Assembly: GCA_016280955.1 (NCBI GenBank)
Contig: JAEEHV010000006.1
Location: 1 to 64,000 of the forward strand
From: Candidatus Gastranaerophilales bacterium
GTDB lineage: Bacteria; Cyanobacteriota; Vampirovibrionia; Gastranaerophilales; Gastranaerophilaceae
Length of the DNA: 64,000 nucleotides
Direction of reading: 5' to 3'
The position numbers and the translations under genes were made by a program. The notes beneath the pieces were generated by a model that did no database searches, had not been told where the DNA came from, and saw only the letters and a list, made by a program, of their open reading frames with translations. Positions 1 to 64,000 of this stretch are shown here, piece by piece (position 1 is the stretch's first letter; each line of letters opens with the position of its first letter).

Positions 1-66
1 AGGTCTTTTTTATTATATTATTTGGTGCAATTACACCTTTGTTTTACAATTGTATGTTTTGTATAA

Positions 67-357
67 TTAAAGCAGGTTTATTTTTATCTTCTTAAAGTTA
101 TAAATAAGCTTTTCAAAAAGGTTTAAATTTTTGCCTTCAATAGATTTTTTTAATGCTTCTAATCTCTCAGCTTTCAATTTGGCATTTTGTTCTTCCAGAT
201 ACTTTCTATTTGCAGATATTAATTCGCTACTGTATTCTTCATAGGTTTTGCCTAAATTCCGCATTGAAAAATATCCGCCGTCACCGTCTATCTCCCTGAA
301 ATGAATATTGTTTTTTACTGCTGTAATTTTCAAAGTTGTTTCCCCTATTATTGCCAT
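67..357 (-). CDS. Hypothetical protein, 96 aa
   Basis: I do not recognise the family. The protein is small and charged; residues 45-75 are rich in Lys, Glu and Ala (KYLEEQNAKLKAERLEALKK) and would form an amphipathic helix or coiled coil. There is no signal peptide or membrane segment. The start codon sits just after an AT-rich stretch with no strong Shine-Dalgarno. It lies in the same orientation as the other genes of the 0-2.4 kb accessory strip. Reasonable codon structure supports it being real, but its function is unknown. Confidence 0.55.
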   Translation of the reverse strand: MAIIGETTLKITAVKNNIHFREIDGDGGYFSMRNLGKTYEEYSSELISANRKYLEEQNAKLKAERLEALKKSIEGKNLNLFEKLIYNFKKIKINLL

Positions 358-445
358 ATTTTGAGTATATAATACTATCTCGTAATATTAACAAAACTTG
401 TAAAAATATTTTTTGCTAGTTAGTTTAGAATACATTACAAATTTG

Positions 446-541
446 TTATAAACACTCTCTGATTAAAGCAGAGATATTATCCAATTCTAATGCAATAATT
501 CTAAATAAGGGTTGTAAACAGCTCCCACTACTCGCCCCATC
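446..541 (-). repeat. Diverged third copy of the accessory-strip repeat
   Basis: The best conserved part is about 508-540, which on the plus strand shares GGGTT, CTCCCACTA and GCCCCAT with the two closer copies at the same spacing. Outside this core, similarity is weak. It lies immediately downstream of the membrane gene 641-1450, as the first copy lies immediately downstream of the toxin gene. Confidence 0.4.
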
Positions 542-595
542 TACGGAATTAGGAGCTTTAGGTGTTTTTTCGTTAGGATCGATAAGGATTTTCAT
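446..595 (-). CDS. Small ORF, about 50 aa, ending in a repeat-related peptide
   Basis: The ORF could start at ATG 595 (MKILIDPNEKTPKAPNS) or twelve codons upstream at 631; neither has a clear ribosome site. Its second half reads DGASSGSCLQPLF, which lines up with NGASDGTRNEPYF and NGAISGTGNEPTF read in the same direction from the two ~140-bp repeats at 2262-2401 and 1511-1648. It may be a real short gene or simply a diverged third copy of that repeat. Function unknown. Confidence 0.3.
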   Translation of the reverse strand: MKILIDPNEKTPKAPNSVDGASSGSCLQPLFRIIALELDNISALIRECL

Positions 596-640
596 GGTTC
601 GAACTTGAATATTATTGTTATATACAAACAAATTAATTTG

Positions 641-1450
641 TTATTTTAATATTTCATATATAAAATATGAATGTTTTCTAGCACTTTCGCTAAGAAAATA
701 ATCTGTGCTAAATGTTAACAAATGTTTTGGTTTATATAGTCCGTAATTATATGTTATCCATACGTGACAAAGGCTTGGAGTAGCTTTGCTATAGTTAAAG
801 TAGTCCTTATCTTTATATTCATAAAAGCAATCAAAGTAGTATGATTTATTATTTGTAATTATTTTAGGATTATTATCCCAATTAAAATTTTTATTTTTTA
901 CTACATACTTTATATCATAATTATTATCAATATATTTAGTGAAGCAATTTATGAAATTTTCCCGAGAGTTTGTGCACAATAAGGATTGATTATAATGTGG
1001 GTTATTATATTTTTCTTTATTTTCTCTATTAACATCATCTAAAAATCTTTGTAATAAAATTTTGTCAGCTTCAAAATTTGTTTCAGTTTTTTCAAAAGCA
1101 TTATTTTTTCCAGGGTTTATAATTAAACTTCCTATAATAACAAAAATAATTAATAGACAACATGAAAAATAACCAATATCAGCTAATATATTTGTTCGAG
1201 AATTAGCAGATTTATTAATAGTTGAAAACGCAATAATATTAAATATAAAAAATAAAATAAAAGTTATAAACCCAACAGCATACAATAATATTACCGAGCC
1301 AATAACACCAAACCCACAAGGATGCACGTATGTAATGTCATATAAGTGAATAAAGAAAAATACAAGAGGATAAGATAAAAATCCTAATGTTTTGTAAGCA
1401 TGATTTTTTCGAAATTTTGATAAATTTTCAATAATTGTACCAATATTCAT
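641..1450 (-). CDS. Hypothetical membrane protein, 269 aa
   Basis: The N-terminal half has three or four hydrophobic segments (roughly residues 22-38, 48-75 and 90-110). The C-terminal ~150 residues are polar and Asn/Lys/Tyr-rich and are probably outside the membrane. No known family is recognised. Composition is very AT-rich even for this window, as expected of accessory DNA. The gene lies between a clear repeat copy upstream (1511-1648) and a diverged one downstream (446-541). Confidence 0.6.
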   Translation of the reverse strand: MNIGTIIENLSKFRKNHAYKTLGFLSYPLVFFFIHLYDITYVHPCGFGVIGSVILLYAVGFITFILFFIFNIIAFSTINKSANSRTNILADIGYFSCCLLIIFVIIGSLIINPGKNNAFEKTETNFEADKILLQRFLDDVNRENKEKYNNPHYNQSLLCTNSRENFINCFTKYIDNNYDIKYVVKNKNFNWDNNPKIITNNKSYYFDCFYEYKDKDYFNYSKATPSLCHVWITYNYGLYKPKHLLTFSTDYFLSESARKHSYFIYEILK

Positions 1451-1510
1451 AATTCTATTGTATTATTTTGCATTTAGTTTATCAATATATTAATAGTCGG
1501 TATGATGCAA

Positions 1511-1648
1511 TTATTTGCACCACTTCTCTAACCTGGTTATAGCCTCGGTTTCCTCCAAGCATTGTTGGGCAAATAATGCAAAAGTGGGTTCGTTCCCTGT
1601 CCCACTAATTGCCCCATTTTTCAAAAAGACCTCAAAAGAGGTCTTTTT
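1511..1648 (-). repeat. Accessory-strip repeat, copy 1 (~138 bp)
   Basis: This copy aligns without large gaps to 2262-2401; most differences are single substitutions. It runs from TTATTTGCA to the GACCTC...GAGGTC hairpin. Read on the minus strand it keeps an open frame in both copies (KRPLLRSFLKNGAISGT / KRPLVRSILKNGASDGT, then AQQCLEETE). Part of the plus-strand sequence also resembles a tRNA T-arm and acceptor end (GGGTTCGTTCCC, then TGCCCCA). I cannot tell whether it is a decayed tRNA end, a short conserved gene end or a recombination site. Confidence 0.75.
1623..1648. terminator. Bidirectional terminator behind the toxin gene
   Basis: AGACCTC-AAAA-GAGGTCT hairpin flanked by five A and five T. 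On the minus strand it starts about 20 bp after the toxin stop codon, so it should end the toxin-antitoxin transcript. The same hairpin closes the second repeat copy. Confidence 0.75.
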
Positions 1649-1671
1649 ATGTATTTACTCACAAAATATCA

Positions 1672-1959
1672 TCACCATTTCCGAGAGGTATGTAATACTC
1701 TCAAGATATAAATATTATTTTCCCTTACCTGATAAGGCACAATATATGGATATTTGGGAATAACCAATTCTCTCGTTCTTAAAATGCGTCCTGCCCTGCC
1801 AATTGACGGATTATCCTTTAGGTTCTCTACACATTCTAATATACACTTAACAACTTCTTGAGCTGCGTAAAAATTATCACAACATATATACTGTTTTGTT
1901 GCTCTTAAATCTTCTTGTGCAGGAACGGTAAATACAATTTGATATGTATTTGTTTCCAT
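1672..1959 (-). CDS. RelE/ParE-family toxin
   Basis: A 95-aa protein with the ParE/RelE layout: an N-terminal strand YQIVFTVPAQEDL, a helical middle, then GRAGRILRTRELVIPKYPYIVPYQV and a C-terminal ILRVLHTSRKW, the usual LrVlHtrR ending of this fold. ParE-type toxins poison gyrase, and RelE types cleave mRNA on ribosomes; the sequence alone does not say which. The ATG directly follows the antitoxin stop (TAGATG), so the two genes are one transcript and translationally coupled. A terminator hairpin follows. Confidence 0.85.
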   Translation of the reverse strand: METNTYQIVFTVPAQEDLRATKQYICCDNFYAAQEVVKCILECVENLKDNPSIGRAGRILRTRELVIPKYPYIVPYQVRENNIYILRVLHTSRKW

Positions 1960-2187
1960 CTAATTTAGACCCCATTCTTGTTTAATTTCTTTATAGGAAA
2001 CAATTTTGCCATCGTCAACTGCTTTTACTCCTTCTTGAATAGCTTGTATTTGCCAAGATTCAAGCTCAAGATATCTTTCTATTGCATCTTGTGCTAAAAA
2101 TGCTTTCGTTCTGCCAGTAGCATCAGCAAGTTCTTGAAGCCTGTCTTTTGTTCCCTTTGGAAGTCTTAAAGAAAATTGTTCAGCCAT
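1960..2187 (-). CDS. Ribbon-helix-helix antitoxin
   Basis: A 75-aa protein with an N-terminal RHH DNA-binding region (FSLRLPKGTKDRLQELADATGRTKAFLAQDAIERYLE) and a short C-terminal tail that should wrap the toxin. It should bind its own promoter, where a perfect inverted repeat sits between -35 and -10, and neutralise the adjacent ParE/RelE protein. The ribosome site AAGGAG lies close to the ATG. It resembles RelB/CopG/ParD-type antitoxins. Confidence 0.85.
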   Translation of the reverse strand: MAEQFSLRLPKGTKDRLQELADATGRTKAFLAQDAIERYLELESWQIQAIQEGVKAVDDGKIVSYKEIKQEWGLN

Positions 2188-2212
2188 ACTTTGCTCCTTG
2201 TATTACTATTAA

Positions 2213-2245
2213 TTACATTATATTACATTGTAATACAAAATTCAA
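2213..2245 (-). promoter_or_regulatory. Toxin-antitoxin promoter with internal operator
   Basis: On the minus strand: TTGAAT (2245-2240), exactly 17 bp, then TATAAT (2222-2217). The spacer contains the perfect inverted repeat TATTACA-T-TGTAATA (2221-2235), and another half site, ATTACATTA, lies just downstream (2212-2220). This is the classic arrangement for autorepression by an RHH antitoxin. Confidence 0.75.
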
Positions 2246-2261
2246 GTTAAGTTATATTTTA

Positions 2262-2401
2262 TTATTTGCACTACTTCTCCAACCATGTCATAATCTCGGT
2301 TTCCTCTAAACATTGTTGGGCAAGTTTTGCAAAATAGGGTTCGTTCCTTGTCCCATCACTTGCCCCATTTTTCAAAATAGACCTCACAAGAGGTCGTTTT
2401 T
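2262..2401 (-). repeat. Accessory-strip repeat, copy 2 (~140 bp)
   Basis: Direct repeat of 1511-1648 in the same orientation, on the other side of the toxin-antitoxin pair. Its minus-strand frame is open from a GTG near 2440 to a TAG near 2270 (ending EETEIMTWLEK). The hairpin GACCTC-ACAA-GAGGTC followed by GTTTTT closes it on the plus strand. Confidence 0.75.
2375..2401 (+). terminator. Terminator-like hairpin of repeat copy 2
   Basis: GACCTC (2380-2385), ACAA loop, GAGGTC (2390-2395), then GTTTTT on the plus strand. On the minus strand the following run is TATTTT, so weak bidirectional action is possible. Confidence 0.5.
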
Positions 2402-2501
2402 GCTTATAAATCAAAACTTTTGTCGGGTTGAAACCCGACCTATTCACTATATATTGTAAATAATATTAATTTTGTTTTATAATTATATATGGAGTGTGTG
2501 T

Positions 2502-3473
2502 ATGTTAAAAGTTGAGAATTTTAACACAGTTAATAATCTGTATTCTGCAAAATTTATTAACCGTATGGTCAGTTTTAAATCAGTCAGACAGCCTGATAAT
2601 AAATCAGGAGAATTGATTGTGATTAAATCTTTTGATATAAAAACTCTTACCGAAAAATATATTACTCATGAAAACTTAAAAGGTGCGGGTGCTAATTCAA
2701 CAGTGTATAATATGCCCGATTACCCAAATTATGTATTAAAAGTTCTGAACAAGCCAGACCCTAACCATGTTAATAAAAATGATTTTCCCATTACTTCAAA
2801 TTTTGGGCAGCCAATATGGGAAGAAAATAATATTCAGATTTTGAAAAAAATTGACGGGTGGGAACATTCGGCAGAAGATTGGTCTAAAATTATTTTTGAT
2901 AAAAAAATTCAGAAGCCTAAAGAGGTAACCGTTGAACAAGCTAATGAATTTTACAGAAAATTTAATATTGTTGCATCATTTCCTGAAAGTTCATTTCAAG
3001 AATTAGCTAAAAAAGTAAAGTTTTTAGATGAAAAAGAATACAAGATAGATTCAATTAATCCAAATAACCTTTTGGTGGATGAGAAAAACAAAATATTAAA
3101 CGTAATAGACTTCTTTAAAATAATGCCTTGGGATAAGCCGAAAAAAGTTTTTAGTAATTCATATTTTGATATAGTAGCTATGATAGCTGATTTTACACTT
3201 TTCCCTGAGTATTATGACAAACTCAGTGATGAACAAAAGCCGGTTTTGCTTAAAAATGTAAAAATTGTTAATGATAAAGCATTGCACGGTGCATTAAAGT
3301 CAGGTTTATCAGCTGATATTAATAAATTCAGGACATTTATAAACTATGTAGTTCAGTTCCCGACTTGTCAGGTTCAAAATTTAGAGAATTATGTAAGAGA
3401 ATATGATAAACGGTTAATTGACTTTGAGGAAATGATTAAGTATCCGCAGAAATGGGCACTCAAGAGATTGTAG
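2502..3473 (+). CDS. Protein kinase-like fold protein, possibly a pseudokinase
   Basis: The start ATG at 2502 follows GGAG at a good distance; an upstream in-frame ATG at 2472 lacks one. Residues 61-80 read GAGANSTVYNMP...VLKV, matching a glycine-rich loop and the ATP-binding lysine (K80). Residues 183-191 read DSINPNNLL, in the place of the catalytic loop, and VIDFF (D203) resembles the metal-binding DFG position. In the best alignment the catalytic Asp position is Ser184, with an Asp just before it, so activity is uncertain. The N-terminus (about 1-40) is disordered and contains VSFKS at 23-27. Substrate unknown. Confidence 0.6.
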   Translation: MLKVENFNTVNNLYSAKFINRMVSFKSVRQPDNKSGELIVIKSFDIKTLTEKYITHENLKGAGANSTVYNMPDYPNYVLKVLNKPDPNHVNKNDFPITSNFGQPIWEENNIQILKKIDGWEHSAEDWSKIIFDKKIQKPKEVTVEQANEFYRKFNIVASFPESSFQELAKKVKFLDEKEYKIDSINPNNLLVDEKNKILNVIDFFKIMPWDKPKKVFSNSYFDIVAMIADFTLFPEYYDKLSDEQKPVLLKNVKIVNDKALHGALKSGLSADINKFRTFINYVVQFPTCQVQNLENYVREYDKRLIDFEEMIKYPQKWALKRL

Positions 3474-3616
3474 TATTAATTATTTTCTTAACCAATTTTA
3501 AAAGTCTTATATTGTTCGGCTGATTTGAGCAATGTTGAAAATTTATTTGATGTGGTCAGTATGAATCTGAAGTTATAAGATAATGTATCGTATTTATATG
3601 ATAAAATAGACTTATC

Positions 3617-4969
3617 ATGGAAAGATTTGCAAAAAGATTATATGATATATTTTTAAATAATATTTATGCAGAAGTAGTTAAATCTCCTGTCAGAATTTTA
3701 CCCGTTACTTTCCTGTTTTTATGTCTTTTAGGCGGTATTTTATTATACCTTCCATTTTCCGGCAGTATGCACTTTATAGATGCGTTATTTACTTCTGTCA
3801 GCGGTGTATGTGTCACAGGTCTTGCAGTAAACGACATTACTCAAAAGTTAACTACATTCGGACAGTTTATATTAATGTTCCTGATTCAAATCGGCGGACT
3901 GGGCATAATGAGTATTTCTTCAATAATTTTTCTTGTTCTCGGGAAAAAAATGTCTGTTGTTTATGAAAAAAATGCACGAAGCCTTTTTGATGCTGACAGT
4001 AAGGATGAAGTCAGAGAATCTTTATTCCTGATTTTTAAATACACATTTTTGGTTGAATTTATTGGTTTTATTATCTTGTTTTCAAGATTTTCATATATAA
4101 GTCATGATTTATTGTTCGGTTTTAAACAAAGTATTTTTCTTGCTGTTTCCGCCTTTTGTAATGCAGGATTTGCATTAAATACAGACAATTTAATACCCTA
4201 TAATTCCGATATTGTAATTATATTAACCGTAGCATTTTTGATTATATCCGGTGGTATTGCACCTGTTATGGCTGTAGCTTTGCCTAAATTTTTAAGAAGA
4301 GAAAAGTTATCACCCGTTATTACAATTGTCTTTAATACTACGATATTTCTGTTACTTTCGGGTACTTTATTGTTCCTGATTTCTGAATATAACGGAATAT
4401 TATCCGGAATGAATTTTGTTGATAAATTATTAAACTCATTTTTTAATTCTGTCAGCGCAAGAACTGCAGGGTTTAGCTCTGTTGATTTGAGTAATATTAG
4501 TTGCGGCAGTTATTTAACTCTGGTTTTTCTCATGATTGTAGGAGGCTCTCCGGGCGGTACAGCAGGCGGTATTAAAACTACTACTTTTGCTGTTTTGGTA
4601 ATAACTTGTTTTAACCTGTTTGCAGGCAAAAAAAATGTTGTCCGCAATCGGGAAATTGCTCCTGAGACAATATATAAAGCAATAAGTTTAATCTTTGTTT
4701 ATCTTTCTGTTTTAATAATTTCTGTAATTCTGCTTGCGACAACACAAATTCTACCTCATACAAAGCTGGCTTTTGAAGCGGTTTCTGCTATGGGAACAGT
4801 CGGTCTTTCTATGGGTGTAACACCGTATTTGGATTCTTTCGGAAAAATTGTAATTATAATGACAATGTTTTTAGGCAGGGTATTACCGGCAATGATTATT
4901 TGTTATCTGAATTTAAACATAAATGAATTTTACTTAAATTATCCTAAAGCAAAAATATCATTAACATAA
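3617..4969 (+). CDS. ktrB: KtrB/TrkH-type potassium uptake channel subunit
   Basis: A 450-aa polytopic membrane protein with the four pseudo-repeats of the Trk/Ktr/HKT family. The filter regions are visible: SGVCVTGL (about residue 70), CNAGFAL, SARTAGF and GTVGLSMG. The signature GGSPGGTAGGIKTTTF lies in the third repeat. It should form the K+ translocating dimer at the inner membrane and be gated by the nucleotide-binding KtrA ring encoded 11 bp downstream. Length is normal for KtrB. Confidence 0.92.
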   Translation: MERFAKRLYDIFLNNIYAEVVKSPVRILPVTFLFLCLLGGILLYLPFSGSMHFIDALFTSVSGVCVTGLAVNDITQKLTTFGQFILMFLIQIGGLGIMSISSIIFLVLGKKMSVVYEKNARSLFDADSKDEVRESLFLIFKYTFLVEFIGFIILFSRFSYISHDLLFGFKQSIFLAVSAFCNAGFALNTDNLIPYNSDIVIILTVAFLIISGGIAPVMAVALPKFLRREKLSPVITIVFNTTIFLLLSGTLLFLISEYNGILSGMNFVDKLLNSFFNSVSARTAGFSSVDLSNISCGSYLTLVFLMIVGGSPGGTAGGIKTTTFAVLVITCFNLFAGKKNVVRNREIAPETIYKAISLIFVYLSVLIISVILLATTQILPHTKLAFEAVSAMGTVGLSMGVTPYLDSFGKIVIIMTMFLGRVLPAMIICYLNLNINEFYLNYPKAKISLT

Positions 4970-4980
4970 GGAGAATATAT

Positions 4981-5571
4981 ATGAAGGATCAGGTTTTAAT
5001 TATAGGTTTAGGTCAGTTTGGAATGTCTCTTGCACGTACATTGTGTGATAAGGGCTTTCAGGTAATTGCTGTTGATATGGACCAAAAACTTGTTAATGAA
5101 GCTTCAAACTTTGCTACTGATGCAATCTGTTTAAATACAATAGATGAAGCCTCTTTGTCTAAGCTTTCACCAAAAGACAGAGATATAATTATTTGTGCAA
5201 TAGGTGCCAGAGAACCTTCTATTTTAACTGTTGCAATTTTAAAGCAAATGGGGTGTAAGAATGTAATTGCCCGTGCTTCCGAAACAATACATGCCAGAAT
5301 TTTAAAAGCAATCGGTGCTGACCATGTGATTAATCCCGAATATGAATACGGAAAAAAATTCGCTAATAAGATTTTGTTAAAGAGCATGTTTTATGAAAAT
5401 GCCGAACTGAGTTTGTTGGAATTCCCTGTTAAATCTTTCTCTTTTGATAAAAATAACATAGAAATTATATTACCTGATAATTTAAAATTAATTCCTCAGG
5501 AAGGTGAAAACAGAATTTTAATATCCGGCAGTAAAGAAGATATAGAAAAAATGATAGAGGAGAATAAATAA
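4981..5571 (+). CDS. ktrA: KtrA/TrkA NAD-binding regulatory subunit
   Basis: A 196-aa protein starting MKDQVLIIGLGQFGMSLART, a Rossmann GxGxxG loop followed by an acidic residue after strand two (VDMD). Residues 1-135 form the RCK_N domain and the rest is a short RCK_C domain. It should assemble as an octameric ring on KtrB and gate it in response to ATP/ADP or NAD(H). It is slightly shorter than the usual ~220 aa. The stop overlaps the next start (TAATG). Confidence 0.92.
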   Translation: MKDQVLIIGLGQFGMSLARTLCDKGFQVIAVDMDQKLVNEASNFATDAICLNTIDEASLSKLSPKDRDIIICAIGAREPSILTVAILKQMGCKNVIARASETIHARILKAIGADHVINPEYEYGKKFANKILLKSMFYENAELSLLEFPVKSFSFDKNNIEIILPDNLKLIPQEGENRILISGSKEDIEKMIEENK

Positions 5572-6197
5572 TGAATTTTACTGATAGGGTATATTCTTCA
5601 TTTATATTAATATTAATATGTTCAACCATAATTACGATAGCAGGTATCAGCGGTTTTCAAAGGCTTGAACCGTTTATTAATACTTTAAACAGCAGCAATA
5701 CCCGTTCTTTATATTATGCAGAGGAGATGTTGTCATCTATATCTGTCAAAAAGGATTTAAAAAGGTTTGAAGTTAATCTTAATAATGCCCAAAATAATAT
5801 TACCGAACCGGGTGAAAAGGAATCACTGGATAAGATAGCTCATAATTATAAGTCGGCATTTGCAGGAAATAAAAAAGTTGAAGAAGAAACGATTAATGAA
5901 ATCTCAGTATTTTCTAAAATTAATAGAAATGCCATTGAACAGGCAGGGCTGAAAGCAAATAAAATGGAAACTGTCGGAATATGGATAATAATTTTTCCGT
6001 CTGTGTTTATCTGGATTATAGGGCTTACGATATTAAAAAGGCTTAAAAGAACTTTCTTTATGCCTTTACAGGAGTTAAACAATGTTATTGCCGATTATAA
6101 TAAAGGCAATCGCATGAGAAGATGCCCGACATATACTGCTTTAAAAGATTTACAAAAGCTCTATGACGGAATAAATCGTATATTGGATAATAAGTAA
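5571..6197 (+). CDS. Two-TM sensor-like protein with HAMP-like tail
   Basis: A 208-aa protein with one N-terminal transmembrane helix (about 10-30), a ~105-residue helical extracytoplasmic region, a second helix (about 133-153) and a short cytoplasmic tail starting PLQELNNVIADYNKGN, which resembles a HAMP linker. It has the input half of a chemoreceptor or histidine kinase but no output domain. Translational coupling to ktrA (TAATG) suggests a role in potassium uptake or osmotic sensing. No named family is recognised. Confidence 0.7.
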   Translation: MNFTDRVYSSFILILICSTIITIAGISGFQRLEPFINTLNSSNTRSLYYAEEMLSSISVKKDLKRFEVNLNNAQNNITEPGEKESLDKIAHNYKSAFAGNKKVEEETINEISVFSKINRNAIEQAGLKANKMETVGIWIIIFPSVFIWIIGLTILKRLKRTFFMPLQELNNVIADYNKGNRMRRCPTYTALKDLQKLYDGINRILDNK

Positions 6198-6200
6198 AAA

Positions 6201-7085
6201 TTATTTTACACTCTCTGAGGGTTCTTTTACTACAATAGGACTGTCAAGATATTCTTTTATTTTATCAAGTTTTTGCATACAATCCGAAATGCCTAAGTCA
6301 TATATCGTTTGTAATTTATTTGTGTCTTTTTCCACCCTTTTCATTTTAACTAATTTAGACGGACGCAGAACAATAATTTTATTTTCAGATTCATATTTTT
6401 CTATCAGGTCCATTGTTTCATTGTATTCGTTATGAAAATTTTTAGCTGTTTTTACCAGATTCGGGAACTTGCCGTAAAATAGATTGTATGGCAGCCGGGA
6501 ACGATGCTTTCTGTAACCTGATGGTCTTGTCAATATAACAATAATTTTTTCGCAATTTGTTTCTAACACTTTTTTAAACGGTACCGCATCACTCATTGCT
6601 CCGTCTAAATACAAATTTCCGTTTATTTCTACAGGTCTTGATACAAATGGCATAGAGCCGGTAGCTCTAAAATATTCCATATCTTTATGTGCATCATCAA
6701 TTTTTTTGTATTCCGGTTTTCCGGTTTGTAAATTTGTTACGACAGCATAAAAATCAATCGGGTTGTTTTTGTATGTTTCAAAGTCAAGTCTGTCTAATTC
6801 ATAGACAAGTTTTTTAAAACAAAAATCTTTGTTCATTACGTTCCCTGTCGTTATGAGTGAATATAGCCCCATATAATTTTTTTCGTTTGCATATTTTAAG
6901 TTGTACCTTAATGCACGTCCGATTTGTCGGGATTTAAAATTTAAACCGAACAGGGCTCCGGCTGATACTCCGTATATTTCATCAGCATTTATATCATTTT
7001 CCATAAAAACATCAAGAATACCTGCAGTGTACAACCCTCTCATCGCTCCGCCTTCAAGTATTAATGTTGTTTTATACTTTGTCAT
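6201..7085 (-). CDS. Patatin-like phospholipase
   Basis: A 294-aa protein with the three patatin signatures: the oxyanion-hole loop EGGAMRG (10-16), the nucleophile elbow GVSAG with Ser41, and the DGAMSDAVP motif with the dyad Asp161. These give a Ser-Asp lipid acyl hydrolase, probably acting on phospholipids in the cytoplasm. It is close to the bacterial YjjU/RssA-like group in length. There is no signal peptide. It is transcribed convergently with the KtrAB operon, leaving a 3-bp gap. Confidence 0.9.
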   Translation of the reverse strand: MTKYKTTLILEGGAMRGLYTAGILDVFMENDINADEIYGVSAGALFGLNFKSRQIGRALRYNLKYANEKNYMGLYSLITTGNVMNKDFCFKKLVYELDRLDFETYKNNPIDFYAVVTNLQTGKPEYKKIDDAHKDMEYFRATGSMPFVSRPVEINGNLYLDGAMSDAVPFKKVLETNCEKIIVILTRPSGYRKHRSRLPYNLFYGKFPNLVKTAKNFHNEYNETMDLIEKYESENKIIVLRPSKLVKMKRVEKDTNKLQTIYDLGISDCMQKLDKIKEYLDSPIVVKEPSESVK

Positions 7086-7137
7086 AATATCAAATCCTGT
7101 GATTTTAATTTATATTTAAATTTTATATTAAAATCAA

Positions 7138-7713
7138 CTATTCGTCAGTATTATCACCTTCTATTTTAAAGTTCATATAGAAATGCTGCCCTTTTTCGAT
7201 AGTTAAAGCTTCACCTTTTTGGATGTAGGATACTGGTGAGCCTTCATATACGGCAACTGCTGTTGATTTAATTATGTTGCCTTGCTCGTTTTTGACTGCA
7301 CCTTCTAAAGCATTAACTCCGGTTGATAAACCTTTAACTGCAAAATTTCCTGCAGACAAAACAGCTGTTTTCGCAATTTTCTTTTTATCAATTTCTTTTT
7401 TGTATTTCCCGATAAAGTTTTTCTTTACTTTAAGGACTTGTCCTTCAGGTGTTACCAAATATGTCGGAATAAAAGAAAACGTTGCATCACGTTTCAATAT
7501 TTGCGCATCTTTTGCAATAATTTTTCCTTCTATAATACTTCCGCTTTCAATGTTATATGATTCTGTATTTATAGGTTCAACAATTTTAACCGAATATGAT
7601 TTAGGCGGATTATCTGTTGAAAAGTCACTCAATGCTTCAACTTCAACGTTCAGTGCCAATGCAGGTGTAGACATCATCAATGATAATGCTGCTAATAAAC
7701 ATAAATTCTTCAT
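7138..7713 (-). CDS. Secreted hypothetical protein, 191 aa
   Basis: It has a clear signal peptide (MKNLCLLAALSLMMSTPALA, cleavage after about residue 20). The mature part looks beta-rich, with a VEPINTESYNIESGSIIEGKI segment resembling the exterior barrel-like domains of periplasmic proteins, and a central helix after KKIAKTAVLSAGNFAVKG. The family is unknown. The start is preceded by AGGAG. Probably periplasmic or outer-membrane associated. Confidence 0.75.
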   Translation of the reverse strand: MKNLCLLAALSLMMSTPALALNVEVEALSDFSTDNPPKSYSVKIVEPINTESYNIESGSIIEGKIIAKDAQILKRDATFSFIPTYLVTPEGQVLKVKKNFIGKYKKEIDKKKIAKTAVLSAGNFAVKGLSTGVNALEGAVKNEQGNIIKSTAVAVYEGSPVSYIQKGEALTIEKGQHFYMNFKIEGDNTDE

Positions 7714-7878
7714 ATATTCTCCTTATTATAAACTCTTATTGTATTTGCACAACTTATTTTATTTTCAAAATATATTTTATCATAAAATGTAATTATCAGT
7801 ACACTGCTTTTAATAATTTGTATTTTTAATAAAAAAATATTATAATTATTAAGTAAGTTATATAAAAAGGAAAATATT

Positions 7879-8556
7879 ATGAAGAGAGCATTTACTTTAG
7901 CAGAAGTTTTAATAGTTGTAGCTTTAATAGGTGTTGTTTCAACAATTACTATTAATGTTTTGACAAATAGTATTCACAGACATGTAACACTTTCAAAGCT
8001 CAAAGTTGTTTATTCGACTTTGGGACAAGCATTTACAGCAGCATATGCTAAAGACGGTACTAAACATTTTAAAGACGGTAATCCGGCTCAAACATCAGAA
8101 TGGTTTACAAGAATGGTTGGTGAAAACCTTTTTATTCATAAACAGTGTAATGGTACCACAGGATGTTGGAATAACGGCACAAAGCTGCTTAATGGTAATA
8201 CTCCTGATTCAGATAAAGGCAGTGCAGGTATCGGCAGTAATAATGTTATATTTGTCACAAGTAAAGGTTTTCTTGTAAACATGAGCGGATACAATAAAAG
8301 TAATATGAAATCTAAAGCCGGTATTAATACTTCATATGACGGGTTAATAATTTATACTGATATTAACGGTGTAAGAAAACCTAATATTGTAGGAAAGGAC
8401 ATATTTGTACTTACATATACAAAAGAACGCGGACTTCTTCCTGCAGGTGCTGATGAAACTGACAGTACCGTAACTCAAAATTGTAAAAATTCCGGTATGT
8501 ATTGTTTTGATAAAGTTATCAGAGACGGTTGGACAATTAAAAATATCAAATTATAA
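7879..8556 (+). CDS. Type IV pilin-like protein (prepilin N-terminal motif)
   Basis: It starts MKRAFTLAEVLIVVALIGVV: a short basic leader, a prepilin peptidase site before Phe5, Glu at mature position 5, and a hydrophobic helix that anchors the subunit in the membrane and packs in the pilus. The 225-aa length fits a pseudopilin or minor pilin. The C-terminal globular domain contains pairs of Cys (HKQCNGTTGCWN and QNCKNSGMYCF) likely to form disulfides. It stands alone with its own AAGGA ribosome site; no pilus assembly genes are nearby. Confidence 0.88.
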   Translation: MKRAFTLAEVLIVVALIGVVSTITINVLTNSIHRHVTLSKLKVVYSTLGQAFTAAYAKDGTKHFKDGNPAQTSEWFTRMVGENLFIHKQCNGTTGCWNNGTKLLNGNTPDSDKGSAGIGSNNVIFVTSKGFLVNMSGYNKSNMKSKAGINTSYDGLIIYTDINGVRKPNIVGKDIFVLTYTKERGLLPAGADETDSTVTQNCKNSGMYCFDKVIRDGWTIKNIKL

Positions 8557-8604
8557 TGTGTAAATTAATATTGCTTTCGCCGGTGCATTATTTATTGAAG
8601 AATG

Positions 8605-9672
8605 TTATATTGTTCTCAGTTTTATTTGTGAATCAATATAAGGGATAATAATTTCATCAATTTCTCTGTTTATCATATATTCATCATCTTCAGTCAGTGT
8701 TCTCGGTGAATAATCAAACTCATATCCTAATTTTATAAGTTGTTCTCTGAGCCATTTTGCATCTGTATTTGTTTCATCACAATATTGCTTAAATAAATTA
8801 ATTTGTAATATCTTATCATTTCTTATTTTAACGGCAGTTCTGGCTGCAAAGTCTCCGGGGAAAAGTGCTTTTCCGCCATCAAAACGATTATATATGTATT
8901 CAGCAATATCGGGATTCTTTGGTAAGTCAACCTTAATAAATAATTCTTTTAGGCGGTTGTAATTTTCAGCAGTATTTAGTGACATGGATTGCTGTACTTT
9001 CGCTCTTACAAATGGATGGAAACTCATATTAGCCATTGTTTGCGGTAATTCGTTATATATTCTGCGTAAATTGCCTACATATAACGTTGGTGAATGGTAA
9101 CTGAAGTCTTTAACAGGCATTACCTGATTTTTTTCTTTATCAATATAAGTATATGCATAGAAATATGCTACAAGAATATCCCTTGTTACATCAATACAAT
9201 CCGATACGAAATTATAAAGTTTTGCAATCGATTCCGGGTCAAGTCTGTATTTGTTTCCATAGACTTCAAATGTTTTTGAACGTGCACAATATGCTGTTCT
9301 TGATATAAGACTTATAAACTCCTGCTTTTTCATCCGTTCTATACTGTGTCTGATACGTTCATTTCCGTCAAAAAGTTCATATCTTAAACTTGTTGGCATA
9401 AAGCATAAATCATTATTTAACCCACGATAAACCAGAGGGTTAAATTCATTACCAAGTATTATACCGAATCCATTATCCGATAATCTCACAAATGAGCCCA
9501 TAATGTCCGGTGTACTGACTTGTGCCTTGTTATTTATCATAACACCGGCCGTATAGTCGTCATTAAGCAGCTCTATATATTCGCCTAAAGACATTATTCT
9601 ACCTGACGGTCCATTTTTATTTGCAGAAATAATGAACTTCAACTTGCCGTCATTCCCTTGAATAACTGACAT
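8605..9672 (-). CDS. FRG-domain-like hypothetical protein
   Basis: ATG 9672 is chosen because GGAG lies 9 nt upstream; a GTG two codons earlier lacks proper spacing. After a ~75-aa N-terminal region the motif LVYRGLNND (about 82-90) followed by PTSLRYEL and a Phe-containing helix resembles the FRG domain (F/Y-R-G ... P-S-L-x-R). FRG proteins occur in phage-defence and mobile contexts, but their function is not established. The C-terminal half (about 170-355) is not recognised. It lies beside clpP with a separate promoter region. Confidence 0.55.
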   Translation of the reverse strand: MSVIQGNDGKLKFIISANKNGPSGRIMSLGEYIELLNDDYTAGVMINNKAQVSTPDIMGSFVRLSDNGFGIILGNEFNPLVYRGLNNDLCFMPTSLRYELFDGNERIRHSIERMKKQEFISLISRTAYCARSKTFEVYGNKYRLDPESIAKLYNFVSDCIDVTRDILVAYFYAYTYIDKEKNQVMPVKDFSYHSPTLYVGNLRRIYNELPQTMANMSFHPFVRAKVQQSMSLNTAENYNRLKELFIKVDLPKNPDIAEYIYNRFDGGKALFPGDFAARTAVKIRNDKILQINLFKQYCDETNTDAKWLREQLIKLGYEFDYSPRTLTEDDEYMINREIDEIIIPYIDSQIKLRTI

Positions 9673-9708
9673 ATACACACACTCCTAAATATTCAATTTT
9701 ATACTAAA

Positions 9709-10314
9709 TTATACAGAAACAACCACTTTATCGATTAAACCGTAATCTACAGATTCCTGAGCAGATAAGTAATGGTCACGTTCGCAATCAGCCTTAACTT
9801 TTTCAAAATCCTGGCCTGCATTTTCAGCCATAATCCCGATTAACAAATCCTTCATTCTGAGAATTTCTTTAGCTTCAAGTTCAATATCTGTAGCTTGACC
9901 TCTTGCACCGCCGAGAGGCTGGTGAATCATGATTCTTGAATGAGGCAGTGCCATTCTTTTACCTTTAGTACCTGATGAAAGCAAAAAAGCACCCATAGAT
10001 GCAGCTTGCCCCAAGCAGATAGTTTGAACATCTGCTCTGATATGCTGCATTGTATCATATATTGCAAAACCTGCAGTTACACTTCCTCCTGGAGAATTGA
10101 TATACAACATTATGTCTTTTTCCGGATTTTCGCTATCTAACAGAAGCATTTGAGCTACTATTGAATTAGCTACATCATCATCGATTTCTGTACCCAAAAA
10201 TATTATTCTTTCTCTTAATAGTCTGGAAAAAATATCAAAAGATTTTTCTCCTCTTGATGACTGTTCTATAACGGTAGGTACATAATCTAAAATCTTTTTT
10301 AATTCGTCTGACAT
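9709..10314 (-). CDS. clpP: ATP-dependent Clp protease proteolytic subunit
   Basis: A serine protease that forms the tetradecameric barrel with ClpA/C/X unfoldases. The nucleophile region [14 protein letters not shown] (Ser106 from the chosen start), the [12 protein letters not shown] histidine and the Asp of RDHYLSAQE are all present. The longer reading frame begins at 10368, but ATG 10314 has AAGGAG directly upstream and starts as ClpP usually does ([18 protein letters not shown]). At 201 aa the length is normal. Confidence 0.95.
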
Positions 10315-10421
10315 AATTCTCTCCTTAGAATGTATGTTAATTTTACTATAAAATTCACTATATGACAATATTAAAACAAATATTAAGTATTAAAATCGGT
10401 TTTTTGGTGTATTGTTATTAA

Positions 10422-10453
10422 AAATCACCCGTAATAATTATTACGGGTGATTT
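10422..10453 (-). terminator. rpmB terminator
   Basis: AAATCACCCGTAA/TTACGGGTGATTT hairpin followed on the minus strand by TTTTTAATAAC, 25 bp after the rpmB stop. Strong stem and T-run. Confidence 0.85.
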
Positions 10454-10478
10454 AATTCTGGTTTTAAAAGTTGTCAAA

Positions 10479-10673
10479 CTATATAGCTTTTCTAACTTTT
10501 CCGGCTTTTAAGCAAGAGGTGCAAACACATTTCTTAACTACATGACCGTTATTATCAAGAACTCTGATTTCCTGTAAATTTGGTGACTGTCTTTTAACGA
10601 TTTGTTTATGAGAGAATGTTAACTTTGCAGCCTTTAAATCCTCTTTTCCGCATATTTCACATTTTTTTGCCAT
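10479..10673 (-). CDS. rpmB: 50S ribosomal protein L28
   Basis: A 64-aa protein beginning MAKKCEICGKEDLKAAKLTFSHK with the family's basic middle and the second Cys pair CVCTSC, so this is a zinc-binding (C+) form of L28. It is monocistronic with its own terminator. Confidence 0.95.
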   Translation of the reverse strand: MAKKCEICGKEDLKAAKLTFSHKQIVKRQSPNLQEIRVLDNNGHVVKKCVCTSCLKAGKVRKAI

Positions 10674-10779
10674 AATTCTATTCCTTCTTTCTAATCTAGT
10701 GTATTTTTAGTCTATATTAAAAATTATTTTTTTGCAAGTATCATTGATTCAGATAGAAAAATTTCGGAAATATTCTGTA

Positions 10780-11307
10780 TTAATAGTCACTTTGTTCAAA
10801 ATCTTCTTCATCTGTTAATGATGAAAGATCGGCAGAATAGTTAGTATCAAAATCTTCCGGCAAATATTCGTTATCAGGCCAAACCGTGTCTTCATCGAAT
10901 CTGCAGGCGCTCATATTTTCGGATGCCGAAAAATCTGAATTTGATAAGTCCGCACTTTGGAAGATTGCTCCGGCTAAGTCTGCATCTGTAAAATTACCGT
11001 AATCAACGACTGCATAGCTGAAATCTGTTCCGTTTAGTATTGAGTCATTAAATGAGCATTCAATCAAAGATGCTCTGGTAAAATCTACTGATGTTAAATC
11101 GCAGCCATCAAACTTAACATTCGTAAGATGTGCATCCGCAAAGGATGATGAAGTTAAGTCTGCATTTTTGAACTCTGCATTTTCAACATTTATATTGGAA
11201 AAATCGAGTTCTGTTAAATCCGCATTATCTCCGAGTGATTTCAGATTATCGTTAAATTCTTGTACATCTGTTGTTATTAAGGACACAAGTTCTTCTTTTG
11301 ATATCAT
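10780..11307 (-). CDS. Pentapeptide-repeat protein
   Basis: A 175-aa acidic protein. Residues about 30-130 are tandem A(D/N)LXX units (for example ENAEFKNADLTSSSFADAHL) that would fold as a right-handed quadrilateral beta helix. The last ~35 residues are a Asp/Glu-rich tail. Some pentapeptide proteins mimic DNA and protect gyrase, but most have no known function. It begins 12 bp after the response regulator stop and shares its AGGAG-led operon, so a signalling link is plausible. Confidence 0.88.
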   Translation of the reverse strand: MISKEELVSLITTDVQEFNDNLKSLGDNADLTELDFSNINVENAEFKNADLTSSSFADAHLTNVKFDGCDLTSVDFTRASLIECSFNDSILNGTDFSYAVVDYGNFTDADLAGAIFQSADLSNSDFSASENMSACRFDEDTVWPDNEYLPEDFDTNYSADLSSLTDEEDFEQSDY

Positions 11308-11319
11308 ATATTTGTACTC

Positions 11320-11946
11320 CTAGTTAATTAAATTTATTTCCATTGCAAGCAATACAGCTTGTGTTCTGTTAGATACTTTAAGCTTTTTAAAAATACTGTT
11401 CAAATGTGTTTTAATTGTAACATCCTGAACACATAATTTGTCAGCTATTTCCTGATTGCTTGCACCTTTTGCAACAAGAGAAAGCACCTCTTTTTCTTTT
11501 GGTGTCAGTAAATCTATATTTACATTGTTGTTAATTTTTTTATCTTTATTTGCATTATTTTCCTTCTGCCATGTGCATCGTCTTAAAACGGCTTCAATTC
11601 TTGCAAGTAAATTAGGTAAAATAAATGGTTTTACAATATAATCATCTGCCCCGATTTTCAATCCTGAAACTACTTTTTGGTCTTCGCTAACGGCAGTAAG
11701 CATTATGACAGGTATATGCATGGTATTCGGATTTTTTCTTATTGCTTTTAATGTATCCCAGCCATCCATGTTCGGCATCATGACATCAAGAAGAACCAGG
11801 TCAAAATGATTTTTTTCGTCAGCAAGGATTTTTAACCCCTCTAACCCGTCAAGTGCTGTCTTTACATCATATCCGTACATTGGGAGTGCATCTTTTAAAA
11901 ATTTTGGATTGTCATCTATAACAAGTATTGAAGCTATTCCGTCCAT
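11320..11946 (-). CDS. Response regulator, REC plus LuxR-type HTH
   Basis: 208 aa. The receiver domain (about 5-125) shows the acidic pair VIDDNP, the phospho-acceptor Asp in LLDVMMPNMDGW, the Thr in MLTAVSE and the Lys in DDYIVKPF. The C-terminal ~60 residues are a LuxR/NarL HTH (LTPKEKEVLSLVAKGASNQE). Its ATG abuts the stop of the upstream response regulator. No histidine kinase is encoded nearby. Expected to be a phosphorylation-dependent transcription factor. Confidence 0.92.
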   Translation of the reverse strand: MDGIASILVIDDNPKFLKDALPMYGYDVKTALDGLEGLKILADEKNHFDLVLLDVMMPNMDGWDTLKAIRKNPNTMHIPVIMLTAVSEDQKVVSGLKIGADDYIVKPFILPNLLARIEAVLRRCTWQKENNANKDKKINNNVNIDLLTPKEKEVLSLVAKGASNQEIADKLCVQDVTIKTHLNSIFKKLKVSNRTQAVLLAMEINLIN

Positions 11947-12594
11947 TTATACCAATCTTTCTTTTAATGCTTTTAGTGCTGCCTGCAGTCTGTCATCTAC
12001 TTCAAGTTTTTGCAGAATACTTGCTACATGTGCTTTTGTTGTGTTTATACTTACAAACAGCTCATTTGCAATTTCATTGTTGCTGTATCCTTCAGTGATT
12101 AATTTCAGAATTTGTGTTTCTCTAGAAGTTAATCCGTAATCTTTTTCAGGTCTTCTTAATTCATTGTTTTGTGCTTTTACGGCAGCCTGAAGTACAATAT
12201 GTGAAATTGCGGGATCAAACCAAGCGGCACCGTCCAATACTGATTGAATTACCTGAATAAGTCTTTTTGGATTAATTTCTTTAGAACAGTATGCGTTTGC
12301 TCCGGCTTTTAAACTTTTTAATACTTCCTGCTCGTCATTGTGTGATGTTAAAATAACAATTTTAATATCATTATTAATTGTTTTAATTTTTTTTGTTGCA
12401 TCTATGCCGTTCATTCCGGGCAGTCCTAAATCCATAATAATTATGTCTATAGGATTTTTCTCTACTATTTCTATGCCGTTTTCCGCTGAATCCGCTTCAT
12501 AAATATTTTTTACAAAATCGCAGGCTTCAAAAGCCGTTTTTAGTCCAAAACGAGTCAGTTCATGGTCTTCAACTATTAAGATGTTAGTTTCCAT
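11947..12594 (-). CDS. Response regulator, NarL/FixJ family
   Basis: Receiver domain starting METNILIVEDHELTRFGLK, phospho-acceptor in IIMDLGLPGMNGID, then Thr (ILTSHND) and Lys (AYCSKE). The HTH domain is LTSRETQILKLITEGYSNNE. A GTG three codons upstream (12603) is an alternative start. Either way the gene overlaps the end of the TPR gene, so translation is coupled. Together with the following regulator it forms a tandem pair in the same operon. Confidence 0.92.
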   Translation of the reverse strand: METNILIVEDHELTRFGLKTAFEACDFVKNIYEADSAENGIEIVEKNPIDIIIMDLGLPGMNGIDATKKIKTINNDIKIVILTSHNDEQEVLKSLKAGANAYCSKEINPKRLIQVIQSVLDGAAWFDPAISHIVLQAAVKAQNNELRRPEKDYGLTSRETQILKLITEGYSNNEIANELFVSINTTKAHVASILQKLEVDDRLQAALKALKERLV

Positions 12595-14101
12595 AGTATT
12601 CACCGTATCCCGATTTTATGGCAGATTCATAATTTTCATTAATATCAGCACATCGTATAAGAGACTTATTTGCAAGATCTGCGTCGCCCTTTGCTCTTAA
12701 TACAAGACTTAGATAATAATAATATTTAAAGTTATTTTCGTCAATATAATAAGAATTGTTTAGATATGTTGTTGCCATCGTATAATTGCCGTCATTTATA
12801 GCTTGTTTTGCAAGTCCAAGCCATATTTCGTTATTTGTTAAGTCAATTGAGGCAACTCTTGGTAAATAATAATCTACTCTCTGGGGTATGACTTTTAATG
12901 ACTGAACAAGTAAATCTTCATTCATTTTATTTTTTTGCAGCAATTTTTCATACATTTTTTTTGCTTTATCAGTTTGATTAAGTGCTAAGTATGATTTTGC
13001 GATTCCAAGCTGCGGAGCGGTATCTTTTGTATATTTTTTAGCTTTTTTATAATATTTCAGTGAGCTTTCGTAATCTTTCTTTTCATAACTGATATCGGCT
13101 AAAGTTATTAATGCCATATAGTTTTTCTTATTTTCTCGGTATGCTCTGGCTGCAAATTCTTCACTCTTTAAAACATCATCATTTTCGTAATAAATTTTCC
13201 CGAGTAATGCGTATATGTCAGGACTGTATTGTTTGGCAGTAAGCAAAGCTGATTGTAAAACTTTGATAGCAAGAAGACTTTTGTCTTGCAGATGATAATA
13301 ATATGCTAAATGATAATCTCTTAGCGGAGCAGTTTTTGAGGTTTTATAAAGTACATATTCTTCTACTGCTCTGATTTTTCTTTGAAAATCGGTAGTAAGG
13401 AATGTTTGTTTTTTAATTTTTTCTAGAACCTTAAGAGCTTGTGATGATTTTTTAGAATCAGCAAGAATTTTAGCTTTCAAACATAAGTAGTTTACATTTG
13501 TATCATTTTCTGTAATAGCACTGTTAATATATTTTAATGCCTGCTTCAGATTGTTTGTTTTATAATATCCCAGTGCAATAAGATAGTTTTTATAATCACT
13601 GTCTGTTGCTGTTGTAGAATTTATAAGCTCTGATGTTGTTTCAAGTGCCAGATTGTTATATACAATATTTGAATATGCATCAGCAAGATAAATGATATCA
13701 TTCTTGTTGAGCAAAGCGGACGGATAATAGAATTTTCTCATATCCGTTACGTATGATGCAGTAAAGTGATTGTTATCAAGACGCTGAATTAACTCATCAG
13801 ATAAATCAAAAAAACCGTACTCGGCAGCTTTCATGCCATATATTAAAAATACGTAATCATCATGATTGGCTTCTCTGAATAAATCATAAAAGTCATCATA
13901 AGCTGCTTTTACATTACTTTGCAGAAACCTGTTTTCAGCAGATGAATATTTTGACTTAATAAAATTATCTTTTATAACCATATCCATGTTTGCAACGGTA
14001 GTTTCCGTACCTGTTTTTAGCGGTTTTAATGTACTCTCTGCCGAAACAGACAGCATTGTTGATAAAATTAAAGCAAATACAATAAATTTTATTTTATTCA
14101 T
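12584..14101 (-). CDS. Secreted TPR-repeat protein, 505 aa
   Basis: Signal peptide MNKIKFIVFALILSTMLSVSA, then a mostly helical protein with at least six TPR units between about residues 150 and 500 (for example PDIYALLGKIYYENDDVLKSEE and AYRENKKNYMALITLADISYE). TPR arrays bind peptides or scaffold complexes; this one should act outside the inner membrane. The start overlaps the stop of the HD-GYP gene by 8 bp and the end overlaps the regulator downstream. Its position between signalling genes suggests a sensory accessory role. Confidence 0.85.
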   Translation of the reverse strand: MNKIKFIVFALILSTMLSVSAESTLKPLKTGTETTVANMDMVIKDNFIKSKYSSAENRFLQSNVKAAYDDFYDLFREANHDDYVFLIYGMKAAEYGFFDLSDELIQRLDNNHFTASYVTDMRKFYYPSALLNKNDIIYLADAYSNIVYNNLALETTSELINSTTATDSDYKNYLIALGYYKTNNLKQALKYINSAITENDTNVNYLCLKAKILADSKKSSQALKVLEKIKKQTFLTTDFQRKIRAVEEYVLYKTSKTAPLRDYHLAYYYHLQDKSLLAIKVLQSALLTAKQYSPDIYALLGKIYYENDDVLKSEEFAARAYRENKKNYMALITLADISYEKKDYESSLKYYKKAKKYTKDTAPQLGIAKSYLALNQTDKAKKMYEKLLQKNKMNEDLLVQSLKVIPQRVDYYLPRVASIDLTNNEIWLGLAKQAINDGNYTMATTYLNNSYYIDENNFKYYYYLSLVLRAKGDADLANKSLIRCADINENYESAIKSGYGEYYGN

Positions 14102-15767
14102 TCTCTATATCCACACCTACGTAATATTTATTAAATACCTGCAGCAACTTGTTACTACAATTATTAACTATTGAGTAATATAAATCAAGTAGATTATATT
14201 TTGATAATATTTTCATATCATCATCTTCAATATTAAGACAGTTTTCGGTACAGAATACACTGACTATATCGCATAATTTAATAGCCAGGAATTTTTCAAC
14301 AACTAAAGGATCAAAGTGCGATCCGGAACCTTTCATGATTATATCAATTACTTTATCTATAGGCATTTTGTCACGATAATGTCTTTTTGAAGTTATTGCG
14401 TCAAATACATCTGATACTGCAAGAATTCTGCCGCCAAACGGGATTTCTTCACCTTTTAAATGTCTGTAATATCCCGAACCGTCAAATTTTTCGTGGTGAG
14501 AACATGCGATTTCCGTAATTTGCTGAAAATCTTTTGACATGTGAATTTTTTCCAGTATGTGATGTGTAATTTCAACATGCTGCTGAATATGTTTATATTC
14601 TTCAGGTGTTAACTTTCCTTCTTTTTGAAGTACGGAATCTCTGATTCCGATTTTACCTATATCATGCAAAGCAGCTGCTTTTTCCAGTATGTAAATGTCA
14701 TTTTGCTCCATTCCAAACTCTTTGGCAATTAATACCGAATACATTTTTACACGTGTAGAATGACCTGAAGTTATCTTATCTCTTGCATCAATGGATGTTG
14801 CAAGTGTTTCAATAAAGCTGTCGAGAACAATTTTTTGTTCTTCAAGCAGTTTTCTTTGTCTTTCAAATAACTGAGCATTTTCCAGTGAAATGCCGGCATT
14901 TGATGCTATTGCAACAAGTAAATCTTCGTCATCAGGTGTAAAGTATTCATCAAATTTGTTAAGCACCTGAAATACACCTATAATTTCCTGATTAAAATTC
15001 TTAATTGGCATACAGAGCATGTTTTTTGTTCTGTAACCGGTTTCTTTATCAACAGATGAATTGAATCGTTTGTCACTGTACGCATCTTTAATATTTATTG
15101 TTTCGCCTGTTTTAAGTACGTGACCTGCCAAACCTTTGTCCGCAGGAATTCGTAATTCTTTTACATCCAAACCTGTTGCAACTTTAGAATATAATTCGTT
15201 TGTTTCTTTGTCATAAAGAAAAACGGTACATCTGTCTGCATTCAGTGCTGTTTTTGTTTCTTCGGCAATTGTTTTTATAAGAAGATTAATATCTTTTTCG
15301 GCTGCAACTGCCTGACCTATTTTTACCAGTGCTATAAGCGGATCATTGTTTTGATTGCCGTGATTCAATGAAAGATGTGCAATAGGCGGACATTTTAGCA
15401 TTGAGTTTAATTTCTCAAAGAAATCTGTATGTTGTGTTTTTATGGATATTTTTCTTGCTTTATTATAATTTATTGAGTACAGGGCAGTATTTTTTTCCGT
15501 AAAGTTAACATAACCAAGCACCATTTCGTGAAAAATCTTTGTAATCGGATCACTTGTTTGTTCTGTCATAAATGACGCATCGTTCATAAACTGACAAAAA
15601 TCATCGTATTTACCTTTTATAAATGAACCGAATGACAGCAGGCAAAAACAGATAGCCGTATCGTCATGGTAAATATCTTTGTGTTTTTCTATACGCGGCT
15701 TTGCTTTTTCATATTCTCCGTTAAGTATATCCGTAACAGATTCATAAACGAAATTTTCTAAAGTCAT
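14094..15767 (-). CDS. GAF and HD-GYP domain protein
   Basis: 557 aa. The N-terminal ~140 residues are helical and unassigned. A GAF domain follows (about 150-300; LIKTIAEETKTALNADRCTV, ending ISLENAQLFERQRK). The HD-GYP domain covers about 310-500, with HSTRV, ALHDIGKIGI, HHILEKI, SHHEKFDGSGY and DVFDAITSKRHYR. Family members hydrolyse cyclic di-GMP. The GYP tripeptide reads GYY here. First gene of a tight five-gene operon. GAF suggests allosteric control by a small ligand. Confidence 0.9.
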   Translation of the reverse strand: MTLENFVYESVTDILNGEYEKAKPRIEKHKDIYHDDTAICFCLLSFGSFIKGKYDDFCQFMNDASFMTEQTSDPITKIFHEMVLGYVNFTEKNTALYSINYNKARKISIKTQHTDFFEKLNSMLKCPPIAHLSLNHGNQNNDPLIALVKIGQAVAAEKDINLLIKTIAEETKTALNADRCTVFLYDKETNELYSKVATGLDVKELRIPADKGLAGHVLKTGETINIKDAYSDKRFNSSVDKETGYRTKNMLCMPIKNFNQEIIGVFQVLNKFDEYFTPDDEDLLVAIASNAGISLENAQLFERQRKLLEEQKIVLDSFIETLATSIDARDKITSGHSTRVKMYSVLIAKEFGMEQNDIYILEKAAALHDIGKIGIRDSVLQKEGKLTPEEYKHIQQHVEITHHILEKIHMSKDFQQITEIACSHHEKFDGSGYYRHLKGEEIPFGGRILAVSDVFDAITSKRHYRDKMPIDKVIDIIMKGSGSHFDPLVVEKFLAIKLCDIVSVFCTENCLNIEDDDMKILSKYNLLDLYYSIVNNCSNKLLQVFNKYYVGVDIENE

Positions 15768-15878
15768 AATTTCTCTCTTTATTCTATGGTATTATAATAT
15801 AATAAAACTCTGATTTTGGCAAAGGGTTTGGATAATTTTACAAATATAATTAGACATAAGACAATATTAGGATAAAGT

Positions 15879-16562
15879 ATGCAAAAAATATCTATAATTA
15901 TACCTGTTTTTAACGAAGAAAAATTTTTATATGAAGTTCTTGATCGTGTTAATAATGTTGACTTCGGACTTGAAAAAGAAATTATATTGGTAGATGACGG
16001 TTCTGATATGAAAACAAAAGAATTATATAACAATCTTTCCTGTAAGGTTTTATATCATGAAAAGAATCAGGGTAAAGGTGCGGCACTCAGAACCGGTATA
16101 AGGGAAGCCTCAGGAGATATAATAATTATTCAGGATGCTGATTTGGAATACAATCCTGTCGATTATTTACCGCTTGTAGAACAGATTATAACCGGGAATG
16201 CCGATGTCGTTTATGGCTCACGATTCGCAAATAAAGACAATAAACGTAATTTTCTCTTTTTGAGTTATATTGCTAATAAAACTCTGACTTTTCTTACACA
16301 GGTTCTCTATAAAACTACATTAACCGATATGGAAACATGTTATAAAGCATTCAGAGCTGAAATAATTAAAAATATTGAAATTAAGTCAAACCGTTTTGAT
16401 TTTGAACCTGAAATTACTGCAAAAATATTAAAGCAAAATGTTAATTTTGCCGAATTACCAATAACATATAATGCCAGAAATAATACACAGGGTAAAAAAG
16501 TAAGTTGGAAAGATGGTGTTCAGGCTATCATTACTTTAATAAAATATAGATTTTTTGATTAA
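15879..16562 (+). CDS. Family 2 glycosyltransferase, dolichyl-phosphate mannosyltransferase type
   Basis: 227 aa, GT-A fold. It starts KISIIIPVFNEEKFLYEVLD with the nucleotide-sugar binding strand, followed by EIILVDDGSDMKTKE, GKGAALRTGI, and the metal-binding IIIQDADLEYNP (DxD-like). The CYKAFRAE and FDFEPEITAKI segments are typical of DPM1/GtrB-like enzymes that load sugars on polyprenyl phosphate. There is no C-terminal membrane domain. It is divergent from the HD-GYP operon. Confidence 0.9.
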   Translation: MQKISIIIPVFNEEKFLYEVLDRVNNVDFGLEKEIILVDDGSDMKTKELYNNLSCKVLYHEKNQGKGAALRTGIREASGDIIIIQDADLEYNPVDYLPLVEQIITGNADVVYGSRFANKDNKRNFLFLSYIANKTLTFLTQVLYKTTLTDMETCYKAFRAEIIKNIEIKSNRFDFEPEITAKILKQNVNFAELPITYNARNNTQGKKVSWKDGVQAIITLIKYRFFD

Positions 16563-16628
16563 TTATTTGCATGTACACTCTGTTTATAGTATTTTTTTAT
16601 TGTCTGTACTATAAATGAGGATTAATAC

Positions 16629-17921
16629 ATGAACACAACTATTGAAAAACAAGAAAATAATATCGTTAAAGTAGATATTGAAATTCCTGCAAAAGAAGGA
16701 ATAAGCTATTATAACAATGCTGCAAAAAAACTAGGACAATATGTAAATATTCCGGGCTTCAGAAAAGGTAAAGCTCCGAGAAATATTGTAGAACAACATA
16801 TAGGTGAAGAAAAAATTAAACTTGAAGCTTTGGAAGATGCTTTGCCAAAGATTTTTTCCGATGTTATAAGAGAAAATGACTTTGATGTTATAACACAGCC
16901 TTATGTTGAATCTTATGATTATAAAATCGGTGAAGATATTAAAATTACCGCTAAAATGGAATTACGTCCGGAAGTTAAACTTGGTGAATATAAAGGTTTA
17001 ACAGTAGAAGTTGAAGAATATAAAATCCCTGAAGATGCTATGAAAAAATCTATTGATCAAATGTTAAATCAGCATGCAGATACAGTGATTGTAACTGACA
17101 GAAAAACCAAAGAAGATGACATTATAGTTTTTGATTTTGAAGGTTATTCAAATGGCGAAAAAATTGAACATGGTGATGCAAAGAAATATACAATGGATTT
17201 GGCTCATTCTAATTTTATACCGGGTTTTGCAGAACAGCTTGTTAATCGTGATATAGGTATAAACTTTGATGTGGAAGTTAAATTCCCTGAAGAATATCAT
17301 GAAAAGAAACTTGCAGGTCAGCCGGCAACTTTCAAATGTTTAATCCATGAAATCAAAGCTAAAGTTTTACCGGAGTTGGATGATACTTTTGCACAAAAAG
17401 TAGGACCTTTTAAAACTGTTGATGATTTGAAAGAAAGTATTCAAAAGTATTTGGATACACAAAAAGCTGATATTGACAGAGTAAATTCTGAAGAAGCAGT
17501 ATTTAAGAAAGTTAAGGATGCTGTAGAAGTTGATATTCCTCAAACCATGATTGACAGAGAAACTGATGAACTTATTGAAGAATATAAACAAAAACTCAGC
17601 GGTCAGGGCTTTACTTGGGAACAGGCAATTGCAGCTCAGGGATATGATAATATTGTCAGTCAGTTAAAAGAAGATGCCGCTGTTAGAGTTAAAAATTCAC
17701 TTGTAATTGATAAAATTGCAAAAGCTGAAAATATTGCTGTAACTCAGGAAGATTTTGGTGCAAAACTTGCTGAACTAAGCAGAATGTATCAGTTGGATGT
17801 AAAGACTATGTATAAACAGTTTGCTCAGTCACCTGCAGTCCTTAATGCTTTATCTCAGCAGGCACTTAATGAAAAAGTTATTAAATTCTTATCTGAAAAT
17901 AATACAGTTAAGTTAATATAA
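16629..17921 (+). CDS. tig: Trigger factor
   Basis: 430-aa ribosome-associated chaperone with peptidyl-prolyl isomerase activity. The N-terminal ribosome-docking loop reads IPGFRKGKAPRNIVEQ (the family GFRxGKxP signature), the central FKBP-like domain starts near TKEDDIIVFDFEGYSNGE, and the C-terminal region is the helical peptide-binding arm. The ATG follows GAGGA at a good distance. A strong terminator follows the gene. Length is normal. Confidence 0.95.
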   Translation: MNTTIEKQENNIVKVDIEIPAKEGISYYNNAAKKLGQYVNIPGFRKGKAPRNIVEQHIGEEKIKLEALEDALPKIFSDVIRENDFDVITQPYVESYDYKIGEDIKITAKMELRPEVKLGEYKGLTVEVEEYKIPEDAMKKSIDQMLNQHADTVIVTDRKTKEDDIIVFDFEGYSNGEKIEHGDAKKYTMDLAHSNFIPGFAEQLVNRDIGINFDVEVKFPEEYHEKKLAGQPATFKCLIHEIKAKVLPELDDTFAQKVGPFKTVDDLKESIQKYLDTQKADIDRVNSEEAVFKKVKDAVEVDIPQTMIDRETDELIEEYKQKLSGQGFTWEQAIAAQGYDNIVSQLKEDAAVRVKNSLVIDKIAKAENIAVTQEDFGAKLAELSRMYQLDVKTMYKQFAQSPAVLNALSQQALNEKVIKFLSENNTVKLI

Positions 17922-17945
17922 CAATTTGGTTATGTTTTATAAAAA

Positions 17946-17978
17946 AGTGAGCCGTCATATATTGGCGGCTCATTTTTT
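17946..17978 (+). terminator. tig terminator
   Basis: TGAGCCGTC-ATATATT-GGCGGCTCA hairpin (one G-T pair) followed by TTTTTT, 25 bp downstream of the tig stop. Confidence 0.88.
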
Positions 17979-18034
17979 GTATATAAATCAAGCTCTGTGA
18001 TATAATATCAGTTATATATTAATAAGGAGTGTAT

Positions 18035-18712
18035 ATGAAAAGAGTTTTATTGGTTATATTTTCAATATTGTTTATTACGCAGTATGTTTCTGCATCACAA
18101 ATTTCATATGATAAAAGTGATTTTTTGCCTGTTTCAAGCAAAATTTATGATGCAGCTTATGATATTAGATATTATTCTGCTAATAATTTTACAGGAAACA
18201 GAATCAGAGGTTACAATGCTCCTGTTGCATATTTGACAAAAGATGCTTTAAATGCATTATCTGTTGCGGCTGATGATTTAAGAAGTCAGGGCTACAGATT
18301 GCTGATTTGGGATACATACAGACCGCAAAAAGCCGTAGATAATTTTGTAGAGTGGATTAATAATCCAAATGATCCGGGTGACAAGTCTTTTTATCCTAAG
18401 CTAAATAAATCTGATTTGCTTTCAGGATGTTATATTATGGAAAAATCAGGACATACAAGGGGTTCAACGGTAGATTTAACTTTAATAAAAAAAGACGGTT
18501 CTTTTGTCGATATGGGTGGCACTTTTGATTTATTCAGCGAGATTTCCCATCCTGATTATAAAAAACTTACAAGGGAACAAAAGAAAAACCGAAAAATATT
18601 GCATGATTCTATGGTAAAAGCGGGATTTAAAGGTTTAGATTCAGAGTGGTGGCATTTTACTCTGGAAAATGAACCATATCCTGATACATATTTTGATTTT
18701 AATGTTGAATAA
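18035..18712 (+). CDS. Secreted D-Ala-D-Ala dipeptidase, VanX/DdpX family
   Basis: ATG 18035 is preceded by AAGGAG; a GTG two codons earlier is spurious. A signal peptide (about 1-21) exports the enzyme. The M15D zinc-peptidase motifs are intact: KSGHTRGSTVD (SxHxxGxxxD, two zinc ligands) and DSEWWHF (catalytic Glu and third ligand). The TYRPQKAVDNFVEW segment is also typical. Such enzymes cleave D-Ala-D-Ala in cell-wall recycling. Nothing suggests a vancomycin-resistance cluster here. Confidence 0.9.
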   Translation: MKRVLLVIFSILFITQYVSASQISYDKSDFLPVSSKIYDAAYDIRYYSANNFTGNRIRGYNAPVAYLTKDALNALSVAADDLRSQGYRLLIWDTYRPQKAVDNFVEWINNPNDPGDKSFYPKLNKSDLLSGCYIMEKSGHTRGSTVDLTLIKKDGSFVDMGGTFDLFSEISHPDYKKLTREQKKNRKILHDSMVKAGFKGLDSEWWHFTLENEPYPDTYFDFNVE

Positions 18713-18744
18713 TCAAGTAATAAGTAAAATTAACGGAGATATAT

Positions 18745-19791
18745 ATGAGAAAAATATTAGTTTTAATGTTTATTGTTGTAATTGCATTAACATCAACATT
18801 GTCCGTAAAAGCAAAACAGGCTGATAAAATAATAAAAAACAGATTGTTTTCAATATATTTGCCTGATGAATTAAATAAAATATCAAGTTATAAAACAAAA
18901 AAAGACTGTATATTATTTTTTCATAATGAATCAAAAAAAGCCGGATTTGGCGGTTTTGCATTTGGAATAAAAGCATATAAAAATCCGGCTGACCATGCTC
19001 AAATGCCCGGCGGTACAAAAATAGGAGAGTTGACTGATAAAAAAGGTGTATTATATGATATGGTACTTATTCAGCCAACAGATGTTCAGTATGATTATAC
19101 TAAATTTTCTAAGGCACAGGAATCATACAGTAAACTTTACAATTTGGCTTATAATGTTGATATTTCCGGTGTAAACGGCTCAAAATATTATAAAAATCAA
19201 GGCATGAAAGGTGAGAAATTATACGGTGATATTTTAAAAATTTATAAAAAAGCAATAACAGAAAAATGGGATTCAGCCAAACTTGAAAATGAAGGCATGA
19301 GTTATATGTATAATGTTATTGCATCATCAGGCAGCAATACTCTTGATAAAATCGGTTACACATATTATGACCTCAATGGTGACGGAATAGATGAACTTTT
19401 AATTGGTGAAATTGCTGATGGTGACTGGAAAGGTGTAATTTATGACATATATACAATGGTTAATCGTGAGCCTAAGCATGTTGTAAGCGGCGGAAGCAGA
19501 AATAGGTACTTTGCTTGTAATTCAACTTTTATTTGTAATGAGTATTCCTCGGGTGCTTTAGAAAGCGGAATAAGAGTTTATACTCTTGTTGAAAATTCTA
19601 CAGAGTTGTTTCCTCAAGTGGGATTAAAATATGACGGCTATTCAAATCCGAAAAATCCTTGGTTTATAACTTATGGTACCGGAATCAATCAAAACGACTG
19701 GGATAATGTATCTGAAATAGCATTTAAAAACAGAAAAAAGACTTTTGACAAATATATTAGATTTAATTATACTCCGTTTAGTAAATTATAG
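18745..19791 (+). CDS. Secreted hypothetical protein with an EF-hand-like loop, 348 aa
   Basis: Signal peptide in residues 1-24 (ends SVKAKQA). The mature protein starts with a PsbP-like/lipocalin-like strand pattern (RLFSIYLPDE). Near residue 208 it carries YYDLNGDGIDELLIG, a Ca2+-binding DxNxDGxxE loop of the dockerin/FG-GAP type often followed by a beta-strand domain. Function unknown. It follows the VanX homologue by 32 bp and is probably co-transcribed with it. Confidence 0.7.
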   Translation: MRKILVLMFIVVIALTSTLSVKAKQADKIIKNRLFSIYLPDELNKISSYKTKKDCILFFHNESKKAGFGGFAFGIKAYKNPADHAQMPGGTKIGELTDKKGVLYDMVLIQPTDVQYDYTKFSKAQESYSKLYNLAYNVDISGVNGSKYYKNQGMKGEKLYGDILKIYKKAITEKWDSAKLENEGMSYMYNVIASSGSNTLDKIGYTYYDLNGDGIDELLIGEIADGDWKGVIYDIYTMVNREPKHVVSGGSRNRYFACNSTFICNEYSSGALESGIRVYTLVENSTELFPQVGLKYDGYSNPKNPWFITYGTGINQNDWDNVSEIAFKNRKKTFDKYIRFNYTPFSKL

Positions 19792-19908
19792 TCTTAATTA
19801 TAGCCTAACTGGTGTTGAAATTTTTATATTTGTATGATAGTTTATAAATGACTTGGGAATATATCCCAATAATATTCAGCACACTAGCTACCCTAGAGGA
19901 GATAAATA

Positions 19909-20511
19909 ATGTATATAAATGCAGTTAGCAGTATTAATTACCCTGAAAAAAAATATCAAAAACAAAATACATTTCGTTCATTAATTGTCGATAATTCAGC
20001 TTATCGTGTTATTAACCACATGTCACAAGCTGATTTTTTAGAGTTTTATAAAATTAAAAATAAACTTGCACGAACAAAATTTTGGGATTTAAAGATTTCA
20101 AGTCTGAAAAATAAAATGCAGGAGTTTAGATTCCATTTTTTGGATAAAACAAAAAAACATGGTGTAATCTCGGATGGAATATATCCATATCATATTAATA
20201 AAAATGAAATTAGAGTATATTCTATTATTTATGGCTCAGAAAATATTTCTAAAAATTTAGTAGAAACATTAAAATTTAACTCTGCTGAAAGAGCCGAAGA
20301 AGTTTATAATCAGTATAGAGATAATCTTGAATATGCTCGTCTTAGAAGCTTTAATGTTTCTCCGCTTGAGAGTCTTAAGTCTAAAGTAATTGAGCTTAAT
20401 ATGCTTGAAGAAGCATCAAATTATACAGAAGTTACTGATAAACTGGAATATTTAGATGTTGCTGGTACTGAAAAACGTACAGTCGGAAATAAATTAAAAA
20501 AGAAATTTTAA
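19909..20511 (+). CDS. Hypothetical protein, 200 aa
   Basis: Preceded by an excellent ribosome site (AGAGGAG, 8 nt from ATG). It is predicted soluble and largely helical, with a Lys-rich C-terminus. The N-terminus contains NTFRS at 20-24, like the VSFKS/VCFKS motifs of other unknown proteins in this window. No family recognised. Confidence 0.65.
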   Translation: MYINAVSSINYPEKKYQKQNTFRSLIVDNSAYRVINHMSQADFLEFYKIKNKLARTKFWDLKISSLKNKMQEFRFHFLDKTKKHGVISDGIYPYHINKNEIRVYSIIYGSENISKNLVETLKFNSAERAEEVYNQYRDNLEYARLRSFNVSPLESLKSKVIELNMLEEASNYTEVTDKLEYLDVAGTEKRTVGNKLKKKF

Positions 20512-20586
20512 ACCGGTTTTAAGGTTATCTAATATTTCGTCTTGATTTCATAGTTTTAATGTTCTAAACTACGGAATTAAAGATAT

Positions 20587-20617
20587 TAAAAAAGGACTTT
20601 CTATGAAAGTCCTTTTA
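20587..20617. terminator. Hairpin left of the outer tRNA-Val remnant
   Basis: AAGGACTTT-CTATG-AAAGTCCTT with flanking A and T runs. On the minus strand it directly follows the tRNA remnant, as terminators follow the other two tRNA-Val copies. On the plus strand it may also end the 200-aa gene transcript. Confidence 0.7.
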
Positions 20618-20618
20618 A

Positions 20619-20638
20619 ATGGTGGGCGTTAGAAGACT
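20619..20638 (-). repeat. Short outer tRNA-Val 3'-end remnant
   Basis: The 20 bases ATGGTGGGCGTTAGAAGACT are identical to the 3' end (with CCA) of the intact tRNA-Val gene at 26595-26670. The match resumes as CTCGAACTTC at 20734-20743 after the palindrome, so this is an interrupted older copy. Confidence 0.8.
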
Positions 20639-20733
20639 GTCTTGACCTGTTCGCATTAAACGTGTCTGCGGATTTTGCTTTTGTGCTAAACGCACTTCAA
20701 AGCAAAAGTCCTCCGCACTCTGCTCACAGGTCG
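20639..20733. repeat. Palindromic ~95-bp insertion inside the tRNA remnant
   Basis: Nested complementary arms: GACCTGT (20644-20650)/ACAGGTC (20726-20732), TGCGGA (20667-20672)/TCCGCA (20712-20717), TTTTGCTTTTG (20673-20683)/CAAAGCAAAA (20698-20707), and an apical GTGC-TAAAC-GCAC. It splits the tRNA-derived sequence between GAAGACT and CTCGAACTTC, with CT on both sides. MITE/REP-like element or structured RNA. Confidence 0.65.
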
Positions 20734-20778
20734 CTCGAACTTCAAAAAGAATTTCTAGATATCAAAACACACAAAATA

Positions 20779-20811
20779 AAAATCCAGATAACCAATGTCA
20801 TCTGGATTTTT
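20779..20811 (-). terminator. Terminator next to the left element repeat
   Basis: AAATCCAGAT (20780-20789)/ATCTGGATTT (20800-20809) with flanking A and T runs. On the minus strand it follows the tRNA-Val 3' end, so it is probably the tRNA gene's original terminator, displaced by the integration. Confidence 0.75.
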
Positions 20812-20857
20812 ATGGTGGGCGTTAGAAGACTCGAACTTCTGACCCTCTCCTTGTAAG
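20811..20857 (-). repeat. Left element junction (47-bp tRNA-Val direct repeat)
   Basis: Identical to 26593-26639. It starts two bases outside the CCA complement and ends with TTGTAAG, inside the anticodon loop, where the sequence then departs from the tRNA gene. Crossover therefore took place somewhere within the tRNA 3' half. Confidence 0.9.
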
Positions 20858-20935
20858 AATGAAAGTAAAGTTATCCTAAACTTGCCAAAACCATCCCATT
20901 ATTGCATTTTAACGATTGATGTAAGCTCAGGCTCA

Positions 20936-20984
20936 TTACACAAAATTGCACAAAACTGCGGCATATTACACAAATATTACACAA
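20936..20984 (+). repeat. Four helically phased TTACACAA boxes at the left end
   Basis: Boxes start at 20936, 20946 (TTGCACAA), 20966 and 20977, that is 10, 20 and 11 bp apart, so all lie on one DNA face. Two more copies, 11 bp apart and in the same orientation, lie at the right end. They are good candidates for arm-type integrase or excisionase sites. Confidence 0.6.
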
Positions 20985-21020
20985 GATATTTTTTAAAGTT
21001 TAAACTTTTATATTAGTAAA

Positions 21021-21120
21021 TGCGTAGATTTAATAAATTATCCACGCACAAATTGCGTAAATACATCTTGATTTTGTGTAGATAATATTGTATAATGTAC
21101 GCATAAGGTGCGTAGATTTA
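21021..21120 (+). promoter_or_regulatory. Fic gene promoter with repeated operator-like boxes
   Basis: TTGATT (21068-21073), 17 bp, TATAAT (21091-21096). The 12-mer TGCGTAGATTTA occurs at 21021-21032 and again at 21109-21120 overlapping the start codon; a partial copy, TGTGTAGATAAT, lies inside the promoter. The Fic protein ends in a winged-helix-like domain, so autoregulation is a reasonable guess. Confidence 0.6.
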
Positions 21121-22217
21121 TGAAAAAATGCATTTGGCAAAGTTCTGAATATCCTAATTTCACTTACAATAAAGATATTATTATGCCTTTATTATCATCA
21201 GTAAGACTAAAGCAAGGTATGTTGTTAGGTAAAATGCAGTCAATTGGTTTTGAAAACAGTCAAAAAGCAAAATTAAATGTTTTAACCGAAGATGTAATAA
21301 AATCAAGTGAAATTGAGGGTTTAAAACTTAATATAGAACAAGTACGCTCCTCTATTGCTAAAAGATTGGGGTTAGATGCTGGTGGAGATATTTATGTTGA
21401 ACGCGATGTTCAAGGCATTGTCGATATGATGTTAGATGCAACAATACATTATGATAAACCTATTGATGAAGATAGATTGTTTGGATGGCAATCTGCAATG
21501 TTTCCTAGTGGTAGAAGCGGATTATATAAAATCAAAGTCGGTGCATACAGAGATGATGCAAATGGCAAAATGCAGGTTGTCTCCGGTGCTTTAGGTCATG
21601 AAAAGGTACATTATGAAGCTCCGAGTGCAGATATTGTACCACAAGAAATGAATAAATTAATTGATTATATAAATAATGAGACCGAAACAGACTTAGTCAT
21701 AAAAGCCGGAATTGTTCATTTATGGTTTGTTATAATACACCCATTTGAAGACGGAAATGGCAGAATTGCAAGAGCTTTAACTGATATGTTGCTTGCAAGA
21801 AGTGAAAATACTTCTGACAGGTTTTATTCTATGTCATCACAAATAAAAAAAGTCAGAAAATCATATTATGAAATTTTACAGATAACTCAAAAAGACTCTG
21901 TTGATATAACTTTGTGGCTAAAATGGTTTTTGGAAAATTTGATTATTGCTATTGATAATTCTGAAGAATTGTTAAACGATGTTTTAAAACGCGCAGAATT
22001 TTGGAAAAGGAATAAATCGCAAGTCTTTAATGAAAGACAAATTAAAATTCTTTCAAAACTTTTAGATAATTTTGAGGGTAATTTAACCACTAAAAAATGG
22101 GCTAAAATATGTAATTGTTCACATGATACAGCAAATAGAGATATTGCAGATTTAATAAACAAGAATATTCTTGTGAAACAAGGTGAAGCAAGAGCAACTC
22201 ATTTTATACTGAATTAA
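21120..22217 (+). CDS. Fic-family protein with C-terminal winged helix
   Basis: ATG 21120 is preferred over a GTG four codons upstream. The N-terminal domain (MKKCIWQSSEYPNFTYNKD) is of the DUF4172 type. SSEIEG at 62-67 is the class II inhibitory motif (S/T)xxxE(G/N) whose Glu blocks ATP. The catalytic loop HPFEDGNGRIAR (207-218) is intact, so AMP transfer to a target protein is expected once inhibition is relieved. The last ~60 residues (KWAKICNCSHDTANRDIADL) look like a winged HTH. It lies in the tRNA-Val island, convergent to the ATPase gene. Confidence 0.92.
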   Translation: MKKCIWQSSEYPNFTYNKDIIMPLLSSVRLKQGMLLGKMQSIGFENSQKAKLNVLTEDVIKSSEIEGLKLNIEQVRSSIAKRLGLDAGGDIYVERDVQGIVDMMLDATIHYDKPIDEDRLFGWQSAMFPSGRSGLYKIKVGAYRDDANGKMQVVSGALGHEKVHYEAPSADIVPQEMNKLIDYINNETETDLVIKAGIVHLWFVIIHPFEDGNGRIARALTDMLLARSENTSDRFYSMSSQIKKVRKSYYEILQITQKDSVDITLWLKWFLENLIIAIDNSEELLNDVLKRAEFWKRNKSQVFNERQIKILSKLLDNFEGNLTTKKWAKICNCSHDTANRDIADLINKNILVKQGEARATHFILN

Positions 22218-22263
22218 TTATAAGGGTTCTTAACATAAGTTACCTATAGTCATAAATATATCT

Positions 22264-24591
22264 TTAATCAAAGAAACTATTATCTATAACAAATGTTGGA
22301 TATAGTTGGTAATATGTATTATTTTCTGATAATTTCTGATAACGTTTAAGTATTGATAAATCATAGTTTGTATTATAAATATATTTTACATTTTCATTAT
22401 CATAAATACCTATGACACCATACCATAATAAAAAGTCTGTTAATTTTTCCCAATTTTCAGCTTTTATACCTTCTTTTTCAAATAATTGGTTAAGAGTTTC
22501 GGTGTCTAAAATATTATCTTGTCCAATGAACATAAACAAAGCATCACTGATTTCTGGCATTATATCCCTTATTTCACGACTAATTTCTTGAATTATATCA
22601 TATGAAAAATGTTTAACACCTTCTAAAATATCCTGTTCCTGTATTTTTTCGTGACCTCTGTTAATTGCAATTCCTATGCAATTTTTTATACAATCTATTA
22701 GAGCTCTTGGACGCATTAATGTTCTATCTACAATATATTGAAAACTGTCTTCACCTTTTACTAGATTTACACAAATACTGCCCCATATATCTTTAAAAGA
22801 ATACGTATCATCATTAAATACACTATATTCCAATCGTCTGCGTATAACTTCTTCCAAGGCAGAACTATCTACCCAATCAATTAAAACACGCGCCTCTTTT
22901 CCTCTGTCCGGAGTATAATCAATTAACAACTCGTATACATCATTACGTAAAAATATTACGGTTTTGCACTCAACGTCCTTGTTACTTAACTGTTGTTCAA
23001 TTTTTCTGCTTGCATCTAACAATGTTCTTACTACTATTAAATCTTCTTTTGTTAATCCATCAGTGTTCCATCCTTTGTCGATGTTGTCAAATAATATCCA
23101 TACGCTGTCTTTTCGCTTAAGGTATGTAACCAACAATTGTTTTAATTCATTAATATTGTGCCTATAAATAACCTCTGTTACTTCGGCGCTGGATAAACGA
23201 ATATTTTCTTTACTACCATATTTTTCATTTATCTGATTACTTATTATATTTATAATATAAGAAAGTCTTTCTGAAAAATCGCCTTCTGCAGAATAGCTAC
23301 CATTGTGATATAACTCATATAAACGATTGTATAATTCCGTTAAATCGTTATCCCAATAACATGCTTGCTTGTCTTTTTCTAATAATTTATAACAAATCTC
23401 TAATAATAAAACATATTCCCAAAATGCAACCAGTGTATGATTATAGGTTCCTTCTTGCATACATTTTGATAAAGTTTCTTTAAATTTAATAAGTTCATAG
23501 CTTTCAGGTTTTAAATCAATAACAATATTTTTCTTATTTGAACGTAAAGTATTTCGAACTTGTGCAAAAAGAGCTGTTTTGCCCGAACCTTTTCTTCCAC
23601 AAACAATTCTTGCTTCACCTCTCAAAACCCGATTATATTGATCAGTTTTGAAATAATAGTTTGATAAACTTCTAAATTCATTTTCTGCTGCAGATGCACC
23701 AAGGTCAATTTCTTCTAGAATTGTACGTTTTTCATTGTGTATATATATTTTCTTCTTTGTTTGTAACTGTTCTATGACAGAGTTTGCTAATTCACTTATT
23801 GCGTTATCCAATTTTTCGTTATTTGGACATTCTTTAACAATATCTCTAATATCTAAAGGTATATCACATTGTTCAACTTGAAGTATAGAAACTGATTTGC
23901 CCATTCCCAAAGCCAAACCAGATATAAAAGCAGCTCTAATATTATTATTAAAACTATCTTTATAACTTTCTGGTAACCAAGATACAATAACACCTAATGA
24001 TTTAGCAACATTTTCTATAGTATCAATTGGTGTCATTCTATATGTTTCTTTTGGGTCAAAACTTCTAAAGAATATTTTAGATTTCTTGATTCTTGAAACA
24101 ATACGAATACTTGTATTTGTTTTTATGCTTGTGTCCAGTAAGAAAATTGGTGCTTGTATATCTGTATTATTTTCATCGAATTTTAGGTTTGTCTTTGTGG
24201 AAATTGATTTTATGTATTTAATCACTTCATCGGTATTTTCATATTCTCCATAACCTAATGTGTCAAAAATACCGATTTCTTTTATTTGTTCTTTTGCTTC
24301 TGAATTCACTGCTGAATTACTTATTAATATAATATTTTTCTTTTTTGCAATCGCATAGCCTATTTCAAAAACAACATTATAATTTAGAGTTGATATGTCT
24401 CCTATAAAATCGTTTGCTTTATCAATATTCTCATAAACTTCGCGATTAATACTATTGCCTAATATATCTAAATGAGACCAAGTTTTTGTATTAATGTTTC
24501 TTTTATTTATAGGTTCTAAAATCTGACCAATTAACGCTGGCTTTGCAGCATATGCAATAAAATTGACAATATTCTCACTCCCTCTATCCAT
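22264..24591 (-). CDS. Large P-loop ATPase with deoxyribosyltransferase/TIR-like N-terminus (candidate defence protein)
   Basis: 775 aa. Residues 1-135 read like a nucleoside 2-deoxyribosyltransferase-like or TIR-like fold, with DFIGDISTLNYNVVFEIGYA and KKKNIILI. Residues 145-255 look like a second, more diverged copy (NNIRAAFISGLALGMGKSVS). The ATPase follows: Walker A GRKGSGKT at 332-339, Walker B VWILFDNID with Asp502, and sensor-like VIFLRND. It resembles the Sll1717-type/KAP/STAND-like ATPases. Effector-plus-ATPase architecture in a small tRNA island suggests nucleotide- or NAD-directed abortive infection; this is inference. A helical C-terminus ends the protein. Confidence 0.65.
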   Translation of the reverse strand: MDRGSENIVNFIAYAAKPALIGQILEPINKRNINTKTWSHLDILGNSINREVYENIDKANDFIGDISTLNYNVVFEIGYAIAKKKNIILISNSAVNSEAKEQIKEIGIFDTLGYGEYENTDEVIKYIKSISTKTNLKFDENNTDIQAPIFLLDTSIKTNTSIRIVSRIKKSKIFFRSFDPKETYRMTPIDTIENVAKSLGVIVSWLPESYKDSFNNNIRAAFISGLALGMGKSVSILQVEQCDIPLDIRDIVKECPNNEKLDNAISELANSVIEQLQTKKKIYIHNEKRTILEEIDLGASAAENEFRSLSNYYFKTDQYNRVLRGEARIVCGRKGSGKTALFAQVRNTLRSNKKNIVIDLKPESYELIKFKETLSKCMQEGTYNHTLVAFWEYVLLLEICYKLLEKDKQACYWDNDLTELYNRLYELYHNGSYSAEGDFSERLSYIINIISNQINEKYGSKENIRLSSAEVTEVIYRHNINELKQLLVTYLKRKDSVWILFDNIDKGWNTDGLTKEDLIVVRTLLDASRKIEQQLSNKDVECKTVIFLRNDVYELLIDYTPDRGKEARVLIDWVDSSALEEVIRRRLEYSVFNDDTYSFKDIWGSICVNLVKGEDSFQYIVDRTLMRPRALIDCIKNCIGIAINRGHEKIQEQDILEGVKHFSYDIIQEISREIRDIMPEISDALFMFIGQDNILDTETLNQLFEKEGIKAENWEKLTDFLLWYGVIGIYDNENVKYIYNTNYDLSILKRYQKLSENNTYYQLYPTFVIDNSFFD

Positions 24592-24751
24592 AGTACAAGT
24601 ATATCATATTTTACAAAAGATTTAAAGTACTCTTGTACATCATATATCATTTTACTTAATAATAAAAAACACCCCTTTTTCTTTACTAAAGTATCAAATG
24701 AAAATGGTCAATTAACATAGGTAAAATTTTCATGCGATACGGCTCGGCAAC

Positions 24752-24826
24752 TTTCTGACAATTGTCTACAATAAAAATATAGAAATTAAGTTTTCGATTG
24801 ATAACAGCGAATTTCAGACAATTTAT
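24752..24826 (+). repeat. Paired possible recombinase sites upstream of the serine recombinase
   Basis: TTTCTGACAATTGTC (24752-24766) and TTTCAGACAATTTAT (24812-24826) share TTTC(T/A)GACAATT, 60 bp apart, just before the recombinase gene. The first contains the palindrome GACAATTGTC. They could be resolvase/invertase binding sites or an operator. Confidence 0.4.
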
Positions 24827-24845
24827 AAGCTAAAGGAACAAGCAC

Positions 24846-25457
24846 ATGGCAACATACTCATATTTAAGGGTCAGTACAGTAGACCAAGATACAGAAAAGA
24901 ACAAATTAGAGATTTTAAAATTTGCTAATAGTAAAAAACTTGGCAATGTTGAGTTTATTGAAGAACAAATTAGCGGAAAAGCAAATTTTAAGAAAAGGTT
25001 ATTAGGTGTATTATTAGATAAAATGCAACATGGAGATATACTTATTGTGCCGGAACTTTCAAGAATAGCACGTTCTATAACGCAAATTTTTGAAGTAATT
25101 GAGATTGTTAAAACCAAAGGACTAATTTTATATTCATTAAAAGAAAATTTTTATAGTAACGATAAATCAATTACATCAACTGTTGCAACAACTATTTTTG
25201 CGCTTGTCGCACAAGTAGAAAGGGATTTGATAAGCCTTAGAACAAAAGAAGCACTTGCAAGTCAAAATGCGCAAGGCATAAGATTAGGCAGACCAAAGGG
25301 AAAAGGTAAGTCAAAATTAGATATACACAAATATGACATTTTTAATTTGCTTGAATTACATGTGCCAAAAACTATAATTGCTAAACAATACAATACTACT
25401 TTAACAAATTTATATAATTTTTTAAAACGCTGTAATGAAACTAATATCAACACCTAA
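24846..25457 (+). CDS. Serine recombinase (resolvase/invertase family)
   Basis: 203 aa. The N-terminal catalytic domain carries YLRVSTVDQD (nucleophile Ser10), VPELSRIARS and the helix QVERDLISLRTKEAL. The short C-terminal region (IRLGRPKGKGKSKLDIHKYD...YNTTLTNLYNFL) is the Hin/Tn3-type HTH DNA-binding domain. Likely a resolvase or invertase rather than a large integrase. It lies in the tRNA-Val island next to a tyrosine recombinase, so it is probably cargo or a multimer/inversion system. AGGA precedes the start. Confidence 0.93.
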   Translation: MATYSYLRVSTVDQDTEKNKLEILKFANSKKLGNVEFIEEQISGKANFKKRLLGVLLDKMQHGDILIVPELSRIARSITQIFEVIEIVKTKGLILYSLKENFYSNDKSITSTVATTIFALVAQVERDLISLRTKEALASQNAQGIRLGRPKGKGKSKLDIHKYDIFNLLELHVPKTIIAKQYNTTLTNLYNFLKRCNETNINT

Positions 25458-25521
25458 ATCAAAACTTTTAATTAAAATATAGGGATAAAGATAAAAGGGA
25501 AACTCAGCGAAAGGTAATTAA

Positions 25522-25734
25522 ATGGCAACATTAGAAGATGTTAAAAGACAAAAACAGCAAGAAAATGACAGATACCAAAGGGCTATAAACAGTTTAGACC
25601 AGCAAAAAGCAAGTGAAAAAAGCAGACACCAAAGACAAATTGAATATTTAAATGCACAAATTGAACGTATTAAACAACAAAATCAGCAGTTAGAAAGCGA
25701 TAATAATATCTTAAATATTGCAATTGGTAATTAA
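25522..25734 (+). CDS. Small coiled-coil protein, 70 aa
   Basis: The protein is almost entirely Gln/Glu/Lys/Arg-rich heptad sequence (RQIEYLNAQIERIKQQNQQL), predicted to be one long coiled coil. It may be a structural or regulatory partner of the adjacent recombinases. It sits between the serine and the tyrosine recombinase in the same direction, with GAAAGG upstream. Family unknown. Confidence 0.6.
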   Translation: MATLEDVKRQKQQENDRYQRAINSLDQQKASEKSRHQRQIEYLNAQIERIKQQNQQLESDNNILNIAIGN

Positions 25735-25837
25735 ACTTATTTTATATCAGCCAAAGAAAAATCTTCGCCTAATTCTTTATTCACTTCATTAATTAACTAA
25801 TTACTCAAAAACCAATCCAATAATAGATGTAAAAAAA

Positions 25838-26458
25838 TTGCGTGTGATAAATAAAATGGAAAGGCATTTATCAAAAGACGAAGAGCAAAGAATGTACAAA
25901 GTTTGTGAGGGCGATTATTCATTCATGCAACTTCCTATTACAGAAATAGAAAAACTCAAACGTAAATATGGTAGTGAACACGCCTATCTTAAACAGATAC
26001 TAATAATGGCATTAAATACAGGCATGAGAAAAGGTGAAATACTAAATTTAACGTGGGATTGCGTTGATTTCGAGAAAAATGAAATCTCTGCTCTTAATAC
26101 AAAAAACAGAAAGAAAAATGTTATTCCAATGAGTAATAGATTACGTGAAACACTTATAGAAATGCATGAGCAAAGAGAAAATAATAAATATGTTTTTACA
26201 AATCCATGGACAGGAAACAAATATAACGACATCAAAAGAACATTCAAAACTGTATGTAAATTAGCTGATGTTAAAAACATGCGTTTCCATGATTTGAGAC
26301 ATACCGCAGCAACAAGGATGGTGGACGCAGGTATTCAGTTGCCTGTAGTTAAACAAATTCTTAACCATGCAAACATACAGACAACCATGAGATATGCTCA
26401 CACTATGCGTGAACAGGAAGTCTCAGCAGTTGAAGCTCTTGCAAATTACAATAATTAA
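25838..26458 (+). CDS. Tyrosine recombinase catalytic domain, N-terminally truncated
   Basis: 206 aa; the catalytic domain of a phage-type integrase only. Seen: first Arg in NTGMRKGEI, HDLRHTAATRM (HxxR), LNHANI, and the nucleophile Tyr in TTMRYAHT. The start is a TTG or ATG 25856; the frame stays open 45-50 bp upstream (NPIIDVKKLRV), then meets a stop. The N-terminal SAM-like core-binding and arm-binding domains (~150 aa) are missing, so it is probably a 5'-truncated remnant. It sits directly left of the tRNA-Val attachment site, where the element's integrase is expected. Confidence 0.8.
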   Translation: MRVINKMERHLSKDEEQRMYKVCEGDYSFMQLPITEIEKLKRKYGSEHAYLKQILIMALNTGMRKGEILNLTWDCVDFEKNEISALNTKNRKKNVIPMSNRLRETLIEMHEQRENNKYVFTNPWTGNKYNDIKRTFKTVCKLADVKNMRFHDLRHTAATRMVDAGIQLPVVKQILNHANIQTTMRYAHTMREQEVSAVEALANYNN

Positions 26459-26504
26459 TTTGCCCCATTTAGCCCAACATATCCTAATTGCTTATACTGA
26501 CTTA

Positions 26505-26523
26505 TTACACAAGATTTACACAA
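26505..26523 (+). repeat. Two TTACACAA boxes at the right element end
   Basis: TTACACAA at 26505-26512 and 26516-26523, 11 bp apart, same orientation as the four boxes near the left end. The longer string TTACACAAGAT is shared exactly with 20977-20987. Confidence 0.6.
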
Positions 26524-26552
26524 AAGAAAAATTTTTGGAAATTTTGCAACAA

Positions 26553-26580
26553 AAAAGCAAGGTGTGAAACCCTTGCTATT
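26553..26580 (-). terminator. tRNA-Val terminator
   Basis: AGCAAGG (26556-26562)/CCTTGCT (26571-26577) hairpin. On the minus strand it is followed by TTTTTTG and lies 15-20 bp after the tRNA 3' end. Confidence 0.75.
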
Positions 26581-26592
26581 ATTGTCTTTTAA

Positions 26593-26639
26593 TATGGTGG
26601 GCGTTAGAAGACTCGAACTTCTGACCCTCTCCTTGTAAG
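26593..26639 (-). repeat. Right element junction (47-bp tRNA-Val direct repeat)
   Basis: Part of the intact tRNA gene; base-for-base identical with 20811-20857. Confidence 0.9.
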
Positions 26640-26670
26640 GGAGACGCTCTACCAACTGAGCTAAACGCCC
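26595..26670 (-). tRNA. tRNA-Val (UAC)
   Basis: 76 nt with encoded CCA. Acceptor GGGCGTT pairs with AACGCCC, discriminator A. The D-arm has TAGCTCAGTTGGTAGAGC, the anticodon loop is CTTACAA (anticodon UAC), and the T-arm is AGAAGTTCGAGTCTTCT. The 3' half is the integration target of the neighbouring element, which restored the full gene. Confidence 0.97.
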
Positions 26671-26829
26671 TTATTGCCTTCTTTTTGTTCGGCAATTTTT
26701 ATACTATATTAAACATATTTTAATGTCAACAATTTTATATTATTTTCAATTGTTAACTTTTAAAAAGAAATAGTGTACAAAATACATTTTTTATTGTATA
26801 ATTATTATGTTATTAAACGGAGGCTTTGC

Positions 26830-27576
26830 ATGATTAATATTGCAGTTTGCGGAGCAAACGGCAGAATGGGGCAAGAAGTTATCAAAGCAGTTAATGCTCA
26901 GGATGACATGTGTGTAGTTGCAAGAATTGATATTAATAATGGCGAATTTGCAACAATCAAAGATGCTATAGATTCTGTTAATGTTGACATGCTTATTGAC
27001 TTTACACAGCCTGATTCAATTTATGAAAATGCTTTATTTTGTCTCAGTAACAATATAAATATAATTATCGGAACTACCGGTTTAAAAGATCAACAAATTG
27101 ATGAATTAAAATCTCTTGCTGAAAAAAATAAATTAGGTTGTATAATTGCACCAAACTTTTCTACCGGTGCGGTTTTAATGATGAAATTTGCTCAGATTGC
27201 AGCTAAATACTTCAATAATGCTGAAATAATTGAACTTCATCACAATCAAAAAAAGGATGCTCCGTCAGGTACTGCTGTTAAAACAGCTGCATTAATGGCT
27301 GAAGTTAATGAAAACTTTACTTCAGGTAATTGTAATGAATCCGAATCAATAGATGGTGCCAGAGGAGCAGTAACATACAATAATATTCATATTCATTCCG
27401 TTCGCATGCCGGGTTTTATGGCTTCTCAGGAAGTGATTTTCGGCTCAAGCGGACAAACACTCAGAATAAAACATGATTCAACAGACAGAGAATGTTATAT
27501 GCCGGGTGTACTTCTTGCAGTCAGATACATAGACAAAAATAAGAATTTTGTTTACGGACTTGATAATATATTATAA
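26830..27576 (+). CDS. dapB: 4-hydroxy-tetrahydrodipicolinate reductase
   Basis: ATG 26830 follows GGAGG; the frame is open further upstream but without a start site. 248 aa: N-terminal NAD(P)-binding domain (INIAVCGANGRMGQEVI, GTTGL), the catalytic segment ELHHNQKKDAPSGTA with the conserved His-His and Lys, and the C-terminal tetramerisation part. It reduces the DapA product in lysine/diaminopimelate synthesis. It is followed 15 bp later by asd, an earlier pathway step, in the same operon. Confidence 0.96.
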   Translation: MINIAVCGANGRMGQEVIKAVNAQDDMCVVARIDINNGEFATIKDAIDSVNVDMLIDFTQPDSIYENALFCLSNNINIIIGTTGLKDQQIDELKSLAEKNKLGCIIAPNFSTGAVLMMKFAQIAAKYFNNAEIIELHHNQKKDAPSGTAVKTAALMAEVNENFTSGNCNESESIDGARGAVTYNNIHIHSVRMPGFMASQEVIFGSSGQTLRIKHDSTDRECYMPGVLLAVRYIDKNKNFVYGLDNIL

Positions 27577-27591
27577 AAATAAGGAACAAAC

Positions 27592-28614
27592 ATGAAAAAA
27601 CCAAGAATAGCAGTGTTAGGTGCGACAGGGGTTGTAGGCAGAGAAATATTAAAGATTACCGATGAACTTGGTGTTGAGTTTGAATCTATCAGATTTCTTT
27701 CAAGTGCAAAAAGTGCAGGTTCTACACTTAATTTTCAGGGTAAAGATTATACTGTTGAAGAAGCTGTTCCTGAGATATTTGATGATGTTGATATTGTTAT
27801 GGCATCTGCCGGAGGCTCTACAAGCAAATATTTTGCTCCGGAAATTGTTAAACGTGGTGCTATGATAATTGATAATTCTTCCGCTTTCAGAATGGAAGCT
27901 GATGTGCCGCTTGTAATTGCAGGTGTAAACGATGAAGATTTAAAGCTTCATAAAGGTATTGTTGCTAACCCTAACTGTTCTACTTCACAGTTAATGCTTG
28001 TTCTTGAACCGCTTAAAAAATACGGTATCAAAACTCTTATAGTTTCAACATACCAGTCTGTTTCAGGAGCAGGACTTGCTGCAATTAATGAATTAAGAGA
28101 AGATACTGAAGCTCGCTTGAGTGGTAAGGCTTTCGAAAATAAATGTTTTAAAAAACCGATTTCATTTAATATCATTCCTCAGATTGATGTATTTTGTGAG
28201 AACGGTTATACAAAAGAAGAAATGAAAGTAGTAAATGAAACAAGAAAAATATTACATCTTGATGAAAACACAAAAATTTCTTGTACAGCAGCAAGAGTGC
28301 CTGTATTCAGAGGTCATTCCGAAGCTGTAGATATTGAATTTAATGAAAATGTATCACCGGATGAAGTAAGAGAAATATTAAAAAATGCTTATGGAGTTAA
28401 AGTTATAGATAATCCTGATAACTATGAATATCCGACAACAAGAGATGCTGACGGAGTTAATCCTGTATTTGTCGGCAGAATAAGAAAAAATCTGGCATTC
28501 AATAACGGAGTTTCTTTATGGTGCGTAGCTGATAATTTAAGAATCGGTGCAGCATTGAATACCGTCAGAATATGTCAAAAAGTTACCGAATGGGGTTTGT
28601 ATAGAGGAAGATAA
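27592..28614 (+). CDS. asd: Aspartate-semialdehyde dehydrogenase
   Basis: 340 aa. Rossmann loop VLGATGVVGREIL, active-site Cys in ANPNCSTSQL, the QSVSGAG motif, and the C-terminal catalytic region with CTAARVPVFRGHSEAVD (His-containing). It converts aspartyl phosphate to the semialdehyde used for lysine, threonine and methionine. It is co-transcribed with dapB. Length is normal. Confidence 0.96.
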   Translation: MKKPRIAVLGATGVVGREILKITDELGVEFESIRFLSSAKSAGSTLNFQGKDYTVEEAVPEIFDDVDIVMASAGGSTSKYFAPEIVKRGAMIIDNSSAFRMEADVPLVIAGVNDEDLKLHKGIVANPNCSTSQLMLVLEPLKKYGIKTLIVSTYQSVSGAGLAAINELREDTEARLSGKAFENKCFKKPISFNIIPQIDVFCENGYTKEEMKVVNETRKILHLDENTKISCTAARVPVFRGHSEAVDIEFNENVSPDEVREILKNAYGVKVIDNPDNYEYPTTRDADGVNPVFVGRIRKNLAFNNGVSLWCVADNLRIGAALNTVRICQKVTEWGLYRGR

Positions 28615-28631
28615 AAGGGAGATATAAATTT

Positions 28632-28829
28632 ATGACAATAGTTGGTGCAATATTACCAAAGCAAATATCATCAATGAAACCTACAAAAAGAAAGGTTATA
28701 AGAACGGTATATACTGCAGAAAAAGTCACTAAATCAATACAAAAAGACGTTCCTGTTGAAACAAGAGGAATTGTTCGTTCTTTATCAGATGCTTGTAAAA
28801 ATTTAAGAATAAGATTAACACAAAATTAA
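28632..28829 (+). CDS. Small basic hypothetical protein, 65 aa
   Basis: Starts 17 bp after asd with a good ribosome site (AAGGGAG, about 9 nt from ATG), so it is probably translated from the dapB-asd mRNA. It is Lys/Arg-rich (KPTKRKVIRTVYTAEKVTKS) with no membrane segment. Function and family unknown. Confidence 0.55.
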   Translation: MTIVGAILPKQISSMKPTKRKVIRTVYTAEKVTKSIQKDVPVETRGIVRSLSDACKNLRIRLTQN

Positions 28830-28881
28830 TTAGTTCTTTTGTTTATAATATGTCAGCTTTAAAGGCATAATTATATAATCA

Positions 28882-29226
28882 TTATTCGTCAACGTCGTCT
28901 TTTTTACCTTCCTGTTCGGGTTCTTTAGCCTTCTTGGTAAGTTTTTCGTTTAATTCTTGTAATGTAATTGATTTATCCATTCGTTTAAGTGCATTTAATA
29001 CGGCAATTTTATAATCAGCATCAGCTTTATTTCTGGGATTATCCATTATATCGCCCATTCTCTGTCCGAGGTAGCCCATGATTACTATAGCAGGTACTAA
29101 GATTATACTTGTTGAATATATAGTGTGAATATCAATCATTCCGACACGAATTATGCAGATTGTACCAAGTACAAGTATTGTAATTGCAATAAATAAATTT
29201 CTTAACGTTTCTGAAAAATAAAACAT
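28882..29226 (-). CDS. Small membrane protein, 114 aa, linked to flhA and a PilZ gene
   Basis: Two transmembrane helices (about 10-28 and 36-53) and a charged, helical C-terminus ending in an acidic tail. No family recognised. It is the last gene of the flhA-pilZ-like operon, starting 11 bp after the PilZ gene stop. A role near the export apparatus is possible but unproven. Confidence 0.6.
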   Translation of the reverse strand: MFYFSETLRNLFIAITILVLGTICIIRVGMIDIHTIYSTSIILVPAIVIMGYLGQRMGDIMDNPRNKADADYKIAVLNALKRMDKSITLQELNEKLTKKAKEPEQEGKKDDVDE

Positions 29227-29237
29227 AATTAACCCTG

Positions 29238-29831
29238 CTATTTTTTATTAATAGATTCCATATTCTTTTTCATGCAAAACTGAACCAAAGTCATCTTATC
29301 AATATTGCTGAGTGACGTAAATCTTCCTGAGATAGTGTAAATTCCTCTGTCATCTTTTTCTACTCTTATAAGTTGATATTTACAATTTATCTCCTGTTCG
29401 TCACTTAAGTTAAGTTTAATTTTATATTCGTTTTCAATATCAATATTTTCTTCCGAACGTATTTTCATACCTCCGGCAGAAATATCAAGAGTTCTTGCTT
29501 TATGTGTTTTATCTCCGTTAATAAGTTCAATGTCTTCGATAAATTTAATACGTGTAAATTTACGTCTTTGTAAAAATCTGTGTTTAACCGGATTCGCTAT
29601 TGTTATTACGTTATTATCGAGCGAACGGATATACGATTCAAAATACAGGTAACCGTTATCAGTTAGGGAATAAAAATCACAAATATGATTTACAAGCAGA
29701 CCTTCCGGCTTATACATTAATTTCATTCTGAATCCGTCCATTGTAACTTCCAGCACTGTTCCTTTATTGGATTTTTTGTAATCCTGAGGTACGATAGTAA
29801 CTGTTTGGTCAATTTTTACAAGCTCTCTCAT
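29238..29831 (-). CDS. PilZ-domain protein, YcgR-like (flagellar brake type)
   Basis: 197 aa. The N-terminal half (about 1-95) matches the YcgR N-terminal barrel. The PilZ domain follows with the cyclic di-GMP signature: RRKFTRI (RxxxR, about 100) and DISAGGMKI (D/NxSxxG). It should bind cyclic di-GMP and act on flagellar rotation or secretion. It sits 31 bp downstream of flhA, supporting a link to flagella. Confidence 0.85.
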   Translation of the reverse strand: MRELVKIDQTVTIVPQDYKKSNKGTVLEVTMDGFRMKLMYKPEGLLVNHICDFYSLTDNGYLYFESYIRSLDNNVITIANPVKHRFLQRRKFTRIKFIEDIELINGDKTHKARTLDISAGGMKIRSEENIDIENEYKIKLNLSDEQEINCKYQLIRVEKDDRGIYTISGRFTSLSNIDKMTLVQFCMKKNMESINKK

Positions 29832-29862
29832 ATTTATCCTTTCATATTAATTATTTTTTATA

Positions 29863-31956
29863 TTATAACTTAACCATACCCAATGTTCTAACTTTTACAT
29901 TCGGACTTATTTCATTATATGCCATAACTGCAATTTGCGGATATGCTCTTTCGAGCAGCATTCTCAACAGTCTTCTTATCAATGAAGAACACAAAATTAC
30001 AGGCTGGTTTCCGGTTGAGTTTATTGCTTTTTCAAGTTCTATATTCATTTTTTCAATCAACTGTCTTGTAATACCCGGATCAATTGTTACACTCTTACCA
30101 TCAGGACTTGCACCTTTTGCAATAGTGTTTTCAAGCTCAGGTGCAATTGTAATAACACATAACTCTCCTGTATCTGCAAGGTTTTGTTTGCAAATATTTC
30201 TGGATAATGCCTGACGTACGTATTCGGTTAAATATACAGGATCTTTGTTAATTTTAGCCTGAACACTCATTGTTTCAAGTATAGTTTTCAAATCTCTGAC
30301 GGCAACACCTTCTTTTAGCAGATTTTGCATAACTAACTGAATGTCACCGATTGAAATATCCTTCATGATATCGTTAACATAATCTTCGGAAACTTCTTTT
30401 TTAAGATTATCAACAAGCTGTTGTACATCAAATCTTGACAAGATTTCTGATGCACACTTTTTAATAACTTCAGTAATATGTGTTGATATTACTGCAGAAG
30501 CAGAAACAACGGTATATCCTGACATTTCTGCGACATCTTTATCCTTTGCTTCAATCCATAATGCAGGAAGACCAAATGCAGGTTCTATTGCGTGAATACC
30601 GTTTATTGATATATTCCCTACAGGATCTCCGGCTGACATTGCAAGAAATCTTTCAGGATACACATCTCCTGATTCAAGCGGTACACCTTTGAGTTTAATT
30701 TGGTATGAATTTGGTGATAATTGTAAATTATCACGTACACGAATTGACGGAAGAATAATACCTAAATCAAGTGCAGTTTGCCGTCTTATTTGTGCAATAC
30801 GCTCAAGCAAATCTCCACCCATCTCAACATTTAAAAGCTGAACTAATCTGTAACCGACTTCAATTTCGATTGTATCGACGTTAAGCAGCTCCATAACACT
30901 TTCTCTGGTTGCTTTGTTACGTTTTTCTTTTTTCCCGAGCTGTTCCTGATGTTCTTGTTCTATAGCTTCAGCCTGCGCATTAACTTCATTTTGAGCTTTT
31001 TCTTTACTCTTTTGGAATGCCATTACACCGGCAATTACTGCTATTGTCAAAAACGGAATAGTAGGCATACCGGGAACTATACCCATGCAGCCAAGTAAAC
31101 CTGAAACTACACCCAATACTCTCGGGTCATTAAACATTTCGTTTTTAATATCTACTGAAAGTGATTCATCTTTACCTGTTGCTCTTGATACAATCAAACC
31201 TGTTGCTGTTGAGATTAACAGAGCAGGAATCTGTGATACCAAACCGTCACCAACAGTAAGGATTGTGTATGTTCCCAATGCTTGAGTTAAATCCATGTGG
31301 AGCTGAATTACACCAATTATCAAACCGCCGACAATATTAATAAGTGTTATTACAATACCTGCGGTTGCATCACCTTTTACGAACTTTGAAGCACCATCCA
31401 TTGTGCCGTAAAAATCGGTTTCCCGTTCTAGCTTTCTTCTTCTTTCTTTTGCCTCTTCTTCATCAATAAGACCTGAATTTAAGTCAGCATCAATACTTAA
31501 TTGTTTACCGGGCATTTTGTCTAATGTAAAACGCGCGGAAACTTCTGCGACACGGGTTGCACCGCCTGTAATAACCATAAAGTTAATTAATACCAGAATA
31601 CAAAATATAACGGCACCGACAACGTAATTACCACCGACAACGAATTGACCGAATGAACTGATTACGTTACCTGCCTGACCATATAATAGAATTAATCTGG
31701 TAGAACTTACGTTTAGACCTAATCTGAACAGTGTTGCAATCAATAGTACCGTTGGAAAAGATGAATAATCAAGGGGCTCTTGTGTATATAAACAAACTAA
31801 AAGAATTACAACAGCTAATGATATATTTATCGTCAAAAGCAAGTCCAGGAAAGGTGCCGGAATCGGAATAACCATCATTACGACAATAATGACCAAGCCT
31901 ATAGCAAGGACAATATCATTGTTCTTTAAAATTTTAGATAATTTTCCGAATTCCAT
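29863..31956 (-). CDS. flhA: Flagellar/type III export gate protein FlhA
   Basis: 697 aa, typical length. The N-terminal half has eight hydrophobic helices forming the export gate ring, with the FHIPEP-family signature ARFTLDKMPGKQLSIDADL near residue 145. The C-terminal half (about 340-697) is the cytoplasmic domain that receives substrate-chaperone complexes. FlhA/SctV paralogues are hard to tell apart by eye, but the linked YcgR-like gene favours flagella. No other flagellar genes lie within the window. Confidence 0.93.
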   Translation of the reverse strand: MEFGKLSKILKNNDIVLAIGLVIIVVMMVIPIPAPFLDLLLTINISLAVVILLVCLYTQEPLDYSSFPTVLLIATLFRLGLNVSSTRLILLYGQAGNVISSFGQFVVGGNYVVGAVIFCILVLINFMVITGGATRVAEVSARFTLDKMPGKQLSIDADLNSGLIDEEEAKERRRKLERETDFYGTMDGASKFVKGDATAGIVITLINIVGGLIIGVIQLHMDLTQALGTYTILTVGDGLVSQIPALLISTATGLIVSRATGKDESLSVDIKNEMFNDPRVLGVVSGLLGCMGIVPGMPTIPFLTIAVIAGVMAFQKSKEKAQNEVNAQAEAIEQEHQEQLGKKEKRNKATRESVMELLNVDTIEIEVGYRLVQLLNVEMGGDLLERIAQIRRQTALDLGIILPSIRVRDNLQLSPNSYQIKLKGVPLESGDVYPERFLAMSAGDPVGNISINGIHAIEPAFGLPALWIEAKDKDVAEMSGYTVVSASAVISTHITEVIKKCASEILSRFDVQQLVDNLKKEVSEDYVNDIMKDISIGDIQLVMQNLLKEGVAVRDLKTILETMSVQAKINKDPVYLTEYVRQALSRNICKQNLADTGELCVITIAPELENTIAKGASPDGKSVTIDPGITRQLIEKMNIELEKAINSTGNQPVILCSSLIRRLLRMLLERAYPQIAVMAYNEISPNVKVRTLGMVKL

Positions 31957-32073
31957 CTCTCCACCAATGTTATTATTGTAACATTAGAGAGGGGTTTATG
32001 ACAAGTTATTAATAATATTTTCAATCATTAAATTGGTATTATCCAAATGTTACAATTTAGATATAATATAATT

Positions 32074-34452
32074 ATGGATAATCTGGAACAAATTAAAAAA
32101 GCAATAGAGATTGAGATTAAATACAAATATATTAATATTAACGGAAAAACCAAGAGTTTTTCCTCTTATATTTGTTCAGAACTTGTTAAAGAGATTAAAA
32201 AATCAAAAAATCCGAAATGGAAAATATTATTGGAACAGTTTAAGCACTATAAAATGGATGTTCTGCCGCAAAGAAAAAAGGCTATTGAACGTCTGATATC
32301 TGTAATCAAGTCGGATTGTTTAAAAGCAGACGATAATGATTCTGCTAATCTTGATAAAAAATTGACATTAAATTCTGATGTTATGTATTTAAAAGGTGTT
32401 GGTCCCAAGTTGGCATATATTTTAAATAAAGTCGGAATTTATACCGTATCTGATTTATTGTACTATTTCCCCAGAAAGCATGTTGATTATTCCGCAAGAA
32501 CAAGAATAAAGGATTTAAAACCCGGTATATCTACAACGATTTTTGGTGTAATTAAATCTGTTGAATCTTATACAACAAAAAATAATCTTGGTGTAATAAA
32601 AGTTAAAATATCAGACTACTCCGGCAGCATATATCTTAATTTTTTTGCTTCAAAAGTTAATAAATTCGCCCTTGAACGCATGAAAAGTCAATTCCCGAAA
32701 GACAGCGGAATTATGGTTTCTGGGGTTGCAAAGCTTAACTCTTATGACGGAATGATTACATTAGATAAACCGACTTATTCAATCATGGAAAATTTTAGTG
32801 AAGAAAAAGTATATTCAAATCTTAATATTGCACGTATTGTTCCGATTTATCCGCTTAGTGAGAATTTGAATGTTAAAATTTTGAGAAAAATAATTTATAA
32901 TGCTATTCAGTTTTTTAAAAACGACATACCGACTGTTATTCCGGATTATTTGATTAAAAAATACAATCTGTTAAATAAAAATGAAGCAATTGAACAAATC
33001 CATTTTCCTGAAGATAATGATAAACTTCAGCAGGCAAGATTTACACTAATTTTTGAAGAATTATTTCTTATTCAGCTTAGATTGGCACTCGTCAGAGCGG
33101 AGAATAACAAAAATATTCAGTCTATACCGCTTGAAGTAAAGCGAAATGGGCTTGTTATGCAATTTATTAAAAGTTTACCCTTTCAGTTAACTGATGCACA
33201 AAAAAGAGCCGTTAATGAGATTTTAAATGATTTGAATTCTTCAAAGCCTATGCAGCGATTACTTCAGGGTGATGTCGGCAGCGGTAAAACAGTAGTTGCG
33301 ACAATAATGCTGCTTGCGGCAATTGAAAACGGATATCAAGGTGCTATTATGGCACCGACAGAAATACTGGCGCAACAGCATTATAATAATATTGTTAACT
33401 GGTTAACTCCATTGGGTTTAAAAGCCGAACTGTTTTTAGGCAGTATTGGTAAAAAACAAAGAAAACTTGCAGAAACCAATATAAGTAACGGTCAGGCACA
33501 TATCGCTGTAGGTACACATGCGCTTATTCAGGATAATATTGTTTTTGCAAATTTGGGTGCGGTTGTAATTGATGAGCAGCACAGATTTGGTGTTAAACAA
33601 AGACTTGCTTTAAGAAAGAAGTCTAATAATCCTCAGATTTTAACAATGACTGCTACACCTATACCAAGAACACTTGCCATAACTCTAAACGGAGATTTGG
33701 ATTTAACTGTTATTGATGAACTTCCGAAAGGCAGAAAACCAATAATTACCATTATGACCAATTCACGCAGAAAAATATCGGAGATTATAAGTTCTGAGGT
33801 TAATGCAGGAAGGCAGGCATACATAGTTTATCCGCTTATTGATGAAAGCGAAACTCTTTCAGCGAAAGCTGCCACCAAAGAAAAAGAAATATGGCAAAAT
33901 GATGTGTTCCCGAATTTCAGGGTGGGTTTATTACATGGAAAACTTAAAAATGATGAAAAAGAAAATGTAATGCAAATGTTTAAAGAGCATCAGTATGATA
34001 TTCTAGTTTCTACAACCGTTGTTGAAGTTGGTGTAGATGTTCCTAATGCAACTGTTATAGTTATTGAAAATGCTGAAAGATTCGGATTATCACAATTACA
34101 TCAGTTAAGAGGACGTGTCGGAAGAAGCGATATTCAGTCCTATTGTATCCTTTCTTCATCAACACGTTCTGCTGATACAAAAGCAAGACTTGACATTATG
34201 ACACAGACAAATGACGGATTCGTAATAGCTGAAAAAGATTTACAGTTGAGAGGACCGGGTGAGTTTCTCGGTACAAGACAAAGCGGTCTGCCTGATATGA
34301 TAATTGCCGATATCGTTAATGATGCAAAGATACTTGAACAAGCCAGATATGAAGCAATTGAATTTGTTAAACATTACGATATTGAATCATTTCCGTTACT
34401 CAAAGCTGCAAAAGGAATAAATTATAACGGAGATTTGTTCGGTGCCGGTTAG
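32074..34452 (+). CDS. recG: ATP-dependent DNA helicase RecG
   Basis: The longer frame starts at 32047, but ATG 32074 seems more natural; no clear ribosome site, and a TATAAT just before it could mean a very short leader. About 792 aa, with a ~90-aa helical N-terminal extension, a wedge/OB domain (KGVGPKLAYILNKVGIYTVSDLLYYFPR), then the superfamily 2 core: Walker A GDVGSGKT, DEQH box in VIDEQHRFG, TATPIPRTL, motif V/VI (QLRGRVGRS). It reverses stalled replication forks and branch-migrates Holliday junctions. Confidence 0.95.
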   Translation: MDNLEQIKKAIEIEIKYKYININGKTKSFSSYICSELVKEIKKSKNPKWKILLEQFKHYKMDVLPQRKKAIERLISVIKSDCLKADDNDSANLDKKLTLNSDVMYLKGVGPKLAYILNKVGIYTVSDLLYYFPRKHVDYSARTRIKDLKPGISTTIFGVIKSVESYTTKNNLGVIKVKISDYSGSIYLNFFASKVNKFALERMKSQFPKDSGIMVSGVAKLNSYDGMITLDKPTYSIMENFSEEKVYSNLNIARIVPIYPLSENLNVKILRKIIYNAIQFFKNDIPTVIPDYLIKKYNLLNKNEAIEQIHFPEDNDKLQQARFTLIFEELFLIQLRLALVRAENNKNIQSIPLEVKRNGLVMQFIKSLPFQLTDAQKRAVNEILNDLNSSKPMQRLLQGDVGSGKTVVATIMLLAAIENGYQGAIMAPTEILAQQHYNNIVNWLTPLGLKAELFLGSIGKKQRKLAETNISNGQAHIAVGTHALIQDNIVFANLGAVVIDEQHRFGVKQRLALRKKSNNPQILTMTATPIPRTLAITLNGDLDLTVIDELPKGRKPIITIMTNSRRKISEIISSEVNAGRQAYIVYPLIDESETLSAKAATKEKEIWQNDVFPNFRVGLLHGKLKNDEKENVMQMFKEHQYDILVSTTVVEVGVDVPNATVIVIENAERFGLSQLHQLRGRVGRSDIQSYCILSSSTRSADTKARLDIMTQTNDGFVIAEKDLQLRGPGEFLGTRQSGLPDMIIADIVNDAKILEQARYEAIEFVKHYDIESFPLLKAAKGINYNGDLFGAG

Positions 34453-34457
34453 ATTGG

Positions 34458-35849
34458 TTAATTTTTGTATTTAGGTGAATGATTAGATTTATCTTTTCCT
34501 TCATAAATAAATCTGTTAAACGGCATAGTCTGCATCATTAATTTGTCGGTGGTATTTGTATTATCTTCATCAACTTTTTGTTTTCTTGCTTTTTCTAAGT
34601 TTCTTGTAGCTTGTTTTGCTCTTGCATCACAAGCACGTTTTATCTCTAAATGGTCATTCAGATTGCTGAATTCCGGTGTTAACTTAAACCCTTTTGCTTC
34701 TTTAAATAATTTATTAATATTTCTAGATTTAAGCTTATGTTTCGACTCTTCAATCTCTCTATTTCGTAATTCAAATATTGAGTATGCAAAATATCTTAAA
34801 AATTCGTTTTTAGCGGTTTCGTTTTCTTTTGTAAGCAGCGGTGTCCAGTTTTCTATTAACTGGTTGTATTTTGATTCTACTTTTTTACCGTTAAAGAACT
34901 TAAATCTTATATCATCAAATCCTTTGATTTCACCCATATATGGTCCCATAATTTGCAGTTCAAATGGTCTTGCATCAGTTTCAGACATTTTAAGCAATAA
35001 ATGTAATGCACAATAATTACCTTCTGTGTACTTGGGCAGAGGTCTGTTTATAAGCTTCATTGTGTCAATGTTTGTATTATTTCCGTTATAAAATGCCTCT
35101 TGTGCATCTTCAAGACGGTCTAAAAATGACTTTGAAGCATAATCATATACTTCCTGCTGTTGTTCAGGCATGTCTGCGATTGCAGACGGTCGCTGAAGCT
35201 CGATTTCTAATAATTCAACTTTTCCGTTGTTAATCTCTTTAATAAGTTTTTCAAGTGCCAATTCTGTTTCAGCCTTACCTGTACCATATCCCATAACGAG
35301 CTTCGCACCATTAAGGTCTGTCATATTATCTAATATTTCTTTTGTCGTATGCCAATCTCTTGAACCGCTTTTTTCCATTATAGAAACACTGGACTTTGCC
35401 CTGTCTTGTATATGTAATATAATGTTTTTCGGTTTTGTCGGAGTAATCAGCATGTCATCGAAAAGGTTGTGTATATATGTAAATATACGTTCCTGAGGTT
35501 TTATTATCATTGCGTGGATTGATTTTGCCGTAGCTAACGATATACAGTCTTTTCTTTTATCCTTTTTAAGTTTTTTGTTTGTCGGTTTCTCTGACTCTTT
35601 AATTTTTGCTTCTAAAACAAGCTGCATATCTCTGAGCTCTCTTGCTGCTTTTCTTGCATAATAAGCTTTTGTTTCCTTTGATATTGTCGTCTGTAATTTT
35701 TTACCTTTTGATTTAAAGCAGACAGTGTCAGATGTGATTTGTGAGTTAATTTTAAGGCCATAATTCGGAACAAAAGTGCTGTTCCCGAATCTCGGCAATG
35801 TACGTTCGGGCATAATAAAACTTTTGTTTTGAACTTTTGTTATAATCAT
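34458..35849 (-). CDS. Divergent RelA/SpoT-like protein, 463 aa
   Basis: Not a standard Rel protein: no HD, TGS or ACT domain. Residues about 130-320 resemble the RelA_SpoT nucleotidyltransferase domain: ILHIQDRAKSS, DLNGAKLVMGY with Asp178, GNYCALHLLL (N278-H282) and FELQIMGP (E297, Q299). These correspond to the metal Asp, the substrate-stacking Tyr/His and the ExQ motif of (p)ppGpp synthetases. The N-terminus is disordered and contains VCFKS (43-47). The remaining C-terminus is Lys/Glu-rich helix. It could be a pppGpp or pyrophosphokinase toxin-like enzyme, or be inactive. Confidence 0.55.
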   Translation of the reverse strand: MIITKVQNKSFIMPERTLPRFGNSTFVPNYGLKINSQITSDTVCFKSKGKKLQTTISKETKAYYARKAARELRDMQLVLEAKIKESEKPTNKKLKKDKRKDCISLATAKSIHAMIIKPQERIFTYIHNLFDDMLITPTKPKNIILHIQDRAKSSVSIMEKSGSRDWHTTKEILDNMTDLNGAKLVMGYGTGKAETELALEKLIKEINNGKVELLEIELQRPSAIADMPEQQQEVYDYASKSFLDRLEDAQEAFYNGNNTNIDTMKLINRPLPKYTEGNYCALHLLLKMSETDARPFELQIMGPYMGEIKGFDDIRFKFFNGKKVESKYNQLIENWTPLLTKENETAKNEFLRYFAYSIFELRNREIEESKHKLKSRNINKLFKEAKGFKLTPEFSNLNDHLEIKRACDARAKQATRNLEKARKQKVDEDNTNTTDKLMMQTMPFNRFIYEGKDKSNHSPKYKN

Positions 35850-35921
35850 AAATTAATCTCCGGCCTTTCAATATATACAAACACATAAATAAAATTTTTT
35901 GCTATTTATTTTATAAAATTA

Positions 35922-36587
35922 TTATAATTTTACAATTTCTTCTGAAAGTTTATTTTCAAATCCTGTATATTCACAAATCTGTCTTGCCCACTCCTGAATA
36001 ATTTCTTCCTCAGGTAATTTATAAGAAATAGGCTTTCCGACAGTTACTGTTATATGTTTTTCAAAAAGTTTTTTTGCATATCCGTCAAATCCTTTTATTC
36101 CTACGGGCACAATATCGGCTTCAAATTTTTTTGCAAAAAGCACAAATCCTTTTTGAATATTTGATATTACCGGTTCTTTTATTATTTTCCCCTGAGGGAA
36201 GATACCGAGTGACCAGGAAGTGTTAAATATTGATTTAACAGTTTTAAAAGTTGCCAATTCAGGTTTTTCTCTGTTAACTGCAAATGCTCCGAGTATATGA
36301 ACAAGAAATCTTAAAAGTTTATTTTTATCATGGAATAATTCCTGTTTCGCCATATAAGCAACACATTTTTTTACAGCTAAAGATACAATCGGCGGATCAA
36401 GATATGAAACATGATTCCCTGCAAAAATTACTCTTGAAGTTTTTGGAATATTTTCACGACCAATGATTTTTAAATTATACATATATTTTGTGACAGACCA
36501 TACTACGAATGTTACAAATGTTTTATAAAATAACATTCTCCAAAAATTATAGTCTTTTTCTGTTCTTCTGTTGTAATTTTTTTCCAT
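35922..36587 (-). CDS. 1-acyl-sn-glycerol-3-phosphate acyltransferase (PlsC family)
   Basis: 221 aa with the LPLAT motifs: NHVSYLDPP (HxxxxD), block II/III region LGAFAVNREKP, and FPQGKI in place of the common EGTR. It acylates lysophosphatidic acid or a related lysolipid at the inner membrane face. A hydrophobic N-terminal segment precedes the catalytic motif. It lies directly downstream of a paralogue (17-bp gap), suggesting the two have different acyl or acceptor preferences. Confidence 0.88.
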   Translation of the reverse strand: MEKNYNRRTEKDYNFWRMLFYKTFVTFVVWSVTKYMYNLKIIGRENIPKTSRVIFAGNHVSYLDPPIVSLAVKKCVAYMAKQELFHDKNKLLRFLVHILGAFAVNREKPELATFKTVKSIFNTSWSLGIFPQGKIIKEPVISNIQKGFVLFAKKFEADIVPVGIKGFDGYAKKLFEKHITVTVGKPISYKLPEEEIIQEWARQICEYTGFENKLSEEIVKL

Positions 36588-36604
36588 TGAATAATTCTTA
36601 TATC

Positions 36605-37267
36605 CTAATTACTTGGTGATACATATTTAAAGCCTGTCAATTTTTCTACAGCTTTTCCCCAATTATCCACCATTTCATCTAAATTATCTGTATATGGTAT
36701 TATTTCACCGATATTAACAATTATTTTTCCCGTAAATGGAATTCTTTTAACCTCATTTGTTCCTATAATTCCGACCGGTAAGACTCCGCACTTATTGCTT
36801 TTTGCAATTGATGCAAAACCTTTAGTAAGATTTTTAATTTCACCGTCCAGTTGTCTTGTGCCTTGTGGAAATATTCCAAGCACCCATTTAGTTTTTCTTA
36901 TTGCCTTAACGGTTTTCATGGTTGAAACACTGACATTTTCACGGTCAACGGCAAATGCTCCTAGCCAGTTTAACCACCATCTCATAAACGGATTTTCAAA
37001 AAGTTCTTTTTTTGCCATGTATGCAACACCTCTGTCCATAATTGAACATACAAGTGGCGGATCAAGTGTTGATAAGTGATTTGCTGCAATAATAAAATTA
37101 TTATCTTTAGGAATATTTTCCCTGCCATGTACTTCTAATCTGTATACCAGTTTAAAACGTATCATATAAAATATGTGCGTAACCAAAAATAAAAAAAAGT
37201 GCCGCCATATATTGTAAAATTCAGGTGGTCTGTATGCATTATTTCCATTAGTATTCATTTCTGACAT
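36605..37267 (-). CDS. 1-acyl-sn-glycerol-3-phosphate acyltransferase (PlsC family), paralogue
   Basis: Start set at ATG 37267 because GGAG sits just upstream; the open frame extends to 37288. It carries NHLSTLDPP (catalytic His and Asp), LGAFAVDREN and FPQGTRQ, a more standard block III than its neighbour. The N-terminal membrane segment is near residues 20-38. Likely the housekeeping PlsC of the pair. Confidence 0.88.
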   Translation of the reverse strand: MSEMNTNGNNAYRPPEFYNIWRHFFLFLVTHIFYMIRFKLVYRLEVHGRENIPKDNNFIIAANHLSTLDPPLVCSIMDRGVAYMAKKELFENPFMRWWLNWLGAFAVDRENVSVSTMKTVKAIRKTKWVLGIFPQGTRQLDGEIKNLTKGFASIAKSNKCGVLPVGIIGTNEVKRIPFTGKIIVNIGEIIPYTDNLDEMVDNWGKAVEKLTGFKYVSPSN

Positions 37268-37320
37268 ATATCTCTCCTCATTGCACAATTAATTATACAT
37301 CAAAAAGTTTAATACAGCAG

Positions 37321-37701
37321 TTAATCAGTGCTATTTTTGTCAGTTTCGTCTTTATCCTGCTCATTTTCAGATTCAGATTCTGAATTTTCATCTGTATTCT
37401 TATCTTCATCTTCTTCAAGAATATCTTTTATAGATTTTTTGTGTTTATTCGCATTCAAAACAGACGCTACATTAGACATTGCAAGTGAATTAAGCGTAGC
37501 TCTTAATAAAGCACTTCTGTCAACATATGGTTGTCCATATAAACTTTCGTCATCCTCCTCGCCTTCTGCAGGCGGAAGATACATAGCTTCAGAACCGTAT
37601 TTTTCCTGACTGAGTTTTGCTGCAGTACCGGAAGGATCGCCGCTTTTGAAATTAAAAGCACCGCCAATCCCGTAAAATCCTGCTGATCTGTTATCTACCA
37701 C
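37321..37701 (-). CDS. Hypothetical protein with acidic C-terminal tail, 126 aa
   Basis: The N-terminus is Gly/Ser-rich (GFYGIGGAFNFKSGDPSGT). The final ~40 residues are almost all Glu, Asp, Ser, Asn. No membrane segment or known domain. FKSGD resembles the FKS motif of other unknown proteins here. The acidic tail may be a disordered interaction or chaperone-like region. It lies between tRNA-Lys and the acyltransferases on the minus strand. Confidence 0.55.
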   Translation of the reverse strand: MVDNRSAGFYGIGGAFNFKSGDPSGTAAKLSQEKYGSEAMYLPPAEGEEDDESLYGQPYVDRSALLRATLNSLAMSNVASVLNANKHKKSIKDILEEDEDKNTDENSESESENEQDKDETDKNSTD

Positions 37702-38074
37702 TATTTGACCTCATGCTAAGGATATCATTTCTTATATATTGTTCAATACCCCTATAGTGTAATATAACTTCTAAAAATATATTTTGCTATTCTGTAACGA
37801 AATTGTTACAATTTAATTTTTTGCTAATTCAAGCACAAAAAATTTGCGCTTGGCGCGATTCGAACGCGCGACCTATCCCTTAAAAGGGGAGTGCTCTACC
37901 TGCTGAGCTACAAGCGCAAATTTGATTTATATTAAATTATCATTCCGAAACAAGCTATTTTAATAATAAATTAGTCTAAATATTTCGGCTTGCGGACTAA
38001 CCACAAGGTTAATGTTACCAAGAACATATTTTACTGTCAAGAGTTTGAATCAGTTATATATAATGCTTGTATAA
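37702..38074. other. Gene-free interval with tRNA-Lys
   Basis: Besides the tRNA it has the inverted repeat TGTAAC (37793-37798)/GTTACA (37805-37810), and the decamer TTTCGTTACA (minus strand, 37793-37802) recurs near 53794 upstream of the phosphorylase gene. Nothing else is recognised. Confidence 0.6.
37845..37917 (-). tRNA. tRNA-Lys (UUU)
   Basis: 73 nt, CCA not encoded. Acceptor GCGCTTG/CAAGCGC, discriminator A; D-arm TAGCTCAGCAGGTAGAGC; anticodon loop CTTTTAA (anticodon UUU); T-arm GCGCGTTCGAATCGCGC. All stems pair except the outer anticodon-stem position. Confidence 0.96.
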
Positions 38075-39919
38075 TTATTCTACAGTAACTGATTTAGCTA
38101 AGTTTCTGGGCTGGTCAACGTCCTTACCTAAAAATTCCGCAATATAATATGCCAAAAGCTGCAACGGAACAATGGCTAATGCAGGCGACAAAATTTCTGA
38201 GATTTCGGGAATTTGTATAATGTTTTCAAATAAATCATTCAGCTTTTTGTCATCAGAATCAGTTAATGCAATCATTCTTGCATTTCTTGCCTTTGCTTCT
38301 TCCGCATTTGATAAGATTTTTTCATATACTTTGCCTTTCATAAGTATGGATAATACAGGCATTGAATCATCAAGCATCGCAATAGGTCCATGTTTTAATT
38401 CTCCGGCTGAATATCCGGTAGCATTGATATAACTGATTTCTTTCAGCTTTAATGCCCCTTCAAGTGCCGTAGGATAGTTTATTCCTCTTGCTACATATAT
38501 AAAATCTTTAAATGATGAGAATTTTTTTGCAATTTTTTGTATTTCTTCCTTATTATTAAGCACCTTATCCAGTTTTTGAGGCAACAGAATCATGTCATGT
38601 TTAAGCTCCATTAGTTCAGATTTTGACATTGATTCTTTAACTTCAGCCATATAAATAGCAAGCAGATAGAATGACATTAATTGTGCCATATAGGATTTTG
38701 TTGCTGCAACAGATACTTCGATACCTGCATTAACGGGAATAAGGCTGTCGGCTTCTCTTGCCATTGTTGAATCAGGACGGTTTGTTACAATAAGTATATG
38801 TGAACCTTTTTTCTTTGCAAGTCTTATTGCTGTTATAGTGTCTGCAGTTTCTCCTGATTGTGAAACTCCTATTACAAGTGTGTTTTCATCTGTAATTGTT
38901 CTTCTGTATATGTATTCACTGGAAGCTTCAACTTCAACAGGGATACCGCAAAAATCTTCAATAATATATTTGCCTATCATAGCGGCATGTAATGATGTTC
39001 CGCATGCAACAATCTGAATACGGTTGAGACTTTTTAGACTTAATTTGTCTAACGTAACTTCATTTAGTGCAATCGGTTCATCAATTGTTTTAAGTTTGCC
39101 GCTGAGTACATTTCTTACAATGTCCGGCTGCTCATGTATTTCTTTAAGCATAAAATGTTTGTATCCCATTTTGCTTAAAGCTACGGGTTCCCAAGGTAGG
39201 GTTTCAATTTTTAGCGGTACTTCATTATTATCCGCATCAATAACTTTTATACTATCAGGTGTCAATGTAACAATTTGGTTATCGTCCAGATACATAGCTT
39301 TCTTTGTATATTTTATTAGTGCAGGAATATCTGATGCAACAAAATTTTCTCCTTCGCCAAATCCGATAACTAATGGTGCATTTCTTCTTGTTGCAACAAT
39401 CGTGTTTTTAACATCCTGATGAATTACTGCTATTGCGTATGCACCCTCAATCTCTGAAGTTGCAAGTCTTACTGCTTCTGTCAGGTCTTTAGTTTGTGCA
39501 TATTTTGAGGCAATAAGGTGTGCTACGGTTTCTGTATCTGTTTGAGAACGGAATGTACATCCCTGTTCTTCAAGCTTAACTTTTAATTCTTTAAAGTTTT
39601 CTATAATACCGTTATGTACAATAGCTACTTTTCCGCAATTACAAGTATGCGGATGAGCATTTGCAACAGAAGGAATACCATGTGTAGCCCAACGGATATG
39701 ACCGATTCCTATTGTAGATTTTGAAATAACAGAATAATTGCTTTCTACGATATTTCTCAGATTTTGTAGTTTACCCTGAGCTTTGAACAGCTGTACCTGA
39801 TTATCAATATTTAATGCAATTCCTGATGAATCATATCCTCTGTATTCAAGACTTGTAAGCCCGTCTAACAAAATATCAGCAGCTGTTTTATTTCCTACAT
39901 ATCCTACTATTCCGCACAT
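38075..39919 (-). CDS. glmS: Glutamine-fructose-6-phosphate aminotransferase
   Basis: 614 aa. Begins MCGIVGYVGNKTAADILLDG, so Cys is the mature N-terminal nucleophile of the glutaminase domain (about 1-240). Two SIS sugar-isomerase domains follow (SGETADTITAIRLAKKKGS; GELKHGPIAMLDD) and the C-terminal DQPRNLAKSVTVE end is intact. It makes glucosamine-6-phosphate for peptidoglycan and LPS. No glmS ribozyme-like leader is evident in the 73-bp upstream gap, and its control is not shown by the sequence. Confidence 0.97.
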   Translation of the reverse strand: MCGIVGYVGNKTAADILLDGLTSLEYRGYDSSGIALNIDNQVQLFKAQGKLQNLRNIVESNYSVISKSTIGIGHIRWATHGIPSVANAHPHTCNCGKVAIVHNGIIENFKELKVKLEEQGCTFRSQTDTETVAHLIASKYAQTKDLTEAVRLATSEIEGAYAIAVIHQDVKNTIVATRRNAPLVIGFGEGENFVASDIPALIKYTKKAMYLDDNQIVTLTPDSIKVIDADNNEVPLKIETLPWEPVALSKMGYKHFMLKEIHEQPDIVRNVLSGKLKTIDEPIALNEVTLDKLSLKSLNRIQIVACGTSLHAAMIGKYIIEDFCGIPVEVEASSEYIYRRTITDENTLVIGVSQSGETADTITAIRLAKKKGSHILIVTNRPDSTMAREADSLIPVNAGIEVSVAATKSYMAQLMSFYLLAIYMAEVKESMSKSELMELKHDMILLPQKLDKVLNNKEEIQKIAKKFSSFKDFIYVARGINYPTALEGALKLKEISYINATGYSAGELKHGPIAMLDDSMPVLSILMKGKVYEKILSNAEEAKARNARMIALTDSDDKKLNDLFENIIQIPEISEILSPALAIVPLQLLAYYIAEFLGKDVDQPRNLAKSVTVE

Positions 39920-39992
39920 AATTTCTCTCCTTTATAAGGATAATTTTAACATAAAAGAAAACTAAATTAATTGGCTTAATATAAACTTAATA

Positions 39993-40649
39993 TTAAGTAT
40001 TATATATTCTGTCACCAGCATCACCCATGCCCGGAACAATGTATCCTCTCTCGTTAAGGTGAGAATCTACCGCAGCAACAATTAATTTTACTGAAGGAAA
40101 TTCATTAAATATAGCTTCTATTCCTTGTGGTGATGAAATCATTGAAATACAGCAAATATTGTTTTCCGGAATACCTTTGCTGACATAAAGTCTGATTGCT
40201 TCACGAAGTGAATTACCGGTTGCGAGCATTGGATCAGTTATGTAAATATAATATTTTTTGGGGTTATGAACAGGCATTGGAACTTTATTGTAGTACCATA
40301 CAGGTTTTAATGTTTTTTCATCTCTGTACATACCTATATGGCGAATTGTTGCCTGCGGAAGTATATCAACCGCTTCATCGGTAAATATTAATCCTGCCCT
40401 AAGTATAGGGGAAATAATGATTGTAATATCATCATTAATCGTCTTTGTTTTACATTCACAAATCGGTGTTGTGATTTTTATATTTTTTTGAGGCAGGTTT
40501 TTTGTTGCTTCATATAGTAAAATTCTTGTCAATTTTCGTGCAGCCAGACGTACACCTTCTGTATCGGTATTTTTATCTCTGATTGTACATAAACTTTGAT
40601 TTACAATCGGATTTGAAATAATTTTTAAATTTTTATTTTTTTCTTTCAT
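39993..40649 (-). CDS. upp: Uracil phosphoribosyltransferase
   Basis: 218 aa. PRPP-binding loop TDPMLATGNS and uracil-binding C-terminus GYIVPGMGDAGDRIYNT are intact; the ISPILRAGLIF segment is also characteristic. Pyrimidine salvage enzyme. The start codon overlaps the end of the MlaD-like gene by 17 bp, so both belong to one transcript although their functions look unrelated. Confidence 0.94.
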   Translation of the reverse strand: MKEKNKNLKIISNPIVNQSLCTIRDKNTDTEGVRLAARKLTRILLYEATKNLPQKNIKITTPICECKTKTINDDITIIISPILRAGLIFTDEAVDILPQATIRHIGMYRDEKTLKPVWYYNKVPMPVHNPKKYYIYITDPMLATGNSLREAIRLYVSKGIPENNICCISMISSPQGIEAIFNEFPSVKLIVAAVDSHLNERGYIVPGMGDAGDRIYNT

Positions 40650-41277
40650 CTAATGCTTTCCCCAAATTATCTACTCTTTGTTGTTGTATATCAATAATTT
40701 CATTTGTATAGTTAAGAAATTCTTTTGCATCTTTGATGTTACCGTTGCTTTCCGGAAATTCGATTTCGCTTACTTTTCTTGTAAAATGTGATGAGCGATA
40801 AATCATATCGCCGATTGTTTTAAACATTTCATTAAGCAGACCGAAGGCATCATGCAGACGTTTTGGAGATTCTACAGAAAGCATTGGTACTGTAGAATCA
40901 ATATATGATTTTTCGTTCGGAAGATACAATTCCAAAGATTTTGAACCTGCCATACCACTGAATTCAACTGTAGCTTTTGTTCCCTGTGGTAGTTTTGTAG
41001 TTTTATCGTGAAGTACAAACTTAACATATATTTCTTCATTTGTAGGTTTAATTTTTGTTACATGCCCAACTTCTATTCCCATTGTTCTTACAGGAGAACC
41101 TACTATAAGTCCGTCTATATCAGGCATAAAAATATTATATTCATTATTATTATTTTTAGTGTGAATATTAAATAAAAATGCTGCAGCTGTAATTATCAGT
41201 ATGACGATTAGCCATATCAGAAGTTCTCCCTGATGCGTAATATATAAAACTTTCTTATTTTTATCTTGCTGTGTCAT
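40633..41277 (-). CDS. MlaD/MCE-domain lipid transport protein
   Basis: 214 aa. One N-terminal transmembrane helix (about 17-36) then an MCE domain: DIDGLIVGSPVRTMGIEVGHV and YVKFVLHDKTTKLPQGTKA. The C-terminus is a helix. MCE proteins form hexameric rings that move lipids between inner and outer membrane. No mlaE/mlaF genes are adjacent. Presence supports a diderm envelope. Confidence 0.85.
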   Translation of the reverse strand: MTQQDKNKKVLYITHQGELLIWLIVILIITAAAFLFNIHTKNNNNEYNIFMPDIDGLIVGSPVRTMGIEVGHVTKIKPTNEEIYVKFVLHDKTTKLPQGTKATVEFSGMAGSKSLELYLPNEKSYIDSTVPMLSVESPKRLHDAFGLLNEMFKTIGDMIYRSSHFTRKVSEIEFPESNGNIKDAKEFLNYTNEIIDIQQQRVDNLGKALDERKK

Positions 41278-41320
41278 ATTAGTTTAATTATATATAATTA
41301 TTCAGACATTTACAAACAAT

Positions 41321-41731
41321 TTACTGAATATAAAAATCATTCACACCAATTGGATTTTTAAAATCATCATGCGAAAATACCTGCATACCGTATCTGCCTT
41401 TTTCATATATTGTAAAGTAATCAGTATGATAATATCTTTCGTCAGACATTAGTCTGTAATCTTTTGTTCTTATAACTTCATATCCGCCCCAAGGTGCATT
41501 ATCTGTCATTTTAAATACCTGCACTCTGATAAACTCATTTTTCATTTGTTTTGGTGCAATAAATAAATAATATACTTTTGAACCTTCACGAAATACTTTT
41601 TGATCATGTAATGCGTTGTTTTGTGTTATAGGAACACTATTAAACAGAATTAATCCACGATCATAAGCACAAGAAATTGTCAGAAACGAAACAATAATAA
41701 CTGATAATATTAATATCAAATATTTACGCAT
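41321..41731 (-). CDS. Possible lipoprotein, 136 aa, beta-rich
   Basis: An N-terminal hydrophobic helix ends SFLTISC, which is close to but not a perfect lipobox (no Leu/Val/Ile at -3). The mature part has many strands (KVYYLFIAPKQMKNEFIRVQVF). Family unknown. It lies in the same direction between mlaD and the TPR gene (5-bp gap to the latter), suggesting an envelope operon. Confidence 0.6.
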   Translation of the reverse strand: MRKYLILILSVIIVSFLTISCAYDRGLILFNSVPITQNNALHDQKVFREGSKVYYLFIAPKQMKNEFIRVQVFKMTDNAPWGGYEVIRTKDYRLMSDERYYHTDYFTIYEKGRYGMQVFSHDDFKNPIGVNDFYIQ

Positions 41732-41736
41732 AAAAA

Positions 41737-43758
41737 TTATTCTTCCAATGATTTAATTTTTTGTTTAACAGTATTCAGCATTGTTTCATTTTGCTCCAAT
41801 CCTGAATAAAGATAATAATATTCAACGGCTTTACTGTTATTTCCTTTTTGTTCATAAGCCATGCCAAGAGAGTAATACGCATACGGATAATCAGGCGAAA
41901 GCTGAATAACTTTTTCAAAGCATTTTATAGCGTTATCGAGGTTTTTTTGTGAAGCAAAAACAAGTCCTTTGTTAAAATAAGCATCACTGTTTGTACTGTC
42001 TATTGTAAGAACCTTGTCATAAAAACCCACTGCTTTAGTGTAATTACCCAACAATTTGTATATGTTAGCAATTTTTAACATTGTATATTTATCATTTGGC
42101 ATAATTACGATTGCTTTAGTATAATAATTTAGAGCATCATCATACAACTGTTTTTTATAAGCACTATCACCGTTTTTTACTAACTCTTGAAATATAGCTG
42201 AATCAGTCAGTTCATTTTGCTGTGTATTGGTTGAATCAGCATCTGTGCTGTTACTGTTTATAATTTTAGCAGATTCTTCATTAAGTTTGTGACTTGCTGT
42301 AAATTCTGTTAATGTCGTATTATATTGTAAATTTGACGGTGCAAGTGATACTGCTTTTCTGTAATTTTCAAGTGCTACATCGTAGCAGCCCATTTTTTCA
42401 TTTGCCTGTGCGTAACCGAAATAAGCAGATGCTTCTTTTGGGCTGAGTTCTATAGCATCTTCAAAATAGAGTATTGACTGCCCGTAATCTTTTTTTGAAT
42501 ATAGTTCATAAGCATAAGCTATTGTTGCTGCTGATAAATTTGTTTTAAGTCTTTCATTATCCTTTTTCTCTAAAAGTTGCTTATATAATTCTATTGCAGA
42601 AACATAATTATTCATGGCATGCAAAGTCAGAGCTTTGTTTGCGAGTAATTCATAATTATCCGGATTGGTTTCAAGAACTATATTATAGAATTTTAAAGCA
42701 TTCACATAGTCTTGTTTTTGATGGTAGCACAGTGCAAGTTCTTTTTTTGTTTCTATATCAGACGGATCAATAGAATAAGCTTTTTCAATATTGAACAATG
42801 CTAAGTCTGTCATGTTAAGTTTTTTATATACAATTCCAAGATTTTTATATGCATTTGCATCATTTGGGAATGATTTAATATATTTTTTGTACTCTTCTAA
42901 TGCTTCACTGTTTCTGCCGAGATTTGCCAAAAGATTTGCGTAGTCAAATCTCAGCATTACCAAATCAGGATTAAGTTCAAATGATTTTTCAAAATATTTT
43001 AAAGCTTTTTCATTTTCACCGATATTTTGATATGACAAAGCTAATTTTGCTGATATTGCCGAACTTGTACTGTTTTCTTCTTCTGCTTTCAGCAAAAATT
43101 CCGTTGCTGCCTGATATTGTTTTGTATCAAAAAGCGCCATGCCGTAATTTGTGTATTCTTTAAAAGCAGTCGGATATTTTTTATACAGTGCCGAATATAT
43201 TTCACAAGCTTTTTCCGGCTGACCTGAACTGTAATAAACATTAGCTAAATTTTCATTAGCTTCAAGGTGTTCAGGGTATGCACTCAAAAAGGAATTGTAA
43301 TATTCAATTGCATTTGTATAATTTTTCCTGAAATATTCAATATTTGCAATATTTAAATAATTATATTTATATGCCGGATAAATTTGTTGTGCCTGCATAT
43401 AAGAATTGTATGCATTTTCATAATCACCCATTGTTTGCAGAATATTACCCATGCTTATATATATAAATGCATCATTCGGACGCAGCCTGAGGGCTTGTTT
43501 ATATGCACCGAGGGCTTCTTCATAACTTCCTGTTTCAGCATATAAACCGGCTATTTTTGTATATAACATTGCATCTTCACCATTAATGTTTAATGCCTTT
43601 TGTATGGTTGATATTGCACTCTTATAGTCATTTTTATATTCATAATTACATGCTTCCTGATATAGAGCATGTGATTCTTTTGTCATTTTAGCCTGAACTG
43701 AAATGTTTGATAGCAATAGAGCTGTACATAACAACGATACATATATCTTCTTATTCAT
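41737..43758 (-). CDS. Secreted TPR-repeat protein, about 673 aa
   Basis: ATG 43758 gives a signal peptide (MNKKIYVSLLCTALLLSNISVQA); the frame is open to 43788. The rest is a near-continuous TPR array of about 14-16 repeats (YKQALRLRPNDAFIYISMGN, YYNSFLSAYPEHLEANENLA), with a Ser/Asn/Thr linker around residue 510. Its location outside the inner membrane and the adjacent mlaD/lipoprotein genes suggest an envelope scaffold. No partner can be named. Confidence 0.85.
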   Translation of the reverse strand: MNKKIYVSLLCTALLLSNISVQAKMTKESHALYQEACNYEYKNDYKSAISTIQKALNINGEDAMLYTKIAGLYAETGSYEEALGAYKQALRLRPNDAFIYISMGNILQTMGDYENAYNSYMQAQQIYPAYKYNYLNIANIEYFRKNYTNAIEYYNSFLSAYPEHLEANENLANVYYSSGQPEKACEIYSALYKKYPTAFKEYTNYGMALFDTKQYQAATEFLLKAEEENSTSSAISAKLALSYQNIGENEKALKYFEKSFELNPDLVMLRFDYANLLANLGRNSEALEEYKKYIKSFPNDANAYKNLGIVYKKLNMTDLALFNIEKAYSIDPSDIETKKELALCYHQKQDYVNALKFYNIVLETNPDNYELLANKALTLHAMNNYVSAIELYKQLLEKKDNERLKTNLSAATIAYAYELYSKKDYGQSILYFEDAIELSPKEASAYFGYAQANEKMGCYDVALENYRKAVSLAPSNLQYNTTLTEFTASHKLNEESAKIINSNSTDADSTNTQQNELTDSAIFQELVKNGDSAYKKQLYDDALNYYTKAIVIMPNDKYTMLKIANIYKLLGNYTKAVGFYDKVLTIDSTNSDAYFNKGLVFASQKNLDNAIKCFEKVIQLSPDYPYAYYSLGMAYEQKGNNSKAVEYYYLYSGLEQNETMLNTVKQKIKSLEE

Positions 43759-43855
43759 ATTTAAAACCCTCAAGAGTAATTTTAACAAATGATATTCAAT
43801 AATTCAAGCATAATAAATATATAATTTGAAAGATAACCGAGTAATTTTAATTAAT

Positions 43856-43887
43856 AAAAAAGCATCCTTTTCAGGATGCTTTTTTTA
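43856..43887 (-). terminator. Terminator after the 104-aa secreted protein
   Basis: AGCATCC-TTTTCA-GGATGCT hairpin between A and T runs, immediately at the stop codon of the minus-strand gene. Confidence 0.88.
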
Positions 43888-44202
43888 TTATAAATCTCTT
43901 GCATTCGGTGACATATGAATGTCATGATGAATACGTTCATCAGTATCTTGTGCCGGATCAATATAACCGTAAACATTTCGCCAAAATCTTGTGAATCTGC
44001 TGTAATTTTTTTCGTATATCGGCTCTGCCGGCTTGCCCAGTGAACGGTTTTTACTAATTAAAACTTCCTCTGCAGTTGCTTCTGAATAACCGTTATTATA
44101 TAAATATTCGGAATCAGTAAGCTGACTTGACGGAATTGCAGCATTTACCTGAATGCTTAAAACTGTTGCTAATGCAATTGATAATAAAAATTCTCTCTTC
44201 AT
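43888..44202 (-). CDS. Small secreted hypothetical protein, 104 aa
   Basis: Signal peptide MKREFLLSIALATVLSIQVNA, then a polar 83-aa domain with several Tyr (EYLYNNGYSEATAEEVL, RFTRFWRNVYGYIDPAQ). The family is not recognised. It is followed by a strong terminator and preceded by ispG on the same strand with an 18-bp gap, so it is probably the last gene of the ispG transcript. Confidence 0.7.
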   Translation of the reverse strand: MKREFLLSIALATVLSIQVNAAIPSSQLTDSEYLYNNGYSEATAEEVLISKNRSLGKPAEPIYEKNYSRFTRFWRNVYGYIDPAQDTDERIHHDIHMSPNARDL

Positions 44203-44220
44203 AACACCTACTCATTTTAT

Positions 44221-45276
44221 TTACTTGTACGTTTCCATTATAATATTTTCCAGCGAATTAATCAAGTCTTCTTCGGGAACTCGTGCAATTATCTCTCCTT
44301 TTTTAAATATATATCCTTCATTAATTGCACCGGCTATACCGTAATCAGCATGCTTTGCTTCACCCGGACCGTTAACCGGACAGCCCATAACTGCAATGGT
44401 TATGGGTTTATCAAAATTTTTAAATCTGTCTTCAACTTTTTTAGCAAGCCCGATTAAATCAATTTGTGTCCTTCCGCATGTAGGGCAGGATATAAAATTT
44501 ACTCCTCTTTTTCTCAGTCCTAAAGCTTTTAGAATACCGTAACCGGCTTCAACTTCTTCAACCGGATTTTCTGTTAGTGAAACACGAATTGTATCACCTA
44601 TTCCCTGGCTTAACAATGTACCAAGTCCGATTGATGATTTAATCAGGCCGGATTTTAGTGTGCCTGCTTCAGTTACACCAAGATGAAGCGGATAATCAAC
44701 CTTTTGTGATATTAGTTTGTATGCTTCTATTGTTGTCATTACATCAGACGATTTTAGAGAAATTTTAGTATCATAGAAATTTAAATCTTCAAGAATCTCG
44801 ACATGTCTGAGAGCACTCAAAACCATTTTTTCATATAACGGTATATCCAACTTTTCGAATTCTTTTTCAAGCGAACCGGCATTTATACCGATTCTAATTG
44901 GTATTTCATGTGATTTTGCAGCTTCTACAACTTTAACCGTATGTTCTTTTTTACCGATATTTCCCGGGTTTATCCTAAGACCATGTATTCCGTTTTCTAT
45001 ACAGGTCAGTGCAAGTCTGTAATCAAAATGTATATCTGCTACAATCGGTATCGGTGATTTAGCTGTAATGTCTTTAATTGCTGCTGCAGCATCTTTATTC
45101 AGTACTGCAAGTCTGACAATTTCACATCCCGCAGATGCAAGTTTGTGAATTTGCTCCATTGATTTGTTTACATCACGTGTATCGGTATTACACATTGATT
45201 GTACAGAAATCGGTGCATCACCGCCAATTTTTACATTCCCTAACAATATTTGTTTTGTTTTTCTTCTTTTTATCAT
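44221..45276 (-). CDS. ispG: 4-hydroxy-3-methylbut-2-enyl diphosphate synthase (GcpE)
   Basis: 351 aa. TIM-barrel start (VQSMCNTDTRDVNKSMEQI), GLRINPGNIG, and the C-terminal [4Fe-4S]-ligand region FISCPTCGRTQ plus MGCPVNGPGEAKHAD. It performs the penultimate step of the DXP isoprenoid pathway. Length matches the short bacterial form. Confidence 0.96.
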   Translation of the reverse strand: MIKRRKTKQILLGNVKIGGDAPISVQSMCNTDTRDVNKSMEQIHKLASAGCEIVRLAVLNKDAAAAIKDITAKSPIPIVADIHFDYRLALTCIENGIHGLRINPGNIGKKEHTVKVVEAAKSHEIPIRIGINAGSLEKEFEKLDIPLYEKMVLSALRHVEILEDLNFYDTKISLKSSDVMTTIEAYKLISQKVDYPLHLGVTEAGTLKSGLIKSSIGLGTLLSQGIGDTIRVSLTENPVEEVEAGYGILKALGLRKRGVNFISCPTCGRTQIDLIGLAKKVEDRFKNFDKPITIAVMGCPVNGPGEAKHADYGIAGAINEGYIFKKGEIIARVPEEDLINSLENIIMETYK

Positions 45277-45327
45277 AAAATAATATTATCATAAAAAATA
45301 TTTAAAATTATCCGGAGAGAAATATAT

Positions 45328-46071
45328 ATGAAAATTGCTGTTCTATCAGATATTCATGGAAATATGGAAGCTTTAAATGCTGTTATGGAAGATATTGAAA
45401 ACCAAAACTGCGACAGAATTTTTGTTTTGGGTGATATTGCAATGGCAGGTCCGCAACCAAAACAAGCTATATTACATTTTATACATAAGCAAAACGATAA
45501 ACGATATACAATAATTCAGGGAAATACTGATGAAATGATAGGTAATTTTTCTCAGGATTTGTACTATGAATTAAAAGAAGTTGCCCCAATTATGGCTGAA
45601 GCTCTTAAGTGTGATGCACACGAACTCAGTAATATGGAAAAAGCATTTTTGCTGACTCTGCCAAGCCAAAAAGAGGTTACTATTGAAAAAGTTAAGTTTT
45701 TGCTTGTGCATGGTTCTCCAAGAAAAAATAATGAAGATATACTTCCTACAACAAGACTTGATGAAGTTGAAAAAATGCTAAAACATGTTACTGCAGACGT
45801 TATATTATGCGGTCATACACACATTCCATGCGGTTTCCAAACAAGAAATAAAAAAACCGTAATTAATGCAGGAAGTGTTGGCAGACCTTTTACAGAAGAT
45901 CCGAAGGCTTGTTATCTCACAATTAAGGTTAAAGACGGGACATGCGAATATGAACATCATTTTGTGGAATATGACAAAATCTCCGCATATAATAAGCTGA
46001 GGGTGCGTAACTTTTGGGGCGCCGATTCATTGGCAAATGTTCTTCTTAACCCGGAAAAGCGACATTTTTAG
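45328..46071 (+). CDS. Calcineurin-like metallophosphoesterase
   Basis: 247 aa. All five family motifs are visible: LSDIHGNMEAL, LGDIAMAG, GNTDEM, LVHGSPR and CGHTHIP, then INAGSVGRP. Two metal ions should bind there. It belongs to the YfcE/MJ0936-like group; the substrate (phosphodiester or phosphoprotein) is not evident. The stop is followed directly by the DUF486 gene (9 bp). Confidence 0.9.
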   Translation: MKIAVLSDIHGNMEALNAVMEDIENQNCDRIFVLGDIAMAGPQPKQAILHFIHKQNDKRYTIIQGNTDEMIGNFSQDLYYELKEVAPIMAEALKCDAHELSNMEKAFLLTLPSQKEVTIEKVKFLLVHGSPRKNNEDILPTTRLDEVEKMLKHVTADVILCGHTHIPCGFQTRNKKTVINAGSVGRPFTEDPKACYLTIKVKDGTCEYEHHFVEYDKISAYNKLRVRNFWGADSLANVLLNPEKRHF

Positions 46072-46080
46072 GTGGTGTTT

Positions 46081-46419
46081 ATGCTTAAGTATCTGTCACC
46101 AATAGTTTTATTATTAATTTCTAATATTTTTATGACTTTTGCGTGGTACGGTCATCTTAAACACAGAAGTGTACCTTTGTTGATTGTTATAATAATCAGC
46201 TGGGGAATAGCATTTTTTGAATATTGTTTTCAGGTTCCGGCTAACAGAATCGGATATTCTGTATATTCGGCAGCACAATTAAAAACTATTCAGGAAGTAA
46301 TTACTCTTACTGTATTTGCTGCATTTTCGGTTTTATATTTAAAAGAGGAGTTCCGTTGGAACTATTTAATAGGATTTATTTTTATTGTATTAGCGGTATT
46401 TTTTATTTTTAAGAAATAA
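46081..46419 (+). CDS. DUF486 family small membrane protein
   Basis: ATG 46081 follows AGGTGG; the frame opens earlier at a GTG. 112 aa with four helices. LISNIFMTFAWYGHLKH, FEYCFQVPANRIGY and QLKTIQEVITLTVFA are the conserved DUF486 segments. The fold is that of a drug/metabolite-transporter half; the substrate is unknown. It lies between the phosphoesterase and ilvD. Confidence 0.9.
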   Translation: MLKYLSPIVLLLISNIFMTFAWYGHLKHRSVPLLIVIIISWGIAFFEYCFQVPANRIGYSVYSAAQLKTIQEVITLTVFAAFSVLYLKEEFRWNYLIGFIFIVLAVFFIFKK

Positions 46420-46433
46420 GCAGGTGATTAGAC

Positions 46434-48104
46434 ATGAGAAGTGATGATATTAAAAAAGGGATTGCAAAAACTCCGCACAGAAGTCTTTTAATGGCAACGG
46501 GAGTATCAAAAAAGAATATGAATGTACCATTTATTGGTATTGCCAGTTCATTTTCCGACTTAGTACCCGGTCATATCGGCTTGAGAGATTTGGAACGTCA
46601 AATTGAAAAAGGTATTCATTCGGCAGGAGGGCAGGCATTTATATTTGGTGTACCTGCTGTTTGTGACGGTATTGCAATGGGACATGACGGAATGAGATAT
46701 TCACTTCCTTCTCGTGATTTAATTGCTGATTGTGTTGAAACAGTTGCAAATGCACATAGACTTGACGGGCTTGTTCTGCTTTCTAATTGTGATAAAATTA
46801 CCCCCGGAATGTTAATTGCCGCTGCAAGAATTAATATTCCCTGTATTATTGTAACTGCGGGACCAATGCTTGACGGTGAAAGTAAATGTGAAAAACTTAC
46901 TATGATAAAAGGTGCTTTTGAAGCTGTAGGAAAATACAGAAGTGGTGTTATAACGGAAGAAAGGCTTTTAGAACTTGAAGAAGCTTCATGCCCTTCTGCC
47001 GGTGCTTGTCAGGGACTTTATACTGCAAATACCATGGCTTGTTTAACCGAAGTTATGGGAATGAGCCTTCCACACTGTGCAACTGCTGCTGCAGTTTCTT
47101 CTGAAAAACGAAGAATTGCTTTTGAAAGCGGAATGCAGATAGTTGAACTTGTTAAATGTGGTAAATGTCCTTTAGATATAATAACAAGAGATTCTTTGAG
47201 AAATGCAATAATAGCGGATTTGGGCATGGGCGGTTCTACAAACTCATTCCTGCATATTTTAGCAATCGCTAATGCGGCAGGAATCGGTGATGATAAAAAA
47301 GACGGTATATCCTTGAATGACTTTGAAGAACTTTCGCATAAAATTCATCAGTTTGTAAAACTTGAGCCTTCAAATGATATAACTATGACACAATTCCATC
47401 AAGCCGGTGGTGTTTGTGCTGTCTTAAAAGAATTATTACATAGTGTTCCTGAATTTAAAGAACTTGAAGGTGTTGCGTTAACTAAAACCAGCAATATTGT
47501 AGAGAATGCATATTCTGATAAATCAGTTATACATGATTATAATGAACCTTTTACTACAAAACCGGGGCTAGGCATTTTATACGGTAATATTGCACCTGAA
47601 GGCTCTGTTATAAAAATCTCGGCAGTTGATGAAAGCTGTTATGAATTTACCGGTACGGCAAAGACTTTTGATTCTGAAGAAGATGCTATGAAAGCTCTTG
47701 AAGGGGATAAAATTAAAGAAGGCGATGTTGTTGTTATCCGTTATGAAGGACCGAAGGGCGGTCCGGGAATGAGAGAAATGCTTGCGCCGACTTCACTTCT
47801 AGTTGGTAAAGGCTTAGGAACAAAAGCTGCTTTGATTACTGATGGCAGATTCTCAGGCGGAACAAGAGGAATCTGTGTTGGTCATATCTGCCCTGAGGCT
47901 GCAAACGGCGGAACAATTGCACTTATCCAAGACGGCGATAAAATTAAAATTGATATAAATAAACGTACTCTTGATTTAATGGTTGATAAAAAAACACTTG
48001 AAGAAAGGCGCAAGAATCTTAAACCGTACCAAATAAAACAAAGCGGTTTCTTGGGTAAATATGCAAAAACTGTATGTGATGCGTCTCACGGAGCTATAGT
48101 ATAA
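46434..48104 (+). CDS. ilvD: Dihydroxy-acid dehydratase
   Basis: 556 aa. Fe-S cysteines in [23 protein letters not shown] and [18 protein letters not shown]-terminal [12 protein letters not shown] and [11 protein letters not shown] with the catalytic Ser region. It catalyses the third common step of valine and isoleucine synthesis (also feeds pantothenate). No other ilv genes are adjacent. Confidence 0.97.
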
Positions 48105-48115
48105 AAATTAATGTT

Positions 48116-48625
48116 ATGGATAAACAATCATTAAGAAAATGGGCAAAAGATAAAAGAAAAGAAATCAATATGAATGCTAAAAGCAACATTTTGGTTAATA
48201 AACTTATGCAATCGTCAGAATACATAAATTCAAAAAATATAATGATTTTTTATCCTCTTAAAAATGAAGTTAACCTGTTATCATTATTGGATGACACCTC
48301 TAAGCAATTTTATCTTCCGAGAATTAAAGGAGATATTTTGGAGTGTTGCCCGTATTGTAAAGAGGATGAGCTTAGAGAGTCTGATTTTCACACAAAAGAA
48401 CCGATATGTAATGCCTGTTCAAAATCTAATATTGACCTGGTAATTGTTCCGGCATTATTATGTGATAAATTAAATTATCGTTTAGGATATGGCGGTGGTT
48501 TTTATGACAAATTCTTAACAAATTTTAACGGAAAATCAGTGGTTTGCATACCGTCTGAGTTAATTATTGACGAATTACCTATTAATAGTTATGATATTCG
48601 TATAAATAATGTAATCGTCGCATAA
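48116..48625 (+). CDS. 5-formyltetrahydrofolate cyclo-ligase family protein
   Basis: 169 aa, a little short. N-terminal KQSLRKWAKDKRKEI, then IMIFYPLKNEVNL, and the Mg-ATP/folate site VPALLCDKLNYRLGYGGGFYDKFL. It converts 5-formyl-THF to 5,10-methenyl-THF. Starts 11 bp after ilvD, probably co-transcribed with it. Confidence 0.92.
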   Translation: MDKQSLRKWAKDKRKEINMNAKSNILVNKLMQSSEYINSKNIMIFYPLKNEVNLLSLLDDTSKQFYLPRIKGDILECCPYCKEDELRESDFHTKEPICNACSKSNIDLVIVPALLCDKLNYRLGYGGGFYDKFLTNFNGKSVVCIPSELIIDELPINSYDIRINNVIVA

Positions 48626-48665
48626 AGAAAAAAAATTTTTTTTAGGGGTTTAATTATATTTATAT

Positions 48666-50075
48666 ATGATATTACCAGTCTTGGCAACCAGAATAGATTC
48701 CAACATATCGTTATACAGTAAAAACAGAAAAACTGTTATAACGCAAGACATGCCTGAACCTTGTTCTGTAAATGAGGTTCAGAAAGCTTATGCTGTTCCG
48801 TTTTTAGGGCATAAAAATAATGTTTCTGCGCTGAGAAAATTAATCGGCTATAAACTGCCGGACATGTACTTAGGGCAAATTATGCTTGATCCTAAGGTTC
48901 TTGAAAGTATGCAGAGAAATGGGGTTTTTAATTATACTCTCGATAAGCTGGTTCCTATATTAAAAAAATATGAGAAAAACCTGTTGCCTGTCGCTAAGTC
49001 ATTTGTAAAAATGCTTGAAAATACATCAAAAGAACATCCTGATATAAAAATTGATGATGCAGTTAGTTTATATTTTAAAGAACACGAAAAAAAACTGCTT
49101 GAATTACAGGAACCTATTTTATTTGAGGAGCTTACAGAAAAAGCATGCGATATGCCCAAAGTTTATTTTGATGATTTCATGGAATTAATGAATATAACTA
49201 ATCAAAAAATCAGCAATGATACGGTTATCGATCCGTTTAGTGAAAAAACTTTTATTTATCAGTTAACTCAGGCATCTTATCCCATCAGAATGAAAAATAA
49301 ACGTTATGAAGTTTCTGCAATAAACAATCTTATACGGGAGGCAAAAGCAACATTTATTCCGCCTCTTAAATTGGAAAGAACATTATATGGTAGAAATAGG
49401 GCTAAAAAGCTCGAATATCAAAGACGTCCTGATGTTTTAAAAGAAAATTCCCGTAAATTTCAATATTTAAAAAGTATTTTTTTAAATTCTCCACTTAAAT
49501 ACAATAAGGATTTAATACGAATATTTAATTCTACAAGTGCTAAAATTTACGGTAAAAGCACTAAATCTGCATTTAAACGCAAAGAATTTATTTATGACCT
49601 GAAGAAAATAACTAAGTTCCTGGATGATGAAAAACTTGCTGAGGATATGATAAAAACTGCAAGAAAATTACCGACTTCTACAGAAAATTTATCCGCTTTT
49701 ATTGTAAAACATAATGGTGATTCCTGTGAAAAAATAGGATTTTATTTGCTTAAAGAATCACTGGCATCAATAGAGCATATAGTTCCAAAAATCAACGGAG
49801 GCAAAAACAGACTTTCTAATTACGGTTTATGCTGTGTATATATAAATTCTAAACGTTCAAATATGCCTTTTGCAGATTGGGTTAGACAAAATCCTATGGT
49901 TTATATAAATTGTCAAAAATACTTCAATCGTCTTATTGAATTATATAATAACGGTACTTTTAAAAAGCTTGGACTTGACAGAAGTTATATAACCGACTTA
50001 TCAAAAACTATTTATAATCAATCACCGCCTGAAGCTCCAATCATTATAAATTTATCATCACTAAAGCGACATTAA
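48666..50075 (+). CDS. HNH-endonuclease-like protein, 469 aa
   Basis: Most of the protein is unassigned helical sequence. Near residues 368-400, SIEHIVPKINGGKNRLSNYG and YINSKRSNMPF match an HNH fold: His371, the Gly-Gly turn, Asn in the loop and N..R at the end. HNH proteins nick or cut DNA, but without other marks the target is unknown. VPFLGHK (44-50) near the N-terminus is like the recurrent FKS-type motif. It overlaps the end of gmk on the other strand by 15 bp. Confidence 0.55.
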   Translation: MILPVLATRIDSNISLYSKNRKTVITQDMPEPCSVNEVQKAYAVPFLGHKNNVSALRKLIGYKLPDMYLGQIMLDPKVLESMQRNGVFNYTLDKLVPILKKYEKNLLPVAKSFVKMLENTSKEHPDIKIDDAVSLYFKEHEKKLLELQEPILFEELTEKACDMPKVYFDDFMELMNITNQKISNDTVIDPFSEKTFIYQLTQASYPIRMKNKRYEVSAINNLIREAKATFIPPLKLERTLYGRNRAKKLEYQRRPDVLKENSRKFQYLKSIFLNSPLKYNKDLIRIFNSTSAKIYGKSTKSAFKRKEFIYDLKKITKFLDDEKLAEDMIKTARKLPTSTENLSAFIVKHNGDSCEKIGFYLLKESLASIEHIVPKINGGKNRLSNYGLCCVYINSKRSNMPFADWVRQNPMVYINCQKYFNRLIELYNNGTFKKLGLDRSYITDLSKTIYNQSPPEAPIIINLSSLKRH

Positions 50076-50606
50076 TTTTTCAAGCTGAGATACGGCATTA
50101 TCTACAGTATCGTTAATTATAATATGGTCGAATTTTTTTGAATTTTCAATCTCAAGTTTAATGGATGCCAATCGCTTAGATATTGCTTCTTCTGTTTCTG
50201 TATGACGACCACGCAGTCTTGCCTCCAGTTCTTCAATTGAGGGGGGGGCTATAAAAATCAGAGTAGCATCAGGAAGTATATTTTTGACATTTAGCGCACC
50301 TTTTGTATCGATTTCAAGAATTAAATTTTCTCCGTTTTTAAGACATTTTTCAACATAATCCCGTTTTGTACCGTATCTGTTTCCGGAGAACTCTGCCCAT
50401 TCAATGAATTCATTATTTGCGATATATTCACTAAATGTTTCATCTGATATAAAAAAATAATTAATACCATCTAATTCACCGTCACGTTTATTTCTTGTGG
50501 TACATGAAACAGATAATTTATAATCAGGATGTTTGTTTAAAAATTCTTTAATAACAGTGCCTTTCCCGACACCTGAAGAACCTGATATTACAAATAATTT
50601 ACTCAT
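50061..50606 (-). CDS. gmk: Guanylate kinase
   Basis: 181 aa. P-loop SGSSGVGKGT, SCTTRNKRDGELDGINYFF (GMP site), FIEWAEFSGNRYGT and the C-terminal lid DNAVSQLEKLM. It converts GMP to GDP. It contains a run of eight G on the plus strand (50241-50248) at the Ala-Pro-Pro codons of IAPPSIEEL; a single-base change there would shift the frame. Starts 2 bp after the ThDP-like gene. Confidence 0.95.
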   Translation of the reverse strand: MSKLFVISGSSGVGKGTVIKEFLNKHPDYKLSVSCTTRNKRDGELDGINYFFISDETFSEYIANNEFIEWAEFSGNRYGTKRDYVEKCLKNGENLILEIDTKGALNVKNILPDATLIFIAPPSIEELEARLRGRHTETEEAISKRLASIKLEIENSKKFDHIIINDTVDNAVSQLEKLMSL

Positions 50607-50608
50607 AT

Positions 50609-52330
50609 TTACTTATTTTCCTCTTTATTATTTGAATCAAACTTGACTGTATTATCATTTAAAGTAATATTTCTGTGGACATTTGTTTCATACAATACTT
50701 TTCCGGATATATGACTATCCTTTACTATTACAGGTTTTTGATTTATATTTTCAATATTTTCTGCTTTAAGCTCTGCTATATCCGAACAGTCGCTTTTAAT
50801 CGGTACTTTAGGTTTATTCTCTTCGGTATGAGAAGTTTTTGGTTTGATTTTGTCATTTGTACATAATTCAATAATGCAAATTTTATTCATTATTTGAGTT
50901 ACTTTAAGTGCTTTGTCAAAATCGTCATCATTAATTACTTTTATTGACCATATATCACCATCAAAAATTCTGGTAAATTTTGAATATTGAACCTTAAAAT
51001 CAATGTTAAAACGGTTTTGTTCTTCTGATGATAATTCAGAGTTATTTAGTATCAATATAATAGGTTTAAAACCGTAACTCATTATATAACCTAATTCAAA
51101 TGCAAAATTTGAAAATTCATTACCGCTTGTAATAATTATAACTCTTGCCCCCGGTTTAGCTGCCATAGCACCGTATGCTGCGGCAGTTGTCCAGCCGGAA
51201 TTATTGTTATTATAATTGCACTCAACTTTAACACTTGATGGCAGTTTTATTCCTGAGATTCCTTGTATTGCTGAAATAGTGTCAATAAATATAATATCAT
51301 TGTCTTTAATGTATTCCTGAAGTCTGGGATAAATATATTCCGATGAAAGTATATCTTTTTCTGGAGATACGGTTTTATAACCTTCAAATTTAGAATTAAT
51401 ATCATATTCTTTATGTTCAATAATTTTGGACAATGATGAGAATAGCTCAGGCATTTTTATATTTTCATATGATTTATCATCTATTAAAACACTTGTGCCG
51501 TTAATTATTATACATTTATTTTTATATTTATCTGTTGCATCTGAATCTCCGGCAATTATTAAGCAATCAGAGTTATTAATTATGTTGTTTGCTTTATCAC
51601 TGTCAGAATTATTAATATAATTCGGCAAATTCATATCATATAAATTAATACTAAAATTTATATTTATAACCGGTATGCCGGATTTTTCAGAAAACTCTTT
51701 ATATTCGATTTCGGAATTATATCTTTTTATATCAGCACCGCATAATAAGACCGGAGATTTTGAGTTATTAATTTTTTCGATAATATGATTTACTGCATTA
51801 TTCAGGTTATCCGTGTCGCTGAACCAGTCGAAATTCGAATTTTTATCATTTATTTCCAAATCCGTAATACTTTGCGGAACGGCAATATAAACAGGCTTTC
51901 TTTCCCTGTATAATGTTTTCAGAACTATTTCAAGTTCAACTTTAATATTTGATTCATTCAATAATATTGCAGAGGATGTTATTGAACTAAATGTATTAAG
52001 AAATAAATCTGTAAGTTTATTATTTGAATTATCTGGATAACCAACAATATATGCAACAGGTATGTTTTCATTGTTTGCTCTTAAAACAGAGGATATAATT
52101 GACATGTCTGACTGATTAAAACTAGTAATTGATGCACCAAAACCGTTAATTCTGGCATAACCGTCAGCAGCATATCCTGCACAAATTTCTGATGTACATT
52201 GATACAGTGCGGCATTAGGATTATTGTCAACAGCATCTATTATCTTTGTATTGTATTCACCCGGGGTATAAAAATAGCTGTTTACTCCAAATTCTTCTAA
52301 AGTTTTTATTATGTATTCTGCAACATTCAT
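50609..52330 (-). CDS. Divergent ThDP-dependent decarboxylase-like protein, 573 aa
   Basis: Layout of pyruvate/indolepyruvate decarboxylases: N-terminal PYR domain with FYTPGEYNTKIIDA and SEICAGYAADGYAR (Glu48, the cofactor-activating Glu), central domain (about 190-330), and a C-terminal PP domain. Where GDG-SxxN..N should bind Mg-ThDP it reads ITSGNEFSNFAFE and ILNNSEL, so the metal Asp is replaced (S402-G403-N404). It therefore probably lacks normal ThDP chemistry. The C-terminal ~80 residues are extra and Lys/Glu-rich. Co-transcribed with gmk. Confidence 0.65.
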   Translation of the reverse strand: MNVAEYIIKTLEEFGVNSYFYTPGEYNTKIIDAVDNNPNAALYQCTSEICAGYAADGYARINGFGASITSFNQSDMSIISSVLRANNENIPVAYIVGYPDNSNNKLTDLFLNTFSSITSSAILLNESNIKVELEIVLKTLYRERKPVYIAVPQSITDLEINDKNSNFDWFSDTDNLNNAVNHIIEKINNSKSPVLLCGADIKRYNSEIEYKEFSEKSGIPVININFSINLYDMNLPNYINNSDSDKANNIINNSDCLIIAGDSDATDKYKNKCIIINGTSVLIDDKSYENIKMPELFSSLSKIIEHKEYDINSKFEGYKTVSPEKDILSSEYIYPRLQEYIKDNDIIFIDTISAIQGISGIKLPSSVKVECNYNNNNSGWTTAAAYGAMAAKPGARVIIITSGNEFSNFAFELGYIMSYGFKPIILILNNSELSSEEQNRFNIDFKVQYSKFTRIFDGDIWSIKVINDDDFDKALKVTQIMNKICIIELCTNDKIKPKTSHTEENKPKVPIKSDCSDIAELKAENIENINQKPVIVKDSHISGKVLYETNVHRNITLNDNTVKFDSNNKEENK

Positions 52331-52471
52331 ATAAACCTCAAATTTATAAATTATAATAACATATATAAATTCAAATGTATATTAAATGGCTAGGTTGCAA
52401 TAATATCAATAATATTGTATTATATTAAAGGTGTATTATGTGTATCCCGAGATATAATTGAAAGGTTTTGA

Positions 52472-53038
52472 GTGAGAATATGTTGCAATAACGACAAAAA
52501 TATTTCTTACGGTTCTTCTTGGTACAGTAATTTCTTTGAAAAACTGCCAAACAAGGAGATAAAAAATAGTGCAAAATATAATAAAATAGGGAACGCATTA
52601 GCTAGTCCGCATTGGAATCGTGCAGTAATTGGGTTAGCTGCAATATCAACTCAGCCTGCAATTGATTATTTTAATCCCAGAGTCGACAAAGATACCGCTA
52701 CAGCCGCATCTTTAAGAACACTTGCTAAAATATGCGTATGTACAGCCGTTGGTTTTTGTGTAAGAGGTGGTGCATATAAACTGGTTAATAAATATGCTAA
52801 TGAAAATTTAAAAGGTAATTCCTCTATTCTGATTCCGAAAGAAATTTTAAATGAAACTAACAATATATTAAAATCACAAAAACTAAAACTGCACAAAAAT
52901 GCACTTTCTACAGTTTCAGCTATTTGTATTATGCTGGTTACAAACTTTTTGCTTGATGCACCGTTAACTACAAAATTTACAAATTATTTAATCTCAAAAT
53001 ACATGTCAGCTAATGATAGTCCGGAGGTTAAAAGATGA
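52472..53038 (+). CDS. Hypothetical membrane protein, 188 aa
   Basis: GTG start with AAAGG about 10 nt upstream. Three hydrophobic segments (about 50-65, 90-110, 145-165). RVDKDTATAASLRTLAKICVCTAVGFCVRGG is a distinctive central stretch. Overlaps the next gene by 4 bp (ATGA). Family unknown. Confidence 0.6.
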   Translation: MRICCNNDKNISYGSSWYSNFFEKLPNKEIKNSAKYNKIGNALASPHWNRAVIGLAAISTQPAIDYFNPRVDKDTATAASLRTLAKICVCTAVGFCVRGGAYKLVNKYANENLKGNSSILIPKEILNETNNILKSQKLKLHKNALSTVSAICIMLVTNFLLDAPLTTKFTNYLISKYMSANDSPEVKR

Positions 53039-53742
53039 TAAAACCGACGGGAATTAAAAATTTAGCGCAATCATTCTCAAATTTTATATACAAATATTTT
53101 GAGAACGGTTCAGGTAAAATGATATTATATACTACAATGATTGCGATGGGTTCATCAACCGTAGCACAGACATTGGCAATATTATTAAACAATAAGTATT
53201 CCGTTTCACAAAAAGCATTTATGGTTCCGCAGGAGCTGACTGAAGGTATTATGGCAATATGCTCATTGTTTATAATTTCAAAACCGTTGCAGCATTTTTC
53301 TAATAAACTGACTAAAAGCGGTAAATTAATAACAAAAGATTTAAAATTATACCTTGAAAAACATAATTTATCGCAAAACTGCGGTAAATATGATTTTGAC
53401 ATTGAAAAAAGCATTAATGACATAATCAAAAATATTCAGGATAATCATAAAAACCTCAATATTTCTGATGCTCGAAGCGAACAAATCATAAATTCTCATA
53501 AAGAAATACTGCAAAAATTTTATGTTCATTCCGATATATCGTCTGCAATTGCAACAACAGCAGGCAGTGTATTAACTACCGCATATATTTCACCATTCAT
53601 AAGAAATTTATCCGCATCACATTATCAACCAGTAAATATTAATTTATATAAAAATATTTCAAACAAAAAGCAAAAAAATAATATAAATTCAATTACAGAT
53701 TATAAAACTCAAAATTATAATAATTCAGGCTTGAAAATATAA
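53035..53742 (+). CDS. Hypothetical membrane protein, 235 aa, paired with the gene upstream
   Basis: Starts in the stop codon of the upstream gene, so the two are translated together. Two or three hydrophobic helices in the first ~110 residues, then a polar region. The segment NKYSVSQKAFMVPQELTEGIMAICSLF lines up loosely with the matching region of its partner, hinting at a diverged duplication. The family is unknown. Confidence 0.6.
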   Translation: MIKPTGIKNLAQSFSNFIYKYFENGSGKMILYTTMIAMGSSTVAQTLAILLNNKYSVSQKAFMVPQELTEGIMAICSLFIISKPLQHFSNKLTKSGKLITKDLKLYLEKHNLSQNCGKYDFDIEKSINDIIKNIQDNHKNLNISDARSEQIINSHKEILQKFYVHSDISSAIATTAGSVLTTAYISPFIRNLSASHYQPVNINLYKNISNKKQKNNINSITDYKTQNYNNSGLKI

Positions 53743-53964
53743 TATAATTGTCATAATTATAATTTACTAATTCTAAAGTATTATATTGTTACATTTCGTT
53801 ACAAAAGCTATAACTCACATATATTAAGAAAAATACCGATAAAATTGTATCTGTTTTTCATATTTTGAGTAATAATATTGATAAATTAATATATTATTGA
53901 TACAATTTTAAATGGACTTTTATAGTTCTTTAGTAGTACACAAAAAATAAGAAGGTTAAAAATT

Positions 53965-55659
53965 ATGACATTACCGAATGTAGCATATTTCTCTATGGAA
54001 ATAGCAATGGATCAATCTTTAAGCACATATTCCGGCGGACTTGGTTTTCTTGCCGGTTCGCATATGTTATCAGCAGGTTATTTACAAATGCCGATGGTCG
54101 GTGTAACAATGCTTTGGTCTTATGGTTATTATGACCAACGTATAGACCATTCCGGAAATGTAGAAGTAGCATATATAAGAAAATATTATGATTATTTAGA
54201 AGATACAGGTATTACTGTAAATGTTGATACTTTTGGCGAAACTGTCAAAGTAAAAGCATTTAAAGTTAATCCTGAATTATTTGGCACTTGCCCTGTTTAT
54301 CTGTTAACAACTGATATAGATGGTAACAGTGATTGGGCTAAGAGCATCTCACATAAGTTATATGACGGAAATGAAAGAATCAGAATTGCGCAAGAAACAA
54401 TTTTGGGTATAGCCGGTGTCAGAGTTCTTCAGGAAGCCGGTTACAAGTTTGACGTTATTCACATGAACGAAGGTCATGCACTTCCTGCAGCATTTGAACT
54501 TTTAAGACAATATAACGGTAACTTGGAAGAAGTTAAAAAGAAAACCGTATTTACAACTCACACTCCTGTTGCTGCAGGTAATGAGGTACATTGGGTTGAT
54601 ACACTTCTTGAAGGCGGCTTCTTTGCTGGTGCAAGCAGAGATAAAGCAATTCAGTTGGGCGGTGAAAACTTCTCTTTAACAGTTGCGGCATTAAGGATGT
54701 CAAGAATTGCAAATGCTGTTTCGCAGCTCCACGGTTTGGTTGCAAACAAAATGTGGGAATGGGTAGAAGACAGATGCCCGATTAGAGCAATTACTAATGC
54801 TGTAAACCTCCACTACTGGCAAGATAAGAGAGTTGCTGAAGCTCAAAATGATTATAAGCAACTGCTTGAAGTAAAACGTGAAATGAAGGCTGAACTCTTC
54901 AAATATATTGCAAATGTTGCCGGTAAAAGATTTAATCCTGATGTATTAACAATAACATGGGCAAGAAGATTTGCAGATTACAAACGTGCATGGTTAATCC
55001 TGATGGATAAGGACAGAATCGGCAAACTTTTGGAAGAAGATAAAGTTCAGATTATATTTGCCGGTAAATTCCACCCGGATGATGTTATGGGTAAAGAAAT
55101 GTTCAACAAGTTATTGAACCGTTCTCACTCATTAAAGAATGTTGTTGTTCTGCCGGGTTATGAACTTCAATTATCAGGTATGTTAAAGAGAGGTTCAGAT
55201 ATTTGGTTAAATACTCCGTTAAGACCTTTTGAAGCATCAGGTACTTCCGGTATGTCAGCAAATATGAACGGTGCATTACACTTATCTATTTATGACGGAT
55301 GGACTGTAGAAGGTACATTCAATGGTATCAATGGTTATACAGTTGAATATCCCGGATTAGATGATGATATGCCTTGGGAAGAAAGACATTGGCAAGACCA
55401 CAAGTGTGTAATGGATATTATCGAAAAACAAATTATTCCAACATACTATAACAATAAGGAAGAATGGGCTCGCTTAATGAGACAGGCTATCAGAACTTCT
55501 GAAGCTTACTTTAACTCTGACAGAATGGTTATTGAATACTATAACAGATTATATGCACCAATTGCACACGATGACACTTCTGCAGGCGAAAAGAAAAAAG
55601 AACTTAATATATCTGAAACTCCGACATTTGATGCCTGGACATATTCTAATATTAAGTAA
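53965..55659 (+). CDS. Alpha-glucan phosphorylase (GT35) homologue lacking the usual PLP lysine
   Basis: 564 aa, the short bacterial/archaeal GT35 form. Conserved: PNVAYFSMEIA, THTPVAAGNEVHW, ITWARRFADYKRA, IIFAGKFHPDD. The C-terminal signature GTSGM(K)A..NG, whose Lys carries pyridoxal phosphate, reads GTSGMSANMNG here (Ser431). With no Lys there, normal phosphorolysis is doubtful; another glucan-binding or transferase role is possible. It has its own terminator and stands alone. Confidence 0.82.
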   Translation: MTLPNVAYFSMEIAMDQSLSTYSGGLGFLAGSHMLSAGYLQMPMVGVTMLWSYGYYDQRIDHSGNVEVAYIRKYYDYLEDTGITVNVDTFGETVKVKAFKVNPELFGTCPVYLLTTDIDGNSDWAKSISHKLYDGNERIRIAQETILGIAGVRVLQEAGYKFDVIHMNEGHALPAAFELLRQYNGNLEEVKKKTVFTTHTPVAAGNEVHWVDTLLEGGFFAGASRDKAIQLGGENFSLTVAALRMSRIANAVSQLHGLVANKMWEWVEDRCPIRAITNAVNLHYWQDKRVAEAQNDYKQLLEVKREMKAELFKYIANVAGKRFNPDVLTITWARRFADYKRAWLILMDKDRIGKLLEEDKVQIIFAGKFHPDDVMGKEMFNKLLNRSHSLKNVVVLPGYELQLSGMLKRGSDIWLNTPLRPFEASGTSGMSANMNGALHLSIYDGWTVEGTFNGINGYTVEYPGLDDDMPWEERHWQDHKCVMDIIEKQIIPTYYNNKEEWARLMRQAIRTSEAYFNSDRMVIEYYNRLYAPIAHDDTSAGEKKKELNISETPTFDAWTYSNIK

Positions 55660-55680
55660 TAATTATACGTTTTTTATAAT

Positions 55681-55711
55681 TAGCCGGTTCAGTATGAGCC
55701 GGCTTTTTTAA
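55681..55711 (+). terminator. Terminator after the phosphorylase homologue
   Basis: AGCCGG-TTCAGTATGA-GCCGGCT hairpin with T6 run, 20-25 bp after the stop. Confidence 0.88.
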
Positions 55712-55769
55712 TATATTACATCTTATTAAGTTATTGCAATAAGGCTTAAACACTGATAAAATAAAGATT

Positions 55770-57176
55770 ATGAGGGATTATGAACCATATTATACTGAAG
55801 ACGGCTCAATCGGTCTGTATTCTTATGCTGATAAAGACGTATATCATTCAAAATTCGGTGCATTAACCGAAGCATGGGAAAAGTTTGTTATACCATCCGG
55901 TATAGATACAATTATTGATAAAAAAAATAAATTAAATGTTCTGGATATATGTTATGGTATCGGATATAATACAAAAGCTTTAATGAGTTATGTAATAAAT
56001 GAAAATTATAAATATCTCAGAGAAAAAAATTTGTTTGAAAAACTTTTTGATATCGTTTCGATAGGTATTAATAATATTAAATATAAGATAAAAGAATTAT
56101 TAAGACATAACGTATCGTTATATGATTATAATTTTAATAAAAATAAAGTTAAAATATTACCTGAAATAAATATTGATTGTATCGATATAAATGAAGAACT
56201 CATAAAACTTTCACCGTTTTTTGTAACGATTAAAACTCCGGGTGAAGTTTATTCAGAATTCGTGCCTGAATTTTTATCTTGCTTTAAAATTTATTATAAG
56301 TTTAAAAATATGTTTGTTAATATACTGTCCCGATTTTATCCGACTAACAGAAAAAAGATAAATGAACTTCTTGATTTAAAATTTAAAAACATGCATATTA
56401 AAAAAGAGTATAAAGTTAACAAGTTAGTTAACTATATTTTATTAAATCATTTATATGAAATTTACAGAAGCGAATATTTAGATAAAAATATTAAAGAAAT
56501 ACTAAAAGATAAAAAAACTTGCAGATTTTTTGATAAGTCTTACATAAAATATGCAAAATTTAATCATTTTTGGGGGTATAATTTATCCTCTAAACATAGT
56601 TTATCGACCTTTTTACATAATATATATTATAGACAGATATCGAAACGTTATAAAAATATCAATTTTAAGGCTGCTCAGAGCCTGTTTAACATGAGTTTTT
56701 ATATTGAAGATGCAAGAAAGACTATTTTATCTCCAAAAATGAAATACGATTGCGTATATCTGGATGCATTTACATACACAAAAGCACCTCAACTATGGTC
56801 TCTTGAGTTTATTAAAAAATTATATGATTGTATGAATGAAGACGGAGTATTATTAACTTATTCTAATTCTGTTCAAATTAGGAACACATTAATGGAAAAT
56901 AATTTTTATGTAGGAAAAATTTTTAATAAAGACACACAAAAATTTATTGGTACAATTGCTTCAAAAAATAAAGATAAAATTGAGTATCCACTATCTAATT
57001 ATGAAATAGGTTTATGTAAAACAAAAGCCGGAATACCGTATAGAGATCCGACTTTATCTTTATCCGTTCAGGAGATTCTTAATAAAAGAGAATTTGAATT
57101 CAATAACAGCAGCCTGATGAGTTCTTCAAGATATATGAAAATACGTACATTAAGAGGTGGAAATGAAAAAGTTTGA
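55770..57176 (+). CDS. MnmC-like tRNA 5-methylaminomethyl-2-thiouridine methyltransferase with insertion
   Basis: 468 aa; the methyltransferase family usually takes about 250. N-terminus TEDGSIGLYSYADKD with YHSKFGALTEAWEKFV, then SAM-binding NVLDICYGIGYNTKAL (56-71), as in the MnmC/MnmD family. About 270 residues later YLDAFTYTKAPQLWS matches the LDGFAPAKNPDMW motif, so ~150 residues are inserted between. Predicted to methylate nm5s2U34 of tRNA. The next gene is a FAD oxidoreductase that overlaps it. Confidence 0.78.
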   Translation: MRDYEPYYTEDGSIGLYSYADKDVYHSKFGALTEAWEKFVIPSGIDTIIDKKNKLNVLDICYGIGYNTKALMSYVINENYKYLREKNLFEKLFDIVSIGINNIKYKIKELLRHNVSLYDYNFNKNKVKILPEINIDCIDINEELIKLSPFFVTIKTPGEVYSEFVPEFLSCFKIYYKFKNMFVNILSRFYPTNRKKINELLDLKFKNMHIKKEYKVNKLVNYILLNHLYEIYRSEYLDKNIKEILKDKKTCRFFDKSYIKYAKFNHFWGYNLSSKHSLSTFLHNIYYRQISKRYKNINFKAAQSLFNMSFYIEDARKTILSPKMKYDCVYLDAFTYTKAPQLWSLEFIKKLYDCMNEDGVLLTYSNSVQIRNTLMENNFYVGKIFNKDTQKFIGTIASKNKDKIEYPLSNYEIGLCKTKAGIPYRDPTLSLSVQEILNKREFEFNNSSLMSSSRYMKIRTLRGGNEKV

Positions 57177-58434
57177 TGTATTAATAGTTGGCGGTGGTAC
57201 TGCCGGATGTGCTTGTGCATACACATGCGGTAAACTTGGTCTAAAGACATTATTAATTGAAAAAAACTCATTTTTGGGTGGCTCAATTACATCCTCGTTG
57301 GTTATTCCGGCAATGAAAATATCTCAAAATGCTATAAATACGGAATTCTATGATATTTTATATAATAAACTACATGAATTAAACGGTGCAATTACATACT
57401 CTGACGGCAATAAAGGATGGTTTAATCCCGAGCTTACAAAAATTGTATTAGATAAATTAATGTTAGATGCAGGTGTTTATCTCATGTATGAGTCAACCAT
57501 ACAAAAAATCACTAAAAATTTATCGACATATACCGTTACGATAGAAGGCAATAATTCTTATTGTTCGTTGCAAAGTTTATTGTCATGTATCGATACGAAC
57601 CATATTGTAGATGCAACAGGAAATGCTGAAATTTGTTTTAAAATTAAATCAGAAGATATAAATTCCAAAATTGAATTTTTTGATGAAAAATCGCAGCCTG
57701 TAAACTTAAGATTTATAATGTCCGGTGTAAATACTGATACTTTTTCTGCTTGGTTAACTAAATTTGATGAGGATAGGAACGTTACTACCTGCTGTAATAT
57801 TGAAGGTTATACGATGTTCTCTACGGCTTATACTTGGGACAGTAATATTAAATGGGCATTAAAACCGCTCTTTGACAAAGCTGTAGCAGATGGTGTATTA
57901 ACAGAGTCCGATTCAAACTACTTCCAGATATTCTCTGTTGCAGGCACTCATGATTCGGTTGCATTTAATTGTCCCAGGATTTTAGAGTCAAACTTATCCG
58001 TAACAGAAGCCTATATCAAAGGCAGGGACAGTATTTTAAGGATTTTCGAGTTTTGTAAAAAGTATCTTACGGGATTTGAAGATGCTCATATTTCATCTAT
58101 CGCTAATTCTCTTGGTGTCAGGGTTTCCAGGAGAGTTAAAGGTAAATACATATATACAAAAAATGATTTAATATCTGGTAAAAAATTTGAAAATCCTGTT
58201 GTTATATCTAATTATCCGATTGATGTTCATTCTTCTGAAAAAGATAAATCCAAGCTTGAAACTGTTTTACAGGAATACAGTTTACCTGTTGAATCATTAA
58301 TTGTCGATGATAATTTATTTGTTGCCGGAAGATGTATTTCAGCTGATTTTGAATCGCAAGCAGCATTACGCATTATTCCGTCTTGTTTTTCAATGGGTGA
58401 AGGGCTTGCAAAATATATACATTCCGTTAATTAA
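57163..58434 (+). CDS. FAD-dependent oxidoreductase
   Basis: 424 aa. ATG 57163 follows AGAGGTGG and overlaps the methyltransferase gene by 14 bp. Dinucleotide-binding loop VLIVGGGTAGCACAY with IEKNSFLGG; C-terminal VAGRCISADFESQAALRI. This resembles the PF12831 FAD-oxidoreductase group and not obviously the MnmC2 DAO type. Coupling to an MnmC-like methyltransferase nonetheless makes a tRNA-modification role worth considering. Substrate unknown. Confidence 0.82.
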   Translation: MKKFDVLIVGGGTAGCACAYTCGKLGLKTLLIEKNSFLGGSITSSLVIPAMKISQNAINTEFYDILYNKLHELNGAITYSDGNKGWFNPELTKIVLDKLMLDAGVYLMYESTIQKITKNLSTYTVTIEGNNSYCSLQSLLSCIDTNHIVDATGNAEICFKIKSEDINSKIEFFDEKSQPVNLRFIMSGVNTDTFSAWLTKFDEDRNVTTCCNIEGYTMFSTAYTWDSNIKWALKPLFDKAVADGVLTESDSNYFQIFSVAGTHDSVAFNCPRILESNLSVTEAYIKGRDSILRIFEFCKKYLTGFEDAHISSIANSLGVRVSRRVKGKYIYTKNDLISGKKFENPVVISNYPIDVHSSEKDKSKLETVLQEYSLPVESLIVDDNLFVAGRCISADFESQAALRIIPSCFSMGEGLAKYIHSVN

Positions 58435-59665
58435 GATTATCCCGTAATACATTTATAACAAAATCTAATGCACCCTGTTGTGAGGAAAATACTTCTGTGC
58501 AAGAATTTGATGTTTGATTGTAAAATTGGGTATCTGATAGAAATTTATCTGCAATATTATAAAATTCATCACTGTTTTTAACAACAAATCCTGCGTTTGC
58601 ATTTTTAATTATTGCGTAAATATCCTTAAAGTTATTAATTGACGGTCCTGATATAACAGGTTTTGAGAATACGACAGATTCAAGCGGATTATGACCGCCG
58701 GTTTTGTTAAAACTACCGCCGATGAATGAAAAATCACAATATGCAAACATTTTACCAAGTTCGCCCATTGTATCAAGAATCAATATATCCAAATCATTCA
58801 TAGATTTTACGTCTTTTGAACGAAAATCATATGTATATCCGCTTTCTCCGACAATATTTTCCACCTCATTAATTCTTGTTAAATGTCTTGGAGCGATAAT
58901 TAATTTTAAGTTTTGATGTTTAGATTTTAATTTTTTATACACATTTAGTACAATTTCATCTTCACCTGAATGTGTTGATGCAGCAAGCATCAGCTTGTCT
59001 GACTTATCAAATTCAAAATTAACTTCAGGACGAGTTATATCAAATTTTAAATTATTCATTCTTTTTGTTGTATCGGGATTTGCACCTAATGATAAAAACT
59101 TGTCCAAATCCTCACTGCTTTGAGAATAAATGCCGCTATAATTATTTAATAACGGTTTAAAAAAGAATTTTAGTTTTTTATATGAATTATATGTTCTGTC
59201 AGATATTCTTCCGTTTATAATGCACAGTTTAATATTTCTTTTTTTACATTCTATGCCGATATTAGGCCATATTTCAGTTTCAGCGACCATTATTATATTT
59301 GGTTTAACATTATCCAGAAATCGTTTCACACATGAAGGTGTATCGAACGGGAAATAGGTGATTAAATCAGCTGATTCACTTAATTTTTTTATTGCAATTT
59401 CCTGCCCCGTATTTGTGCCTGTAGTAATTACAATTTTTGCATCTTTAAATGTTTCTCTTGCTTTTTTAACAAGTTTTTCTATAGCATTAACTTCACCTAC
59501 AGATACAGCATGAAACATAATAACCTGACAATTCTCAAAACCTTCAGTTTTAACATATCCTTTTTTCAGATTTATTGCTTCTTGAGTATAGTTTCCTGCT
59601 TTATGAAAATAAACAAGAAGCGGATAAAATATTCTGTATAATAATTCGCTTATAAATCCTATCAT
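58427..59665 (-). CDS. waaA: 3-deoxy-D-manno-octulosonic acid (Kdo) transferase
   Basis: 412 aa. N-terminal membrane anchor, then MFHAVSVGEVNAIEKL, TTGTNTGQEIA, VAETEIWPN, and C-terminal GGHNPLESVVFSKPV. It transfers Kdo from CMP-Kdo to lipid A precursor at the inner membrane, so the organism makes LPS. It is followed on the same strand by an ArnT-like gene upstream (1-bp gap), consistent with a lipid-A/LPS operon. Confidence 0.94.
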   Translation of the reverse strand: MIGFISELLYRIFYPLLVYFHKAGNYTQEAINLKKGYVKTEGFENCQVIMFHAVSVGEVNAIEKLVKKARETFKDAKIVITTGTNTGQEIAIKKLSESADLITYFPFDTPSCVKRFLDNVKPNIIMVAETEIWPNIGIECKKRNIKLCIINGRISDRTYNSYKKLKFFFKPLLNNYSGIYSQSSEDLDKFLSLGANPDTTKRMNNLKFDITRPEVNFEFDKSDKLMLAASTHSGEDEIVLNVYKKLKSKHQNLKLIIAPRHLTRINEVENIVGESGYTYDFRSKDVKSMNDLDILILDTMGELGKMFAYCDFSFIGGSFNKTGGHNPLESVVFSKPVISGPSINNFKDIYAIIKNANAGFVVKNSDEFYNIADKFLSDTQFYNQTSNSCTEVFSSQQGALDFVINVLRDNLN

Positions 59666-59666
59666 A

Positions 59667-61316
59667 TTAATTATTTCCCTTAATCATAATATATCTTCTC
59701 CCCTCATCAACAACGGAATAATTAAGATTGCCAAACTCCTCGTTAATAGATTTTTTCTTAATTATTACATAATTATCAGGTTTTTCCAATTCTCGTTTTA
59801 AGTCATTAATATCATAATTTATTCCGAAATTAACCTTTTTGCTGTCATCACCGTAATATATTAATGAATATTTATGTGTAAAGTTATAGCAAGTTACAGA
59901 TTTATTATCATTTTTAGCGATTTTTGCAAATTGCATTAAATCATTTTGACCGAATTTATAATCTATATTAAAAAATTTACCTGTTCCAAAAGCACTCAGA
60001 CAGAGCATAAATGCAACATAAACAGAAAAAACACCAATAAAATTTTTATATTTTGCTGCTGTTATTGATAATATTCCGGTTAAAAACAGGAGGGTTATAC
60101 AAAGCGGTTTTGCACATAATATATCCTCATTAAGCTGTTCGGGAAGAAAATATCCGGTAAATAATGCTACGATAGAAGCTAAAATAAATATACCGCCAGT
60201 TATATAGACAGTAATATTGATAATTTTGGAATTTTCACCGTTTTTAATGTAATTTGTCCATATATAGCCACCGAGGAGTGCAATAAACGGAAATATCGGC
60301 AGAATATATGTAATAAGCTTTGTTTTTGATACGGAAAAGAATATTAGGGTTAAAATTGAAATAATTGTACAAAACATTATTATTTGTAAATTAGCTGAAT
60401 TATTTTTAAAACTAATCTCTTTCTTTATCAAATTTTTTATAAGAACCGAAATTGACGACATTATCCATGGGAAAAAACCCCAAAGAAGTGTCAGTATGTA
60501 AAAATAAAACGGCTGTTCTCTGCCTAAATCCTGAGTTCCGAAGAATCTTGCCACATGGTGTTTAATAATAAATTCGTTATAAAAAAGCGGATTGTGCATT
60601 TTAAGCATTATTATGTGCCAGGGAAGTGTAATACCCAGAAATAAAATAATACCTACCAGTAAATACTGAGGTTTAAATATCTCTTTTAATTTTTTTGAGT
60701 ATAAATAAATGAAAAACATTGAACCGAAAGGTATTACAAAACCGGGTATGCCTTTTGCCATTACAGCCAATGCCGAAAATATATAAAAAAGCCACCACAT
60801 ATATTTTTTATTTTGTTCTTTAACATAAAATGTAAATATTCCAAACCCTAATGATAGAGCAATACAAGAGCTAAGAACAATATCAAGAATTGCAAATTTA
60901 GCGAGTATGACAAATTCCAGTGATGTAGCAAGAATAAGAGATGATATTATACCAAAAGTTCTTGAGATTGCCCTTTTTCCGATAAAATATACCATAAAGC
61001 AAGAGAGTGAGCCGTATAAAGCTGCCGGAAATCTTGCTGCCGCTTCCGACACTTTTCCAAATAACAAGAATGAAAGACATTCCGACCAGAAATATAATGG
61101 CGGTTTTTCAAAGAAAAATTCTTTATTAAGGTATAAAGTTAAAAAATCTTTTGAATTAAACATAGTTTTTGACATAGAGACATATCTTGACTCATCAACA
61201 TCCATAAGTGCATAAGACCAAATATTATGAAAAAAAATAAAATAGAATAAGATACATAATCCGAGAACTGTAAATAGTTCCGTATGTTTAGATATTATAC
61301 CTTTAATCTTTTCCAT
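59667..61316 (-). CDS. ArnT-like glycosyltransferase (GT39/GT83, PMT superfamily)
   Basis: 549 aa with about 11-12 membrane helices. The PMT-type catalytic loop is near the start: MDVDESRYVSM (DE), then FFEKPPLYFW. A second loop carries HHVARFFG. It uses polyprenyl-phosphate sugars to modify lipid A, glycans or proteins outside the membrane. It is co-transcribed with waaA (stop and start 1 bp apart), so lipid A is the likely acceptor. Confidence 0.88.
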   Translation of the reverse strand: MEKIKGIISKHTELFTVLGLCILFYFIFFHNIWSYALMDVDESRYVSMSKTMFNSKDFLTLYLNKEFFFEKPPLYFWSECLSFLLFGKVSEAAARFPAALYGSLSCFMVYFIGKRAISRTFGIISSLILATSLEFVILAKFAILDIVLSSCIALSLGFGIFTFYVKEQNKKYMWWLFYIFSALAVMAKGIPGFVIPFGSMFFIYLYSKKLKEIFKPQYLLVGIILFLGITLPWHIIMLKMHNPLFYNEFIIKHHVARFFGTQDLGREQPFYFYILTLLWGFFPWIMSSISVLIKNLIKKEISFKNNSANLQIIMFCTIISILTLIFFSVSKTKLITYILPIFPFIALLGGYIWTNYIKNGENSKIINITVYITGGIFILASIVALFTGYFLPEQLNEDILCAKPLCITLLFLTGILSITAAKYKNFIGVFSVYVAFMLCLSAFGTGKFFNIDYKFGQNDLMQFAKIAKNDNKSVTCYNFTHKYSLIYYGDDSKKVNFGINYDINDLKRELEKPDNYVIIKKKSINEEFGNLNYSVVDEGRRYIMIKGNN

Positions 61317-61339
61317 ATTTCCTCCATTATACGCATATT

Positions 61340-63142
61340 TTATTTGTTACGTTGAAAAAATTTAGCTATATCCTTGTGTTCAATAATTTTTGATATAGGT
61401 CTGCCGTGCGGGCAGGTAAACGGTTTTTCACAACTTCGCCAGTTCTTTATAATCTCCTGCATTTGAAATTGATTCAGATAAGTATTTGCTTTAACTGCAG
61501 CTTTACACGAAGTGGTAATAAGTATTTGCTCCTCTATGTTGTCAATATCACCTGATATATGTTCTAAAATATCTGCAAGTATTTCTTTTGGAGGTATTTT
61601 CGATAATATTTGAGGAACTTTTCTGAATATTAGCTCATTTTCTGATATAAAATCAACCTCATATCCGAATTTTTGTAACTTATCCGTATTTGTTTCTAAT
61701 AATGCCTTATCGGCAGATGATATTTGTATAACATCGGATATAAACAATAACTGACAATCAATATTTTTCGTTTTTTTAAGCTGTTCATATATATAACGTT
61801 CTTCCGCAATATGCTGATCAACAATTTCAAGTCCTTCATCTCTTTCAATAAGGATGTATGTTTTTTTATACTGACCGATAATATTTTCTTCCTGTGTGAA
61901 ACTATTTTCGTTAATTATTTGTTTCTGATTTAACATTATTGATTGTTGTTTTTGTGTACTATTAGCGGTATTTGCGTATGATACACGTGGAAGCGGCACA
62001 ACATTTTGAGTGCCGGAATCAGAATTTTTGAAAATATCGGCAAGTGTTGCACCTTGTTCAACAAAGATACTGTCTTCTTTAGTATTATCACCTGAAAAAT
62101 CATTATTATATTTATTCTCATTATTTATATAATTATTACCTGAATTATCACGATTTTTTGCAGTTAGACTGTTATTTATAGCAGTAAAAATAAAATTAAA
62201 TATCTGGTTTGAATTTTTATATCTTACTTCTTTTTTTGTCGGATGAACATTAACATCAACATCTTCAGACGGAATTTGCAAGTTTAGTACTATAAAAGGA
62301 TATCTGGTAGATGCAGTTAGATTTTTATAAACCATATCAATAGATTTATTGAACACCGGGCATTTTACAATCCTTGAATTTACATAAGTATAATAATCTT
62401 TTTTGCTTGCCCTTGTATAATCCGGGGTGCTGACATAGCCCGAAATGTATAATCCTGAAAGTTTATCGGAATAGTTAACTTCACAGAAATTTTTATCAGT
62501 ATTTTCTGAAAATACTTCCTTCATAACAAGCGGTAAATTTCCTTGTCCGGTTGTCTTAAGTATTAATTTCCCGTTATTTTTCAATTCAAAAGATATATTT
62601 GAATTAATTATTGCCAAAGACTGTACCAGCTCATTTATATATGCAAATTCGGTTTTTTCTGACTTAAGAAACTTTAAACGTGCGGGAATATTATAGAATA
62701 GTTCTTTTATCTCCATAATTGTGCCTATTGCACAACCGGTTTTAGACTGTTTTACTTCGGAATTTTCACATTCTACCTTAATTCCTGTTTCAGAATCTTT
62801 TGTTCTTGTAATACAGGTAAGTTTAGATATGGAAATAATGCTTGCGAGTGCTTCTCCGCGGAAACCCATTGTTGATATATTATACAAATCATTTTCTGAT
62901 TTAATTTTACTGGTTGCATGTTTAGTAAATGCAAGTACAATATCATCTTCCTCAATTCCTGAACCGTTATCGGCAATTCTAAGATTTCTGCATTCGTTTG
63001 ATACTTCGATACTTATTTTAGTAGCTCCTGCATCAATGGAATTTTCTACCAACTCTTTGACAACCGAGTACGGACGTTCAATAACCTCGCCGGCTGCTAT
63101 TTGATTTATTACATTTGTTGATAGCTGAACTATTTTCCCCAT
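61340..63142 (-). CDS. mutL: DNA mismatch repair protein MutL
   Basis: 600 aa. GHKL ATPase: VKELVENSIDAGATKI, DNGSGIEEDDI, TMGFRGEALASI; transducer domain with NVHPTKKEVRY. A low-complexity linker of Asn-rich sequence (about 335-415) precedes the dimerisation domain. D442QHIAEERYIYE, SCKAAVKAN and CPHGRP resemble the metal endonuclease motifs of MutL in bacteria lacking MutH, so it probably nicks DNA itself. Confidence 0.95.
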   Translation of the reverse strand: MGKIVQLSTNVINQIAAGEVIERPYSVVKELVENSIDAGATKISIEVSNECRNLRIADNGSGIEEDDIVLAFTKHATSKIKSENDLYNISTMGFRGEALASIISISKLTCITRTKDSETGIKVECENSEVKQSKTGCAIGTIMEIKELFYNIPARLKFLKSEKTEFAYINELVQSLAIINSNISFELKNNGKLILKTTGQGNLPLVMKEVFSENTDKNFCEVNYSDKLSGLYISGYVSTPDYTRASKKDYYTYVNSRIVKCPVFNKSIDMVYKNLTASTRYPFIVLNLQIPSEDVDVNVHPTKKEVRYKNSNQIFNFIFTAINNSLTAKNRDNSGNNYINNENKYNNDFSGDNTKEDSIFVEQGATLADIFKNSDSGTQNVVPLPRVSYANTANSTQKQQSIMLNQKQIINENSFTQEENIIGQYKKTYILIERDEGLEIVDQHIAEERYIYEQLKKTKNIDCQLLFISDVIQISSADKALLETNTDKLQKFGYEVDFISENELIFRKVPQILSKIPPKEILADILEHISGDIDNIEEQILITTSCKAAVKANTYLNQFQMQEIIKNWRSCEKPFTCPHGRPISKIIEHKDIAKFFQRNK

Positions 63143-63313
63143 ATAAAAACAAAAACTCCCTGCAAATGTCTTATTTTGCCATAAAATAATTATACATCAA
63201 CAACATTTTTATTTATATAGTAATTATGTAATTAAGCTAAATTCACATTATTTTTACAAAATTTAACAAGATAATATTTTATATGATATAATTATCGTAA
63301 GGAGTATATATAA

Positions 63314-64000
63314 ATGGCAACTAAAAAAGATAAAAATAAAAAAATTAAAGTCGCATTTCCTCACATGGGAACTATTTCTATAGCTTGGGCTGCCGGTATG
63401 AGAAAAATTGGCGTTGAACCTTATGTACCGCCTTATACAAGCAAAAAAACATTATCTTACGGTACAAAAAATTCACCTGAAGCAATTTGTTTACCATACA
63501 AATTAATTCTAGGCAACTTTATTGAAGCTATTGAAGGCGGTGCTGACTATGTTGCTATGATTACATCTCCCGGTATTTGCAGACTTGGTGAATACGGCAA
63601 TAATATAAATACGACATTAAAAGATCTCGGATATAAAGCAAATTATATTGAACTTTCGCTTTATGACGGAATTAAGGGTTTATATAAATTTTTAGTTGAG
63701 CTTTCAGGCAAAAATGATCCGATATTAATTTTAAGAACAATCAATATCGTTATAAGAAAAATCTTTGTAATTGATGACTTAAACAGTGCTTTATCATACT
63801 ACAGGGCAAGAGAAATACATATTGGTGATGCCGAAAAGAACTACAAAAAAGCATTAAAAATTATTGATAAAGCTGACAGTACACGAGAACTTAAAAAGGC
63901 TTATGATATAGCTTTAAAAGAAATAGAAAAAACAGAAATAGATGCAGAGAGAGAAGTCCTTCATGTTGATTTAACAGGTGAAATATTTCTTGTTAATGAC
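63314..64000 (+). CDS. CoA protein activase/acyl-CoA dehydratase activase-type protein, cut by window end
   Basis: The frame is open from ATG 63314 (GGAG upstream) to the window edge, 229 codons so far. The N-terminus resembles the DUF2229 family: VAFPHMGTISIAWAAGMRKI, SYGTKNSPEAICLPYKLILG (Cys ligand candidate), MITSPGICRLGEYG. These proteins bind an Fe-S cluster and are related to activators of 2-hydroxyacyl-CoA dehydratases. The rest lies beyond the window, so the family call rests on about half of the protein. Confidence 0.75.
   Translation, partial: MATKKDKNKKIKVAFPHMGTISIAWAAGMRKIGVEPYVPPYTSKKTLSYGTKNSPEAICLPYKLILGNFIEAIEGGADYVAMITSPGICRLGEYGNNINTTLKDLGYKANYIELSLYDGIKGLYKFLVELSGKNDPILILRTINIVIRKIFVIDDLNSALSYYRAREIHIGDAEKNYKKALKIIDKADSTRELKKAYDIALKEIEKTEIDAEREVLHVDLTGEIFLVND

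Follow-up and report, generated by a model that had tools for sequence, protein, structure and literature searches.

A palindrome set in the T-loop of a displaced tRNA-Val half in Gastranaerophilales, probably part of a tRNA-anchored insertion cassette

The tRNA-Val locus

The DNA analysed here, called the window, is a 64,000-nucleotide stretch of contig JAEEHV010000006.1 from a Candidatus Gastranaerophilales bacterium, whose genome assembly comprises 2.78 Mb in 93 contigs. The sole intact tRNA-Val gene of the window lies on the minus strand at 26595-26670. A second, broken copy of its 3' end reads on the plus strand as TGGTGGGCGTTAGAAGACT (20620-20638), followed by a 95-bp insert (20639-20733) and then by CTCGAACTTC (20734-20743). 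Read in the sense of the tRNA, the T-loop is split as GAAGTTCGAG, the palindrome and AGTCTTCTAACGCCCACCA; the uninterrupted sequence is present at 20813 and in the tRNA-Val gene itself. The first-pass annotation had described a palindrome of about 95 bp, built of nested inverted arms, that interrupts a tRNA-Val remnant. This is confirmed: the break falls exactly in the T-loop, and all of the arms named earlier are present. The region is made up of the following features:

20590..20618, minus strand: terminator-like hairpin 3' of the displaced half, read as the native tRNA-Val terminator; the arrangement is as in loci L157 (filled) and L168 (empty), described below
20620..20638, minus strand: displaced original tRNA-Val 3' half, AGTCTTCTAACGCCCACCA, with the same sequence as the gene's own 3' end
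20639..20733, minus strand: palindrome, with its outer stem GACCTGT/ACAGGTC and internal loops conserved
Within 20639..20733, minus strand: inner stem of the palindrome, GGA-TTTTGC/GCAAAA-TCC, with a variable apical hairpin
Within 20639..20733, minus strand: right end of the palindrome, ...CAAGACA in tRNA sense
20635-20741: match of the covariance model R1 to the palindrome, 113 bits, the one match in the window
20734..20743, minus strand: copy of the sense T-stem 5' strand and T-loop, GAAGTTCGAG, at the other palindrome edge
20744..20759, minus strand: loop and degenerate antisense T-arm, TCTAGAAATTC, which pairs with 20734-20743 as hairpin HP1, as judged from sequence, fold and a family-wide cognate signal
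20778..20811, minus strand: cassette-borne, intrinsic-terminator-like hairpin, AAAAATCCAGAT...ATCTGGATTTTT
20812..20857, minus strand: 3' part of tRNA-Val supplied by the unit, 100% identical to tRNA positions 32-76
20858..26594, no strand assigned: later island, outside the cassette, with a Fic protein, a 775-aa AAA ATPase-like protein, a serine resolvase and a tyrosine recombinase
26595..26670, minus strand: intact tRNA-Val (tac) gene, called by ARAGORN, to which the cassette would have been attached before the island came

The tRNA-Val part at 20812..20857 doubles as the outer end of the island, as it includes an unbroken 45-bp copy (20813-20857) that is identical to the tRNA gene. An integration at this tRNA before the present one had been proposed, and the order of features bears this out, with the island sitting between the tRNA and the cassette. 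As the island lies between the tRNA and a unit once attached to it, the cassette is the older of the two. The cassette thus entered the T-loop of tRNA-Val first, and the island integrated at tRNA-Val later, leaving its 45-bp identical ends. The tyrosine recombinase of the island has 206 aa and consists of the catalytic domain only. The Fic protein is SoFic-like, and the island is perhaps a defence island.

Copies, tRNA linkage and structure of the palindrome

The first-pass annotation had pointed to the 95-bp unit as one that might be found elsewhere, and there are further copies in its own genome and in relatives. In the window's genome, a BLAST search of the DNA gave eight matches, one of which is the tRNA-Val gene itself; six other contigs carry copies, of which four are complete, one is a half copy and one is divergent. 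R1, a covariance model made from 49 copies, matched at 15 places in the same genome. By BLAST, copies were present in 27 of 57 sampled genomes, all within the genus. This apparent restriction to a single genus was overturned by R1: in Gastranaerophilales, an order of cyanobacterial relatives that live in the gut, 118 of the 146 genomes sampled and 30 of 40 genera have the family, with up to 26 matches per genome. In addition, 48 contigs came up when named genomes were scanned for an exact pattern, and many of these are titled Gastranaerophilales, Melainabacteria or Cyanobacteria. Many come from ruminant or horse gut, and others carry generic or evidently wrong labels. No Rfam family matched the window stretch at its own threshold, and a literature search did not find a description of such a repeat in Gastranaerophilales.

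Most complete copies lie 58-101 bp 3' of a tRNA gene, on the same strand, and serve many tRNA types. The 46 complete copies in the genus that have 200 nt or more of upstream sequence include 40 with a tRNA within 300 bp upstream on the same strand, a proportion to be read with the makeup of R1 in mind, as the model includes the TTCGAG and AGTC flanks and so biases "complete" copies to T-loop sites. The window copy is one of the six exceptions only through the later island between it and its tRNA. The host tRNAs are those for Val, Leu, Met, Gly, Arg, Ile, Ala, Ser, Gln, Asp, Lys, Thr and Glu, to which other genera add Asn and His; two Pro tRNAs near shorter copies may be incidental. In the window's genome, seven of the 15 copies, the window copy included, are tied to an identified tRNA, and two further copies at contig ends have tRNA-like flanks. 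The earlier idea of a preferential landing site therefore holds: the T-loop is preferred, the junction is precise and the host tRNA's own 3' half lies beyond it.

About 30 shorter copies have no nearby tRNA gene, which fits a more general palindromic repeat. One copy away from any tRNA (L091:1082-1170) is situated between 31-bp direct repeats that contain a hairpin.

Folding of the single sequence backs the palindrome modestly and the comparative evidence is stronger. Of 200 dinucleotide shuffles, one matched or bettered the fold of the region as ssDNA (z -2.9) and three of 200 did so for RNA (z -2.25). The comparative test used 49 distinct copies, in which 18 stem pairs are 94.2% paired. Twelve of these pairs change on both sides, giving 93 double-change cells relative to a shuffled mean of 21.7. 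None of 500 shuffles reached the observed value, and sliding the partner strand abolishes the signal. In the palindrome stems G-U pairs are rare and a clear strand preference was not seen. This is compatible with selection on folded DNA, although it is not decisive.

Cassette anatomy and empty sites

The inserting unit exceeds the 95 bp of the palindrome, as it also carries an antisense T-arm, a tRNA 3' half and, in most cases, a terminator, for a length of about 180-200 bp. In tRNA sense, the intact tRNA is usually followed by an intrinsic-terminator-like hairpin and then by antisense sequence that copies, in degenerate form, the T-arm and the acceptor 3' strand of the tRNA. Next come a loop, often with a small hairpin of its own, a sense T-stem with TTCGA, the palindrome ending in CAAGACA and, finally, the displaced 3' half of the same tRNA. 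At most loci the repeated 3' half begins in the T-loop and extends as far as the tRNA's 3' end or somewhat past it. A hairpin with a T-run separates tRNA and cassette in 28 of the 38 complete cassettes tested; the other 10 have no terminator. Units also occur in tandem, 178-201 bp apart, at five loci (L048, L059, L067, L111 and L005), and tandem units of about 180 bp are free of genes.

The antisense arm is cognate to its host tRNA. Against the cognate T-arm its mean local score is 18.3 versus 12.0 when tRNAs are permuted (n = 45 cassettes), and the maximum of 2000 permutations, 14.1, is below the cognate mean. The 5-nt sense T-stem matches the cognate tRNA at 3.4 of 5 positions versus 2.1 for non-cognate tRNAs (45 cassettes). 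The cognate tRNA is strictly the best match of the antisense arm in 20 of the 45 cassettes; in some the match is poor, and for some cassettes the host tRNA scores no higher than other tRNAs. Where the tRNA has GA (positions 57-58), the aligned antisense arm has TC, which places CGAGAAC opposite GTTCGAG and would form a tandem G-A motif.

Each half of the split downstream T-arm is a possible partner for the antisense T-arm, giving HP1 on one side and a stem called P1 on the other. A three-way junction of the antisense and split sense T-arms is predicted for the family and for E. coli, with P1 missing in several predicted folds. RNA folding of the E. coli sequence, like that of locus L061, pairs the antisense arm with the 3' half in a stem, next to which stand a small hairpin and the palindromic arm. 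In the folds of other copies the small hairpin and palindromic arm are present and the outer stem is weaker or absent. In the window copy and several others both the antisense arm and the P1 stem are weak, and these elements may be left over as relics or have arisen by gene conversion.

The same T-loop slot can be occupied in other ways. At L042 a single slot holds two different palindromes back to back. Other palindrome families occupy the slot in Leu, Val and Arg tRNAs (L033:100-450, L234, L175 and L303); they keep the same antisense arm, and their CAAGA(C/G) ends are similar. Two arrays are broken by ORFs (L111, tRNA-sense 390-735, and L033:466-1134), one for a protein of about 95 aa that by eye is GIY-YIG-like, the other for a protein of 222 aa. 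At L003 and L045, the displaced tRNA-Leu 3' half encodes CCA and the intact upstream tRNA gene does not, which suggests that the incoming unit brought a CCA-less end.

Relatives that lack the insert had been proposed as a check, and orthologous empty sites were found for tRNA-Val and tRNA-Arg. Here, dapB was unusable as an anchor of synteny because the tRNA-Val of relatives lies elsewhere, and the tRNA itself was used. At tRNA-Val genes that share the same upstream gene, genome G019 (L168) has the plain gene followed by a terminator and no cassette, while genome G017 (L157) has a full cassette; the upstream DNA of the two is 81% identical. In L157 the displaced half adjoins a terminator that closely resembles the native terminator of L168, an arrangement that matches window positions 20620..20638. 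At tRNA-Arg(tct), with orthologous upstream DNA, several genomes are empty and end in ...GGCGTATTTTTT, while other genomes have filled sites whose units include the cassette terminator. In one of the loci, L271, the native T-run follows the displaced half. These empty sites establish that the cassettes are insertions.

The palindromes also appear to have moved between sites. Among 39 tRNA-linked palindromes, the nearest relative lies in the same genome in two cases and at the same tRNA in two cases, in line with the 1.5 and 1.4 of shuffles. For example, the palindromes at tRNA-Asp of G017 and tRNA-Leu(caa) of G006 are 98% identical. The palindromes, most alike across tRNAs and genomes, thus spread, while the arms fit the local tRNA. 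Cassette-type terminators without a palindrome, at L160, L293 and L299, are probably remnants. The terminators of L157 and L160 are 98% identical over 47 nt although the upstream DNA is 74% identical, a sequence pattern that suggests exchange between species.

Origin of the cassette and known systems

Taken together, the palindrome probably belongs to an insertion cassette of about 190 bp that is anchored at tRNAs, non-autonomous and laid out like the RtT repeats of E. coli. The cassette sits in the T-loop after TTC(G)A, and the covarying palindrome is extruded where the T-arm is split. The tRNA gene stays intact, as the cassette supplies a replacement 3' half and usually a terminator, and the original half is pushed downstream with its native terminator. 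The palindromic arm would pass from one tRNA gene or species to another, probably through site-specific strand exchange in the T-loop with an enzyme acting in trans. The T-stem and antisense arm may serve as an inverted-repeat recognition site, possibly as folded DNA, and the tRNA-specific arms may be copied from the host tRNA or selected to match it. For the most part the repeat would be a passenger, selfish or neutral, and its presence would be tolerated since the tRNA is restored. Site-specific insertion in trans and a largely passenger role are the most likely reading; no recombinase or transposase is linked to the repeat, and so the enzyme step is one that we infer.

In the first-pass annotation, the locus was read as a foldback element inserted into an att remnant. 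The inserted repeat stands. The bare element in a pre-existing remnant does not, as tRNA flanks and a cognate antisense T-arm recur with the palindrome. A simple foldback or MITE insertion of this kind, with a 2-bp CT duplication, would account for palindromes away from tRNAs, some of them inside reading frames, and for the L091 copy between direct repeats. However, it leaves the cognate antisense arm unexplained, and tRNA remnant and palindrome occur together at most of the tRNA loci examined. The proposed target duplication also fails. The CT of the plus strand is AG in tRNA sense, and 13 of 14 complete cassettes in TTCGAA tRNAs keep TTCGAG at the left edge, so this G belongs to the element and the CT match at the two edges of the window copy is coincidence. 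With the CT/AG match lost in tRNAs with A59, a MITE with a constant, short target-site duplication was rejected, and the simple insertion is improbable overall. An origin as phage or island scars is also unlikely, if somewhat less so. Here, the units would be attR sites left by T-loop tyrosine integrases and the palindrome would hold the integrase arm sites. Phage integrases are known to cross over in the T-loop with restoration of the tRNA 3' end (Ms6, PMC1762012), the same tRNAs host islands, as in the window, and the restored tRNA 3' half, displaced copy and T-loop crossover of such an att site are found. Most units are too short for an integrase gene and the two interrupted arrays hold other ORFs, but an enzyme might act in trans. 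However, the spacing of tRNA and palindrome is short and near constant (58-101 bp at most loci), most units are cargo-free and the tandem units carry no genes. Moreover, a single palindrome family serves many tRNA types, and an exact scan of a viral collection with the conserved right half gave 0 matches; a short pattern gave five.

A functional RNA is a possibility to be kept in view, if not a probable one. It would be read through from the tRNA promoter and cut from the pre-tRNA, to act as a structured RNA or to tune tRNA maturation by way of its antisense T-arm. Covarying stems, conserved internal loops, stable predicted folds (z -2.7 to -4.8) and an antisense arm specific for the host tRNA all agree with this. 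Transcription of RtT occurs in E. coli, where a role as RNA has been assigned to it, with stringent-response effects ascribed to RtT RNAs (PMC4986893), and an RNA function may apply to the 10 cassettes that lack a terminator. Against this are the terminator-like hairpin between tRNA and unit in the other 28 complete cassettes, the scarcity of G-U pairs and lack of clear strand preference in the stems, and the patchy presence of units at orthologous tRNAs. Movement of a REP-type palindrome by a RAYT (Y1 HUH) transposase is very improbable. Y1 transposases occur in 22 of 38 genus genomes and E. coli rttR is listed as REP-containing (PMC12306157), but a copy lies near none of the 30 Y1_Tnp loci, the copy-rich genomes G005, G013 and G031 have no Y1_Tnp match and the unit is far longer than a REP. 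Least credible of all is an integron-like system in which tRNAs carry folded sites of the attC type. The units are reminiscent of one in their tandem arrangement, in a stem whose base is conserved and whose terminal hairpin varies, and in their fixed orientation to the tRNA. However, IntI (TIGR02249) exceeds its cut-off in none of 38 genomes, an attC-type R box (GTTRRRY) was not found by eye at the junction and the units are mostly gene-free.

The 178-bp tyrT repeats of E. coli were described early. We know of no agreed origin for the RtT repeats behind E. coli tyrosine tRNA genes. The tyrT/tyrV region of K-12 gave four RtT matches, three of them 178 bp apart, and its sequence reads GGGGAAGGATGAGAAGCTTCGACCAAGGTTCGACTCGAGCG...GCTGAGTAATCCTTCCCCCACCACCA, that is, antisense T-arm, sense T-stem, palindromic arm and 3' half. 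Like the tRNA-anchored cassette favoured here, the 178-bp units stand behind a tRNA and each ends in the tRNA 3' part from the T-loop. Their antisense T-arm agrees with tRNA-Tyr at 18 of 21 nt and shares the GAGAA signature; they also have a sense T-stem with TTCGA, an extruded palindromic arm and the same predicted three-way fold. Tandem units of about 178 bp behind a tRNA, with a copy from T-loop to 3' end, are thus found in Gastranaerophilales as well. In contrast, the palindrome sequences are unlike, and the Gastranaerophilales cassettes use many tRNA types, mostly with a terminator before the palindrome. By sequence the cassettes fall outside the Rfam RtT family (RF00391), while the layout is the same: the best match was 24.1 bits (G021, L233) against a gathering score of 45 bits, 0 of 38 genus genomes exceeded the cut-off, and R1 gave no convincing match to the E. 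coli RtT units. Three of the four RF00391 loci that were read coincide with units of the cassette kind. One paper reports RNAs of the RtT family next to other tRNAs, both of Pasteurellaceae and of numerous tRNA operons in E. coli, and cites stringent-response effects (PMC4986893).

It may be, and we offer this tentatively, that there is a widespread class of tRNA-anchored mobile cassettes with exchangeable palindromic arms. These would insert in the T-loop by means of a recombinase whose target signal is the split T-arm together with its antisense copy, in at least Gastranaerophilales and gammaproteobacteria, with RtT as the known example. The logic would be integron-like without IntI, the tRNA being the anchor. 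What makes the idea of interest is the hundreds of matches listed, in 30 genera of a distant phylum, on many tRNA types and with the RtT layout. That quite different palindromes fit the same T-loop slot points to a general mechanism acting on tRNA T-arms. With empty sites and a covarying structure at hand, mobile DNA and functional RNA can be told apart by comparative genomics and transcript mapping.

Other known systems share single traits with the cassette. In mycobacteriophage Ms6, crossover is likewise in the T-loop and the incoming DNA restores the tRNA 3' end (PMC1762012); the cassette differs in its length of about 190 bp, in having no integrase gene, in the use of many tRNA types by one family and in its tandem units. 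REP/REPIN-RAYT elements are likewise non-autonomous palindromes scattered in intergenic DNA, whereas the cassette is longer, anchored to tRNAs and linked to no Y1 transposase. The Rickettsia palindromic elements (RPE) are 100-150 bp palindromes in many copies, some in frame in proteins (PMC10969869), a likeness of description, and the review makes no mention of tRNA-derived arms or T-loop specificity. In the present collection, palindrome-derived stretches at L007:1497-1575 and L287/L290 lie in frame within long ORFs of 462 and 603 codons.
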